Source: Gonatopus flavifemur (taxonomy: Eukaryota > Arthropoda > Insecta > Hymenoptera > Dryinidae). From it: a DNA stretch of 64,000 nucleotides. Below the pieces are notes generated by a model. It saw nothing but the letters and a program-made list of their open reading frames with translations, was not told the origin of the DNA and did not search any database. The translations under genes and the position numbers were made by a program. Of this stretch, positions 1-64,000 are shown piece by piece. Each line of letters begins with the position of its first letter. The stretch's first letter is position 1. Location: NCBI GenBank assembly GCA_018340375.1, contig JAFFJZ010000008.1:868001-932000 (forward strand), given 5' to 3'.

Positions 1-216
1 AATTATATGTAATCCATATCAAATTCAACATATTAAACTGTCATTGAACTGCGTTTAATATGTTGAACTATACATCAAACTATGTACAGTTTATATACAA
101 GTTATATGTGATTATATAAACGCTGAGAAAAAAGTTGTGAAATTCATATCTTGTGAAGTTAATATTTGAACGATTAAAAAAAACCCGAGTAACACAAGAA
201 CTTCTCAAATATGTTA

Positions 217-515
217 CACGGAAAGACCGGGTCTATTAATATTTAGAAAAATGACTGTCAATTAAGGGGAAACGAGGATCGCTGAAAAATATTCGTAGGG
301 AGTCTACCGAAAATTCGTAGTCAAAATATTAACAGTTGATAGTTTCACTGTGAAAAATATCAATGAAACTATCAACTGTTAATACATCAACTACGAATTT
401 TTGGTAGACTCCCTACGAATATTTTTCAGCGATCCTCTTTTTCCCCAAATTGACAGTCATTTTTCTAAACATTGATAAATTTTTTCTAAATATTAATAGA
501 TCCGGTCTTTTCATG
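217..515. mobile_element. Foldback MITE with TA target duplication
   Basis: The two halves are inverted copies of each other over about 140 bases each, with a short loop near 350-365. The left end reads CACGGAAAGACCGGGTCTAT and the right end is its near complement, ending in GGTCTTTTCATG. A TA dinucleotide flanks both sides (215-216 and 516-517), as expected for a Tc1/mariner-type cut-and-paste insertion. There is no coding capacity, so it would be moved by a transposase encoded elsewhere. The family assignment is inferred from the TA flanks only. Confidence 0.75.
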
Positions 516-2486
516 TATAATGATACAGTCAATGTGAAAAGAATGTGCAGATGGGACTGTTTCGGATAAATTCATCCAGATCTTCTATGGAAATATATAG
601 CACATATTTATTTGAAACAGTCTTATTCAGAAGTTCTATACTCTAGAGTTGTGTACTCTATGAACAATATTTGTTAATTTCCAAGAAGAAAAGTATGGTG
701 AAAAACTTATCGATTCATAAAGTTCTAGATTATTTGGGAATCCACAAATTTTCTGTGATTTTCCAAACGATTTTCGTGACTTTTCAAGAGATGTTTGTCA
801 ACTGCCAGAAATCGGTTGAGATTTTACCAAAATTGTTTGTGAATTCACTCATGTTTCATAAAAAACTTTGAACCTTTTCTTGGACGTTTTTTTTCTGCAG
901 TATAGATTTCGTTATAGAAATCTCTCTAAAAAGTGGGATTTTCCTATCGATTATTGAGAGTGGTTTCAAAATCGTGAATTTTCGACGTTATATCATAATT
1001 GAACAATGAAATCCGTATATCGAGACAAAAGCAACATGCTCATGGGAACTATACTCGCAATAACGGAAAAAAAAGAATATTTGCGATAAGTATTAACGTA
1101 GCGAATTTCTAATCATCTGCAGAAATAGTTGTGGCAGTTAATGTGACATCGAGACGAACCCTAGACAGCACAACGTGCCGTTTAAGGAAGGTTTATAGAG
1201 CGTACAGGAGGTTTTCTGAACGCTCAGAAAACGTCCCAGAGGCACATTTTGCTGTTAGAGATATCACATTAGTTGGCTCAACTATTGCAATAGTTGCGCT
1301 AGCAAATGTAAATATAATCAATCATTGATCAATTGCGAGTTATTTACGTCAGATAATGCAACTATATATCGTATTAATTGAAGTCATTATATCAATATCT
1401 GCCGTGACTACTTTCGTAAGTGCGACTGTGAAAAAATTGCTTCTTAAATTTCATATAAATTTATGCAAAGCAATTACCACATAAATTTTGTATCAATTTT
1501 CAAAACTTTTCTGACTTCATATGAAATTTTATGATATCTTATACAGAATTATGATTTTTCATGCATTCTCATATGAATTTTAATGTATTTTGCAGTAAAT
1601 TTAATGAATTATTCATGATTGAACTTGATTTAAATTACAAGTTTCAGAATTTTTATATTCAACTGATATAGGAAATTTCAGACTATTTTTTACTGTGTGA
1701 TCGAAAATCGACGACACAAATAGTTGCTACAACAATTTTCGTTTTTCCATGTGGTCGAAGATTTACGATTGCGATAAATTGGAATTTAGGTATGATGTAT
1801 GGGAAAACGAAACAAATACGAGTGAATCTAGTTTTGCCGGCTACATCATATAGCCATAGCTGAAATCAACTACCCATGGGGCACACGCATATCCCAAATG
1901 AAAAATTAATATGTCAGTTCTGGTAGGAGTTGTAATTAATTCTCTAGAATTATTCAAGCATTGTCTTTGAACACTAAGGATTTATAAAGACTTCATTCAG
2001 AACTGCTATAACGGGAACTCTTGGAGAACCTCACAATAAATTCATCCGCAAGAGAACTAGATGGCCGTCCAAGGTTTGATGAACATTCAACAAACTTTCG
2101 ATAAACATACATCAAACGTTTAAGGAACATTCACCGAAGATACGCGCACGTTCCACGAACGTTTGGAAATCTTGGGTCTCTTGGGAATGGAGAGTTATCT
2201 ATGACTGCATCAGGACCAGCGTACTGTGTGAGCATAATTGTGATTATGGAAACCAGATCTCCACAGGGTATCATTTTTCACCTAATTCTCTTACACATGT
2301 CGGGTTCTTTTGGATTTATTATAGGCTTTATTACTTGTATGAGGTTTTACTGTAAACACCCTATGAAAACATTATAAAATATTGGGAAAGAAATGTGTAT
2401 TTTTTTCAGGATAATTGTCTCATGTTCTAGAGGACGTTCAAAACAGAATTCGATGCACCCTGTGATAAATTTCATAGAATTCGATA
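516..2486. other. Non-coding interval, one weak element candidate
   Basis: I see no supportable gene. A 65-codon GTG-start frame at 1131-1328 has no recognisable domain. The stretch 1425-1702 may be an old TIR element: it starts near GACTGTGAAAAAATTGC, ends near TTTTTTACTGTGTGATC, and holds repeated TTTCATATGAA-like words, but its ends match poorly. The rest is AT-rich and unremarkable. Confidence 0.4.
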
Positions 2487-2779
2487 CACAGTAAAAATTG
2501 TTCGTCAAATTCAACACACAAGCCAATGTTAAGCATTTTCCTTCACACTCAACGTGTGTTGATTCCAGAGTGACACTTATAAAGTGTTAATTTGAACTCG
2601 AATAACATTTTAATGTGTTGAAAATGAATCGATCGAACAGCATTTGATCAGTGTGTTAAATGAACACACAAAAGTGTTAAATATTCAACACTTGAATTTT
2701 AACACGTAGTTAAATATTCAACACTTGAATTTTGACACGTACTTCTTTTTTACACAATGACGGAATTTTTTTTACTGTG
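2487..2779. mobile_element. TA-flanked MITE with reiterated CAACAC/GTGTTG words
   Basis: The left end CACAGTAAAAATTG matches the complement of the right end TTTTTTACTGTG, and TA lies on both sides (2485-2486, 2780-2781). The interior consists largely of diverged copies of CAACAC and its complement GTGTTG in both orientations. It includes a direct repeat of about 32 bases in tandem at roughly 2677-2748, with core ATTCAACACTTGAATTTT. It has no open frame of note. It was probably mobilised in trans by a TA-targeting transposase. Confidence 0.7.
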
Positions 2780-4478
2780 TATGTTTGATTCACTATCGTC
2801 AAAAAACCTGTAAGATTTGATTATCCAATTCAGATAAAAAGTAAAAAATTCACGATATAAAAACTGCTCTCAATACAATAGACAAGTGATTGTTTCGTTT
2901 GAGAAATTTTTGGCAGAGAATGTGGGAAAGATGATACGATCATTACGATCATTTGAAAATGAGTGACTGTGCCAATTTCATCAAAAATTGTTTAGGAACC
3001 CATGGGGACCCACATGAGAACGAGTGAATATCCGCGAGTTCCCGGGGATTCCCATGTGAATCCTCGTAGAATCCGCGCGGATTTTATTTTACCTTCAATA
3101 CTCAATACATTTTTTAGAGTAAAATTGCATTTCTTATACGACCGAAAACAAATTCGTTTTTTCCCTGGATAAAATGTCCACTTTTTCAGTGTAAACGTGT
3201 AAGTACAAATTTCACTCGCATTAGATAAGTTCCTCTTTCAATTAATCTGGTCATTCTTCATTCTCAACCAGCACGTAAGTCTCAACTGAAAAAGTATTTT
3301 CATTGGAAATTTCACTAATGTGAAATGGGATTCTCACTCTTATTGGAGTTACGGTATTCTCACGTTTTCACAGTGGGTTTTCCCTCCAAGAAATTTGAAG
3401 AATATAAATCAGTAAAACCGGTGTTACATCAAGTGTGTTTGAAGACACTTTCGGAGCCTTTCACCCTTAAGAAAAATTACCCCATCTTGAATCACACGTG
3501 TAATGTTTCCTCCAAAAATTCGAAATAAAGAGGCGTTTGAGGTGCTTTGTGCAAAATGGGATGGATTTTCCAAAGCACACTGCTGTTACTAATTTGAAAT
3601 TACCTTCACTACAATTTTTATTACCAGCCTTTTCTTATTACTTGGAACTAATTTTCACAAATAACCTCTGTTCAAATCAACTACTTTTTTTCCGGTGGAC
3701 AATTAAAAATCGTATCCTTGAGCAGACGCTGTGCATAGAATTGATATTCCACTATGTGAATTTTTTGCTTTGAAAATTGGATAGAGATGTACTGTATAGA
3801 TCAATACTCCTAAATTTTTATCACATAATGTAATAAATTGAATCAGACCAAATACTATCTTTTGATGGAAAATTGAAACAAAAAAATTTGTACAAGTCCA
3901 AGATCCAAGAACACTATAAGAAATAATCAAAAATACTATAAGAGCATTCATTACGTTATAAATAAATTCTCTTCAATTGCTCAAATAGTCGTCACCTAAA
4001 AAAATGTATGTGTGTAGCACCGATTTCAATACTCACTATGGCTTTCATGATGATAAGATTTCAATAGGAAGATCGCTGACTGGCAACTGATGTGAAACCA
4101 AGAGACACACCCCCTTTTATACTCCGATGGTGTCTTTTCTTACGATACCAATTGCATCCCGCCAAGGTGTGTTACGCTTATACACGTGTGTCGTATATTT
4201 ACACGCGAACGAGACGCACGTACATCGATATAAGTGCACATGTATGTGTTTAGACTTAGATGAAGAGAACTTTACACAGGCCTTTCTAAAACCATTTTTT
4301 CTCGCGAGATCGTCACGAAAATTCTCTGTTACAAGATTGCACGATTGGTATTACGAGATCCGTCATACTGATAAAAATTAAAAACGTACATGTCTTATTT
4401 AGTTGACGACAGTGAGTAGAAAAGTAGAACTTCTGTTACTAGAATAGTACGTTTCCTTCTTTCCTCTCTAGATCGGTA
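2780..4478. other. Non-coding interval
   Basis: No gene is supportable. Short frames at 3325-3528, 3537-3773 and 4127-4381 lack any recognisable domain, biased codon use or conserved motif. Around 3190-3500 there are repeated TTTCAC/GTGAAA words that resemble the interior of the element at 18790-19040, so a decayed relative may be present, but I could not fix its ends. Confidence 0.4.
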
Positions 4479-4719
4479 CACAGAGGGAACAACGTCATTG
4501 AGGCAAGAAAATATTTCATCCAATGGTATCTATAAAATATTTCTTTGAACCAATTCAATATTATTCCGAAGAATGGAATGGTTTTTCACCGCATGAAGTG
4601 GTTCATCAAATGGAAAACCATTGCATCCATTGAAGTAAAATTTCATTGATGTAAAGAAATATTTTATAGATACCATTGGATACAATATTTGTTTGTTTCA
4701 ATGACTTTTTCCCTCAGTG
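4479..4719. mobile_element. Foldback MITE with TA target duplication
   Basis: Arms of about 70 bases pair. The left arm starts CACAGAGGGAACAACGTCAT and includes CCAATGGTATCTATAAAATA. The right arm carries the complement and ends TTTTTCCCTCAGTG. TA flanks both sides (4477-4478 and 4720-4721). The central part has a second inverted pair built on GAATGGTTTTCC-like words. There is no coding sequence. Confidence 0.75.
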
Positions 4720-5284
4720 TATATCATATCAAATTCATCAAAACTCTACTTGTACGGTTCACGTCCACGAACGCATTGAAAACCTTATAAAGCTGTTGAT
4801 TCAAAACTGATGAATGCAGTTGCCAATTGTATTCAATGAATTTACAATTACAGAATATTGAAAAAAATTGTTATACAGACTTTTTCTCTCCTACTGTTGG
4901 GATAAGATTTTTAATATATTTAATTTCACTGTGTATTAATGATGAATGTTATCTTTATAAAAACTGATTCTTTAAAAACAATCAATAATCATTAATACTC
5001 GTTGCTCAATCATCTATGTCTTTGACAATCAAATGATTAGGTTCATTCTTTCCAACCCAATCTTAGCAAATGATAGCGGGGTTGGTTCGAATTTGTTGTA
5101 TTCACTTATAGAATTTGGGTTAAGAGAAAATCACAACATTCAATTTTAGTTCTGGCATAACTAATGTTAGCCCAAAAATTTGTCAAAATTAGTTCAATTT
5201 CAATTGAGTATAGACCGTCTATGGAAATTCTCTTGTTGGTCAAGCGCAGACTGAATTTCGAAGTATAATGTGCAAGAAAAAATA

Positions 5285-5572
5285 AAAAAATGCCGGTAAA
5301 TTCACCGAAATTTGTCAGGAAGCTATTAGCCCGATCGCAGTGAATAAAAATTCCTAAATATTCAGTAAATTTATTGTGTTTCTCGGTAAGTTACTGAAAA
5401 ATCGGTATATTTACCACATTTTTTGGTAGAATTACCGGGAAATCAGTATATTCACCCGACTTTCTAGGCCTAGTTATCAAACTGTCGGTAATTTTCCCGA
5501 GTTTTTCTTCAGGTTAATTTTTGCCTGATTACCGAGAAATTTCTCGTTGAATTTACCGATTGTTTTACAGTG
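5285..5572. mobile_element. Probable MITE with reiterated ACCG/CGGT words
   Basis: The right end TTTTACAGTG followed by TA (5573-5574) matches the TA-flanked elements elsewhere in the window. The interior repeats variants of TCGGTAA and TTACCGA in both orientations at least ten times. The left boundary is uncertain: the expected complement of the right end is not clear before about 5285. Bases 63590-63660 hold similar words and may be a fragment of a relative. Confidence 0.45.
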
Positions 5573-5574
5573 TA

Positions 5575-7225
5575 TATATATTTGGAGAAAAAGTTGAAGA
5601 GCGATGAAACTCAATATTTTTTTCATATGAATCACATAATATGGCTATAGGAACATAAATGATTGAGATGGACAGAAGTTATTGCACTCCAATAACATGG
5701 AGCATCAATAGAATTTGTTATCTCAAGAAGAAAAAAAGTACTCAGGAGAGAAAGTTTTTCTCCATATCACACTGTAAAGCTTCAGACTGAGTGGATGTTT
5801 TCCTCTTTTGAAAAAAGTTTCCTGGACTCAAAAAAGAATCTGATATTTTCTTGGTCCAGAATTTTTTTTTCTTTCAATGTACTTGAGTATCTTAAGATAA
5901 AAAATTCCCGCACTGTTAATGCATTTTTGTTGGAAATGACACACGTGAAGTACCCATACAATAAAAAATTTGATAAAATTCATGAAGACACTAATGTCAA
6001 ATGGAAATTTGAAAAGTATTTCCAAAAAGGATTTTAGGAAGTATTTCATATTTTGTTAACATACGCAGAAAAATTATTTGAAATACAAGTATTTCCGAAA
6101 TACGTATTTCCAATACTTTTCCATGAAATACTGCCCAGCCCTGCTCACAGTTCGGAGTAATGATAGCCAATCTTGGGAGAATCGATTCTTTTTTTTTATA
6201 TAATTTGTATTTAAATTTGATAAAAATCGTATAAAAAAACCATAAGATTTTCCTGCTCGGGATTTTATTGCTTTAGAGTATCAGTAGATATATTTTTAGT
6301 TCATCAAAAAAATTGAGAACTGACACTTCAAAATATCAGAGTAAAGTATGCAGCAAGAAATAATCTCACTTCAGACATGGTGAATGAGATAGAGAAGGAA
6401 ATAGAAAACAGCGTTACGTAATTCACGGACGATCTTTTCCATGTGGAAAGAATTTCCAAAAATGTGTATAATTGTACACAAATTCTATACAAATCATATA
6501 CAAATTGTATACAATTGTATACAGTTTTGGACATTTTTTCTACATGGGTTAGCATTATGAAGTGGAAGAGTCTTATGGTATAGTCTCCATACGATTGAAA
6601 TGGTCCACATGTTTTCGAGAAACCATACAAGTCAAATATGACCATTCGTGACATTTGAGCGTTTTCTCACACGACCAAAATATACATACTGCATATTTTG
6701 GTGGTGTTAGAAACCTCTATAGCGCCATAATTGGTAGTGTTCAACTTGTGTTACTTCTCAAAAAAATTCGCCAATTTTAGAATTTGATTTCATAAGAGAT
6801 GTTTCTCTTCCTCAATCTTACTGTGTGGTACGTAGCTACGGGGAATTAGTTTTTTATTCCGATTTTGGCACCTCTCTGGGAGTTAGCGTGAGTATCGCAG
6901 CACCCGTTGTAGTCACGTCTATCCTCCAGTACATTATTGGACGTAATATTGAGTGATTTGATCTACTATGGTTGAAAACAACAATCATTTAGATTCGTTG
7001 AGTCAGACGCATAGTTTCGCCAGAATTAATTCCATATTAGCACGAATTTAGCCATTTTCAAGATTCCGTGTTGTTTGATGTCTGTCCAACCAACAGCACC
7101 AAAAGAGAAAGAGGAACGATGTAGGATCCGCTCAGTGCATCGCTTTTGTCAAGATCTGCCAAATAAATCTCTGCCAGTACTGGACTGTTTGTACGTTCTT
7201 AGTCATTTTTGTATAAGTGCCCTTA
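5575..7225. other. Non-coding interval with two small palindromes
   Basis: No gene is supportable. At 6466-6530 there is a cluster of GTATACAA/TTGTATAC words; a weaker echo lies near 61140-61190. At 6675-6705 a hairpin is formed by CCAAAATAT and ATATTTTGG. The remaining sequence is AT-rich with only chance open frames. Confidence 0.4.
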
Positions 7226-7351
7226 GAAAAGTTTCGCTTGTCCTTGCAAAATTTCCTCATTTTTTTGTGAGTTTTTATCTCAAAACATGGGAAAAAATGT
7301 GGAAATCTTCCAAGTTTGTGGGAATGGACAGGGAAAACTGTTCTACGGGTA
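7226..7351 (-). repeat. Dispersed repeat, copy 1 (paired with 52783-52905)
   Basis: Read on the minus strand, this interval runs from ACCCGTAGAACAGTTTTCCC through GAGGAAATTTTGCAAGGAC. The interval 52783-52905 read on the plus strand has the same order of blocks (ACCCGTAGGAAAAGTTTCCC through AAGGAAATTTTGCCAGGACG). The two therefore belong to one dispersed family. No coding potential or class-defining end was seen. Confidence 0.5.
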
Positions 7352-8305
7352 TCTTTATTTTTCGTATGAAAATGTTTTGATCCCAATATGAGCTGTCTTT
7401 TAGAAATATTGATTGTATTCATCTTACAAACTTTCGAGTCTTCAGTGCCCCATTTCAAATTCAAATTATTCTATAACATTATTTCACAAATAGACGAAAG
7501 TCTAATACAACTTCATTTAATTTCATCAAATTCCACTAGATTTTTCATTTGGTCATCAAAACTTAAATATTATTTCAATCCAAGTAGATTTATAATGCAT
7601 ACAAAAAAAAGAAATTACGTATCATGAATTGATGTGTATACATCACAATCATAGGATACCCTTCACTGTAGCGGGAAGAACGACGAGTATGGGATACTTT
7701 ACCGCAACTCTCCTTCAGTTCGAGATCCGCCCTGGTTTGAATATCTAGAATTATGGTTGCTGTAGTTATGACCAGATATACCATGAGTACTAGGTCTAAA
7801 AATCTTTGACGCAACTTTTTCTTCGTGCAGTAACCGGACTTTTGACTGATTGATTAACATTTTTCTGGATGAGAACATTCTCATTAATTCTCTAATGGCA
7901 ACGCGTTTGGTGAGTTTTGAAAAGACATATAATTACGATGTAATGGTTATGACTCACAGGACAAAATGTTCCGAAACGTTTTTGGAGTGTCCCAGGCATT
8001 GCTGATGTATTGCCTTTGTAAAGTGTGAGATGAAACATTTCAAAATAAAATCTCTGATATATCACAGGAATGTTTCAAGTTTCAAGAACGTTGTCACTTT
8101 GAAACATTTCATCCAAAACGTTACAATGGTAGAACAATTATAGTATCTGAAATGCTCCAGAAATGTTTCGGTACATTTTATTCCGCGAGGATTTTCTTTT
8201 TACCAACACAGCACCAAAGATTTCATCAAGATTGCAGAAATTCAATATTCGTAATATTTGAATTTTTCTGTAATATTGCTTTATGCCACACTGAGGTTTC
8301 ACATT
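7352..8305. other. Non-coding interval
   Basis: I see nothing gene-like. Between 7970 and 8160 the word GAAACATTTC and its variants recur, and similar GAAATATTTC words recur at 8620-8700, on either side of the element at 8306-8592. This suggests that the element sits inside an older decayed repeat. Open frames here have no recognisable domain. Confidence 0.4.
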
Positions 8306-8592
8306 CACGGAGAAAAAGGAATTCGCTGTGGCAGCGAAATCTACTTTTGCTGCGTTCCTTTTGCCAGAGCAGCAAATTTTTTGCTATCCCAGCAAAATTT
8401 GTTTGCTATTCTATATATAAAAGTGAAAATTTGCTGGCGGAGCAAACATTTTTTGCTGCCACAGCTAAAAAATTGCTGTCGTAGCTAACACGATTGCTGT
8501 TATAGTCAATTTTTAGCTAGGGCAGCAAAAAAATTTGCTATTCTATATATAATACCTCGATTTGCTGCCTCAGCAAATTTTTTCTCTCCGTG
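8306..8592. mobile_element. MITE with GCAGCAAA/TTTGCTGC interior
   Basis: The ends are complementary (CACGGAGAAAAAGG at left, TTTTTTCTCTCCGTG at right). The interior is almost entirely variants of GCAGCAAA and TTTGCTGC. The block TTGCTATTCTATATATA occurs twice, near 8403 and 8538. The flanks are TT on both sides rather than a clear TA, so the target duplication is unresolved. A related fragment may lie at 30748-30800, where AGCTAAAA and GTAGCTAA words recur. Confidence 0.6.
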
Positions 8593-8943
8593 TTCGCTTC
8601 AGAAATACTGCAATAATAATCTTGCATTTTATACGATATTTCTAAATTATTTCTGAAATATTTCGAGAACATTTATGAAATATTTCATTGTAATATTTCT
8701 CATGTGATGTATATGAGTTATTGCATACAGCCAACATTCCAATTGACCAATTCTCTACATATTTTTGTGGAAGAACATTGAATCGTGATGGAGGTGAAAG
8801 ATTGAAATGTAATTGACACATTACTTAACTTTATGGTGCTATATGCATCTTGTAATCAACTCGTCATAGCGGATAAGAGTTGTGATAGTGGGAAAATTGC
8901 TTTCTTTAGCAAATGGTACATGGAGAAATCAGTTTTTGTTGTC

Positions 8944-9405
8944 ACGGTGAATAGTGAAACATCAACACATTTAGAGGGATACCAGCGATTCCCGCTGATG
9001 CAACCCGCCATACAAGATTACCGACTTGGTAAACGTCTTTTCGGTAAGAATACTTGGTACTCATTTCATGAAAAAGGATGAAATTTTCAGGAATCAATCT
9101 TCAATCCTTTATTCACTGCTGTACACCGCCCGAATTTTGAATTTCGAAACAAAAGTTTGTGTTACCGACTGAAAAAAAAATGTTTCTTCGAAATTCGAAA
9201 TTCAGGTGATTCACGGCAGTAGATAGAGGATTGAAGATTTATTCCTGAAAATTTCATCCTTCTCCATGAATTCAGTTCAGAGTATTCTTACCGAGAAAAT
9301 GTTTACTCAGTCGGTACGCTTGTATAGCAGGATACATCAGCAGAGATCGCTGGTATCCCCTCAAGAATTCAGTTCAACGTAGATGTTTCTGCATATTTAT
9401 AGTGG
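8944..9405. mobile_element. Long foldback element
   Basis: Two arms of roughly 210-220 bases are inverted copies. The left arm holds GAGGGATACCAGCGATTCCC, CTTTTCGGTAAGAATACT and GGATGAAATTTTCAGGAATC in that order. The right arm holds the complements in reverse order up to about 9405. The loop is near 9165-9180, a poly(A) tract. A short TTCAGTTCAGAGTA.TT block from the right arm also appears at about 25148, just outside the RTE fragment there. Arms differ by scattered substitutions, so it is not recent. The outer ends are approximate. Confidence 0.65.
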
Positions 9406-10185
9406 AAATTGATTACAAACAGTCATATTTTAGTATTCACTGGATTAGGAAATTCTGTTTCTCTACAATATATGTTGAATCTTAGGTGGATTAGAATTCA
9501 AAACAGGAATATATTATAGGGACTTACATTGGTGATTCGAACGATTTGTATATTAATCCGAACATATTTTTTCGACAAAAAGATATTTTTTCTGAGAATT
9601 ATGAAAACTGATGGATATTCGCATAATAAAACGATATTTGATTTTAATCAAAATGCAAGTTGCTGTATGTACAGGTATCATTTACATCTGTGAGAAGTTC
9701 ACAAACAATTGTGGTCTATGATTCTGAGGATTCAGAATGAATCAACTGCATATCCTTGGAATCTTCCCCAGTAATCATCTTGAGAATATTATCACACAAT
9801 CTTCGCTTTTATATGAAGTGCATTACAGTTTCAGTTGTTTTCAAGTAAAGTACAGCCACATTCAGTCAGAATTTTTACAGTTTCAGCAACAGACAATCGT
9901 ATTTGTTAAAAAACTTTATAACCTCCAAAAAAACTTTATCATTGTTCTATAGCAAAAAATATAACATAATATAACATCATTGTACGTTATATCCATAGCA
10001 TTATTGTTCATTGAAAGCCTAGCCCTCAGATGGTCATTTGTGCCCAGACCAACATAAAAAGGTGGTTCAAATTGGTTGGTTAATTTCAAAGTTGACTTTG
10101 AGGATTAGTTTATTCTGTAGTTGATTACAATACAGTGAATTCTACTGAACAGAATCTTTCCATTTTTTTTTAAATTCTTTTTCTT
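9406..10185. other. Non-coding interval
   Basis: No supportable gene, RNA or repeat. The 71-codon frame at 9737-9952 has no recognisable motif. Confidence 0.4.
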
Positions 10186-10193
10186 TCCCTCAA

Positions 10194-10323
10194 CAGTGAT
10201 GGGCACGTTACTTGTTACTCATTATATATAGAATATATACTCAATAAAATGTGTAGTTTGTATACAAATTGAATATACATTGTATATAATGAGTAACGGT
10301 GAAGAGTAACGTACCCATCACTG
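10194..10323. mobile_element. hAT-type MITE, 130 bp, 8-bp target duplication
   Basis: The terminal inverted repeats start CAGTGATGGGCACGTTACT and end with the complement AGTAACGTACCCATCACTG. The 8-base sequence TCCCTCAA is present directly on both sides (10186-10193 and 10324-10331). CAG-starting ends plus an exact 8-bp duplication are the hallmark of hAT transposition. The interior is AT-rich with no coding potential. Confidence 0.85.
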
Positions 10324-10331
10324 TCCCTCAA

Positions 10332-11325
10332 TTTTGAATATTTGAACCGATTGGTCTTGAATGGTAATTCAAGCAGTTCTCAACTCACCCATTGACCTAA
10401 GAAATCAATCCGGCAATACACCTCAAACGACCCTTCGAATACAATAATTATTTCCTAAAAACGATAAAATTTGATGTTGAAGAAAAAAATTCTATCCAAT
10501 AAATAGCTGAGTTTGTTGGATCATAAAATCATTTCTCGATAGTTCGTTTTCCTTCAAGAGAGATGTGCTGTTATGGTTTAAGATCCCAACCGGCTCATTC
10601 ATGAGAGATACTTATTTTAGGAAATCGTTATCATGTGAAATAATATATTGAAAAACTGCCTGATTTTAGTTAAGTATACTACTGATCCTATCAGCTACAA
10701 TGTTTTGGATGAAATCTTAGACCATAAATCTCGAGAACTCTTCTGAATAAAAAAGTGAAAAATTGTGCACATATATCACATTATTTACCTTAGAAACCTT
10801 CATTAATAATCAATCGTTCAGTCGCCTGTGTTATTGAGAGTCTGACATTTCCAAAGCATAACTTCTCAGGGTCGATGCGAGAAACTCTCTTTTCCTTTCC
10901 AACTGATGTGTAATGAAGGGCAACCGATGGGCGGTCACTGATACTTCCTACCAATTTTATCGCATAATTTTGTGATAAATAATCCCATATAAATCTAATA
11001 TGTTGAAATAAAACAGTCACGTTACATATGCTTCTTCAAATCTGTATTAGGTTCCACACATTTTAAAGGATTCATATCGGATGATTAAATTATCCATTTC
11101 AGTATTTCGACATTATTTTCTTGTTTCGACCAGGTAACGTAACTACTTCAATAGTTGCTCACGTTCTTCTTGTGGTATGTCATTCTCATCGGAGCTTTTA
11201 AACTACCTCAGTTTATAATGCTCATGAAATTGGAATCGTTTATCGAAACGGATTTTTAATGGAATATGACAAAATCTGACAGGAAATTGACGACGATGCT
11301 TTCTTAGCATGTATGTATCATGAGG
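10332..11325. other. Non-coding interval
   Basis: Nothing gene-like is supportable. A 76-codon minus frame at 10790-11020 has no motif I recognise. Confidence 0.4.
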
Positions 11326-11406
11326 CCCACACCAGCCCAGCATGGGCCCCATCTCGCCAATATGGGCCCAAAACTGGGCCAGAGTAGGGCCAAAGTGGGC
11401 CAGAGT
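11326..11406. repeat. GC-rich TGGGCC-word cluster
   Basis: About 80 bases carry at least six variants of TGGGCC/GGCCCA, for example ATGGGCCCC, ATGGGCCC, CTGGGCC and AGTGGGCC. This is a sharp GC-rich island in AT-rich surroundings. It could be a decayed tandem repeat or part of a transposon interior. I see no end repeats or coding frame. Confidence 0.5.
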
Positions 11407-11754
11407 TAATACCCACTAGGGTTACACTGAAAGAATTGTATACGAAAAATTACCGTGAAATTGCAGTAACCGAGGGACAAGTGAAAATTCTTCAAAAAAT
11501 CACTGTGCAACCTGTAAAAACGAGTGTGTTCGCAAACAGTTGAAGAGATATTTTCTACAAATTCTAAACAATGCACAGCCATGTTTTGAAGAATTCCCAC
11601 TAATTCCGTGATTACTAAAACTTCACTAGAAGATTGAAACCAGCAAATACAACTCCAGGCGTTTTGCAAAGGCAGTAACGGCTCTTCACCAGCATTGGAG
11701 AGCAATCCATTCACACGCTTCCATCATTCTTTCTGGAAAATTATTTTCCCGGAA

Positions 11755-12395
11755 ATATGTAGCATGCATCGCGTTGATAATTTAAATAAAAATTCCATAT
11801 GTGAGATCGAGTGTATGTAGCATCGATCTGATCGTCGTTTCGTGGAGAAATCCTTATGTAGGATCGCAGCTATGTAGCAACGCACTTATGTAGGATCGCA
11901 GCTATGTAGCAACCAGGGTTGGGTTTATTAGGTGATTTTTCAATTTCTTACGTATCATACTTGGTTTCTGACACGTAATACATGTAAGATACTTGAAGCC
12001 TCCTGTCCCCCCGAAGGCAAGGAGTTGATTTTATGCGTAAGATACTCGGTTTCTTACGTGTCGTAAACTACGTAAAATACTTAGAAGTATATTACGTGCC
12101 AACCCTGGTAGCAACGCACTTATGTAGCATCGAGGCATCTGTACCATATGTAGGATCGAGCATATGTAGCATCGAGCCAATCGGCATTCGGTAAAAACAT
12201 CTTTACGCAGGATCGCAGCTATGTAGGAACGTACTTATGTAGCATCGAGATGCCTGTACCGTTTGTAGGTTCGAGCCGATCGATATATATTTCGTGGACA
12301 AGATCCTTATGTAGGATCGCGGCTATGTAGCAACGCACTTATGTAGCATCGAAGCACCTCGACATGATATGTAGGATCGCCGTTATGTAGGCAAC
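11755..12395. repeat. Minisatellite built on TATGTAGSATCG (split by an insertion)
   Basis: The word TATGTAG followed by CATCGAG, GATCGCAG or CAACGCAC recurs well over a dozen times. A higher-order unit of about 110 bases (starting TTCGTGGA, then CCTTATGTAGGATCGC.GC, TATGTAGCAACGCAC and TATGTAGCATCGAG) is visible from about 11840, 12190 and 12289. The array is interrupted at 11914-12107 by a hAT-type MITE. It is richer in CpG than its surroundings. No function can be read from the sequence; a satellite-like or transposon-internal origin is possible. Confidence 0.7.
11914..12107. mobile_element. hAT-type MITE inside the minisatellite
   Basis: The element begins CAGGGTTGGG and ends CCAACCCTG. 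It is flanked by the exact 8-base duplication GTAGCAAC (11906-11913 and 12108-12115), which is part of the minisatellite unit. The interior has inverted copies of TTCTTACGT/ACGTAA words. A diverged partial relative starting CAGGATTGGGTTTATTA lies at 24047-24145. No coding capacity. Confidence 0.85.
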
Positions 12396-14590
12396 GGCGA
12401 CGAGGGTAACTCAAGTTTCTTTTGTCGACCATTGTGTGTGTGAAATTTCTGTACAGATGGGCGTGATGGAAGGGGTAAAGCTGGTCGGCTGACCGCATGC
12501 TGGCATCACTACTCTGATCATCAGGAATATAACTCAAGTACCCAACAAGCTTCATGTCTAAAACTTTGCGGAAAACCCTGCATACCACCTCTTTTAAACA
12601 TCCATTAAATATGTTTCAGACGATGCTCTAAAATATATGTAATGGATATCTAAAATATCGATCTCAAAAACAATAAATATTCCTCAAATTGCCAAGACGA
12701 TTATGTTGCCATTATGTTGTGATCTTTGTGAGTAATTCAAACTATGAGGATTCCCAGAATATTCGACATGAATTCTTCATTGCAATTCCACTGTTCAGAG
12801 TCTCATTTAATAAATTGAACAAAAATAAAAAAACTCCTTCATCTGATAGAAATGAATTTTGTCCATGTGGTAATACATCGAAACAAAGTCTTTTTCGATA
12901 TGAATTGTACATTCTAAGGTTCGTGTTCCATCAAATATTACATGGCAAGTTATGGAAGAGTTGAGAAACCATGTAATCTACATGCGATGCACCTACTTCC
13001 CACGTTACCATGAAAGCTACTCATGCTAAGGATCGAACGTGAATCACCGTTTCGTAATTGTACACAAAAAAAGGTGATATTTACCTATAATCCTCATATA
13101 CGTATCAAGATATGATTCATGTAAACTTTTGTGTGAGATTGAATAGCTTCATCACTTTTGTTTTAAACAAATTCAAATATCTCGAAGAGGTATTTCGAAT
13201 ATAAACATTATGTGTAATGGTATGAATGAATATCATGTGATTGCTTCGTTTCGGAAATCAAAGTTTGCCATTTGATATATATCGAAGTCCATCATTTATG
13301 TTGAAATAAAATCAACCTTATTATATGTTCAATATGAACTATAAGATTTCATCCAAATGTAAATAACCCACGAAATAAGATCCAATAAATTTTTATGTAA
13401 TCCTAATCCGTTTGACGGATAAATCTTCAATTATTCCACCGAACTTCTGCAATATAATTTATGGGAGATGAAAATAAAACCACCTAATATCAAAAATCAT
13501 GGAAGCATTATATGTGTATTATTTATTTATATCATACATATTAATAATATTGTTTCATGGATCAGTTGCTATGTATTAAAAGAAACTAGATGTTCAATAG
13601 AAAAATCTGACCAACATGATCGTATGTTCAAGTATTAGAATGTAGCCCGCTTATTCCAATTATTGATTACGAAAACATAACGAGCATTTTCACGATTAAT
13701 TCCTTCCTCCTTGATGTTTCTTCTCATGATTTTCATCATTTCATTGTGAAGATTACAATTGTGCTGCCATTCATATTGAAAAAATCGTATTTGAAACAGT
13801 TCGAAATCTGTTTATGAAATTTTGATATCGAAAGTAAGGGAGGAACCTCCAATATTGAATACTCAGGGTTTTTTGGGAATCAAATGTGAAATCCACGGAA
13901 AAAATCCAATACGAGTGATCAATGTTCCGCACACTGATCATCAGTGCGCGGTCATTGACAATTATTGGACGCACATGAGCCCGTGATGTTTGAAAATGAA
14001 TTTTTCTTTAATATTCATACGAAGTAAGCAGACTGGGGTGTTTCATTTTCGGGCGATATTTTTTCTTTCTCTGCCCTACCTGGAAATTCATATTTTATGG
14101 CGAATAAAAAATATTCCCATAGGAGAAAAAATTCTAAGTGAATTGGAGGCTTAGCTCATTCAAAAATTCGATTCCCCATTGGAATAGCACAGGAAATTGG
14201 TTACCTTCGGTGTCAACTTGATTTTGCGGTGTTCAAAAAATTTTTTTCGAATAAATGAGTATGATGAGCTTGTAGGGCATAACATTTGCTACAAAAAAGT
14301 TGCCATGAGATAAAGCTGTACGACTAATAGTTTCGGAGTTACAGAGCTTGAAAGGTGAACTTTAATAAAAATCGGGATAAAATTCCCGATCAATCTTGTA
14401 TTTCTTGAAATTTACATTCAATTATTGTAATTGAATGAGTCGTTTCTGAGATTATAAACTTTAGAGCCTTATGAAGTGTATTATAATCTAATTCAGCATG
14501 TAAGATCGATAAATGCAAAATTATAAGAGCTTTTATGTTGACTTTTATTAAAGTTCACTTCCAAAACTATTGGTCGAATTGATTTCATCC
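12396..14590. other. Non-coding interval
   Basis: No gene is supportable. A 93-codon minus frame reaching 12588 runs into the minisatellite and has no recognisable domain. A 91-codon frame at 12689-12964 likewise lacks motifs. From 13100 to 13980 the sequence is plain AT-rich DNA. Confidence 0.4.
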
Positions 14591-15730
14591 AGGCCGGGTC
14601 CGACAACCTGAACTGGGCCGATTCCGGGCACTTGATTCGAGCTGGATCTGGCAACTGGACTTGAGTCTAATAAGTTTGCCTTCACATTCCTGGTAGAGGC
14701 ATGATTATCTCACTCTAAACAGGTACTTGATGCGGTCCTATTTGGTTAATCCATATCCCTATGATTCGATTTTTTATTAAAAAATTCAGTTGTTGATAAT
14801 GATTAAAACTTGATATTTTTCATGTAAATATCGCAATAGTCCAAGTCCACTTACATTTGAACATCGAAATACAATTATTATTAACTTAATGTGTAACGCA
14901 GTTGATTCAAAATTTAATCCAGATTTTCATATATATCCTAACTCAAAATATATTTGTCGCGTAAATACATCATAGCAATTCGAACACTACAAATGAATGG
15001 TTAAGCGATGTTTATATATCAACCATCAGATAGACCAGCACTCGCGAGAAACCTCAGTCATTCAGTGTCGTATAAAAAATTTGACAGTACCCGCAGTTTA
15101 TCAGTGGAGAATTGGAACTTGTATAATTTCATGAGCATTTGGAAAAAATGTACTTGCATTCATTCTGAATTTGCTGATTGGGGCGGAGATAAGGTTAGCA
15201 ACATCTGGACATAATCAGCATTATTTGTAGCTGACTCCTATCAGAAAAACTAATTCTCTGGTAAACTGATCAAGGCCGAAAAAAGTCAAATGAGGCTGTT
15301 CTTATTAGGACGCAAATCAGGTTAGTCATATGGTCATATCCGGACTTGATTAAAATTATCTGCATCCGGCTCCAATCAGGAAAATTGATCAGATCCGGAC
15401 AACACTGAACAAGGTTTTGCTGATTACGGCAAGAATTAGGTTAGATCGATTCGGACCTATTACAAATCATCTGCATCCAGCTCCAATTAGGAGAACGGAC
15501 CAGGGCCGAATACGTTTTTATAGGGACAACCCCATCAAAACTACCATCAGATTACCCTCATCCGCACCGGATCTGGAATCCTCGATAGGTTTTCACCTAT
15601 ATGGACCTGGTATGGACCAGATATGAAGCCCTATATGGGGCATCTCATTTCACAGCCGGATCCGGTCCGGACTAGTTTAGGGCTTACCGGATAGGAACTT
15701 CTGCTCGGGTCAAGCTGTTGAGCCCGGTTC
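14591..15730. repeat. CCGG-rich repeat region with ~110-135 bp tandem units
   Basis: Three diverged tandem copies are visible, anchored on TTGTAGCTGACTCCTATCAG near 15225, CTGCATCCGGCTCCAATCAG near 15360 and CTGCATCCAGCTCCAATTAG near 15470. Each is associated with ATC(T/C)GGAC and GATCAGATCCGG-type words. The outer parts (14591-14680 and 15690-15730) are GC-rich and show partial inverted similarity, CCGGGTCCGACAACCTGAAC against the complement of the 15700 region. This could be one larger transposon, but I cannot fix its termini. Confidence 0.5.
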
Positions 15731-15894
15731 TTAAGGTAGTTGGTAGATTAAGTAGACAGTTTTTAATCCCTCCCAAGGAATGAGAATTTCTCAAATAGGG
15801 AAAGCATACCTCAAATACTTGCCGATAGAAAGTACATTAAAAATCTGGGAATGATCATTTTTTATGTTGAATAAAAATTATGGTTTTGTATTAT

Positions 15895-16210
15895 TATTAT
15901 TTACAGTATCTTGAATATATCGTAAAGGGATCTCAAACATATCTTGAGAGTAAATTTGAGATATCTCAAAGATAATTTTGAGATATCCTCAAGATATTTC
16001 AAAAATGTCTGAAATGAGGATCTTTAGAATAATCTTAATCCAATCTTGTAAAAGATTCTTAAACGATATCTCGGAAGATATCTCTAAGTTATCCGATTAT
16101 GTTTCATAAAACATCTTTCATGTATCATTAAGATACATTTAGTAATTTTATGAGAAAACCTTGAGATATCTCAAGATCCATTCAGGTTTCTCAAAGAGAT
16201 CTTTAATATC
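15895..16210. repeat. GAGATATCTCAA-word repeat
   Basis: Variants of the palindrome GAGATATCTC and its half AGATATCTCAA recur about ten times in 300 bases. This resembles a MITE interior. No convincing terminal repeats or target duplication were found. Similar GATATCTT/AAGATATC words recur around 55000-55080. Confidence 0.45.
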
Positions 16211-16939
16211 TTTTTGTTAATTGGGTCTTTCCTTTCTCAACTTGCAGTTCAAGAGAAATGATGGAAAGACAAGGATAAATTATTTGTACGGAAGAAATGG
16301 AAACTTTTATCATCAAAAACAATACTGCAGTCAAATAACTGTCTCCTCTTGTGGTTATTTATTTTGCCATGAGGAAATATTTGTACACTGTATATTTTAA
16401 TTCAATCATCAAAGTAGATTAGGATGAATCCAGATTCGTTGATATGTGATGCCATCCAATACCATGCGATTCAGATTCTATTCCTAATACAGAACTTTCA
16501 CTTTGATAATTGCGTGATGGTTTTCAATTGCATTACAAGTCCTATAAAAACAGGTACAGACAATTCTTGAGTTTTTCAGATTCTCTCTTCAGTATTTGAT
16601 ATCATACTTCCTCTATGCACTTTCATTACTGATCATGTGTCCAGTATCAGAGCACTGTATCAGTGAACTCATATGGAACATTAAAATACGGATATATTTC
16701 TTTTGGAAAAACACCAATATTGATATACAATTGCGTGAGTGATATTTCTCTGTAACTGTTATGTCAATATCGAGTGGAACGTAGACAAATTCTCGAGATA
16801 AAGTTATTTCACGCGATCATATGTATCATTAGCTGAGCTTACATTAGACGGATACATTATACTTTCTCACACTGTATGGAATAATATCATTTATTTTTTT
16901 GACAATAGACTATCCCACATAGCACTCAATGGCTCAGCT
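16211..16939. other. Non-coding interval
   Basis: No supportable feature. The sequence is AT-rich with only short chance frames. Confidence 0.4.
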
Positions 16940-17165
16940 ATATTCCCAGAATATTACAAATGTCTCTTTTGAAATATTCTGTTTGAAATATTTCTGCGAT
17001 ATTATATGAATATTGTGTGTACAATATTTCGTATAACATATTCTGACAATCTTCTAATTGAAACATTGTATATTTGATATTCTGCAATGTTCTCAGAATG
17101 TACGATGAGGGATGTATGAACTTCGTCGTAAATGAAATATTGTGAGAATATTCTAATAGTGATAT
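16940..17165. repeat. GAATATTCT-word repeat
   Basis: The words AGAATATT, AATATTCT and GAAATATT recur on both strands, as in 20545-20740 and 21125-21300. They are probably decayed relatives of the CCCAAGCAGCA-type MITE family seen near 47000, whose interior also repeats GAATATTCGAA, but the boundaries cannot be set. Confidence 0.4.
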
Positions 17166-18789
17166 CCTTTATTTAACCCATTAATGCCCACGGCGAAACT
17201 GCTCGGCCCACGGAAGAAGTAATTATTGGGAATAAGATATCTAGTTGGAAGATAAACATCTGCTAGAAAAAAATGTTTCTACAATTTGTTTCAACAATTA
17301 TTTTTCAAACAATTGGTAGAAAATATCAATTCACGTTGATGAAAATCCCGAAATCATATTTTACGAAAAATTTTATGAAAGAATTCGTGGTTCGGAAGAT
17401 GTTTAGCCATCGTGGTTGTTGTGAATGAAAAGTATGAACAATTTCGAATCCTTCATCACTGTTTGCGCCCACAGCGAAAGTTCTTATTAGGGATGCAAGT
17501 TGAAACTCGGCTTTTTTTTGTCAAATTCAATTTTATTAAACATACTTCTTTCAAGAATTATCAATTAAAATATTCGCCATTATTATCCACAGTATTTTGC
17601 CATTCATCGGGTAATAGATAAATGCCTTCACGATAGAAACTTTTTGTAAACTTCACATTTTTAGATGCAACACCGAATATATCAAATGTGTTAATTTCCC
17701 TTCGTTGATAATTGAAAGTTTTATTGTTTGAAAACAACAATCAAGGAAAAGACTGGCAAAAGATTGCATGATTCAAGAAGAAAGAACTTGTTGAAGCTCT
17801 ATCCATATACGGGGACGTGAAAACAAAGAGAAGAAAAAGATTGACTCGTTATACTTTTTACGTTGTTTAGATTCTTTGAGTGATCTTGTTATTATGCTGC
17901 TGGTCATTTAAACGCCCGAGGCAGAAAGTGTTATTCTCCTTCTCATTCTTATTACATTTGTTTCTCCTCCTAAGACTCATAAAGACTCCTTCGTTCTCCT
18001 CAATCTACCTCATTCTGTATAATTCTTTGTCGACGATCTACGAGTATCACCGTAATAAGAACGATCATAGATCTTCAAGCGGTCGCGGTACACTCTTGTC
18101 TGACGGACATGAAACATGCCTGTGATTTATTTCTATACTAACAACGGCAAGTTTGAACAACCCACTGACACTGCCTGATATCGAATATTCGTTGGATATG
18201 TTTCATATACCATTTGGATTATAATAATATTATCGTGTGATGGCACAGGGAGGCCGAGGTGGTACAGGAAATGAAATGACTCGTCGCTCTTGATCGCGCC
18301 ATTTCTCGATGATCCCAAATCACACGTCGCGTGCAATCTTTAACGAAACACTTTTCTCAAGGGGAAATCCACTTTGACGTTAATGGATCCACTGGATAAA
18401 TGCTATGCCATGAAACAAAATTTTCTCACTAACTATCTATTACCTCAACTATTTATTAGTCTTCTCTCCATAAAATATTTATTTGTAGAAATCAAATATT
18501 CAATTGGATGCAAAAATTGATTACTCGTGGCGAATAAATTCTTTATTTAGAAGACAGATTTATTTGGGGCAAGTGTTCTATTATTTGATCTGAAAATAAG
18601 TAGAGAAATATTTCACCCTTGCAAATCAAATTCCGTAGAGAAATAAAATGGAGACACTTCTTGTTCAACTATAATTATAATAATGATGCAATCGCGCGGA
18701 GGTGTATCTTTCGTATCGCAGGACGTGCTGCCTTCGTAGGGGCTTATGGACGATAATATTTCATTCCAGTCGACTTCGCGAATGAAAAA
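17166..18789. other. Non-coding interval
   Basis: No gene is supportable. At 18610-18660 a stretch (AAATTCCGTAGAGAA..., then CTTGTTCAACT) resembles 19435-19480 at the start of the transposase pseudogene, so it is probably a duplicated transposon fragment. The 18000-18340 stretch is less AT-rich but has no recognisable frame. Confidence 0.4.
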
Positions 18790-19040
18790 TGCGTGCTCTC
18801 TAAATTCCTTGGAATGAAGAATGCACTTTTGGACTTTTCATTGGATAATAGCGAATTCCTACTCCAACCGAATGAAGTTTTGACTCGGTTTGAAAAGTGG
18901 AATTCTCACTCAAAGATAGTTAAAATTCACTCTTATGAAGTTAAATCTCACTTTTTTGGAGTGAAATCTCTCTTTCGTTAGACTCGCGATATTTTTACTC
19001 TTTAGGAGTGAACTTTCACTCCAAGAAATTTAGAGAATGC
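18790..19040. mobile_element. Foldback element with reiterated CACTCC/GGAGTG words
   Basis: The left end TGCGTGCTCTCTAAATTCCT pairs with the right end AGAAATTTAGAGAATGCA. The interior repeats CTCACT, GGAGTGAA and TTCACTCC many times on both strands. A similar word composition occurs at 31610-31865. The target duplication is not clear. Confidence 0.55.
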
Positions 19041-19426
19041 AGTACCGATTTTTTCCAAGATGATCGTTAAGTCATTCATTCATGTTCATTGTTTCCAAGT
19101 AATTTGTTCATAAACAATTCATTTTTAACGATGTTCTCCGCTTCGCAAAAATCTGAGAAAAATAGAGAAAAATATTGTACACGGAGAAAAGTATACGGTA
19201 ATAATTACTAGGAAGAATAGGAATTAGGTGACAGATATTCCGAAATTGTAGTAAGTACCATTCAAAATCGAAGTGAGTGCGATAAGCTGTTTACATTACC
19301 ATGGAAACGATAGGTTAACATAGGAACGATCACCAAATCGCGAGTCAGCACTCAATTCCTATTCCGAAGTCCCGATGAGAACTAGAGCAAATGGTAATCA
19401 ATCCCATACACTTTTCTCAGTGTACC

Positions 19427-20270
19427 CTCACAAACCAAATTCCGTAGAGAATAGTATAGGGACGTTTTTTGTTCGACTGTACATTCTCAAATATTATTCA
19501 AAGTCCTTTGTGGAAAAGGATAAAAACTACCCCATTTTCCAAATCGCTTTGTTCTTCCTTTAGTGTTTTACTTTGACGACGTACAACCTAATAATCAAAC
19601 TGGTTCTCATTCCGGTGATTATTGGATTTGTTTATTATCAAATCCCATGCATTCCTCAAAACTTCATGTCTTCATTAGAGAATATTTTTGTTGCGTCAGT
19701 GTTTTACACCGATGACAGGTATTTTGGTAATGAAGAAACATTTCGTCCTATCTTGAAGGACCTAGAAAAGTTGGAAACCAATGGTATTTGTATTGAAAAA
19801 GGAGGAGAAACATACAAAATTTTCTTTTCTCTCTGTCTCTTAATAGCAGGTAATAAGGCTATAAATAGCATGACGGGATTTGTGGAATGTTTTAGGGCGA
19901 ATCATTTTTGTCGCATATGTAAATAACAGAATTATTACTCAAAGTCAATTACGAGAAAACAAGGATCTGCTGAGAGATCCCATCAATTATGCTGAAGATC
20001 TTCTACAAAATGACTATTCGCTCACTGGTGTGAAAAGAGAAGGTGTGTGGAATCAGCTGAATTCTTACCATTGTACTGTTGATGTTGCGCTGGATTTTAT
20101 GCATAATTTTCTGGAAGGGGCGTCCCAATGAACATTATGAGGACGGAGACTTGGAGGCAACTGGAGAAGCTCTTAAAGAGATCTTAGTGCTTCCTACGAG
20201 AAACGACGAGGAATTTATAGGATCCGAATGTTCAATAAGTTTCTGTGAGGAAATTCTGATATAATTACCC
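19427..20270 (+). pseudogene. Broken CACTA/KDZ-like transposase fragment
   Basis: Three reading frames together show one decayed transposon protein. The first frame ends near NYPIFQIALFF (about 19500-19560). A different frame gives the block FDDVQPNNQTGSHSG (about 19574-19620). The next frame gives YYQIPCIPQNFMSSLENIF, then a block ending GFVECFRANHFCRICK before a stop at 19926. A further frame continues to LDFMHNFLEG (about 20090-20125). The order FDD.xPNN.xGSHS, GF.E.F.A..FCR.CK and D.MH..LEG is what I recall of a transposase-like family widespread in insects (CACTA/EnSpm or KDZ type); the class is not certain. At least two frame changes and no complete N- or C-terminus make it non-functional. 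Confidence 0.6.
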
Positions 20271-20379
20271 ATTATTTCTAATGTCAATGTTCAATCGATG
20301 CCAATCAAAATTTTCCGGAAATATGTTCTATGAGGAATCATGAGAAATTTCTGGAATACTAGTTTTTAGTAGGTCCTCA

Positions 20380-20740
20380 TGAGGGATGCACTGGATATCC
20401 AGTTCTGATTCGGACGGATATGCATCCGATCCGGTATCCAGTGATCCGGACAGATCGAACAAATCATTCTGGATAGATCGACATCGGCATCGTACATCAG
20501 ATTGGACGCATATCCGGTATCCGGTGGTCTAATCAGAACCGGCCCATGTAACACAGAATATTCTGAGAATATTCTCACAACATCCGTAAAACGTACTGCA
20601 TCGAATATTCTTACAAAGAGCGTAGAAGCTTCGTAAATATTCATAGAAGATTCTTAGAACATTTGAATGGGACTGTTTCGAATATTCTAGGAACGTTCGT
20701 ACAATATACGTACAAAGTTCGTAGGTAGATTGATGAGCAG
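20380..20740. repeat. GGATCCGG-word and GAATATTC-word repeats
   Basis: 20388-20540 repeats variants of GATCCGG, ATCCGGTATCC and the palindrome CTGGATATCCAG. 20545-20740 repeats GAATATTCT and TTCGTA words. No terminal structure is clear. The second block resembles the MITE family near 47000. Confidence 0.4.
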
Positions 20741-21124
20741 CGCATGCGCAAGCATCTTAATGACATGAATTCAGTAATGGCGGATAATGTTGTTGACAGG
20801 CGACAGACCCTTGGATAATACATTATTTCAATTTGTATTTGGGGAATGAGAAATTTATAAATGTGCATGTTAATATCCCGAATATTCTGAGAGTGTCATG
20901 CGTGAAAAATAATCAACAAAAGTGTAATAAAATATGAAGAAATATCGTATATATCATGATTGCTTGTTGCGATCATAAGTATCTCACCCATCCATGTTAA
21001 TCCATGATATTGCTAAGGATCCATGATTACAGATGTTTGATGAGTGAAAAAATTGATTGTGAATTAGTTTTCGGTTGTATTCAGAAGTTATATTGGCAGG
21101 AATTTCTATTTTGACAGCATTTTC

Positions 21125-21305
21125 TTATAATATTCCCACAATATTCGTGGTATAATATTCTGAGAATATTTGAAACAGTCTCATTCAAACATTCTGAGAA
21201 TGTGCGTAGAATATATTCGCACGTAATAAGAATCTCCATAGAATATTCGAATATCCTCAACGTATATTCTTAGAACATTCTCAGAACGTGCTTGTGCTAC
21301 CTGGG
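21125..21305. repeat. Decayed fragment of the CCCAAGCAGCA MITE family
   Basis: The block GAAACAGTCTCATTCAAACA followed by ATTCT words and ending GTGCTACCTGGG at about 21294-21305 matches the order of blocks in the full copies near 47000. It is rather diverged and only part of the element is present. Confidence 0.5.
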
Positions 21306-21627
21306 GGATATCCGGTGCCCCCCTTTTTCCAATGTATCCCAATAAATCTGTGAAATGGAACATTCTATACAAATCCATTCTTCCTCTGCATAGAAAATTC
21401 ATTACTCTAAAGTCAAGAAAAACCAATATAGATCAAATGCCTCTGTGGTAAGGAAAACTCAATACAACCGCATTACTGAAATGTAAGAAAAATCCAATAC
21501 AAACCCATTGGTCTCATGGCAGAAGAATCCAATACAATCTCATTTGTCTCACGACAGAGAAATCGGATACAAACTCATCAATTCAATGTCATTCAATTTA
21601 TGCATCTATAAGGTGACCATCTTCGAA

Positions 21628-21710
21628 GTCGCGCTGTAGCTCAACGGTTAGGGTATTAGATTTCAGTCGGTAGGCAGGTAGGAACATATGTTCAAACCCC
21701 GTTAGGTAGA
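21628..21710 (+). ncRNA. tRNA-like SINE head (candidate)
   Basis: TAGCTCAACGGTTAG at 21637-21651 fits the RNA polymerase III A box, and TGTTCAAACCC near 21689-21699 fits the B box, at normal spacing for a tRNA-derived promoter. No clean cloverleaf forms: the acceptor and T stems do not pair convincingly and the anticodon arm is irregular. A decayed tRNA-derived SINE is therefore more likely than a working tRNA. The 3' body after 21710 has no obvious tail. Confidence 0.45.
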
Positions 21711-22600
21711 GGATGTCATTTCTTCTTCCCCTACATGAATTATCAAGTTCCTGGATGACCTACTGACATAAAGAATGTACAGAATCACTACTAAACAACA
21801 GAAGAAAAAATTTATAATTACAATTTTTGAATTTTAGCAACAAATTCGCTGGAATTTTTGGTAAATTTTTACAGCGTAGAAAAATCTAATTAAAACCGAT
21901 TGACTCAATCGACATTATTTTTCAATTTTTTCTCCAAAGTATGTAGGATAATGCCGATTGATTCTCAAAGAAAAGTTCAATGAGAAATCAGCTCACTCAA
22001 TAAGAAATTTCCGATGCAGAAACTTCATTCATTTTCATTGAATTTTTTTCAATGAGAATGAATGAGAATTTTTAAGCAGGGATAGTACCGACACATTGAC
22101 ATTACATTGTCATAGTACCGACGATTTTCAAATATCATAGTTCAAGAACACTCAAAAAGGAAGCGATCATTTTTTTTTTCTGAAAATTCATCTCTACCGG
22201 CAAACGAATTCCACGAATATTTCAAATTACGCGCCAAGTAACTTGTCGGTTTTCGGTTGTTCTTGCACGTAACAAAGATCGTTGTATTATCGACTGAAAT
22301 ATGGTTCAATGCTTATGTTTGGATGCTTCCATTATCTGTCACTTGAGGACATTAGTAGTCGCAATAGTCGTGTTGTCACAGCACTGAAAAATGGTTATGG
22401 TTATACCTTTTTTCCTATAGACATTCTGCGGGAAATTCATTTATTATATTCCCATTAGAAATTTATTTGAATTATGAATATCATAACAAGAAAATTATTG
22501 GCCGTCAGCAGAACGCTCTTTGGGAATTCAGTTCAAGGTAAAAACTATGAAGATAGGGTATCATTAGTTACCTATTTATTTCATAACTTAACCTTTTCAA
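21711..22600. other. Non-coding interval
   Basis: No supportable gene. ATAGTACCGAC occurs twice (about 22083 and 22117). The remainder is AT-rich. Confidence 0.4.
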
Positions 22601-22619
22601 ATGCACAACATAATATGCA

Positions 22620-22680
22620 ATTGTAATAACTTTATGTATTGCTAAAAGAGCAATAAAGTCAATTACTACTACTACAACAT
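22620..22680 (+). mobile_element. Probable 3' tail of a non-LTR retrotransposon
   Basis: TATGTATTGCTAAAAGAGCAATAAAGTC is followed by ATTACTACTACTAC. A stem with AATAAA and a trinucleotide tail is typical of 3' ends of Jockey/CR1-type non-LTR elements. No coding remnant is attached, so only the extreme 3' end is present. Confidence 0.4.
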
Positions 22681-23115
22681 AATATGATAATAATTACAGA
22701 GTAAGCTCAATTCAAGGGCAATCTCTAACGCAATATATTGCGAGTTAAAAAAAAAAAATGATAATAATTAACTTTTAAGTATTGTATCGGAACATTTGAA
22801 TTGAAAAGAGATGTCAAGAAATTTTTCTTAACGATATATAGAGCAATAAATGTGAATCTTTTATGTGTCCAATCCTAATGAAATATTTGAAGTGTGATGC
22901 ATTTCAAATATTTAGAATTTGTTACCACATTTTTTGTCGTATTTTATGTTCGTTAAAAAAAAAGTGATTGACATGAAAAAATAAAACTTCACGATGTATA
23001 TATTCAAATTTCCAACATTCACATTGTGAATTGATCATGCCAATATTTTTATTATGAATTCATTATTACAAAATAATTTGGATGCATTTGCTGTATAACA
23101 AACCCAATAAATGAA

Positions 23116-23273
23116 GGCTTTGTCTAGAGACACGAGACCGGTGTCTCTAATTTTTTTTTTTGGAGACACGGGTCCCATGTCTGAACAATCCTTACGAGGC
23201 TGAGCTGTAGACACGGGACCTGTGTCGCCAAAAAATAAAATCAGAGACACAGATCCCATGCCTCTAGACAAAG
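23116..23273. mobile_element. Foldback MITE with ATGAA target duplication
   Basis: The ends GGCTTTGTCTAGAG and CTCTAGACAAAGCC are exact complements. ATGAA lies directly on both sides (23111-23115 and 23274-23278). The interior has four variants of GAGACACGGGACC. The antisense open frame across it is not a gene. Confidence 0.7.
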
Positions 23274-23278
23274 CCATG

Positions 23279-24046
23279 AATAAATGTTCACCTTATGGTT
23301 ATACGTTATGTAATATGTCTCACGTAAATAGAATATGGGAATGAATTTTCCATATTCCTATATCATTTACATATTATTCACAAAATTCTACATATAGTTT
23401 ATGAATACATAAATTTATACGATGGATGTAGCATTGTACATCTGTTGGTTATTTTTAATTAGATATATGATGTACATTGACCAGAGGCATCTGTAGCGAT
23501 ATCTCTATCTCTCTTTCTGTCCATTCAAAAATCCACTATTTGTGTAATTTGACCCACCGTTACGAAAAAAAGGGAGGCAAAGAAATTGCTAAAGACACTT
23601 ATCTTATATATATTGAGCAAATATGTCGAACTTCACATAGAGAGGATCAAGCAAATCAAAATTACATAAAAATGAAATAAAATTTTTATTGCAATTGTGT
23701 CAATAATTGTATGAAAATTACAGGTGTCAAATCAATCTCCACAAAACCTCATCTGAGCAGTCATATGATAGGCAAGTCGATGAATTAAATAGTATGACAT
23801 TCACCATGAAAATGTTCTCATAAAAATTAAATTTTTTAGGGTCTTCACCAGTGATATCCCAAAGTAGGATCTATGGAATACAAGGTGACATACATTTTTT
23901 TTCTCAATTTCTAATAAATATCATGAAAATGAGTGTAGAAAAAGTTTTTATCTGGTTTTAAAAGTAAACTAAGAACAATGAATTTGTATATTTGTGAAGG
24001 GAAATTATTGTCAAGTATCGGAATTTCAGTATAGAATACCGTAAAG
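23279..24046. other. Non-coding interval
   Basis: No supportable gene or repeat. The sequence is AT-rich, and the 67-codon frame at 23477-23680 has no motif. Confidence 0.4.
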
Positions 24047-24145
24047 CAGGATTGGGTTTATTACATGGTTTCTCAGTTTTTCACATAATATACTTGGTTC
24101 CTGACATGTAATATATGTGAGATACTTAGATGCATCAATGTTACC
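24047..24145 (+). mobile_element. Partial hAT MITE related to 11914-12107
   Basis: CAGGATTGGGTTTATTA is followed by CATAATATACTTGGTTCCTG, ACATGTAATATATGTGAGAT and ACTTAGATGC. This follows the same order as the left half of the 11914-12107 element. The right half and target duplication are missing. Confidence 0.6.
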
Positions 24146-24706
24146 ATAAAATTATCAGGATAAAATTATCAGGTGTTTTCTCACAGTCATCTATGTTAGA
24201 TTGATATCTTCATAATCGTGGATTTTTACTTTAAATACATTTTTGCTGTTCAGTTTTTGAAAAATGAGTATGACGAAGTACTTTCAAACCTTCTCGAATT
24301 GTTCTATTGAATACCTTCACTTTGAGGTTCAAATGATGAAACACTTCATGGTTTAATTTCCAAAATCCTTGAAGTTGCATTCAACACATAACACATAAAT
24401 TTCCATGATTGCTATTCATCACTACTATTCAAACAATATCATATACCAACAAACCGTTTATGGGCTCAAACTCATTCCATTTACTGGTTAAGAGACTACC
24501 AGCGTATCGACTGGGTGAATATTTCCTGTGTAAGATTACTCTGAATCGGGCTCGTAAAAAAATTTGGCATTTTCAAAAATTAATCTCTAATACTTTTTTT
24601 TATTGTGGTACAGAGTTTCGAATTTCAAATTTAATTCTTTTCAAATAACAAAAAGATTGTTTGTGAAGTATGAAATTCAGGCGCTATACTGCGCTAGAAA
24701 TTAATT
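24146..24706. other. Non-coding interval
   Basis: No supportable gene. The 79-codon frame at 24409-24648 has no motif. Confidence 0.4.
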
Positions 24707-24717
24707 CCTGAGAATTC

Positions 24718-25119
24718 ATCATCATCATCATCATCATGAAGTAATCAGTCTTATGATTGATTTGATAAAATCCTCCAACCCTGCCTATTATCCGCGCAAC
24801 GCTCAATTTCTAAATATCTACGATAGCCCTTATCTTGTATAATTTGCTTCATATAACTTAATCTAAGTCTACCTTCACAAGTTTTACCATCCATTTTTTC
24901 TTCCAATATTGTTTTCAACAAACTATCATGCCTCAACATGTGTCCTATCAGATTACTTCTTCTAACGACATGTTTCAGAAGATTTCTTCTCATATTTACC
25001 TTCTCGAGTAGTTCTTCATTTTTTATTCTCTCTATCCATTTTATCCTGAGCAGCCTCCTACAACACCACATTTCAAAAGCTTCAAGTCTTCGTTGGACAG
25101 TTTTTCCAATTGAGTTTTC
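24718..25119 (-). mobile_element. 5'-truncated RTE retrotransposon fragment
   Basis: On the minus strand it encodes the C-terminal part of the same reverse transcriptase protein found at 39018-39893. Shared blocks include RRLEAFEMWC, LLKTILE and ending DNRQGWR.LSNQS. Its 3' end on the plus strand is a (TCA)n tail at 24718-24736. The 11-base flanks CCTGAGAATTC (24707-24717) and CCTGGGAATTC (25120-25130) match at 10 of 11 positions, giving a target-site duplication. Only the last part of the element is present, as usual for target-primed reverse transcription. Confidence 0.8.
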
Positions 25120-25130
25120 CCTGGGAATTC

Positions 25131-28100
25131 CGAATATTTTCAATAATTCAGTTCAGAGTAATTTTATACAGAGAATGTTCATCAAATCATCAAACCACTT
25201 GTGGGTTTGCGATGTTAAATACATGGATATTAAGGTGATATTAGCGTATCATCCAAGTAAAGAATTTGTATGCTGGTGTCTCCTGAAAGATTTCGACTCC
25301 AAAAATGTGCAAGTATTCATGTAGTAATGTGTAATCTCTCAAACCAATATGTCATCAAAGCTCATAAATGTCAGTCGACTAATATAATTTTTTACCAGAT
25401 ACCCTTATAACCCTTCCAGAATTCTGCACATTCTATGTTCTTGCAATGTACGTAAATTTTACATTAAAAATGAAATTTATGGGTATACATTGCGCTCATT
25501 TTGAATTGAAAGTGCAAAATTTACAAATAGTATAAGGGTAGCATTGTTCTCTCAATTTTTAAATATTGAAAATCAGCCTTAATCAACTCAATAATCAGAA
25601 TGAACTGATTTTCAGTTCGTTTGGTTAATAATAAAATATAGAAAAAAAATTGACCGATAATGATGAAAAATACTATGAATATTCAACAAATTTTCAATCT
25701 ATTCCAGGAAATCCAGAAAACCATTCTCCCAAATTCTCTTTAATAAGTGCATTACAAGGTAAGAAAAGAAAAGTTCTTGGTATATTAATGATTGAATTAC
25801 GGTAAGAATAAATATCGTTGTTGTAAGGATAGAATCAAATTTTTCCAATTGCAATCATAAAATGAAAATGATTTGATGATGAACGAGCAGATAGAAAAAT
25901 CGATGGACAGATGTGTGTTACATATACGGTGGATTGCCAAATTATTAGACCACAGTTGAAATTACTGAGATTACTTCAATGTTGAATATCTCAGTGAAAA
26001 ATTAACAGAAAGAAACAATTCAACACGCAGTTTCAAGGGCAAAGTCTACTCTCTAAGTATCATTTGATCTCTTTGGTCTCTCATGTTTGTCCAACAACCT
26101 ACATCGGTTTGAACATTTTTGCCGATACTTTCTCAGTTTTTCAAACAGATGGAGCTCGCAGAGAAATTAGGACATGGAAACACGAAAATGGGCATTTTGT
26201 AAAGAATTTTCTCAGCTTCAGAATGCTTTTTTTTTCTATTATAATAGTCGATTTTTCTCCAACACAACTCTCGTTCTGAACAATCCCAAACAAATTGGAA
26301 ACAAAATAATGATATTTACATAATTAGAAGATATATCGTCTACTCATCAGATCAATATCGGACAAAATGATTATAATCAATCAGTCTATAGACTGTTGTG
26401 AACCAAATCAGTTTGATTTATATCAAAGATGAGTAATTGAGTGAAGACGAGTAAAGATTGAGTAAAGAGAAAAGAAAAAAAGTTTTTACTACCTGCAGAA
26501 ACTTATCCGTAAAAGAGTGACCTATTTATGTGAAATCGTGTGAAATGTCATCTGCCTCATTCATTTCAACCACAAATGTAACGCGAATGATTATCCTAAG
26601 TACCGACTAGTGGCATCTCAGGTTTCTGTAGGCTGTTGCACTGATAGTTATCGTCTTTTTTCGATTCTTGTCCTTTTTCTTTCGAAACTTCTTTTTCCAA
26701 ACCAAGATCTGTGAAGAGGCCTCACAAAACATAGAGCAAAAATTTTGAAAAACGAGTAAGCAAGTTTAACCTTTTTCCCATCATCTCATGTATTTTTGTC
26801 TCGTAAAAATGTGCATGTCCTGCAGTAAAAGCGCATACAGTGTTACCTCTTTCCTTTCATCACGAGGAAAAATATCTTCAAATGCAAAAGGGATCTCTGC
26901 CCACGCCGAAGAAAAAAGAAGAGGAGAAAATAGAAATTAGGTGTGTCCTTCTCGTGCTGGAAATCGGTGGGGATTGATGGGGGTGACGTGTCCATTTGCG
27001 GTTGACCAGTTGTTGGAAAAGTTCACTTGATAGATATAGAAAGTAGTTTCCTTTATTCTCCCTATTTTTGCCCCTCTGCTTTTTCCGTTGCATGACAATA
27101 ACAATTCAATGTTTTTTACAATGTATAATCTTTCTGAATGATGGAACTCGATTTGAAAAAAAATTATTCGGTAATTCGTTCCAGTTTTGGAATTTTCAGT
27201 GGATTACAATTTTTAGTGTGTGTCAATCCAACTCGAAAATCTATTTATTTATTCATTCATTTTATCTTTTCAACGGAAATGAATCCTATAACACTCGAGG
27301 TACAAAAAAAAAGATCCTAACATTTTTATTTGAAATACAATCCATGTATAGAGCTCAACTTCAAAAGGAGAGAAAACAAATAAATCTCAACTTATAACTA
27401 AAGCAAATATATTCGTCATATGATGCATAGAATATTATTAATTGAACCCCACATCAATTTTCGTATGAGACCGAAATTTCCTATTTTGGAAAAAATTGTA
27501 TAACTCCGACAATTCTTGATCGATTTCAATGAACAACGATTTATTCCACACAGAATTGAACCCACTTCCATACCACATATGATAAACCATTGGTTCTTGA
27601 AGTATAGTCGCAACAAAATGCTTTTGAAATAGAAAAAATACAAAAAACACGTGAAAATTTCAAACTCTTGAGGAAAAATTTCCACTAAGTTCTGTTTCAT
27701 ACTCAAAACCAAATATATGTCTCGAAAGTGCCAACATTCCCCTTTCAGAACCCGTTTAGAATTTTGAAATTGGTCCAAAAATGGCCGAGTTAGAAATTTT
27801 CAAACGTACTAAATCCCCAAAAATCAGTTTTTTGACCATAACTTGAAAATTTGAGGGTGTACAAAATTTTTCAAACACGGTTTTGTGTTGTATTCGACCA
27901 GACCAACAACCTACGCTAGGTTATTTGAGAAGTGTCTTTAATTTTTCCTTTTTTGTAGCACTGTGTTATTCCCGTAACTATACAGATCTATCAAATATAT
28001 ATATATGGCGAGTTATATTTTTTATTCTTTTTTTATTCAGAGGAATCAGAAACTTTAATTAGAAGTTTATAAGTCGGTATTGGTAATACCTTCTTTTCTC

Positions 28101-28430
28101 GTGTATATACTTATCTCGTTTTCAGTCTGTCAATATGACTGGGGTATGAAAAATGTGAATTTGATGATTATTTCTTTCCTTCAATAGATTCGTGAAAAAT
28201 AACAGTCCATTGAAACTCCTTCTTTCAATCAAGAATACTAAATCTTTATGAAATTCCTCTCGCTTCCGCTTAATTCTTCTTCTCTTGGTACAAAAGTAAA
28301 GATGCAATAAAATACGTGTATTCCATGAGTTGGTTCACATAATCTTTACGAAAACTTCGAATCACGACACAAAGGCATAACTACAAACCCGTTGAAAATT
28401 TTTGCAATGTAATCTTGCGCATTCATCTTC
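25131..28430. other. Non-coding interval with minor repeat traces
   Basis: No gene is supportable. At 25399-25525 ACCCTTATA and its complement TATAAGGGTA bracket an inverted arrangement, a possible old MITE. At 25927-25955 GGTGGATTGCCAAATTATTA resembles the end of a Tc1-like transposon, but no partner end was found. At 26880-26940 a lysine/glutamate-rich short frame exists without identifiable homology. A (TA)n run lies near 27992. Confidence 0.4.
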
Positions 28431-28587
28431 TCTCCGGCTCGAGAAGAGAAGGGGTTGCCTTCCGCGTATAATGGGTTCTACTGGTCTCTTGGCTTAGTTA
28501 AGTCCGAGTTAGGTCGGATTAACAGTGCCAAGTTTTGGACATCTGTCGTATTGACGGACAGTGGTCAGCCTCGCAGCGATTTTCAAA

Positions 28588-28635
28588 ATGAACAACAATG
28601 GTAGTCTCATGCAAGATATGAAATTTTCTCAGTGC
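28588..28635 (+). CDS. Candidate short first coding exon, gene unknown
   Basis: An ATG in a good insect context (TTCAAAATGAAC) opens a 16-codon frame reading MNNNGSLMQDMKFSQC. It is followed at once by a consensus splice donor GTAAGC at 28636. The upstream 150 bases (28436-28587) are less AT-rich than their surroundings, as expected for a 5' UTR and promoter. No downstream exon joins it within the window: the mRpS12 exon at 33929 is in the wrong phase. It could be the start of a gene with a long first intron, or chance. Confidence 0.3.
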
Positions 28636-28639
28636 GTAA

Positions 28640-29962
28640 GCTTTTCTTCCTCCTTTCTCCATTGATTCCACTTTGGTTATTGTTAGAAAGCGTTGCGAAT
28701 CGCTGTAAGATGGTCACGTCATTGTGGACATATTATTTGATAGGATCATTCAAGTTGCACGCTTAAATTACATAAGTGGTTGTCTAGTTAACCTTATGAA
28801 TCACTGAATTTTAGAATTCAGATCATTCAGTTAATTCATTTTGATAAGTTTCCAGTAATATATATCTCATATTGTGTTTGATCACGCGAGGTGAAAGAGA
28901 TTCAAGTGACAAACATCTGCATTATATACCATTTTTCTTTGTTTCTAATATCCCATATGCTGAGGAATTGAATATAGATTAAAACGAGTAATGAAAAGTT
29001 ATCAAAGAGTAGTATCTGATATAATAATCTGGTTGTAATTTAGACCAGGGTTAGCAAAACCTTAGGTTTTTTAGAAAAAGCCCGACCCACATGCGGGTTT
29101 TCAGGTTTTTTCAAAAATTTGGAGCTTTTCCGGATTTTTTCGGGTTTTTTGAGATTCTTAAATAGATTTAAAATTTCATTTGAAGTTCTTGGATACTCGA
29201 TTTGGATTATAATATAATTTCTTCTGCTGAAAACTGTGAAAATATTTTTTTCTCATGTTCGCTGTTTTTTTATTTCTTTTTGTTAACAACAATTCATGAA
29301 TGAAATCAAATAAATAGGAAAGCTTTGAACTTTCGCAGTTTATTGGAAATTGTCTATACTTAAGGTGTCCGTTATTCTTTAATGGTATAAAAATATTCCA
29401 TTGTATGTTCCAACCCCTGAATACAGAATTTTACTGTAAAAAGCATTCACACTGCGAAAATTATCGAAAAATTTGTCCTCTTTCAATGGTAGATTCATTT
29501 TGTGGTCGTGAGGGAACTGTGTTTTTATCAGAAATAAGAAATTTTGTCTTTTTTCCAAGGGAAATTCCCTTTAAGGTGTTTAATTCTCCAAAAAATGAGG
29601 AAGTAGTTTTCAAAATCATAGTGAAAAATTTTCCATCTAGGGACCTTTCAATAAGGGATAAGACGAGCTTTTGACTTGCTGCCATCAATGGAATAGGGGT
29701 TAGTTTGCACGTCATTTAATAAATAAAATTCAATAATTCACCAAAAGAATGACGGAAAAGTGGGATTTATATTATATTTTCAATGGATTGTCAGTTTTAT
29801 TCATTGGATCACGCATAAATCAGATATCCACTTTTTAGTTATCCCATCAATGGCGGCCGTTGTCTCATCACTCACTGGAGGATCTCTAGTAGGGACCCAC
29901 TTGCCATTTTCTGGGAAAAACTTTGCAATTATTATTTAGGATACATTCATTATCTATTTAGT
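28640..29962. other. Non-coding interval
   Basis: No supportable gene. At 29043-29145 CCAGGGTTAGCAAAACC and repeated GGGTTTTTTC/GGTTTTTT words suggest one end of a hAT-like element. A comparable set of words lies at 31980-32055 ending near GAACCAACCTTG. Neither has a complete structure. Confidence 0.4.
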
Positions 29963-29973
29963 ATATATTATCC

Positions 29974-30736
29974 ACGAGTAGTACTGAGTTAGAAAATATT
30001 CTCAACACTATGAGAACAATATTATTGGAAAACTATTGTATGAATATAAATAAAGACAAAACAAAATTCATGATGTGTACAGCAGCGAAAACAGCTAGAA
30101 GAACGAAAATCAAAATAGATACCCAGACAATTGAACAGGTGAAAGAATTCAAATATCTAGGAAGCATAATTACAGAAAACAGCAAAAGCGAAAGAGATAT
30201 AAGAGCAAGAATAGCACAAGGGAAACAGGCTTTTTACCAAAAGAAACAGTTATTATGCTCGAAAGATATAAGCTTGGAAGTAAGGAAGAAATTCTTGAAA
30301 AGTTACGTTTGGAGCACAGTATTATATAGTTGCGAAACTTGGATAATGGGGAAAACTGATCAACGAAGACTTGAAGCTTTTGAAATGTGGTGTTATAGGA
30401 GGATGCTCAGAATAAAATGGATAGACAAAGTCAAAAATGAAGAAGTACTCGAACAGATAAATGAAAAAAGAAATCTTTTGAAACACATCGTGAAAAGGAG
30501 AAGCAATCTTATAGAACACACATTACGGCATGAGAGTTTATTGAAAACAATATTGAAAGGGAAAATGGATGGTAAAACTGGTAAAGGTAGACCTAGATCA
30601 AGTTATATGAAGCAAATCGTACAAGACAAGGGATGTAGTAGATATGTATAAATTAAACGTTTGGTGGATAATAGACAGGGGTGGAGGGTTTCATCAAACC
30701 AGTCGTAAGACTGATTACTTCATGATGATGATGATG
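29974..30736 (+). mobile_element. 5'-truncated RTE retrotransposon copy
   Basis: It begins inside the reverse transcriptase gene (ACGAGTAGTACTGAGTTAG, matching about 39749 on the minus strand of the longer copy). It ends in (ATG)n at about 30721-30736. The 11-base sequence ATATATTATCC flanks it exactly (29963-29973 and 30737-30747). It is close to the 38996-42343 element throughout. Confidence 0.9.
30010..30651 (+). pseudogene. RTE reverse transcriptase, C-terminal remnant
   Basis: The 213-codon frame corresponds to the C-terminal two thirds of the protein at 39018-39893. It lacks the catalytic FADD block, which lies upstream of the truncation. It stops early at 30649-30651 (TAA), where the longer copy has a glutamate codon, after the shared KGCSRYV. 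The remaining codons (reading DNRQGWRVSSNQS) follow after the stop, so this is a point nonsense mutation and not a different C-terminus. Confidence 0.85.
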
Positions 30737-30747
30737 ATATATTATCC

Positions 30748-31609
30748 GCTGTGACAGCTAAAAAATAACTCCCGTAGCTAATTTTCAGCTCTCTAAATAA
30801 TAATATGGGAAAATTCTTGTTCTTATTCAGGGGGATGCAAAACGTCTGCACACCACTCTACACGCGGATTTCTCATGAGAGTGAAGCTGAGTGAAGCTAG
30901 CAGCGACAAGGTAACAGCCGATTGATGTAATTTTTTGATTGGAATTGATTTTAACGTTTTTCATATCAGAAATTCATTCAGTGTCTCCCAACTATATATA
31001 GCAGTCAAATCGTATACGGTTTGACTACTTAAATATGGGATAAAACAATTCTATTGAAAGTTACATGAATCGACTGCTAACTCGTCACTGCTACACTCAA
31101 ATGTGGAAAAAATACTCCAAAACTACCAAAGAGAGTTTAGCAGTTTTTGACACAGACTTTCTTCGGAAATTATCGTGAAAAAGTTTGTAAATATCCAAAA
31201 AATTTATGATTCTACGAAGATTTTCGAAACTTTCAAAACTTTTGTTCGTCAATCCACAAAGAAAGTTCGAAAATTATTCTTCCAAAACAAGGTTCTAAAT
31301 TCCCAAGCATTTTTGTTTTGTTTTGAGATTATAGTCAAACAGATATCATGAACTTTGAAACATTATAATCCAACAACGGTGAACTGCAGATCGATTAAAT
31401 TTCCTTCCAGAGATACTCTCCAATCCGATTTAGCGAATGGTGTTGGATTCGAATATCTCAGATACAGTATCATGAAGATATTGGATTTTCTCGAAGACTC
31501 AAAAAATGCTCATATCTCAGATCAAAATTTGCCAAAAGCAAGCTTTCAAATCCCATTTCAAATTTCTTAAGGAATCTATGTGTAGAATAGTGTTCAAACG
31601 TTTTAGATC
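30748..31609. other. Non-coding interval
   Basis: No supportable gene. 30748-30800 has AGCTAAAA and GTAGCTAA words like the 8306-8592 element. The 71-codon frame at 31355-31570 lacks motifs. Confidence 0.4.
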
Positions 31610-31865
31610 ACCCTTGCTCTCTGAAATTTTCAGAGTAAGATTTCACTCCTTAGCCAGCCAGAAGTGAACTTGTCAAATTTCAAAGTGAAATTTTCACTTT
31701 TCAGAGTGATAACCTAAAGTTTGAGGTTAGAAACTGACAACCACTTCAATTCTGCTGGGAATTTTTCACTCTAAAAGAGCGAGAGATCACTCGCAACGAA
31801 TGAAAATCCCATTCGAAGTGGATTGGAACGGGGGATTGTTCACTCTCCCAGATTTAAACAGTGTA
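31610..31865. repeat. CACTC/GAGTGA-word repeat, probable MITE
   Basis: TTTCACTC, AGAGTGA and TTCACTTTTCAGAGTG words recur on both strands. The composition is that of the 18790-19040 element. The right side ends near TTTAAACAGTGTATAA (about 31851-31866), reminiscent of the CAGTG-TA ends elsewhere. The left end is unresolved. Confidence 0.4.
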
Positions 31866-32343
31866 TAACGCCCAAGGTGAAATCTCACGCCATACGTGGC
31901 TGAGGAAAACATAAAAATTCATCATTTTCTAGGCTATGATGAATCGTTTTACAATTTGGCTAATCCTGAGTCCAATTTGATATCGGGTTTTTTCAAGTGG
32001 GTTTTTGATGAAAAAACCAAGTGAGTTAAACCGGGTTAGGTTTTTTCGAACCAACCTTGATTTAGATGCTTTTCTTCATATAGTAACGTGTATAATATTT
32101 CTTATACCTACTCGCATCTATTTCTCTCTGTACAATGTACTTAACGAAAACATGCTGCACAGTTAATTTTTATAAAGTAATAGGGGAAATCGGAACAGAT
32201 GTTTGCACAATATTCTAGCATCAGCAACAATAAAAATTCAAAAATGCATTTGAAATCGTTTGTCATCATTGTTCATTGTATTCTCTCCAGATAGTGATTT
32301 TAATTAAATAAAACTGAAACTTGGCAATGTTCATTCTATTTTT
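31866..32343. other. Non-coding interval
   Basis: No supportable gene. It contains a possible hAT-like end at 31980-32055 (GGTTTTTTC words). Confidence 0.35.
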
Positions 32344-32750
32344 CTATTTGTGATTTAATAAATGGAATCCTTGACAATAGGATTGTGCATTTTGAGATGG
32401 ATTCAAAAGAACATATCTCGTAACAATGTTGCTTAATAAGCTTATGTACGGTTGACCAAAAAACGACTGGTTCTTCTCTAAGAGATTGAGACGAAGGTTT
32501 CTCGCAGATGTCAAGCGTTCGTCATATTTGATATTCAGAAGACCCTTTTTTCTTGAGGAGATTATTTGCGAAAGAGTTTTCGGTTTCTCAGTACCGTTAC
32601 CGCCCACGGGGTCTCGTTCTTCCGAACTCGTTGACAATGGCCTTGACTAGAGCTAGTGGTTCACAGTCCTTTGGGATTTTTCTCTCTTCCTGTCTACTTT
32701 CTTCTTTTCTTCAAGATTCTTCCTCCTTCTTTCATGTCTGTCGCGCAATT
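32344..32750 (-). CDS. Coding-like stretch broken by two frame changes; identity unknown
   Basis: On the minus strand three successive frames look coding. The first, from about 32745, is highly charged (RRRKNLEEKKKVDRKREK). The second contains IPKDCEPLALVKAIVNEFG. The third contains KPKTLSQIISSRKKGLLNIK followed by YDERLTSARNLRLNLLEKNQ. A good acceptor-like site (TTGATTCTCCTCAG) precedes the first at 32751. The frame changes fall at an A run and at a C/G run, so they could be assembly indels or real decay. The composition is less AT-rich than the surroundings. The C-terminal part after about 32460 looks less coding-like. I do not recognise the family. It may be a terminal exon or an exon of a pseudogene. 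Confidence 0.35.
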
Positions 32751-32759
32751 CTGAGGAGA

Positions 32760-33530
32760 ATCAAATCAATCGTTTCCAAGGAATAATCTGCCTTGAGCAA
32801 TGAGCGAAATGACAGATCATCTCTGTTGTATTTCAAGTTTGAAGGAAAATTCCGCATCTGAATTACAACGTAACACATCAAATACTAACTGACCACACAC
32901 AAGATGGTTTCTAAAAAATATACATACACTGTATAAACGTGTCGAAGGATTTCTCACTTCGACCAGCATTTTCTCTAAATTTTTCACGATATAAAAAAAC
33001 AACAAAAGATGGAATGAAGTAAATATCAGCTAAATATCAATATTGGGTTACGAGATTGTTTGAAATTATATTATCATTACAGTTATAGTAATGGTTTGGT
33101 GACACTGTTACTCAAAGACATTATGAAAATTCTGTAAATTTTGTCTCGAGGTATTTGTGTTCATCATCCAGAATGAACGCTTAACGCAAGCTTCTCTTAA
33201 TAGGCATTATACTCCGGGATAAAAACAGTCACGTAGTCGTTATAAATTCTGTAAACTGATTGAATTTATTATTGGATTGATGAAGAATCAATTTAAAAAA
33301 TATAAAAACTAGTTTCTCACTGAAATTTGAATCGCTTATTGAAATGAACTAATCATCGAATATTAATGGATCTAAAAATCCAATTGTTCCTGATCTCTTC
33401 AGAACATTTTTGAACATACGAAAACATCAATTTTGCGACAGTATCATTTATAAAGAAACATCCCATCATTTACAGTTCACATTTCGTTTCAATGAACAAT
33501 TCAAATTGAACGCTTTAAGTTGCTTCCGAT
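32760..33530. other. Upstream interval of mRpS12, first exon not located
   Basis: The exon encoding the N-terminal mitochondrial targeting part of mRpS12 should lie upstream of 33928, possibly here. I could not find an ATG frame with a suitable phase-1 donor. No other feature is supportable. Confidence 0.4.
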
Positions 33531-33846
33531 ATCCCTTATGAAAAAACCCGATATCGGAATTTCATCGTTCAATCATCAGTTGTATTAATACTATCCGAAA
33601 TCTATCGTGTCATTTCATTATCAGACAAGTCCGATAAAAATACGACATCTACAATAATTATCAGATATGAAACTGATTAGCCAGCCCATGATTCCCGATA
33701 TCGAGTTTACATTGGATAATTATCGTAGATGTCGTATTTTTATCAGGGTTGTACGATAATGAAACAACACGATAGATTTCGGATAGTATTAATACAACTG
33801 ATGATTAAACAGTAAAATTCCGATGTCGGGTTTTTTCATAAGGGAT
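33531..33846. mobile_element. Foldback MITE just upstream of the mRpS12 exon
   Basis: The left end ATCCCTTATGAAAAAACCCG pairs with the right end CGGGTTTTTTCATAAGGGAT. Further pairs are TCATCAGTTGTATTAATACT with its complement, and AAAAATACGACATCTAC with GTAGATGTCGTATTTTT. GAT lies on both sides, too short to prove a target duplication. It ends 82 bases before the mRpS12 exon, within the presumed intron. Confidence 0.7.
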
Positions 33847-33928
33847 GATTCATGAAGTTTCCATTATCATTCAATTGAATCTCGATGTGACAAGGAGAAT
33901 TAATAATTTGTATTTTGTTTCATTGTAG

Positions 33929-34150
33929 GTTTCATGCAGATACGAGAAAATAATTCCTTGTGGCGTATGCACAGATTAGGTCCACCCAAAAGAACGAAAA
34001 ACAAGAAACGACCTTTAGATGGAAATCCATTCCTCAAGGGTGTAGTGTTGAGAACTCTTATAAAAAAGCCAAAGAAGCCCAATTCTGCGAATAGAAAGTG
34101 TGTCCTTGTTAAGTTATCCAACGGCAAAGAAATGATAGCCTACGTCCCAG
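33929..34150 (+). CDS. mRpS12: Mitochondrial ribosomal protein S12, internal exon
   Basis: This exon encodes most of the S12 (uS12m) protein of the small mitochondrial ribosomal subunit, which shapes the decoding site; the Drosophila orthologue is technical knockout (tko). The coding run includes [27 protein letters not shown], the S12 signature [13 protein letters not shown], and KEMIAYVP. The acceptor is TTTGTTTCATTGTAG ending at 33928. The donor GTGAGT is at 34151, splitting the glycine codon after VP. A methionine at 33934 opens the frame, but the targeting peptide is absent, so an upstream coding exon is expected; the exon enters in phase with two bases (GT) completing a codon. The gene appears functional: no frameshift or stop. 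Confidence 0.92.
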
Positions 34151-34571
34151 GTGAGTTGACGATGATACTTTATTGAACTGAGAATTAATTTATCATAAGT
34201 TCAATGATTAATTATTGAAATGAAAGGAAAATCCGTTGATTACATAAATTATTCATTATAGTGAAAGACTTTGCAAATAATTAGAGAAAAGTTGTCAACT
34301 TTAATACACGAACACAATTTTATGTCGTGCAAGTTTTTGTAGGCATAAAAAATCAATGTCGATTATTATTGTAACACTCATGAGAAAATCTAGAATTCCG
34401 ATTTACACCAAGTTCCTTTTCAATACCAAACTTCCAAAAGTATATTGTTGTTTGCTGAATACAAAGATGGAATTGCTTGTACTTCAGCAGGCATACAAAC
34501 TTCTTGTGAATATTTTTTCGTGATAATGGAGTGCGCTAAACATGGTTATATCTCGATTTCTTGGATTTCAG

Positions 34572-34705
34572 GTATTGGACATAATCTACAGGAACACAAT
34601 ATTGTTCTTTGTCGAGTCGGCAGATGTCAAGATACACCCCATGTGAAAATCAAATGTGTACGAGGAGTGTATGATTTGCCTCATCCGGTGAAACGTGAAC
34701 AATGA
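34572..34705 (+). CDS. mRpS12: Mitochondrial ribosomal protein S12, last exon
   Basis: This exon follows a 421-base intron (34151-34571, GTGAGT to TTGGATTTCAG). It completes the split glycine and reads [17 protein letters not shown], then [20 protein letters not shown] and a short basic end KREQ, with a TGA stop at 34703-34705. GHNLQEHN and the RGVYDL block are highly conserved S12 features. The C-terminal length is normal for insect mitochondrial S12. A possible poly(A) signal AATAAA lies at 35089-35094. Confidence 0.93.
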
Positions 34706-36702
34706 AAAACTTGACGGTGAAAGTTTTACTTAGCGATAAAAAAATGGATGATTTTCAATTATCACGATTCTGTTTACGATGTCAGATGAAGTGACCGATG
34801 GAAATGGACAAGAACTGGATTAAAAGTCACTTGTTTTTATCTTCTTTTATGCAGTTTTTGTTCTTTCAACCCAGTTTGTATCGGCACTGTGAACAGAATA
34901 ATTTGTCGATCACTTTTGTGATTTATTTTGTAAATATCAAAATTATGATGTATTCAAATCGATAGATAAAATTTCTCTGAATTTTAATTACTGCATCTGT
35001 TCTTAAAAAATATTGAATTTAAAACTTGGTAATGAAGAACAGTCCCCATATTTCCGTTGCAATCGAATCCCTTGAGCCTGCTTTTTTCAATAAATTTAAC
35101 TCAGTTGATTAACTCTCAGTTGATCCCTGTTCTCAATTATGATGCGCTTGAATTATGCTTAGTGTTTCGATACATTCATAAAATTCATGGTCGTTTACTC
35201 GTGACACCAATTCGAAACTCATCATATTATTATAACGATATATATTTAGAATTCATATTCAAATCGAGTGAGATCACTCCATCATGTATCCTCGCATCGA
35301 TCAAGGAAAGGTGGCATTCGCGAGGTCATGGTTTCTGACTGTGGGACACTGCAAATTGCAGGCTTTTGACACACATTTCGAATACCGTGACAGACACCCC
35401 CTTTGCGCTCTCCTATTTCCATTTTCTAGGTTTACCGTTAGTTGGACCACGCGCTAGGACCTCTTTCTCGGAGATGGAAGTATAATACATATACATTGCT
35501 GCTTTAGGACACACGTACACAAAGGACAACAAGGGTCGTCAGCAGGCATAAGCCCCCTTTTTTCCAAGTTATTACGGAGAAGGGTTGGGTGATGTAGCGG
35601 TCTTTCCGCATCTGCACTCTGTATCTATCCACCCACACGGACACTGGCTATTGACCATATGACATGCTGACCAACATCTCGATATTTTCAAAAGACTGAT
35701 GGAAAAGGTTCTCAACCTGTTCCATCAGTTCAAAAACAATGGATGAGATCATGGAAAAGTAACAAAGATACGTACGTAGTGGATATTCATTTTATATTAA
35801 CAATCTTGATTTTTGTTGATCTGTTGCAGTAGATCTAATCAGGTTGTTGTGGCATTTTATATGTTTACTCAAATTCAGATCAGTCTTCCCGTCTTAGTCT
35901 CTTCCCAAGGGAACATGGAGCTCTTAGGTCAAATGTGGGGTTATTGTGTTTGAATTAATGTTCATAAAATGTTTAATGGACTTTCAAATGTTCAGACGTT
36001 CAATGCACCTCTATTGAACATTCCTTGAATCTTTGTGTTCCTCTTGAGACTATGTCTGTTTTGTGACAAACTACTTAATGAAAATTTCGGGGCTGGAAGA
36101 TATCTTGAAAATAAAAGCGTTTTATTGGATAAGGAACGAATGAGAACCTAATGTCCTCGATCATTTATCATGAAGGGGTTAAACGAGAATAATAACCCCG
36201 ATTGCCACGAGGCTAGTGAAAGCTATATCTGTTGCCGTCATTGCGTTCTGGCAACACGCAGCACATTTCATTGGGTCTTCATATTAATAGTGAGTCCTGT
36301 TCCAATCTTCTGAAAATTTGAGTAGAATTATGCTCGCTCTTTCTAAGAATCTCCATAGAATATTCACGTTGTAGAAGTTTGAATCGTTTATAACAACGAA
36401 ACGCAAATTCAAACTCACAGAATCTGATATATCATCGATATTCATCTCCTCGAATTAACTCCTTGAATTTGGAAACATCGTGTGAAGATCCTGTTGCAAT
36501 ATTTTGGGTCTTTAACTGAGTTAAGGTTCGAGTATTTTGTTATTCGATTATTAATTCGTTTCAACGAACGATTCCAACTTCAGCAACATAAATATTCTCA
36601 AAATATTCTAAAAATGTTCACGTGCTCCTTGAGTATATTCCCAAATAGTGATTCAACCTTGCTGCAATGTTGTCAGGCAAACTTGTGATGAGATTGCCAT
36701 AA
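34706..36702. other. mRpS12 3' region and non-coding interval
   Basis: After the mRpS12 stop the sequence is AT-rich with AATAAA at 35089. The 35340-35640 stretch is less AT-rich and has no recognisable frame or repeat. Around 36330-36370 AAGAATCTCCATAGAATATTC words match the block at 21230-21245. No further gene is supportable. Confidence 0.45.
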
Positions 36703-36801
36703 CCCGAGTAGAAATTTGGTAAGGCCAACGTCGGGGCCTTATGAGGCGAGTAGCTTACCTCATAAGGCCCCGACGTTGGCCTTACCAAATTTCTACTCGG
36801 G
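36703..36801. mobile_element. Near-perfect 99-bp palindrome (short MITE)
   Basis: The arms of about 44 bases are exact complements, starting CCCGAGTAGAAATTTGGTAA and including GGCCAACGTCGGGGCC. The loop is about 10 bases (CGAGTAGCTTA). AA is present on both sides. The complete identity of the arms indicates recent formation or strong correction. It would extrude as a hairpin. It has no coding role; a minimal MITE is the best reading. Confidence 0.75.
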
Positions 36802-36854
36802 AAGCTTCCTAGTTGACGCACGACAAGGGTACAAGGTTACAGAACTCTTCCCTG

Positions 36855-37235
36855 GTGGAAAAAATTCGTTGAATTTTGTTCGCTTCTGGCACATCGATAT
36901 TTCAATAACATTTAATAAAAATCCTGAAACTTCAACGAACTTCAATGAAAGTCAACAAATTTCACTAAAAGTCACTGAATTTTGTAGATAATTATTGAAT
37001 TTTACCGGAATTTCGTTGAATATAGCTCTGCCGTACAAAGCAACAAAGCCGTAATTCAATTTTTTTCGAGAATGAAATTCATGCGTACCATTCCATTCAG
37101 AAAATTGCATCGAATGACATAAAAAATTGAGTTACGGCTCTCTTGCTTTGTACGGCAGAGCTGGACTCCACTAATTTCCAATGGAAACCGAATCTGCCAA
37201 AAGTGAAAGAAATTCAACGAAATTTTTCTACGAAG
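36855..37235. mobile_element. Foldback carrying an inner foldback
   Basis: The outer pair is AAAAAATTCGTTGAATTTTG (about 36858) and AAATTCAACGAAATTTTTCT (about 37210). Inside, 37023-37162 has exact end pairs, AGCTCTGCCGTACAAAGCAA at left and TTGCTTTGTACGGCAGAGCT at right, with a further inverted TAATTCAATTTTTTT/AAAAAATTGAGTTA. The inner element is much better conserved than the outer, which fits a later insertion. Confidence 0.6.
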
Positions 37236-37989
37236 GTCGCAGTGGAGTTGTAGCAAAATTACACTGACAAGGTTGTCAATAACAAATCAAAAACAATTCA
37301 ATTACAAGTCTGAAAAGCTTATGACAAGCTTACACTGAGAGAAAATATAGGAGACCCGTATGGAAATATTTCGCTGAAAAATGTCTGTGAAACTATGAAA
37401 AATCTCTGAAAAAAAATGAAAAAATTCTGAGAAACTCTGACAAATTCTGAGAATCTCTGAAATTTTGATGAGAAATCTAATATTTTTGGGACATTCTTCA
37501 CAGACTTTTTTCAGACTTTTTTCAGAGTTTCTCAGAGTTTTTTCATACTCTTTCAGAGAAATAGTAACGAAATTGCACTCTGAAAAAACTCTGACAAAAC
37601 TCTAATAAATTGTTGACATTTTTCTGATCATTGAAAAATCCTGAAATTCAATAAATACATTCATATGCCGTATTCAAATATCATGTGTGAAAAAGTGTTT
37701 GAAAATTTTTTAATTTTTTTCTAAAAGTCAGAAAAATGTTAGCAATCCATCAGAGTTTTATCAGAGTTTTTTCAGAGTGCAATTTCGTTACTATTTCTCT
37801 GAAAAAGTATGAAAAAACTCTGAAAAAAGTCTGAAAAAAGTCTGTAAAGAATGTCCCAAAAATATTAGATTTCTCATCAAAATTTCAGAGATTCTCAGAG
37901 TTTGTCAGAGTTTCTCAGAGTTTTTTCATTTTTTTCAGAGATTTTTCATAGTTTTGCAGACGTTTTTCAGCGAAATATTTCCGTACGAG

Positions 37990-38391
37990 GAGCCAACCGC
38001 ATATGAGTTTGGATACGGCGAATCTCGCCACGTGGTTGACTCAATTGAATACACGCAGAAAACAGATGTGTTGAGAAGTCCCATAACTTATTGAGGATCA
38101 GCGCCAGTCTCTGACAAATGGAGTTTTCACTTGAATTTACTTTTAAAAAGTCCCATAATTAGACATATTTCTACAAGAAATTATGGTACTTTTGAAGCTA
38201 TATTCAGGTAAACAATTTTATTCATCACAGACTGGCGCTGATCCTCAATAAATTATGGGAATTTTTGAAATATATTTTTCTGCGTGTATCGTTTGAAATG
38301 ACCGAATGAGCATTTACTTCAATCGATATTGAGTTGAGTCAACCGTGCGGCGAAATTCGCCGTATCCAAACTCATATGCGGTTGGCTCTAC
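37990..38391. mobile_element. Second-level foldback (AGCCAACCGC ends)
   Basis: AGCCAACCGCATATGAGTTT followed by GGATACGGCGAAT is mirrored by its complement ending GCGGTTGGCT at 38391. Removing this segment rejoins the right arm of the 37333-38409 element. Its own arms are separated by the element at 38052-38286. Confidence 0.65.
38052..38286. mobile_element. Third-level TA-flanked foldback
   Basis: The ends CACGCAGAAAA and TTTTCTGCGTG pair, with TA on both sides (38050-38051 and 38287-38288). Inner pairs include TTATTGAGGATCAGCGCCAG and CTGGCGCTGATCCTCAATAA. It lies within the second-level foldback. Confidence 0.75.
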
Positions 38392-38421
38392 TATTTTTTT
38401 TTCTCAGTGTACATTTTATTT

Positions 38422-38995
38422 GGCTTGAGTATATTTGACACAGTCTCATTCGAACACTCTATGAATTGTCATTATTTGTTCCTCGTATTTCATTTTTACA
38501 TTCTACGAACGTATCTACGTATTGTTCATATATATTTGAGCATATTACCGTAGTGTGGATCGTTCGATAAAACGAACTGATAACACAGGACAACAATGAA
38601 GGTCTTTTTTCTCTGATGTTGTCTGTTACTACTTGGGCATTGGCAGGAATATGAAATCTTTCGAAACTGACATAACGGAAATTCATTTGAAACATACCTG
38701 TGCCGTGTGGGTTATTTATATTAATTTTCTATGAATTTCTGCCAATCCACATTGAAAATGCAGAGTTTGAAGACATAAAAAAGGTAGTAAGATCAAGGGA
38801 TTTTCCACAAGTTACACACTTTTTCGTGCGAAAAAAAATAAGCGTTTTATATTCATTCTTTCTCACTTGAAAATCATAAACCACCGATCATCCTTATGAT
38901 GAAAAAAACTAGACGATAATCAAGAGTGTAATTTGAACGTAACACATCGGAGGGTAAAAGAAATTATGATGATTCAATAAAAAAAAGGTACAACT
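38422..38995. repeat. 574-bp direct repeat, left copy (long target duplication)
   Basis: It is identical to 42344-42918 except for one substitution (near 38868 versus 42780) and one base in an A run. It starts GGCTTGAGTATATTTGACAC and ends GGTACAACT, exactly at the 3' end of the RTE element. Its first 100 bases are a piece of the CCCAAGCAGCA MITE family. Part of it (GACATAACGGAAATTCATTT) has a diverged copy at 43587-43650. The 78-codon minus-strand frame in it is not a recognisable gene. Confidence 0.85.
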
Positions 38996-39017
38996 CATCA
39001 TCATGGAGTAATCAGTC

Positions 39018-39833
39018 TTACGACTGGTTTGATGAAACCCTCCACCCCTGTCTATTATCCGCCAAACGTTTAATTTCTACATATCTACTACATCCCTTGT
39101 CTTGTACGATTTGCTTCATATAACTTGCTCTAGGTCTACCTTTACCAGTTTTACCATTCATTTTCCCTTCCAATATTGTTTTCAATAAACTCTCATGCCG
39201 TAATGTGTGTCCTATAAGATTGCTTCTCCTTTTCACGATGTGTTTCAAAAGATTTCTTTCTTCATTTATCTGCTCGAGTACTTCTTCATTTTTGACTTTG
39301 TCTATCCATTTTATTCTGAGCATCCTCCTATAACACCACATTTCAAAAGCTTCAAGTCTTCGTTGATCAGTTTTCCCCATTGTCCAAGTTTCGCAACCAT
39401 ATAATGCTGTGCTCCAAACGTAACTTTTCAAGAATTTCTTCCTTACTTCCAAGCTTATATTTTTTGAGCATAATAACTGTCTCTTTTGATAAAAAGCCTG
39501 TTTCCCTTGTGCTATTCTTGCTCTTATATCTCTTTCGCTTTTGCCGTTCTCTGTAATTATGCTTCCTAGATATTTGAATTCTTTCACCTGTTCAATTGCC
39601 TCGGTATCTATTTTGATTCTCGTTCTTCTAGATGTTTTCGCTGCTGTACACATCATGAATTTTGTTTTGTCTTTATTTATATTCATACAATAGTTTTCCA
39701 ATAATATTGTTCTCATGGTGTTGAGAATATTTTCTAACTCAGTACTACTCGTGGCCAATATAGCTATGTCATCCGCGAATCTCAACATACTTATATTTTC
39801 TCCTGAATCTGTAATTTCGATTGAATTTCCTCC
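39018..39833 (-). pseudogene. RTE reverse transcriptase, FADD block to C-terminus
   Basis: It contains LRFADDIAIL with the two catalytic aspartates, then NINKDKTKFM, EFKYLGSIIT and ETWTMGKTDQRRLEAFEMWC. The C-terminal GRPRASYMKQI and DNRQGWRVSSNQS are shared with both shorter copies in the window. The frame is open from the frame change to the stop at 39018. Positions 39834-39893 upstream in this frame are out-of-frame reading and not real protein. Confidence 0.88.
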
Positions 39834-40300
39834 TTCACTTCGTTCATTGCTTCTTCTATATATAAATTGAACATCAGTGGCGATAATGAGCATCCTTGTC
39901 TCACCCCTCTTCTTATTTGTGCTTCCCCTTCCTGACCCTCTATGTCTATTATTGCACTTTGATTCTTATATAATTCGTATATTATTCTTCTATCTTTATA
40001 ATTTATTCCCACCTTCTTCAGGATCGCAAACATCTTCTCCCAGTCCACATTATCGAAAGCCTTTTGTATATCTACAAAACCTATGTACACAGATTTCTTC
40101 AGCGCTATCCTTTTCTCTATTACTGCCCTGAGTGCTAAGATTGCTTCTCGCGTTCCCCTATTTTTTCTAAAACCAAACTGATCCTCTGCCAATCTACTCT
40201 CTATTTTATTTTCCATCCTCCTGTATATAATTTTGGTCAGTATTTTCGAAGCATGTGAAGTTAAACTGATCGTTCTGTAGTTCTCGCATTTGTCTGCCCC
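39791..40300 (-). pseudogene. RTE reverse transcriptase, palm and fingers part
   Basis: It reads NYRTISLTSHASKI, then AEDQFGFRKNRGTREAILAL, the catalytic FVDIQKAFDNVDW, and RQGCSLSPLMFNLYIEEAM. These are conserved reverse transcriptase blocks. The frame is lost near 39833 (in a GGAGGAAAT context), just before the FADD block. Confidence 0.85.
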
Positions 40301-41446
40301 TTGTTTTTCGGGATAGCGACAATTTTATTCTTTTGGAAATCTTCCGGTACTTCTCCTTTTTCGTACATATCTCTAATCAATTCAAACAGTGCGTCGCGAG
40401 TTCCTTCACTGGAGGCTTTTATAAGGTCCGCACTTATGCCATCTATGCCTGGCGCTTTATTATTTTTCAATTCTTTCAAAGCCTTGTCGAATTCTGATCT
40501 CAATATCGAATCTCCCAATTCTTCCTCATCTACATCCTCCTCCTTCTCTAATAGTGCTATATCATCGTTTCCTCTATACAAGTCTTCCAAATGATTGATC
40601 CACTGTTCTATTTTCTCTTCCGTTTTTATCAATTGTCGTCCTAGAGAGTTTCTAATCTTATTGCTTCTAGATTTCATTTGTCCGAAAAATCTTTTAATAA
40701 TTCTATATGCTTCATCTATTTTTCCTAAATGCAATCTTATTTCTATTTCCTGACATTTCTCTTCTAACCACTGTTCTTTTGCTTTCCTTGATTCTCTTAT
40801 TATTTTATTCCTCAATGATTTGTATCGTTGCTGGCCTTCTTGGCTATCATTATTCTTGTATTTTCTTCTTTCATTTATCAATTCTAAAATTTCTCCCGTT
40901 ATCCATGGGTTTTTAGCTTCTACTCCATCATTCTTCAAAATCTTATCCGCACATTCTCTTATATTCTCCTTCATCTTTGTCCATCTACACTCTATTCCCA
41001 AGTCTTTCTCTTTTTGATCTCCCAATTTTTCATCCAACATTTTCTCGTATGCCTCATGTGTTTGTTTTTGCTTGAGGTTCTTCAAATTCCATCTTTTCTG
41101 CATTTTCCTTTTCTTCTTCAGAGATTTGAATTTCAGAGAACATTTCATCATCAACATATTATGATCACTATCTATATCTGCACCGGGATAAGTTTTACAG
41201 TTTTTCACTTGGTTTCTAAATCTTTGTTTCACTAATATGTAATCAATTTGGTATCTTGCTGTATCTCCTGGCATTTTCCAAGTGTAGATTCTTCTTGGAT
41301 GATTTTCGAATAAAGTGTTTGTGATAACCATCTTATGATTTTCACAAAATTCGACTAAACGTTGTCCTCTATCGTTCCTCCTCCCTAACGCGAAATCTCC
41401 TATAATGTTGTCCTCTTTTCCTTGTCCTACTACCGCATTCCAATCC
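40261..41446 (-). pseudogene. RTE endonuclease C-terminus, linker and RT start
   Basis: The frame opens at WNAVVGQGKEDN just after the upstream frame change. It passes FENHPRRIYTWK and the catalytic SDHNMLMMK of the endonuclease, then a charged linker, then NNKAPGIDGISADLIK and PEDFQKNKIVAIPKNKG at the start of the reverse transcriptase. It loses frame near 40300, where an A run appears one base short, ahead of the block NYRTISLTSHASKILTK. Confidence 0.85.
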
Positions 41447-41455
41447 CCATCACTA

Positions 41456-41998
41456 TCAAATTCTCTTCTCCTTCACATATTCTATCACTTCTTCTATATC
41501 TTCGTACGTTTTTTCAATATCTTCCTCCGAATATGCAGATGTGGGCATGTATACTTGGACTATGACTGTGTCTACCGGTTTTGTTCTGATTCTAACCATC
41601 ATCACACGTTCATTATGTTGCAAATAATTTTCTATTCTATTTCCTACTCTTTTATGCATTACAATTCCTACACCTGCTTGACCGTTCTTTGATCCTGTAT
41701 GAATTATTCTATAATCCCCACTCCAGAAATCGCCCTCTTGTGGCCATCTCATTTCGCTAATCCCCATTACGTCTATATTCATCCTATTCATTTCTAATTT
41801 CAAATTTTCTAATTTTCCCGCTTGCCTCAGTGATCTAACATTCCACGCTCCGACTCGAAGAATGTTGTTTCTTTTCCCTATCCTATTCTTCGGTTTTCGT
41901 TCCTTGCTGATGAAGCTTCCTCGAGCAGCCTCCACCCGGAGATCCGAACGGGAGACTAGTTTACCTCCGGAATATTTTACTCGAGAGAGCACCATCAT
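41456..41998 (-). pseudogene. RTE endonuclease domain, N-terminal part
   Basis: The 180-codon frame begins MMVLSRVKYSGGKL and shows endonuclease/exonuclease/phosphatase landmarks: GAWNVRSL near residue 50, the catalytic-glutamate block SEMRW near 80, GVGIVMHKRVG near 108, and VYMPTSAYSEEDIE near 150. The frame ends at EKRI because of a frame change near 41460-41475. A second frame change at about 41447, where GDWNA should be read, moves into the next segment. Its role would be nicking target DNA for target-primed reverse transcription. Confidence 0.85.
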
Positions 41999-42343
41999 GT
42001 ATTTATTAATTTGTTTGTTTGTTTTTGTTACATAATATTCCAGGTTAGGAAAAAGGTTTCATTTCCTCGGGAAGTATTGAAACATGTCAAGGAAGGTAGT
42101 TTCCCCTTGCTTTCCTTCCGTTTGATTTTGCCGATGTTTCTGGCATTAGGATGATTTCGTTTCTCTCAGTTTGTATTCTTTCTCTTGAGTAGTTTATTCC
42201 ACTCAAAAAAAAAGATCCAACTCTGAGATACTTATCCTCCCCACCACGTAAAGGAAGCAGATACTACCAGGGATGGATAAAAAGGATATCAAGGACAGGT
42301 ATCATGAATATCCCCCTGGAAGACCCGCAATCATCCACGGGGA

Positions 42344-42918
42344 GGCTTGAGTATATTTGACACAGTCTCATTCGAACACTCTATGAATTGTCATTATTTG
42401 TTCCTCGTATTTCATTTTTACATTCTACGAACGTATCTACGTATTGTTCATATATATTTGAGCATATTACCGTAGTGTGGATCGTTCGATAAAACGAACT
42501 GATAACACAGGACAACAATGAAGGTCTTTTTTCTCTGATGTTGTCTGTTACTACTTGGGCATTGGCAGGAATATGAAATCTTTCGAAACTGACATAACGG
42601 AAATTCATTTGAAACATACCTGTGCCGTGTGGGTTATTTATATTAATTTTCTATGAATTTCTGCCAATCCACATTGAAAATGCAGAGTTTGAAGACATAA
42701 AAAAGGTAGTAAGATCAAGGGATTTTCCACAAGTTACACACTTTTTCGTGCGAAAAAAAATAAGCGTTTTATATTCATTATTTCTCACTTGAAAATCATA
42801 AACCACCGATCATCCTTATGATGAAAAAAACTAGACGATAATCAAGAGTGTAATTTGAACGTAACACATCGGAGGGTAAAAGAAATTATGATGATTCAAT
42901 AAAAAAAAAGGTACAACT
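42344..42918. repeat. 575-bp direct repeat, right copy
   Basis: This is the right-hand copy of the 38422-38995 repeat, lying exactly at the 5' end of the RTE element (minus orientation). After it the sequence continues as GCCGTTAAACAATTT, which is the presumed original flank. It differs from the left copy at one base and by one A in a homopolymer. Confidence 0.85.
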
Positions 42919-44080
42919 GCCGTTAAACAATTTAAACAGTTTTGAGAAGTCAGGCGAAGTTAATCCGATATCCCATAATCGAGTTTCCTTTAATCCCTGC
43001 CTAAATTTTTTGCTCTCGCCGTGGAAGATCGTAAACCATCTAAGGGATTCTTGTACAATAAACCTCCTGCGTTTGGTTTTTCTATGAGTGATGCGTTTTC
43101 GCAAAAAAAATTCAATTAACCTGAAAGAATGGTAACCTTTAGTTCCAATTTTGGTCTAACGAATGTAGGGTTATAAACTTCAGTTCAAACTATGAATAAA
43201 TTCGAATATTCCGGAGGCAACGAGAGGCATTGAAAGAAAAGTGATGAAAACCCATATCTGGTGATATAGTTGATGGTAAGAAATCATTTTCATAATGTGT
43301 TTTTACATCTTAATTTTTACTGTTTTGACAAGTCGTTTTGTTCAAATGGCTGCCATGGATGAAATGTTTTATTGATAATGGACAAATGTAATACATTACG
43401 ATATGATGATCGTACTTCCCCACACACCATCCTGATCCTGATGTATTCATGACAAATTCTTTAGGACTTCATCATGGAATTGTTTAAAAATCCCCGTTAT
43501 GACAGTTCAGAATAAGTTCTTCGTGAATCTTTGGTATTCAAAAAGAATACTTGGAAAATTTTTAACAATTCAGTATAAATTTTTTTTGGAACTGACGTAA
43601 CGGGAGTTCATTCGAAACATGATTATGCTGTGTGAGTCAACTTCTTATAAATGATGGTCATACTGATTTACCTAAAAATATTATTGATGGAACGTGCGGT
43701 TACAATTGCACTGTAGATCTCATGGAAAATCTAATACACAGTCGTTTTGGATTTACATTGTTTCCAGAGTTATTTCACAGCAACAATAAACCCATTTACT
43801 TCAGCAACATTGTACATATAACATTGGTACCAATGTAAATTTTACTCCAATTGCATTTAAGTGAGCAGGTATGTCAAATTAACCACAAACAGTGCAGAAT
43901 CTACATCGAACCTCTTCCGTGCAAGTAGCACCAAATGTTCTAATATAAGAACGTCCTGACTTAATGCTATTCTGATATATGATGAATCATTCTACAATTC
44001 CCCATTAGTCATTTTGAGAATATGAATACTGATATGAATATTAGACGTTCTAAGCATATTAGTGTTGAACTGTTTCAAAC
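42919..44080. other. Non-coding interval
   Basis: No supportable gene. The minus frame at 42886-43104 has no recognisable domain. 43587-43650 matches part of the flanking direct repeat (GGAACTGACGTAACGGGAGT against GAAACTGACATAACGGAAAT), so this is a dispersed sequence. Confidence 0.4.
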
Positions 44081-44084
44081 ATTT

Positions 44085-44715
44085 CCAGCATATATATTCT
44101 TGAAGATCTGTACACTGTAAAAACTTGGTGGTGTTAGAAAAAATTCACACCAAATAGTGTTTTTTCAACACCACGTGATGTCATTTTCACACCGTAAAGT
44201 GTCATTCTAACACTATTTGGTGTTATTCTGATACCGATTTTGGGGTGGAGTTGTATAGAATCCACTTTGTGTCAATTCTGTGTTAATTCTGACACCGTTT
44301 TGACACCGCTTTTCTTACAGTGTATAAAGGAAGCGATAATATAGGATTCTCAGAGAGGGAGGAAGATGTCGATGAAGAAGAATTGGGAGATTCGATTTTG
44401 AGATCAGAATTCGACAGGACTCCAAAAGAATTGAAAAATAATGAAGCGCCATGAGTAGATGGCATAAGTACCGAAAGATTTCCAAAAAAATAAAATTGTC
44501 GTCATTCCGAGAAAATAAGGAGCAGACAAATGCGAGAACTACATACCGACTAGGTTAATTTCCCATGCCTCAAAAATACTGACAAAAATTATATAGATAT
44601 ACAAAAAGCATTCGATCATGTTGATTGGGAGAAAATGTTCGCGATCTTGAAAGAGATAGAATTAATCCCAATAAAAAAACTCCAAAAAAATGGAAAAATA
44701 ACGCTAAGCACATGA
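44085..44715 (+). mobile_element. RTE remnant with internal deletions, split by a MITE
   Basis: 44325-44715 matches the RTE linker and RT start in pieces: GATGAAGAAGAATTGGGAGA, ACTGACAAAAATTATATA, then CAAAAAGCATTCGATCATGT with GTTGATTGGGAGAAAATGTT. Intervening parts are deleted. The short segment ending GAAGATCTGTA at 44112 corresponds to GGAAGACTTGTA just upstream in the intact element, so the 44113-44322 MITE lies inside the remnant. It has multiple stops and is non-functional. Confidence 0.7.
44113..44322. mobile_element. TA-flanked MITE with GGTGT/ACACC interior
   Basis: The ends CACTGTAAAAA and TTCTTACAGTG pair, with TA on both sides (44111-44112 and 44323-44324). The interior repeats ACACC, GGTGT and TGTCA on both strands. 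The target TA corresponds to the TA in the TTGTATAG context of the intact RTE sequence. No coding capacity. Confidence 0.75.
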
Positions 44716-44719
44716 AAAA

Positions 44720-45869
44720 GCTATCAATATCTACAAAAACAAATGTATAAACCTATTCTCAACAGAAATTTCATTACATTTAAAATTTCGATGCGATACA
44801 ACAGGATATGCCCCATCTGAGAAATGAGATGTGAAATCAAAATGTGCTGCCAAGTACATTCGATTATCCAAATGGTATGTAAACGATTTTTTGTATATTG
44901 TAACTTCAATTTTTTCCAATTCTATTCAAAGTGATTCATGATCTTTGAAAAACATCATTTTATTGAAAATAAATATAACGTGGAGTAGAAGAAAAATTAG
45001 GTTCAATTATTTGGCATACCTACTAGAAAGAACTCTGACTCATTTTGAACCAAACGTGTTGGTCATTTCTGAACAGTTTGGAAATTCATGTCCATACGAA
45101 AACTTGCAATATGAATTCTTCCTGAACACTAAGGTGTTGGTGAAAAATTCAATTTGAATTAAAAGTATTTATAATGAATTATTTTTTTACTCTCAAACTG
45201 GAGCACTTTGTTGAGACTCTGGCGCTATCTGGGATAGAGTAAAAATAGAAATGTTATTCAGCTTGAATGTAACAACAGGAGAAATAAAACTTTTGCAGAG
45301 ATCATTTTAGAATAAATCGTATCTTCAGTCATACGAGTCAAGCTACTGATAGTTATTCTACAACAATTTTTATGATTTTACACTCATTTATAACATATAT
45401 GATATTCCAGACAAACAGACTATTTCACAAACATTTGGGAATTCTTTCGAAAATTCTTGAAACAGTTGCAAGACCTCTGAGAAAATATTTGAAACAACTT
45501 TAAAATCTCCCACAAGTAGAAATATTCTATCAAATCCTATTACAAATGGTGAAATTTCTGATCAAATATCATTGAATTTCATTGAAACCTATTCATTTTC
45601 CCATTCGTCAATGAGATTTTATAGATCATTTGTAACAGGGCCGTCAAATAGGACTTCTTGAGTTGTGTAAGGTTTCTAAAATTCCATAAGAATTCAAGAA
45701 GAATTTTTTTTCGAGAATTCTTTAGTGAATCATTCATTGCTGTCTAGACCCGGCTGAAGAAATTATTCTGAAAATATCTGAGAATCTTTGCATAACTCTC
45801 AAAATTATAACAAGAAATATCAATATTCCATATAATTAATATTCATTTCAATTAAGATTCAAAATGATC
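44720..45869. other. Non-coding interval
   Basis: No supportable gene. Short overlapping frames at 44724-44919 are chance. The sequence is AT-rich throughout. Confidence 0.4.
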
Positions 45870-45884
45870 AATATTCAATATAAT

Positions 45885-46072
45885 CAATTATTCGTCGATG
45901 GGGGAAACTTTTCTAAGTTTAAAAATTCTGCACACACAAAAATAAAAATATAATTGAAAATTTCCCGGAATTTGTTTAATTTCCTGACGTTTTCCCGACT
46001 TTTCCCGACGAAAATACAATTCCCGACTAATTCCCGACTTTCCCGGAATTCCCGACTGCTAGACACCCTGAA
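45885..46072 (-). mobile_element. Probable hAT-like element end with CCCGAC words
   Basis: Read on the minus strand it starts CAGGGTGTCTAGCAGTCGGG and continues with four variants of TCGGGAA. A CAGGGTGTC start is typical of a common insect hAT-like non-autonomous family. The opposite end is not clear near 45885, so this may be a truncated copy. Confidence 0.5.
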
Positions 46073-46568
46073 CGTTGATGATATCAAATAATAGAATTAT
46101 TTCAGAATAAACGTAATTAAAACTAAAGATAGGAGTTCGTAAGAATGGAAGTGCGGTATAGCTTTTGTTCGCCATATTCTAGAGGCAAACGCTACTCTTG
46201 ACTCCACTCTTTGCTCTTGGGCTTAGCAACCTGATACCAAGTAAATGGTCTTTTTGTCGTAAGTTTCTGTCGTTTATGTATTATTTGAGAATATGATTTT
46301 CATTTATTGTCCCTCCTGCTTTTGAAGTAAAAACAATATTTCCTTAACAAGGATGTATTAAGATGGATTTGACAGAAAATGGAAGAAAAAATGTCCACTC
46401 ATACTGAGAAGAAAAATGTTTGAATCGATGAATGTTCCTTTGGGTCTCAGGAATGAATTGATCCAAAGGTATCTGGAATTATTGCATCAACTTTACGTAA
46501 TATGTGATTCACACGGAAGTGGTAGGACCATTAATTGGAATATGAGATACTTGGGATTGATGAAGAAA
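46073..46568. other. Non-coding interval
   Basis: No supportable gene. A frame at 46416-46619 runs into the MITE copy downstream and has no motif. Confidence 0.4.
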
Positions 46569-46889
46569 CCCAAGCAGCAACAGAAGTTCAAAGTATATAC
46601 GAAATACAAACGTTCGTAGAATGTACGAATGGGATACGAAAAACATATAATGAGCGTCCGTATATAGAATGTTCGAATGAGACTGTTTCAAATATACTTG
46701 GAACGTACATAGTACATTCGAAATGTACGATATTCATTCAATCGACGTTCGATTGACGTACCGTCGTATATTCGACTACATGCGTTCGATGTATGTGCAT
46801 AGCACCTATGAAACGGTCTCATTGAAATGTGCATAGAACATACTTCGAATATTCAAAGAACGTTTATAGTATATTCTGATGCTGCTTGG
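46569..46889 (+). mobile_element. CCCAAGCAGCA MITE family, copy 1
   Basis: About 320 bases from CCCAAGCAGCAACAGAAGTT to GATGCTGCTTGG, with imperfect terminal complements. The characteristic order is CAAACGTTCGTAGAATGTAC, GAATGAGACTGTTTCAAATA, a central CATTCAATCGACGTTCGATT palindromic block, CGTTCGATG, TAGCACCTATGAAACGGTCT and CATAGAACATA. No coding capacity. Confidence 0.75.
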
Positions 46890-46981
46890 AAATTTTTCTA
46901 AAAGACAACTGCAAGGTGTTGTGCTGTTAGGGTGTTTGATGAGCAAACAGCAATGTCTGTAATTTATACTTAGAAACATTA

Positions 46982-47237
46982 CCCAAGTAGCACCAGAATA
47001 TACTACGGATGTTCTTCGAATATTCGAAATATGTTCTATGCGCATTCGAATGAGACCGTTTTATAGGTGCTATGTATATTCATCGAACGTATGTAATCGA
47101 ATATATGACGATACGTTAATTGAACGTCGATTGAATGAATATCGTACATTTCGAATGTACTATGTACGTTCTAAGTATCTCTAAAACAGTCTCATTCGAA
47201 TATTCTATTAACGTTCCTGAGATATTCGTATACTCGA
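46982..47237 (-). mobile_element. CCCAAGCAGCA MITE family, copy 2 (truncated)
   Basis: This copy is inverted relative to copy 1. It starts with CCCAAGTAGCACCAGAATAT and runs through the same blocks in complement, but its far end is lost where copy 3 begins. It lies 92 bases after copy 1. Confidence 0.75.
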
Positions 47238-47239
47238 CC

Positions 47240-47557
47240 CCCAAGCAGCAACATAAGTTCAAAGTATATACGGAATGGAAACGTTCGTAGAATGTACGAA
47301 TGAGATACGAAGAACATATAATAAAGGTTCATAGAATATTCGAATGAGACTGTTTTAAATATACTTAGAACGTACATAGTACATGCGAAATGTACGATAT
47401 TCATTTAATCGACGTACGATTGACGTACCGTCGTGTATTCGATTACTTACGTTCGATGAATATGCATAGCACCTATGAAACGGTCTCATCGGAATGTGCA
47501 TAGAACGTATTCCGAATATTCGAAGAACGTTCATAGTACATTTTGGTGCTTCTTGGG
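47240..47557 (+). mobile_element. CCCAAGCAGCA MITE family, copy 3
   Basis: A 318-base complete copy from CCCAAGCAGCAACATAAGTT to TGGTGCTTCTTGGG, in the orientation of copy 1. It abuts truncated copy 2 on the left and partial copy 4 on the right. Confidence 0.8.
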
Positions 47558-47558
47558 A

Positions 47559-47637
47559 TAAAACGGTCTCATTGGAATGTACAAACATATTTCGAATATT
47601 CGAAGAACGTTCATAGTATATTCTGGTGCTACTTGGG
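47559..47637 (+). mobile_element. CCCAAGCAGCA MITE family, copy 4 (right end only)
   Basis: It contains only the last 79 bases of the family, from AAACGGTCTCATTGGAATGT to TGGTGCTACTTGGG. It directly follows copy 3, so it may be a tandem remnant from unequal exchange or abortive repair. Confidence 0.7.
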
Positions 47638-49160
47638 TTGTATCGTTTTTTGGTACTCTTTTTCCTAGTGAAACTATGAATATACATTCGTATAGGTTGG
47701 AGATAACATACTCGGTTTTCATATAACGTTTTGAGAACGTCCCGAAAGCGTACCATAGCATGTGTAAACAACGTACCCAAAACTCGTTTCCCAGCACATT
47801 GGATGAATGTTCTCAAGACGTTTGGAAATCCTTCTTTTGGAAACCAACATTTTCAAATTTTGTACGATTGGATACCATAATTTTCATTGGTCGAGTACTA
47901 TAATTCAGGATGGCGAAATTTCCAACACTGCTTTGACGGCAGTTTTTGCAGTGAAGTCTTTATATAAAATATCTCTTAAAGATTTACTTCCTCGCACAAA
48001 GTACAATATGCGGTTGATTTCATACATTTGGAATGGAATTTGAATTAATCATAAAGTTCAACACCGAAATTGTATTTCAATTCGAACTTTGTGTATTCCA
48101 TTCATATAAAATACAAATATATCCACGAATATACGTTGGATTTGGATGAAAAGGGTAGTTCTCGTTGAAACGGGACCAGTGTTTCGGACGGATTCACCTT
48201 TGAGATTGAATCGGAGGCGTGTCAAACAGTACGGATAGCTTAACGGGACGTGGAAGAAAGTGCAAGGATCTCTTCAAACGGATGAAAGAAAGGACACTCC
48301 CGCGGGATAGGAGGCGTACGCATAGCACCGGAAACATGCAAATCTTGTAGGTCTGTTTGCAAAACTTACTCGGTGGTCCGGTTGACAAGAAAAATCGAAA
48401 AATAATTACTGTTGTGTCACGTCACAACGTCTCAATGTGTTTCCAGTTCCTACTGGACCGACTTCTTTCTTCGCTTCCATTCATTCATATTTTTCCTCAA
48501 CCTAAAATGTTCAACATTTCGGGTATCGAATGCTATATTAAGAGGACTAATGGTAGCACACAGATAAGATGATGCTTTGACACCCCGTGGCTTTCGTTTC
48601 CTCTCCAAATGTGTTCATCCACTTTCAAAGATATAATTGTCAGTAATGTCACAGGGTGGAATGTTTGGGTATAAAAACATAATACAGTTAATTGTATTAT
48701 TTTTGTTATGGTGGTTGAATGAACTCAGTGGTCGTGAATATTTCACTGTATTTTACTTCGATTGACTTGGAAAATTGTTCCATTGATATTTGCATAACAG
48801 AAGTTATCCATTAGTGCAATCCAATATTTTCTTTGTGTAAATCTGAATGTACAGTGGGTGCAAATAGTACCTTCCCTTATGGAATTGGATTCAGAACGTT
48901 TATATATTAAATACATAGAAATTTTCATAAGATAACCACATAGTACTGGTATATTCCAAATGAATTCCTATAAGTAAGTTTCAAAAGAATTCACATCGAA
49001 TTTTTGAGAGTGCTTTGAAGATTCTCTTTCAATACCAGGAGTTCACAAAGAACTCGCTCACAACCGTTATAACGAGGATTCTTGAAGGATTCAATGAGGG
49101 ATCCATAAAGAATTCTCGATCAATATATTGACACTGCTATACTGTGGTATAGCATAGCAG
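47638..49160. other. Non-coding interval
   Basis: No supportable gene. The 48150-48600 stretch is less AT-rich and could be unique regulatory or exonic DNA, but none of its frames shows a recognisable domain or splice pair. At 48855 ACAGTGGGTGCAAATAG resembles a mariner-type end without a partner. Confidence 0.4.
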
Positions 49161-49395
49161 GTGCTATACATATTCATCGAACGTATGTTATCCAATATAC
49201 GACGGTACGTCAATCGAACTTCGATTGAACTAATATCGTAGATTTCGGATGTACTATGTACGTCCTAAGTATATACAAAACAGTCTCATTCGAATATTCT
49301 ATGAACGTTCATCATATATTCTCCGTATCCCATTCGTACATTCTACGAACGTTCCTATTTCGTATATACTTCGAAATTCTGTTGCTGCTTGGGTA
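49161..49395 (-). mobile_element. CCCAAGCAGCA MITE family, copy 5
   Basis: This is a minus-orientation copy ending with TTCTGTTGCTGCTTGGG at 49395, containing the ACAGTCTCATTCGAATATTC and ATTCGTACATTCTACGAACG blocks. Its left end is incomplete near 49161. Confidence 0.75.
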
Positions 49396-49655
49396 GGTGA
49401 TATGCATATTCATCGAACGTACACAGAAAAAAAACTATCTTGTATCAAGAAAATATTGTTTTCGTTATATGTGAAACACGGATTGTCTCAGTTCAATGCA
49501 ACTTGCTTTGAATCAAGAATTTTGTTTTGTCCTGTGTTTGATTCAAAGCAAGTTGCATTGAACTGAGACAATCCGTGTTTCACATATAACGAAAACAATA
49601 TTGTCTTGATACAAGATAGTTTTTTTTCTGTGTATGTAATCGAATATACCCCGTA
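49396..49655 (-). mobile_element. CCCAAGCAGCA MITE family fragment, interrupted
   Basis: TAGGTGATATGCATATTCAT followed by CGAACGTA (49396-49421) and TGTAATCGAATATACC (from about 49635) are the two sides of one family block, as seen intact at 47083-47106. They are separated by the foldback at 49422-49632. Confidence 0.7.
49422..49632. mobile_element. TA-flanked hairpin MITE nested in a MITE
   Basis: Arms of about 100 bases are almost perfect complements, from CACAGAAAAAAAACTATCTT to the matching right end AAGATAGTTTTTTTTCTGTG. The loop is about 10 bases near 49522. TA lies on both sides (49420-49421, 49633-49634). Removing the element and one TA restores the intact family block, so the target is proven by comparison within the window. 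Confidence 0.88.
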
Positions 49656-49663
49656 CAGCACAA

Positions 49664-49715
49664 CCACTGATTCTCCACCCAGGACTTCGGTGGACTGGAG
49701 GTGGAGAATCAGTGG
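49664..49715. repeat. Hairpin, 16-base perfect arms
   Basis: CCACTGATTCTCCACC and GGTGGAGAATCAGTGG are exact complements around a 20-base loop. It is GC-rich relative to its surroundings. It could be a small MITE end or a structured RNA segment; nothing more is visible. Confidence 0.5.
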
Positions 49716-51230
49716 AGAAATGAGAGCCGTGGAAATAAGGGAGAAATAAGGGAGAGTCTCCGTTGAGGCAACGGAGATGCGACGTGGATTTGTCCGCCCC
49801 CATTATTTTCAATAAAATTCATATCTGTCGATTTACATAACCAAATTTCAATGAGTGAATCCACTAACATAAATTTTATTGAAAATACAGGATCTGGGTA
49901 TTTTCATGATTCCTTTATCGTTGAGACGCTGAATCCGAATCAAAAAAATTAAATCGAACCAACAGGCATGTATTTATGGATTCGGAAGAATATTACATAG
50001 CACAGTCAAACTTTCCTGAATAAAGATAGAGAAACTTAAGAAAATATATTAAAAAATCTTTTTTACCACAAGAACTGAGTATCCCAATGTTTTGACGCAT
50101 ACTTTCCATCCCCTCATAAACGAAGGCAGTTTCTGGATCGAATAACTCAATAATGAATACTCGAATAAGGCATGAATCAGAGTAATTTTATTGAAGACCT
50201 CAATTATATCACCATGGTATTGTGGAAATTATAATGGTTACAGATGGAAACAATATTTGAACAATACTTATGAACCAATATTATCATAAACGTAAAACTG
50301 TAGGAAAGGTTAAGACTATTAGAAACATGTTACACTGGGAAGCGTATGCTACTTTTATTGCATGATATTCTAAAGCTGTCTTTTCTACCTGTAATCGTTA
50401 CTTTTAAGACGTTCCCGTTTAATACCATACCGCTTTGTCCTTTCAAAGAACACCACATAATGTCTATTGAGGTACATTATGACCAATCGTCTCAATAAGG
50501 CACCCTTACGTGTCAAACAGGTTGTATGTATGAAGAGGAATGATCAATTGTATACTCTGATTTAATGTTTGATACTATTCTGATTATAGGGTAGGTTGCT
50601 TCATGGAAAATATCAATTTGTTGCAATTTCAAAAAAACAATACACATCGCTCATGTATATTATATTCTGACCTGCGTTAACGATGTATTACTAAAGGAAT
50701 TCTGAAGTCCCAAAATTACTGAGTTCCCGTCCCTCTCCCTGGGTTACCTCGGAAACGAAAGAATAAAATCGAAAGAGTTTAATGCATGCTCCCTCTTTGT
50801 CGCACAACAAAGAAATTTCGATTTCATTTGTATTTCTGAGAAAATGCAGGGGGGGGGGGGTTAGCGATTCTGGGACTTTGGAATGCCTTTAACATGAAAA
50901 AAAAATACATCTCCAGTGGACTGTATCAATAATTGCATGTAACTGAATGCACTTGTTTTAAAATCGTGAATATTGAATGGTTTTGTCCGATATCTTAATA
51001 CAATAATTTAAATTGTGCTCTGTACAACAACTACTCAATCAGTTCGGAAGATAAAAAGGACGTTATCCTTGGGGAAAATTCCCGCCATTTTGTCCGAAAC
51101 ACTTGAGTTTTTCTTAAGAAAATTGGAAGGGAAATCAAGCGTTTTGGTTATAATAGAGTAAATTTCTTTGAGGAATTCCTCGCGTTAGAAATAACATTGG
51201 ATATGAAATTAAGAACAATATTGTTGAACA
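49716..51230. other. Non-coding interval with a 12-base G run
   Basis: No supportable gene. A run of 12 G lies at 50849-50860. The remainder is AT-rich with only short chance frames. Confidence 0.4.
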
Positions 51231-52140
51231 TACATTGTAAAAAACATTCGGAATTTCCCCATACGTATGTAAAACAAATTTCTCATAATCCTATGGAAAA
51301 AAAGAGAATTCTCTTACATCTATGGGAATTTTCACATAAAAATATCTGAAAATTAAGGGGTCGGATGCAATAAGGGGGTGTATGCTCGAAAACACTGAAA
51401 AGAATTGTCCAGGCCAGGGATAAAAAATCGAGCAAATATAATCTTTCCTACGGTCCCTGATATTCTGCCGTTGAATAACGTAAAAAGTGATCAATTTCAG
51501 TTGCGCATTCTTAAATAAATCGCTGTATTTCGCGAACCAATAGTCCAATCGATTTGAAATTATTCAAAAAGTTCATCCACACACTAACGAACAACTTTGG
51601 TGCTGGAAGTTCTTTGTAGCTCAAACTCCCCTCAACAGTTTTTTAATGCAACGCATGAAAAACGTGATTTTTACTCCGAGTTGAAGAATTTATCGATTTG
51701 TTATTAATTCTCACAAACTTTCATGACATTATCGTCTTCGGGGAAGTCTTACGAATCAGAATCCGTAAGATTTATTTTGATACGTCGAAAAATGACTGAG
51801 TTACAACAAGTTTAATGTTGAAAAACATTGATTCCTAAGCAGGAAAAATTTGTAGTTTATATTTTTTCACTCAAAAACTATTGGTCATAGAAAAAAATTG
51901 TACTGAGAAACTCACATTTATTTTTTCCGGAATTCCAAATTCTTATTTTGGCGTGTGACGTCACGGCTTAGACCATTCTTTTCAGTGTTTCTGAGCGTAC
52001 ACCCTCTTATTGCATCCAGCCCCTCAATTATTGTTTTTATGGAAATTTCAATGTTAATTTACAGGATTTTCCGAAATATTTGTGGAAAAGTTCCTATCCA
52101 GGTATGTGAAATTTTCCATGAAAATTGTTCACAGTGTGGT
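51231..52140. mobile_element. ~900-bp foldback-type transposon
   Basis: The ends TACATTGTAAAAAACATTC and GAAAATTGTTCACAGTGTG pair imperfectly. Inner arms match strongly: GGATGCAATAAGGGGGTGTA at about 51365 against TACACCCTCTTATTGCATCC at about 51999, and CACTGAAAAGAATTGTCC against its complement near 51970. The 500-base centre has no coding frame of note. It is a larger relative of the CAC-ended elements, judged by its ends. Confidence 0.6.
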
Positions 52141-52782
52141 AAAGTGGCCCTATGTCCAATAAAGAAAAAAAATCCTGAAAACAGCGTTGTTTCACCATGA
52201 TTTTCTAGAAATGATTATGGCAATAGAATCGAGGTGGGTTGGTTTTTCTTTAACGAGTATTTTGTAATCAACACCTGGTAGTCTCGAAAGTAATCGTTAC
52301 TGAACACCGAAAGTACTGAATACGAGTAATCATCTACAAAATTCAGAATTTACAATGGATGTGTCTTCACCGTTGCATTCTAAATTGTGAATTTCTAAAC
52401 CTCAGCCAATTGCAGGGAGGATTCAAAGTATGAACTTATTAGAACGAGTGCGCAATATTTAATACCTATTTACAGATGCGTAAGTGCAAAAAAAGCATAA
52501 TTACTATGAAAGAAATTTTTTTCAGGCCATCGAGTATGGAGCAACAATGCGGGAATCAGAGAAAGATCCTACAATCCTCTTTTCTTTTAATGTTGACACT
52601 CAATGCTCGGCACTCAAGTCTGAAATGAAATTGATCCGAATGAAATATATTCGAATCGAAATAAAGCCAAAAAATCATTATTGGTTATTAGTCATACTTT
52701 GATGACAATAATAGTCACTGAAAATTTCTTGGCTTCATTTCGATTCGGGTCAACTACCATTCGGGCCAATCTCTTTTCAACC
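52141..52782. other. Non-coding interval
   Basis: No supportable gene; AT-rich with short chance frames. Confidence 0.4.
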
Positions 52783-52901
52783 CGTAGGAAAAGTTTCCCT
52801 GTTCATTTCCATAAACTCCCAGAATTTCCATGTGCTCTTCTCCATCACGAGGACAAAATAGGGACAGAAACAAGGAAATTTTGCCAGGACGAGGAAAGCT
52901 T
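52783..52901 (+). repeat. Dispersed repeat, copy 2 (paired with 7226-7351)
   Basis: It has the same order of blocks as 7226-7351 on the opposite strand. It is directly followed by the foldback at 52902-53162. Confidence 0.5.
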
Positions 52902-53162
52902 CTCTCTAAATCTGAATCAGTGGAATTCGACTGATTCCGCAGTTATAAGTATACCACTAATTTCAATCAGTTGAATTCCACTGCATAATCAGTGAATAGT
53001 CGCTGATTCTACAGTTGGATGTTCTTTTCACTGATTACAATTAGTCGTATTTCACTGTGAAAATCAGTGAATACTCACTGAATCGCAGTGTATATGCACT
53101 GGTTCGCAGTGGTATACTTATCACTGCAATCCAGTGAAATTCCACTGATTCAGATTTAGAGA
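52902..53162. mobile_element. Foldback MITE with CACTGATT/AATCAGTG words
   Basis: The ends CTCTAAATCTGAATCAGTGG and CCACTGATTCAGATTTAGAG pair exactly. The interior repeats CACTGATT, AATCAGTG and CAGTGGAATT on both strands more than ten times. The target duplication is not clear. Confidence 0.7.
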
Positions 53163-54346
53163 GTTCCATCAGGGGAGATGACTATATATACTGTAATATG
53201 ATGAAATCCTGATTATGATTACATGTAATCGTGATTTTCACTGAGTACTTGAATGTAATCGGAACCATTGTAACGATTACATGTAAGTCATTATTTAGCA
53301 CACCTCTACGGTGGAGTAAGTATCAGTGGTAGACTGAGAATTTCTATATCTTCCTCCAATACTTGTACTTGGGGAACAGGGACATCCGAGTTGGGTGTAT
53401 TATGTTTCAACGTCATACTTCACGGTCAAAATGCAACAAGTATTCTCTTCGACAAAATTTTGTTCGAGACTCAATTCTCGGGAACTAGTATTTTTTAATT
53501 TTTTCCAAACTCGAATTCCTTGAACAAGTTCCATTATCCAACCTTGAGCACTTGATAATTGGATAGAATGAAAAAGGACATTTATTTTACTACTCACGAC
53601 TTATTCTAGCATGTGGGCTGAGTTATAAAGTTTTAAACGTGAAGGATTGTGATTAGCTGGAACAATGTAATTTTTTTTCAACTTCAGTGGTAATTTCAAC
53701 CCAATATATTTCCTCATTCTCAGTTCATATTTAATTTCAATGAACAATCCAAACTTCAACGATGACCGAATCAAGAGATACAAAATCCGTTGAGAAAACG
53801 GAATTAGTGATTTTATTACGAATCGAATTCAACACATCAGTTCAGTGTGAGCTCTCCGTTCTCATCAACGGATGAGAAAGCAAGAGGATGTCATGCACAT
53901 GAAATGGAGGAGACGTCTCATTATGTCGTCGTCCCATGATCACGCCAAATTTAGTTCTCGGTCGTAGAGCCGAACCCGTTAAAAGGACAAGAAACATGCT
54001 GTGTCAATCTCCATTGAAAAACGAAACTATACGAAATAGTACTCAATTCACCGTACCGCCTTCTTTCCACCTTTAGCCCTTCCTCATGTATACAAATTCT
54101 TGCTCTTTTGGCCACATAACCCATATTTCAATGGTGCATCCTGCAACCCGTTAGTTACGATTTTCCTCGTGGTCACTCAGATTGTAAGTGTGTGCAAATA
54201 CATGTTTACCTGCATTTGCATCTGCTTCTTTTTTCACAAACAGAAATGAAAAACCCTTTGAGTAACGGTACGCGTGATGTGAATCACTGTAGCGAGATGT
54301 CTCAATTCACGTATCGTCCAAATCTTTTTCCTTCGTGCGGCTGTTG
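53163..54346. other. Non-coding interval
   Basis: No supportable gene. GATTACATGTAATCG-like words recur at 53217-53285. The 54000-54340 stretch is less AT-rich but without a recognisable frame. Confidence 0.4.
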
Positions 54347-54663
54347 CCCAAGCAGCAACAGAAGTTCAAAGTATATACGAAATAGAAACGTTCGTAGAAT
54401 GTACGAATGACATACGAAGAATACATAATGAACGTTCACAGAACACTCGAAAGCGACTGTTTTAAATATACTTAGAACGTACGTAATACATTCGAAATGT
54501 ACGATATTCATTCAATCGACGTTCGATTGACGCACGGCGTATATTCGATTACATACGTTCGATGAATATGCATAGCACCTATGAAACGGTCTCATTGCAA
54601 TGTGCATAGAACATATTTCGAATATTCGAAGGACGTTCATAGTATATTCTAGTGCCACTTAGG
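54347..54663 (+). mobile_element. CCCAAGCAGCA MITE family, copy 6
   Basis: A complete 317-base copy from CCCAAGCAGCAACAGAAGTT to AGTGCCACTTAGG, closest in order and length to copies 1 and 3. Confidence 0.8.
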
Positions 54664-55219
54664 TATGAGAATACTTAAAACAGATTCAGCAGTACCAAAT
54701 GCATGTAAAAAGAATATTCTATGAATCTTCTATGTACGTGTTTGTAATGCTTGAGGATGTACATTGTTAGAAATTTCTGTATGAAGCTTTCAATTTTTGA
54801 TTCATGTGATTGGCAAATTTCTTGAAATTCCAGTTACTAAACTACATTATCATGGATAACATAATATAGTAAAAGAAGGACACCTGCTTCATATATTATT
54901 GTTCAAAAATAATTCCATATTTTTCAGGAATCTCCCACAAAAAATTTTGCCACCGTCAGGACCCAATGAATATTTGATGTTCCAAATGATGATATGTTTT
55001 AGATGTTTGAGATATCATTGAAATATCTTATGTGACGCTTTTAGATACTTAGAAGGTATCTTAAGATCTGTTTAGATAGTTCTCGAATATCTGCAAGTGT
55101 CGTATAAGACGTTTTAAATATATCTGGAATATATTCCAAGAACTTTCCTTCAAGTAAACATTCATACTAGTATATCGGATTTAGGGAAAGTATCAAATGG
55201 ACACCAAATTAGTGTTTCT
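54664..55219. other. Non-coding interval
   Basis: No supportable gene. GATATC/AGATA words recur at 54990-55090. Confidence 0.4.
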
Positions 55220-55244
55220 CCTGGGGAAGAAGGATTTAGATCTA

Positions 55245-55897
55245 CACCGAGAGAAAAAGCATGCTTTAAATGGAAGGGAGCACTGCACACTTTTAACGCA
55301 TTTGTTATAACGTGCGCTGAACGCATGAGCCCACCCTGCTAAAAATTTCCCATAGAAAACGATAAAATTTTTCCTATCGGTTTCAATGTGGTTTCTGAAA
55401 CTGGAATTCCCGATGCTGTATCGTGGATTTACGATAAAATTTTATCGTTTCTTATCGTATTCTATAGGATTTAAGAGGTATGTATCTGGTTTTATCGTGA
55501 AATTCTTATGGAAGATGTACCACTCATTTGAAAGGAAACAGGTTATATTTTTCCAAATAATTAATACTTTTTCTATGGGAATTTCACGATAAAACCAGAT
55601 ACATATATCCTCAATCGTATAGAATACGATAACAATCGATAAAATTCTATCGTAAGTCCACGATACAGCATCGGGAATTCCAGTTTCAGAAACTACATTG
55701 AAACCGATAGGAAAAATTTTATCGTTTTCTATGGGAAATTTTTAGCAGGGCATGCTTTTACCACATGAGCCCATGCTTTTTGAGTATGAGCTCCATGCCT
55801 TCTAAGCATGCTGCCATGCGTTGAAAGCACGTTATAACAACAGCGTTAGGAGCGTGAAGGGCTCCCTTGCATTTAGAACATGCTTTTTCTCTCGGTG
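55245..55897. mobile_element. TA-flanked foldback with CATGCTTT ends
   Basis: The ends CACCGAGAGAAAAAGCATG and CATGCTTTTTCTCTCGGTG are exact complements, with TA on both sides (55243-55244 and 55898-55899). Subterminal AGGGAGC/GCTCCC and CGTTATAAC blocks also pair. The interior is occupied by a second foldback at 55334-55750. Confidence 0.8.
55334..55750. mobile_element. Nested foldback with CCCTGCTAAAAATT ends
   Basis: CCCTGCTAAAAATTTCCCAT and its complement ATGGGAAATTTTTAGCAGGG bound arms of about 170 bases. Pairs inside include GATGCTGTATCGTGGA and TCCACGATACAGCATC, and ACGATAAAACCAGATACAT. No target duplication is clear. The 68-codon frame within it is not a gene. Confidence 0.75.
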
Positions 55898-56150
55898 TAC
55901 GTAGATCTCATTAGATCCTACTGGATCTAGTTAGATCTGCGTAAATCTGAGACAATAAGAATTTCACGTTAATTAATCGCAATTTGCGTGCATCAATTGC
56001 TCATTCCTTCCGCTTTTAGATCGTTTCTAAGAATGAAATATTCTTAGAAAAATCGATGAAATTTCCATAGATCCGAGTCAACTTGGGTTTTTCCATTTTT
56101 TGGATCTACGTAGATCTCATCCATTAGATCTACATTAATTTTTCCCGGGC

Positions 56151-56856
56151 TGATACTCAAATTGATCTGGATGAATTTTTCCAACGGAAGAAAAATTTAC
56201 CGGTCACAGGGTTAGTGATGCCGAACCATGATGGGGATCATTTTCTTCATGAAGCATATATCTAGTTTCTGTTAATTTCTAGAAAATTTCAATCGAAACT
56301 TGATACATTTTTTATTAAAAAACAATCAGTTCTTTTCAGAATAGCTATCACACATGGAATTTGATATACATGGTGGCAGATGACAAAATCAAATTCCAAA
56401 ATAAGTATTCCTTTGCTTAAGACAATTGAGATCTGGAAGGGTTAAAATGTTCAGGGAATATGTTATGCTGTATAAAAGCTTCTGAGTTATACTTGAATCA
56501 AGGAGCGATCAAACTTGAACTTTCGTCCTCATTAGGGTATCTGCTATTTAAATGCATCGGCAAAATTCATCTGAATCTGTTGTATGAATATGAGGAGGTA
56601 GGAGGAGGATTTGATGATTGTAAAATTCCTGTCACGGCTCTTACGAGACATTATATACAACATTTGTGCATGAATCATATTTTATCTTCATTCTCACTAT
56701 GCGTAGAGATATACTCGGTTATATTTTTCTAATTTTTTAACTTCTAACGTTCATTAGTAATCGAATTCCCGAATTCTCATTATCAATGGCTTCACGTAGT
56801 GAATTAATACGTGGCGTACGTGATTATTCGCAGCAATGTGATCGCTCGGGGGTCGA
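56151..56856. other. Non-coding interval, ends in a (TA)n run
   Basis: No supportable gene; the 90-codon frame at 56460-56732 has no motif. A TA microsatellite is at 56859-56878. Confidence 0.4.
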
Positions 56857-56876
56857 CCAATATATATATATATATA

Positions 56877-57175
56877 TACTGGGTGATTCAAAATTGCCGT
56901 GCACTTCTCTGAGAGCAGATTCTCGATGAAATTCTGAAAAGATTTTGGTCCGGAATATTCAGATCTGATCCTTAGATTCGGAGATATGAGCGTTTTTTAA
57001 TTTTTTGAAAAATCCAAATACTTCGGAAGTACCATATTCCTGACTTTTGAATTCAACACCATTGTCTCAGTCAGATCACGGGGTATCCTTGGAAAAAAAT
57101 TAATTTAATTTAGCTTTCTTCGTTGTGGAGTTACGACGATTCAAAGTTTTTGAATTCTGATTGGCTGGAGTGCCG
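56877..57175. repeat. Dispersed repeat family C, copy 1
   Basis: It starts ACTGGGTGATTCAAAATTGC. It shares an ordered series of blocks with 63075-63350: GAGATATGAGCG/GAGATACGAGCA, then TTCAACACCATTG/TTTAACACCATTG, GGAAAAAAATTAA, and GATTCTGATTGGCTGG/GATTCTAATTGGCTGG. The class is unknown. There is no coding frame, and the start sequences resemble ends of unclassified insect transposons. Confidence 0.6.
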
Positions 57176-57179
57176 GACG

Positions 57180-57540
57180 TGAATTTAGTAATTTTCGCAT
57201 TCATAGATAGATTTATGTGACACATGGGTTCTAGGGGTTTTCGAGAATGCTCAATCCGAATCACACGTCTGAAAACGAATTCAAGATGGCGGATTCGATA
57301 TGGTGGATTCAATATGGCGGACGTCAATTCAGTTGTTTCGGCCTTCATGGACAGATTCTCATGAAATATGGGTTCTCGGGGTTTTTGAAGATGCTCAATC
57401 CGAATCTGATGTCGGAGGAAGAATCGAAGATGGCGGATCCAATATGACGGACGTGCGGTCATTTCCGCATTTGTGGACAGATTCATATGAAACCGGGTAC
57501 CTGCGGGTTTTCGAGGGTGCTGACTTCAAATCTCGGATCA
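57180..57540. repeat. ~125-145 bp tandem repeat, 2.5 copies
   Basis: Units are anchored on GGGTTTTCGAGAATGCTCAA at about 57235, GGGTTTTTGAAGATGCTCAA at about 57380 and GGGTTTTCGAGGGTGCTGAC at about 57507. Each follows a GA.AGATT.ATATGA block and includes GATGGCGGAT words. A 128-codon minus frame (57100-57486) crosses the units and so has internally repeated peptides such as RIRHL; I regard this as repeat-derived and not a proven gene. Confidence 0.6.
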
Positions 57541-60000
57541 AAAGTTGAAAAAAAATAAAAATTTCGATTTCCCGTGTAAACTTTTTCACATCCGAACACT
57601 CCTTAAAAGCTGGTTGATGTTATGACGATTCCACACAAGTGAGAATCCAAAAGTGAAGTAGTTATTGAAATAAATGAATCGTGAAAATGTTCTAATTCAT
57701 TCCTCAATCACGCCTAGATAGATGACTGTACATTGCGCTTAAGTGACTCTCAGCTCACGCTTTCGTCGCGCTCACACACTTCATTTACACCAGGACAGTT
57801 GTCCGAATTCTGCAGTTATGTAGAAACATGTTTCTACATCATTTGAAGGTGGTATAAAGAATGGTAGGTAATTAGTTTCAGGATTTCTGAATATTGCATT
57901 TGAAAATTTTATCAGTCAAGTGAGAAACCGATTAGTGCCTTTTCATATATCTCCGGACATCTAGATTATTTTAGATACAAGTGGAGTAAGCATATGTGGC
58001 CTGAGATTTGTTCAAAATGAGCGGAGTGAATTCTGAAGGGGGTCGGACTGCTGAGCGAAGCGGAGCAGTCAAGAGGCGCAGCCCTCTGATTTAGTTATGA
58101 GCATTCTCAGATTTTTCCGAATTCAAATCACTTAAAAGCCCTGTCCTACGTACTTGAGCTTGCCACCATTCACTACATTGGAAAACGGTGGATCCCTAAG
58201 GAGAAAATCGATTTATCCCATCATTGTCTGTTTTAGAGCTATAATGATTTCTTGCTGTCCATTAGAGTGCGTCGAAAAACACTTTTTTCTTAAATTGATA
58301 GTCCCAACTTTTTCACTTCTCCCCTCAAAAGTTTCCTTCTGACATGAAATGGAAGTCTCGAAAAGCTGGGTCCAATGCGATAAAGGTTAGAGGCCGCGCA
58401 TCCACTTCAAAGTTCCAATTCTCATGCCTCATCTGTACTTCCCTCAACAGTTCCTTATGCGGGAAGTAGGAATAGTTCCTTCCTTCACATGAAGATCACT
58501 GCTGACATATTTAGTTTCTATTACAATGTGAACTAAACAAACATACTTTCTATTCCTCACAAAATTTAGTGATCAATATCATCATTCAAAAGGAAGATGC
58601 CGTGAATTATCCTCAAATATCGCGCAAAAAAAATTAATTCATTTGGAATTCATACTTCTACGACGATTTGTCGTCCCATTGGTCCGTATGTAAGGCTGTG
58701 ATAGAGAGAAGTTTTGAGCCCCTACCCTATTAACCCCTACCTAACCAACTTCACTTAATCGAAGTAACGCTAATACCAACTCAGCTATACCGCACGATTG
58801 ACATTTTCAACTTCTTGAAAGTTTATGAATCGTTCGTAGATTCGTGCTTACACCTCAGAAACTTACTTTATAACTATTCTCAGTGATGTACGGCACACAA
58901 TGCTCGAGAATCATTTCCTCGAAATGTTATGAATCATTCCACACCGTGCAGTGGTTCCTATTCTTTTCTTCTGTGTCGAAATCTATTCCATGCATTGCTT
59001 GGCAATCATTGGCTTGAAATATTATGAATCACTCTCCAGTGTGATATAATATGTTTTACTGATTTCAGTAAAAAGAGACAAAAAAATGTTCGGCCCCTGG
59101 AAACCACCACAAAGCTTCCCTCTAACGGGGAGGCAAAAACGACTAATGAAAATTTGTAATTGAACTGGATTGATTGATACCTTCAATTTTCAAATAGTAT
59201 AATCAGGTGAAGGAACTTGGCAGTTTCAGTAAATAATATAGAAATGATGAGAAAATTTTGAGGAACCCGATTTAATTTGAGAACTCGAAACATTCCGGGT
59301 GGAATGAAAACCCCGAAATGTTGAAAGTAAGTTAATTGAAATTGAAAACTCAAAATATGTCGGTTATTTCAATTGAAATCGGGAAGTCGAAGTCCAATTC
59401 GGGTATCCCGATTGAAATTGCGAACCTGAACCACTATTACATGTGATGGAATGGTCAATTCTCGCTACATGATATTACCTATGATAGTATGGTTTAATAA
59501 TTGAATTTCCATTCATTTGTGATTCAAATTTCACGAAGTTTTTCAATGGGTTGAATGGAAATTGTTTTCATCGCAGGTGATTCCAACTGCATGCAAGAAC
59601 TTCCAACACTGCACTGAAAAAACATTATCGTTATTATTACGAAACTGTATGCTATTCGCCACGTAAAGCATATCTAATAGAACGACGCTTATGGATAGAT
59701 AAAACATGATAGACATAACGATTCTTTCCTCGTGATTTTTTACATATTTTGCATCCAGAGATTGTCATGTGTCCTCAAATTGATGACGAAGATGAGTTGG
59801 TTTGAAGTGAATACAAAAGTATCCTAATAATATGGCATTTGTGATGTCAAAAAAGAATTGTTCAGAGCAAGAAACATGAAAAATATACCATGGACAAATT
59901 AGGATAATTGACCATTAGTTAGATACACACTCATTTCAATGGTTGTTGAGTGCATGCCAACCAGCATCAACTGCATCCATATGCCGACCATTCCTAACAT
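57541..60000. other. Non-coding interval with one GC-rich hairpin
   Basis: No supportable gene. At about 58048-58072 ACTGCT and AGCAGT flank GAGCGAAGCGG, a near palindrome in a GC-rich patch with GGGGGTCGG before it. 58380-58500 is less AT-rich but without a recognisable frame. Confidence 0.4.
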
Positions 60001-62684
60001 ATGAACGGAAAAGATTCGTCATCAATGACGACTAAACGGGCGCGGCAGGTACCATCCTTGACTTTTCCCTTCTTCTCTCACTTCTTCTATCCTTGTTTCT
60101 TTTCCGTGCGGCAATTTCTCCGAGGCCGCAAACTCTTGGTTCAAAGGCGGTAATTTACGATGGCTTTACGCAAAATTCGCGAACATGGCGCGCAGTCGGT
60201 CGACCAATTTCTTAGTTCTTCCATGTCAGAAGGAAGTAGTCAAATCATAGTCAAAGGAAGCCATAAATCAGAAGGCTGCGATTTAGGTGAAAAACAATGG
60301 CTCCGATGAAATATTGTATACACTGTGCCACTGGTTTCAGAGAGGGGTCGAGAAAGGGTGAAACTAGACGAAAGGGTTAACCGGCGTTCTTGCAGGTTAT
60401 TGCAAAGCGCTTTCTTAATCCCCCATAGTTGCGACTTTCCAGAAAAAGAGTAATACAGACTTTATTCTTCCTCGATTGCCAATACTTGTATTTTTCTTAC
60501 GCATAACTTTTCTCTCCTTGATGCAAAGAGGATTTAGTATACCAAACGGTAGCTAGATTTACATGGTGAAGGGAGTCTGGTAATGACTTTCGAGCTCAGC
60601 TGGAGACAAAGATTTCTATGGATTCATTCTAACGGAATGCTTATTATAACGATTCCTCAGGATTTTGAAGGGAATTAATATTTTGATACATTCAATGAAC
60701 GTGGATAACTTGAGTGAGAGTTGCAAATTGGAATTCAATGATGCAATGTGTCATAACTTCCGATCGCACTTTTTGTCTTATATCAACGAACATAACATGA
60801 CATGTATGTGTGAGGTTTCGAAAATTATTATACTCTTCAATACAACAATTTTGGATGAAGATGGAACCCTTAAGAGATTTTTCACGAATTCAGTTTAAAA
60901 TGTTAGAGTATATCATTGAATCAAATTTTATAGAAATTGTATAAGAGTCTGTATTGGAAAATCATTTTGTTGAAATAGAAAATGTTCTCACGATCTTGAA
61001 AGATTGCTTAGATTTATACATATGACCTGCAAGACCGCCAGAACAAGATAACCATGACATCTCATTTTTTCACCGAGTTCGAAATTCTCAATGTATCCAA
61101 ATGTCTCACGTGAACAAATTCTCAAAATTAAATACAAATTCATGTATAAAGTGTATAGAATTATATACAAATTATACATAATTCTCCGAAGTTCTCCACA
61201 TGGAATGAAGGTAAGACAAATATGAGCATAAAAACATCAGTGCATCTGATGTATAGTGAACTTCTATTCAACTAGAATTCCGATGGTTCATTGAATTCTA
61301 ACAGGATTGACCAATCGCACACTTTTTTTTGAATAGTTTAATCATTGCGAAAATGAGAAATTTCAGGGTACGGGAACTCTAATTGAACGGGGTTAATAAG
61401 TCATACTCCGTACGAAATAATGTTACAGAGACTCTTGATGAACAAAAACTCATCTGTTGCGTTAAATCCAAAAATACCTTTCAAATATTTCTGGCGCATC
61501 GTGGGAAATTACATTATGTGGGAGTCTACTGTGATCAATATTAAATTGCATTGTCTTTTTTATATAGACAAATTTTTGTTCAAATAGTACCTCACATTGC
61601 CCATACAAATACAATAATGAGTGATTAGATACTCTTTAGGATAAGTTATGGAGAAAACGAGCGAGGGTTCTTTTCTTTTTTGTTGCTGTTATAAAATTAT
61701 ATACACATTACAGACTCAAAAACTCCAATAATAAAGGATAAAAAGATTTGAGAGTTAGCGGTTTTTTTACTGAAGTTGGAACAAGGTGTCATAAAAGTAA
61801 CAGGATCTTTGTGAGGATTATGAGAAAGGTTGATGACCAACCCTTGGCTCTAATTTTATTGTATTCATCAACACTCCCAAAAGTTTCTTGTTGCAGAAAA
61901 AAACAGTACAATAGGTCATGGAAAGGAAATACTTTATGTTTTGTGCATACTTTTACAAACGACATTGGTTTGATCTATAATAGTATTGTAAACAAATGTT
62001 ATAGAATTCACCGGAATAAATTTGTGGTTATTTTAGAAGAAAAATCAGTTTATTCATAAAATCTATTGGCAAAAATGTTTTGAATCGCCAAAGTGATACA
62101 ACCTCAATCGTCAGAATCAGCGGAGTTTTTGTTTATAGTAAAAAGTTCATATTGAGCACAAATGTCACATCATATACGATAAGACACAAAAACTTATGTA
62201 GATCATTATTTTTCATATGATCACTCGCTGAAAACATATACTCGCACGTAACCAATAGTTTTCATATTGAACAGAGCATCTGTATTGAGGAAACAGTAAT
62301 CCAAAAATGTGGTGATTGTTCAATAAGTCAATAAAATATTTTTATTGTCTGAATTATAGTTTTTCTCGTGGATGTGAAATTATGAGTTTGAAAAATGATT
62401 TTTCAAGAAAATATGCAAAACTATGAAAACCAAACAAATTTTTATAGATTTTATTGAAATTCGAAATAAACAAAAATTGAATTTTTCAAAGTCAATAATA
62501 AAAGTCGACATACTGACATTTCAAATTCAATGAAATCTATGACTTTTCGCTTGGTTTTCATACTTTCGCGAATTTTCACTAGCAAGAAATCATTTCCAAA
62601 AGCACAGAAAATTTGTCAGATTTATTTTGAAAAACATCAAATTACGAAACTGCCATGTTCCCCGCGTGGAATATCATCCATATA
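60001..62684. other. Non-coding interval
   Basis: No gene is supportable. 60030-60310 is GC-richer than its surroundings and includes an ATG in a fair context at about 60161, opening a 49-codon frame starting MALRKIREHGAQSVDQFL and a possible donor GTGAAA near 60287. I do not recognise it. 61130-61195 has GTATACAA-type words like 6466-6530. The 103-codon frame at 61748-62059 lacks motifs. Confidence 0.4.
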
Positions 62685-62692
62685 CATCCCTT

Positions 62693-62833
62693 TAGAGGTG
62701 GGCGAATCTTGACGAAGCGAATCTTTTGTATAAAATACTTATCGAGTTTTGATAAAAATTCTATAGAATTCGATACAAATTAAACATTTTTTTTATACAA
62801 AAGATTCGCTTCGTGAAAATTCGCCCACCTCTA
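62693..62833. mobile_element. hAT-type MITE, 141 bp, 8-bp target duplication
   Basis: The ends TAGAGGTGGGCGAAT and ATTCGCCCACCTCTA are exact complements. The 8-base CATCCCTT is present on both sides (62685-62692 and 62834-62841). A further inner pair is GAAGCGAATCTTTTGTATAA and its complement. The structure is hAT-like; there is no coding capacity. Confidence 0.88.
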
Positions 62834-62841
62834 CATCCCTT

Positions 62842-63074
62842 TTATGTAAATCATCCTGTCCGACACAATCGACTTGCGCTAGATGTTCACTTTTGTGGAG
62901 TAGATTAGATTACATGTGAATCATACTAGTATGTATTTTTTTCTGACATATGCATAAGTACAGGCTATATGTATACAATAGATGAAGATATGTATCATTT
63001 ATTGATTTACAACTGTATACCGTTGATTTGTATGAAAAATGATATGTAACTATCCAGACAATATACATATACAG
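62842..63074. other. Non-coding interval
   Basis: Nothing supportable; AT-rich unique-looking sequence between a MITE and repeat family C. Confidence 0.4.
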
Positions 63075-63350
63075 GGTGTCCCAGAATTAGTGAACCGGAA
63101 TTCACTGCAGGTGTATTCTGCAGCCAAACTGTAATAATTTCCCGAATTGAAAAATGTTTTTGGAGAGTTAGTTTTTGAGATACGAGCATTTTTAAATTGT
63201 TCGAAGAACTCAACAGCATGGTGTGCGACAAGTTTAACACCATTGCCTAAATTGCAAAACGACGGATCTCTGGAAAAAAATTAAACTAACCTGTCTTTGC
63301 TTGTTTCGGAGCTAAATTGATGTAAAGTTGCTGGATTCTAATTGGCTGGA
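63075..63350. repeat. Dispersed repeat family C, copy 2
   Basis: It starts ACAGGGTGTCCCAGAATTAG and shares the ordered blocks of the 56877-57175 copy up to GATTCTAATTGGCTGG. It is diverged by many substitutions, so both copies are old. Confidence 0.6.
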
Positions 63351-64000
63351 AACCATAAAATTTTGAATTGCTATAATTTCGGATTGAAAAATCATAGGAT
63401 ACTTCAATTCTTCCAGGGATCCGCCGTTTTCCACCTCCGCTAATGGTATGAAGCTGAAGTATGTAGCACACAATGCTGTCGAGTCCTTTGGATTTGAAAA
63501 AAAATGTTTAAATGTTCATATCTCAGAAACTAAGCCTCAAAGAAGATTTTTCAATACAGAAAATTTTCAAAGCAATCAACCCGATCACACTAGGTAAAAT
63601 CTTCAAAAAACCAGAATATTCACCAAATTCTCTGGTATAACTACCGAGTCGCTTGCTGATTTGCGATCAATGAATGGTGAAGGTATATAGTCCGCCTGAT
63701 TTACACAGATTTTGAGCCAATTGTTTCACCCGTACTTTTGAAGTTTCCAAAATTGCCCTAGGCTTTGCAGCCCATTGTTTATGAACGGTGTCGTTTACAT
63801 CGTATTTTTAACAAACCGCAAAAATTTTATCCTGCACGGTTCATCTTTGGGGCAAGCATGACATCGCCCAAAAAGACATTCGTCATTTGGATTGTCGCAA
63901 ATCGATTCCAGTAAAACAACCTGATAATGACTTGTAAAACTCGATAAAAACTAAATATGAAAACTCCAATGTTCCTAAACATCCCCCATCCCTATTCTTA
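63351..64000. other. Non-coding end of window
   Basis: No supportable gene. 63590-63660 has ACCAGAATATTCACC/GGTATAACTACCGAG words similar to the 5285-5572 element. Confidence 0.4.

Follow-up and report, generated by a model that had tools for sequence, protein, structure and literature searches.

A direct repeat of 574/575 bp around an RTE-like retrotransposon of Gonatopus flavifemur, with a second long case in the same genome

The insertion and its flanking repeat

The window, i.e. the whole stretch of 64,000 nucleotides of Gonatopus flavifemur DNA that was analysed, contains a full-length RTE-like element on the minus strand. Both of its ends are abutted, to within 2 bp, by the arms of a long direct repeat. 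The features at the locus are as follows (window positions):

37990..38388: neighbouring inverted-repeat element with 62-nt arms, ending 33 bp outside the duplication
38422..38995, plus strand: left arm of the long direct repeat, adjoining the element 3' end (copy of the target)
38426..38539, plus strand: fragment of a dispersed (MITE-like) repeat within the left arm, also present in the right arm
38996..42343, minus strand: RTE-like non-LTR retrotransposon, full length, 3348 bp, sense 5' end right and 3' end left, reading frame in four pieces
38996..39004, minus strand: element 3' tail, reading (ATG)3 in sense
42344..42918, plus strand: right arm of the long direct repeat, adjoining the element 5' end (copy of the target)
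42344..42345: GG, reading CC in element sense; these 2 bp overlap at the 5' junction and are common to the target and to other full-length 5' ends

Pairwise alignment of the arms (38422-38995, 574 bp, and 42344-42918, 575 bp) revealed one substitution (C/A) and one extra A, which sits in an A-run close to the repeat end. This is exactly the difference that a previous sequence-only reading of this DNA had stated. Likeness between the arms ceases immediately beyond both edges: no similarity exists between the left flank ...TTTTATTT and the RTE sequence ...CCACGGGGA, nor on the other side between the RTE sequence CATCATC... and the right flank GCCGTTAAAC.... According to the same reading the repeat ends exactly at the element ends. 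The edges do coincide, but 2 bp at the 5' junction belong to both partners. In all 39 other full-length 5' ends (29/29 and 10/10 in two sets) CC directly precedes TCCCCGTGG, so the GG/CC at the window 5' junction is common to element and target, and the target duplication amounts to about 572 bp, not 574/575 bp. On the 3' side, the final A of the repeat may also derive from the ATG tail.

A search of the 636-Mb assembly (402 contigs) placed the full 574-bp repeat only at its two sites in the window among the 43 matches listed, and no third full-length copy occurred among the 40 scored of 810 candidates. The other 41 of the 43 matches are confined to query positions 4-124 and represent a dispersed repeat, in accordance with the earlier description of the left part of the repeat as a MITE fragment. 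The boundary of this dispersed repeat may or may not have set the left edge of the duplication: three of six aligned copies start at 38425-38428, the others at 38312, 38400 and 38409, with gaps. Immediately left of the insertion, nested inverted-repeat (MITE-like) elements extend over 37357-38388.

Since the structure rests on one assembly, a false joining of two haplotypes or reads was considered. Such an artefact is very improbable: the edges match the element ends on both sides with no short duplication left, which is unexpected from a false join, and a second case was found on a different contig (C341, see below).

The element family and its ordinary insertions

Endonuclease and reverse-transcriptase fragments are carried by the window element, whose own endonuclease match of 21 bits stays below the Pfam cut-off of 24.5. 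PF03372 was recognised in L009 (E 2e-6) and PF00078 in L100 (E 2.4e-39), that is, in two partly read copies and not in one whole protein. Protein relatives of about 980-1000 aa with PF03372, PF14529 and PF00078 were present among the 120 of 225 matches listed; those named there come from psyllids, aphids and a moth, and several are titled 'craniofacial development protein 2' by the source. This label often marks RTE-like elements. Family copies and relatives together exhibit the RTE-clade architecture, an APE-type endonuclease followed by a reverse transcriptase in about 1000 aa. Further, the 3' tail is a simple repeat instead of poly(A): ATG repeats close the window copy and those other copies that were read through to the 3' end. 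A split target signature of the RTE type, with a T|A junction preceded at about 10 nt by an A/T stretch, was found as well and is weak as a classifier. Architecture, tail and target signature suggest membership of the RTE clade, and the element is called RTE-like here.

The 5' 600 bp of the element gave 1974 candidates at first look (1980 in a second search), of which 40 were scored at 99-100% identity, and the 3' 500 bp gave 1162 candidates with 40 scored at 100% (rounded); the window copy is included in both sets of 40. With such near-identity of the 40 best matches and so many candidates, the family is young and of high copy number. The copies sampled were picked by likeness to the window copy and represent the part of the family nearest to it.

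In all, 75 other copies (29 + 10 + 13 + 9 + 14) were examined, leaving aside the window copy itself, L093 and L097 as duplicates of earlier loci, and one row repeating L084. Both ends could be resolved in 60; the remaining 15 were dropped because an end lay away from its predicted place or the locus was cut. Plain short duplications of 10-13 bp were present in 46 of the 60, a short duplication plus filler in two, and one duplication was long (L034, below). The 48 short duplications comprise 10 bp in 5, 11 bp in 25, 12 bp in 12, 13 bp in 5 and 15 bp in 1 copy. In the other 11 (L018, L020, L027, L070, L125, L127, L089, L094, L096, L101 and L108) the script accepted no duplication of at least 8 bp. 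Other readings of these gave 11 bp for L070, 8 bp plus filler by eye for L127, and only 6-bp or gapped candidates for L018, L020 and L027. In 13 + 9 copies the 5' flank measured only about 200 bp, and long duplications were searched for separately in these; in the remaining copies lacking a duplication the search covered repeats no longer than the available sequence. Within the window, the sequence-only reading had assigned 11-bp duplications to two other RTE copies. The one at 29964-30730 has a clean 11 bp (ATATATTATCC); that at 24729-25112 is imperfect, with about 10 bp by eye.

The long case among the 60 is L034/L063 (contig C341, about position 1862219; L034:1206-1500), a locus that had not been picked for a long duplication. 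Its direct repeat shows 292/292 identical bases with exact ends, one at the element 3' tail and the other at the CC 5' end; about 290 bases are target and about 2 perhaps come from the tail. The 5' junction contains no common bases, as the duplication ends ...CTCACT and the next target base is G. In both the window copy and L034 the direct repeat starts and stops at the element ends and takes the place of the ordinary short duplication. Long duplications thus recur in this family as a rare outcome, with 1 in 60 resolved, unselected copies (95% interval 0.04-9%) and the window copy as an additional, selected case.

Reading frames vary within the family. That of the window element (38996-42343) falls into four overlapping pieces, with the first break at about element position 885, a break also seen in L033 and L037. 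Over the 5' 2.1 kb, five of 13 assessed copies (of 29) read through (L009, L011, L016, L017 and L020) and eight do not. L034 belongs to the eight, so both copies with long duplications are frame-broken, which may be chance. In L116, two element matches omit positions 2371-2418 and overlap by 17 bases in the locus, corresponding to an internal deletion of about 50-65 bp.

Origin of the long duplication

The two arms of the repeat differ at 2 positions in about 1149 bp. Positions private to the window element, i.e. those where its base recurs in no more than 10% of the copies compared, number 4 in 3348 bp (4/2080 in the 5' part and 0/1268 in the 3' part). At the rate of the arms about 6 private positions would be expected, and with 4 observed, repeat and insertion can share one age, the numbers being small. 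A common origin of duplication and insertion in the same event is supported by this similar divergence, by the missing ordinary 11-bp duplication, by edges lying at the element ends within 2 bp, and by the likewise built L034. An earlier tandem duplication of 572 bp, with the element landing exactly at the unit boundary, would give a product that looks alike. We regard it as barely credible, since the element would have had to hit one exact position of about 570 without its usual 11-bp duplication, and to do so again at L034, and since the divergence of the arms is close to that of the element, as if both had begun together.

For the window copy, the most probable explanation is target-primed reverse transcription that was finished from a second-strand break about 572 nt away. 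The endonuclease would nick the plus strand of the window at the right repeat edge (after ...GGTACAACT), and the 3' end so freed would serve as primer for copying the element RNA into cDNA, beginning at the ATG-repeat tail. The opposite strand, normally cut about 11 nt off, would here offer its 3' end from a break about 572 nt off, at the left repeat edge; second-strand synthesis from this distant break and fill-in of both overhangs would leave 572 bp duplicated. The steps are given in their presumed order, and the second break may have been a host nick, an end from replication or repair, or a late endonuclease cut. The 572-bp segment was presumably single-copy in the ancestral state. Several points speak against this explanation: an opening of 572 nt goes beyond a simple staggered cut, long cases are rare, the target signature is weak, and the second-break site does not resemble it (below). 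The sequence-only reading had noted that such a duplication requires two nicks separated by more than 500 bases, which is right for the target-duplication route; distances of this order are reported for human L1, above all in repair-deficient cells (PMC5223499).

The proposed first nick was compared with those of ordinary insertions, for which a clean duplication was obtained by script in 36 of 44 copies. These show an A/T box 13-10 nt before the duplication (A or T in 34, 36, 35 and 28 of 36 at the successive positions) and a T|A tendency at its start, with T at -1 in 19/36 and A as the first duplication base in 21/36. The corresponding site of the window copy is:

42918..42931, minus strand: presumed first-nick site; in sense, ATTG occupies the positions 13-10 nt ahead of the duplication, whose first base is A, in partial agreement with the weak family signature

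First-nick scores are 2.2 for the window copy and 2.6 for L034, compared to a leave-one-out median of 2.9 for ordinary copies and a background median of 0.8. Both putative sites lie within the ordinary range by score, though the motif is weak: the value of the window copy is attained by 26% of random positions and that of L034 by 20%, and only 13/36 ordinary copies, and neither long case, exceed the 90th percentile of the background.

The second break of the window copy was also considered as an endonuclease site on the other strand. This is unsupported, as the site scores -1.0, a value reached by 73% of random positions. A second break without signature fits a break not chosen by the endonuclease; yet ordinary second cuts are motif-poor too, with little beyond A or G at the next base (31/36).

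A different route to the same structure is a template switch, in which the cDNA 3' end (...GGGGAGG, plus strand) pairs via GG with target sequence 572 nt back, on the sister or on the same duplex, and copies forward to rejoin the right flank by microhomology-mediated or break-induced replication. The GG common to target and element at the 5' junction would suit it, and 5' filler in L028, L098 and L127 (the last by eye) indicates that 5' joining in this family can be untidy. However, a 2-bp match is often expected by chance, and GG priming fits the window copy but not L034, whose 5' junction has no common bases. We consider this route unlikely; its product would otherwise be identical, so that sequence alone cannot tell it from a distant second nick. 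The earlier proposal of either a long target duplication or a duplication or template switch coupled to the insertion is thus upheld as to the common event, the two routes not being separable by sequence. The filler itself, about 11-21 nt in these three copies, lies between the short duplication and the element 5' end.

Foldback DNA was rejected as a cause of the distant break. The L034 duplication holds an inverted repeat with 44-nt arms, and the inverted-repeat element next to the window copy lies 33 bp off, yet no clear association emerged: an inverted repeat reaches within 600 bp upstream at 8 of 39 sites, L034 included (the 39 comprise L068 and L078, with unresolved 3' ends).

With a finish from a distant second-strand break as the preferred reading, the window copy represents a rare, extended form of a landing step that is already known, and L034 shows that it does not stand alone in this genome. 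A broader proposal, that the RTE family in this host regularly completes about 1-3% of its insertions from a second-strand break hundreds of bases off, is put forward tentatively and with some doubt. If it were true, each round of RTE activity would also leave the germ line with new local segmental duplications, 0.3-0.6 kb long, and surveys with length limits would have missed them. The formation of the second-strand break by LINEs is still poorly understood. In a family with nearly 2000 5'-end candidates, the 40 best of them 99-100% identical over 600 bp, a single assembly could supply a set of long cases, whose second-break sites could then be set against those of 11-bp cases. Such a collection would show the extent of LINE-caused local duplication in a natural germ line.

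Comparison with known systems

Among the papers listed by our literature searches no RTE duplication of about 572 bp was seen, which does not prove that none exists. In C. elegans Rte-1, the copy described first is said to have a flanking repeat of about 200 bp, and the duplication of rotifer R9 is reportedly 126 bp and fixed for the family.

Ordinary insertions of the RTE clade (PMC2887409, PMC1291365, PMC13295347) share with the present element a protein with endonuclease and reverse transcriptase. Lepidopteran RTEs have a trinucleotide 3' tail, TGA repeats in HzRTE-1 compared to ATG repeats here, and duplications of 10-20 bp (PMC2887409), and Schistosoma SR3 has duplications of 10-12 bp (PMC1291365), in contrast to the approximately 572 bp described here. 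The family signature resembles that of squamate Bov-B, a T|A nick preceded, at a distance of about one helical turn, by an A/T stretch (Tn-TA; PMC13295347). The Bov-B scan took only duplications of 10-49 bp (PMC13295347) and a study of primate L1 and Alu only those of 5-30 bp (PMC2912911), so long duplications fall outside both by design. Rotifer R9, by the title under which it is cited (PMC3636483, PMC2861651, PMC7943196), is likewise a non-LTR element with an exceptionally long target duplication and, unlike the present family, specific for rDNA.

A close likeness in structure is given by human L1 in cultured cells, where a LINE can be flanked by direct repeats that measure hundreds of bp or even kb, beside a usual median of 12-14 bp (PMC5223499, PMC5717806). 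In NER-deficient cells the median L1 duplication was 1495 bp (range 5 bp to 5.3 kb), compared to 14 bp in complemented cells (range 2 bp to 1.6 kb; 3/9 above 100 bp). In HeLa, duplications above 100 bp reportedly never make up more than 10% of events (PMC5223499). Ranges of 1-3450 bp and 1-29,902 bp were given for CSA-complemented and CSA-deficient cells, respectively, with medians of 12-13 bp (PMC5717806). Suggested primers of the long L1 duplications are remote nicks or ends that become exposed during replication or repair (PMC5223499). The present case differs from those of human L1 in being found in an assembled genome, in an RTE-like family, and with a complete 5' end.
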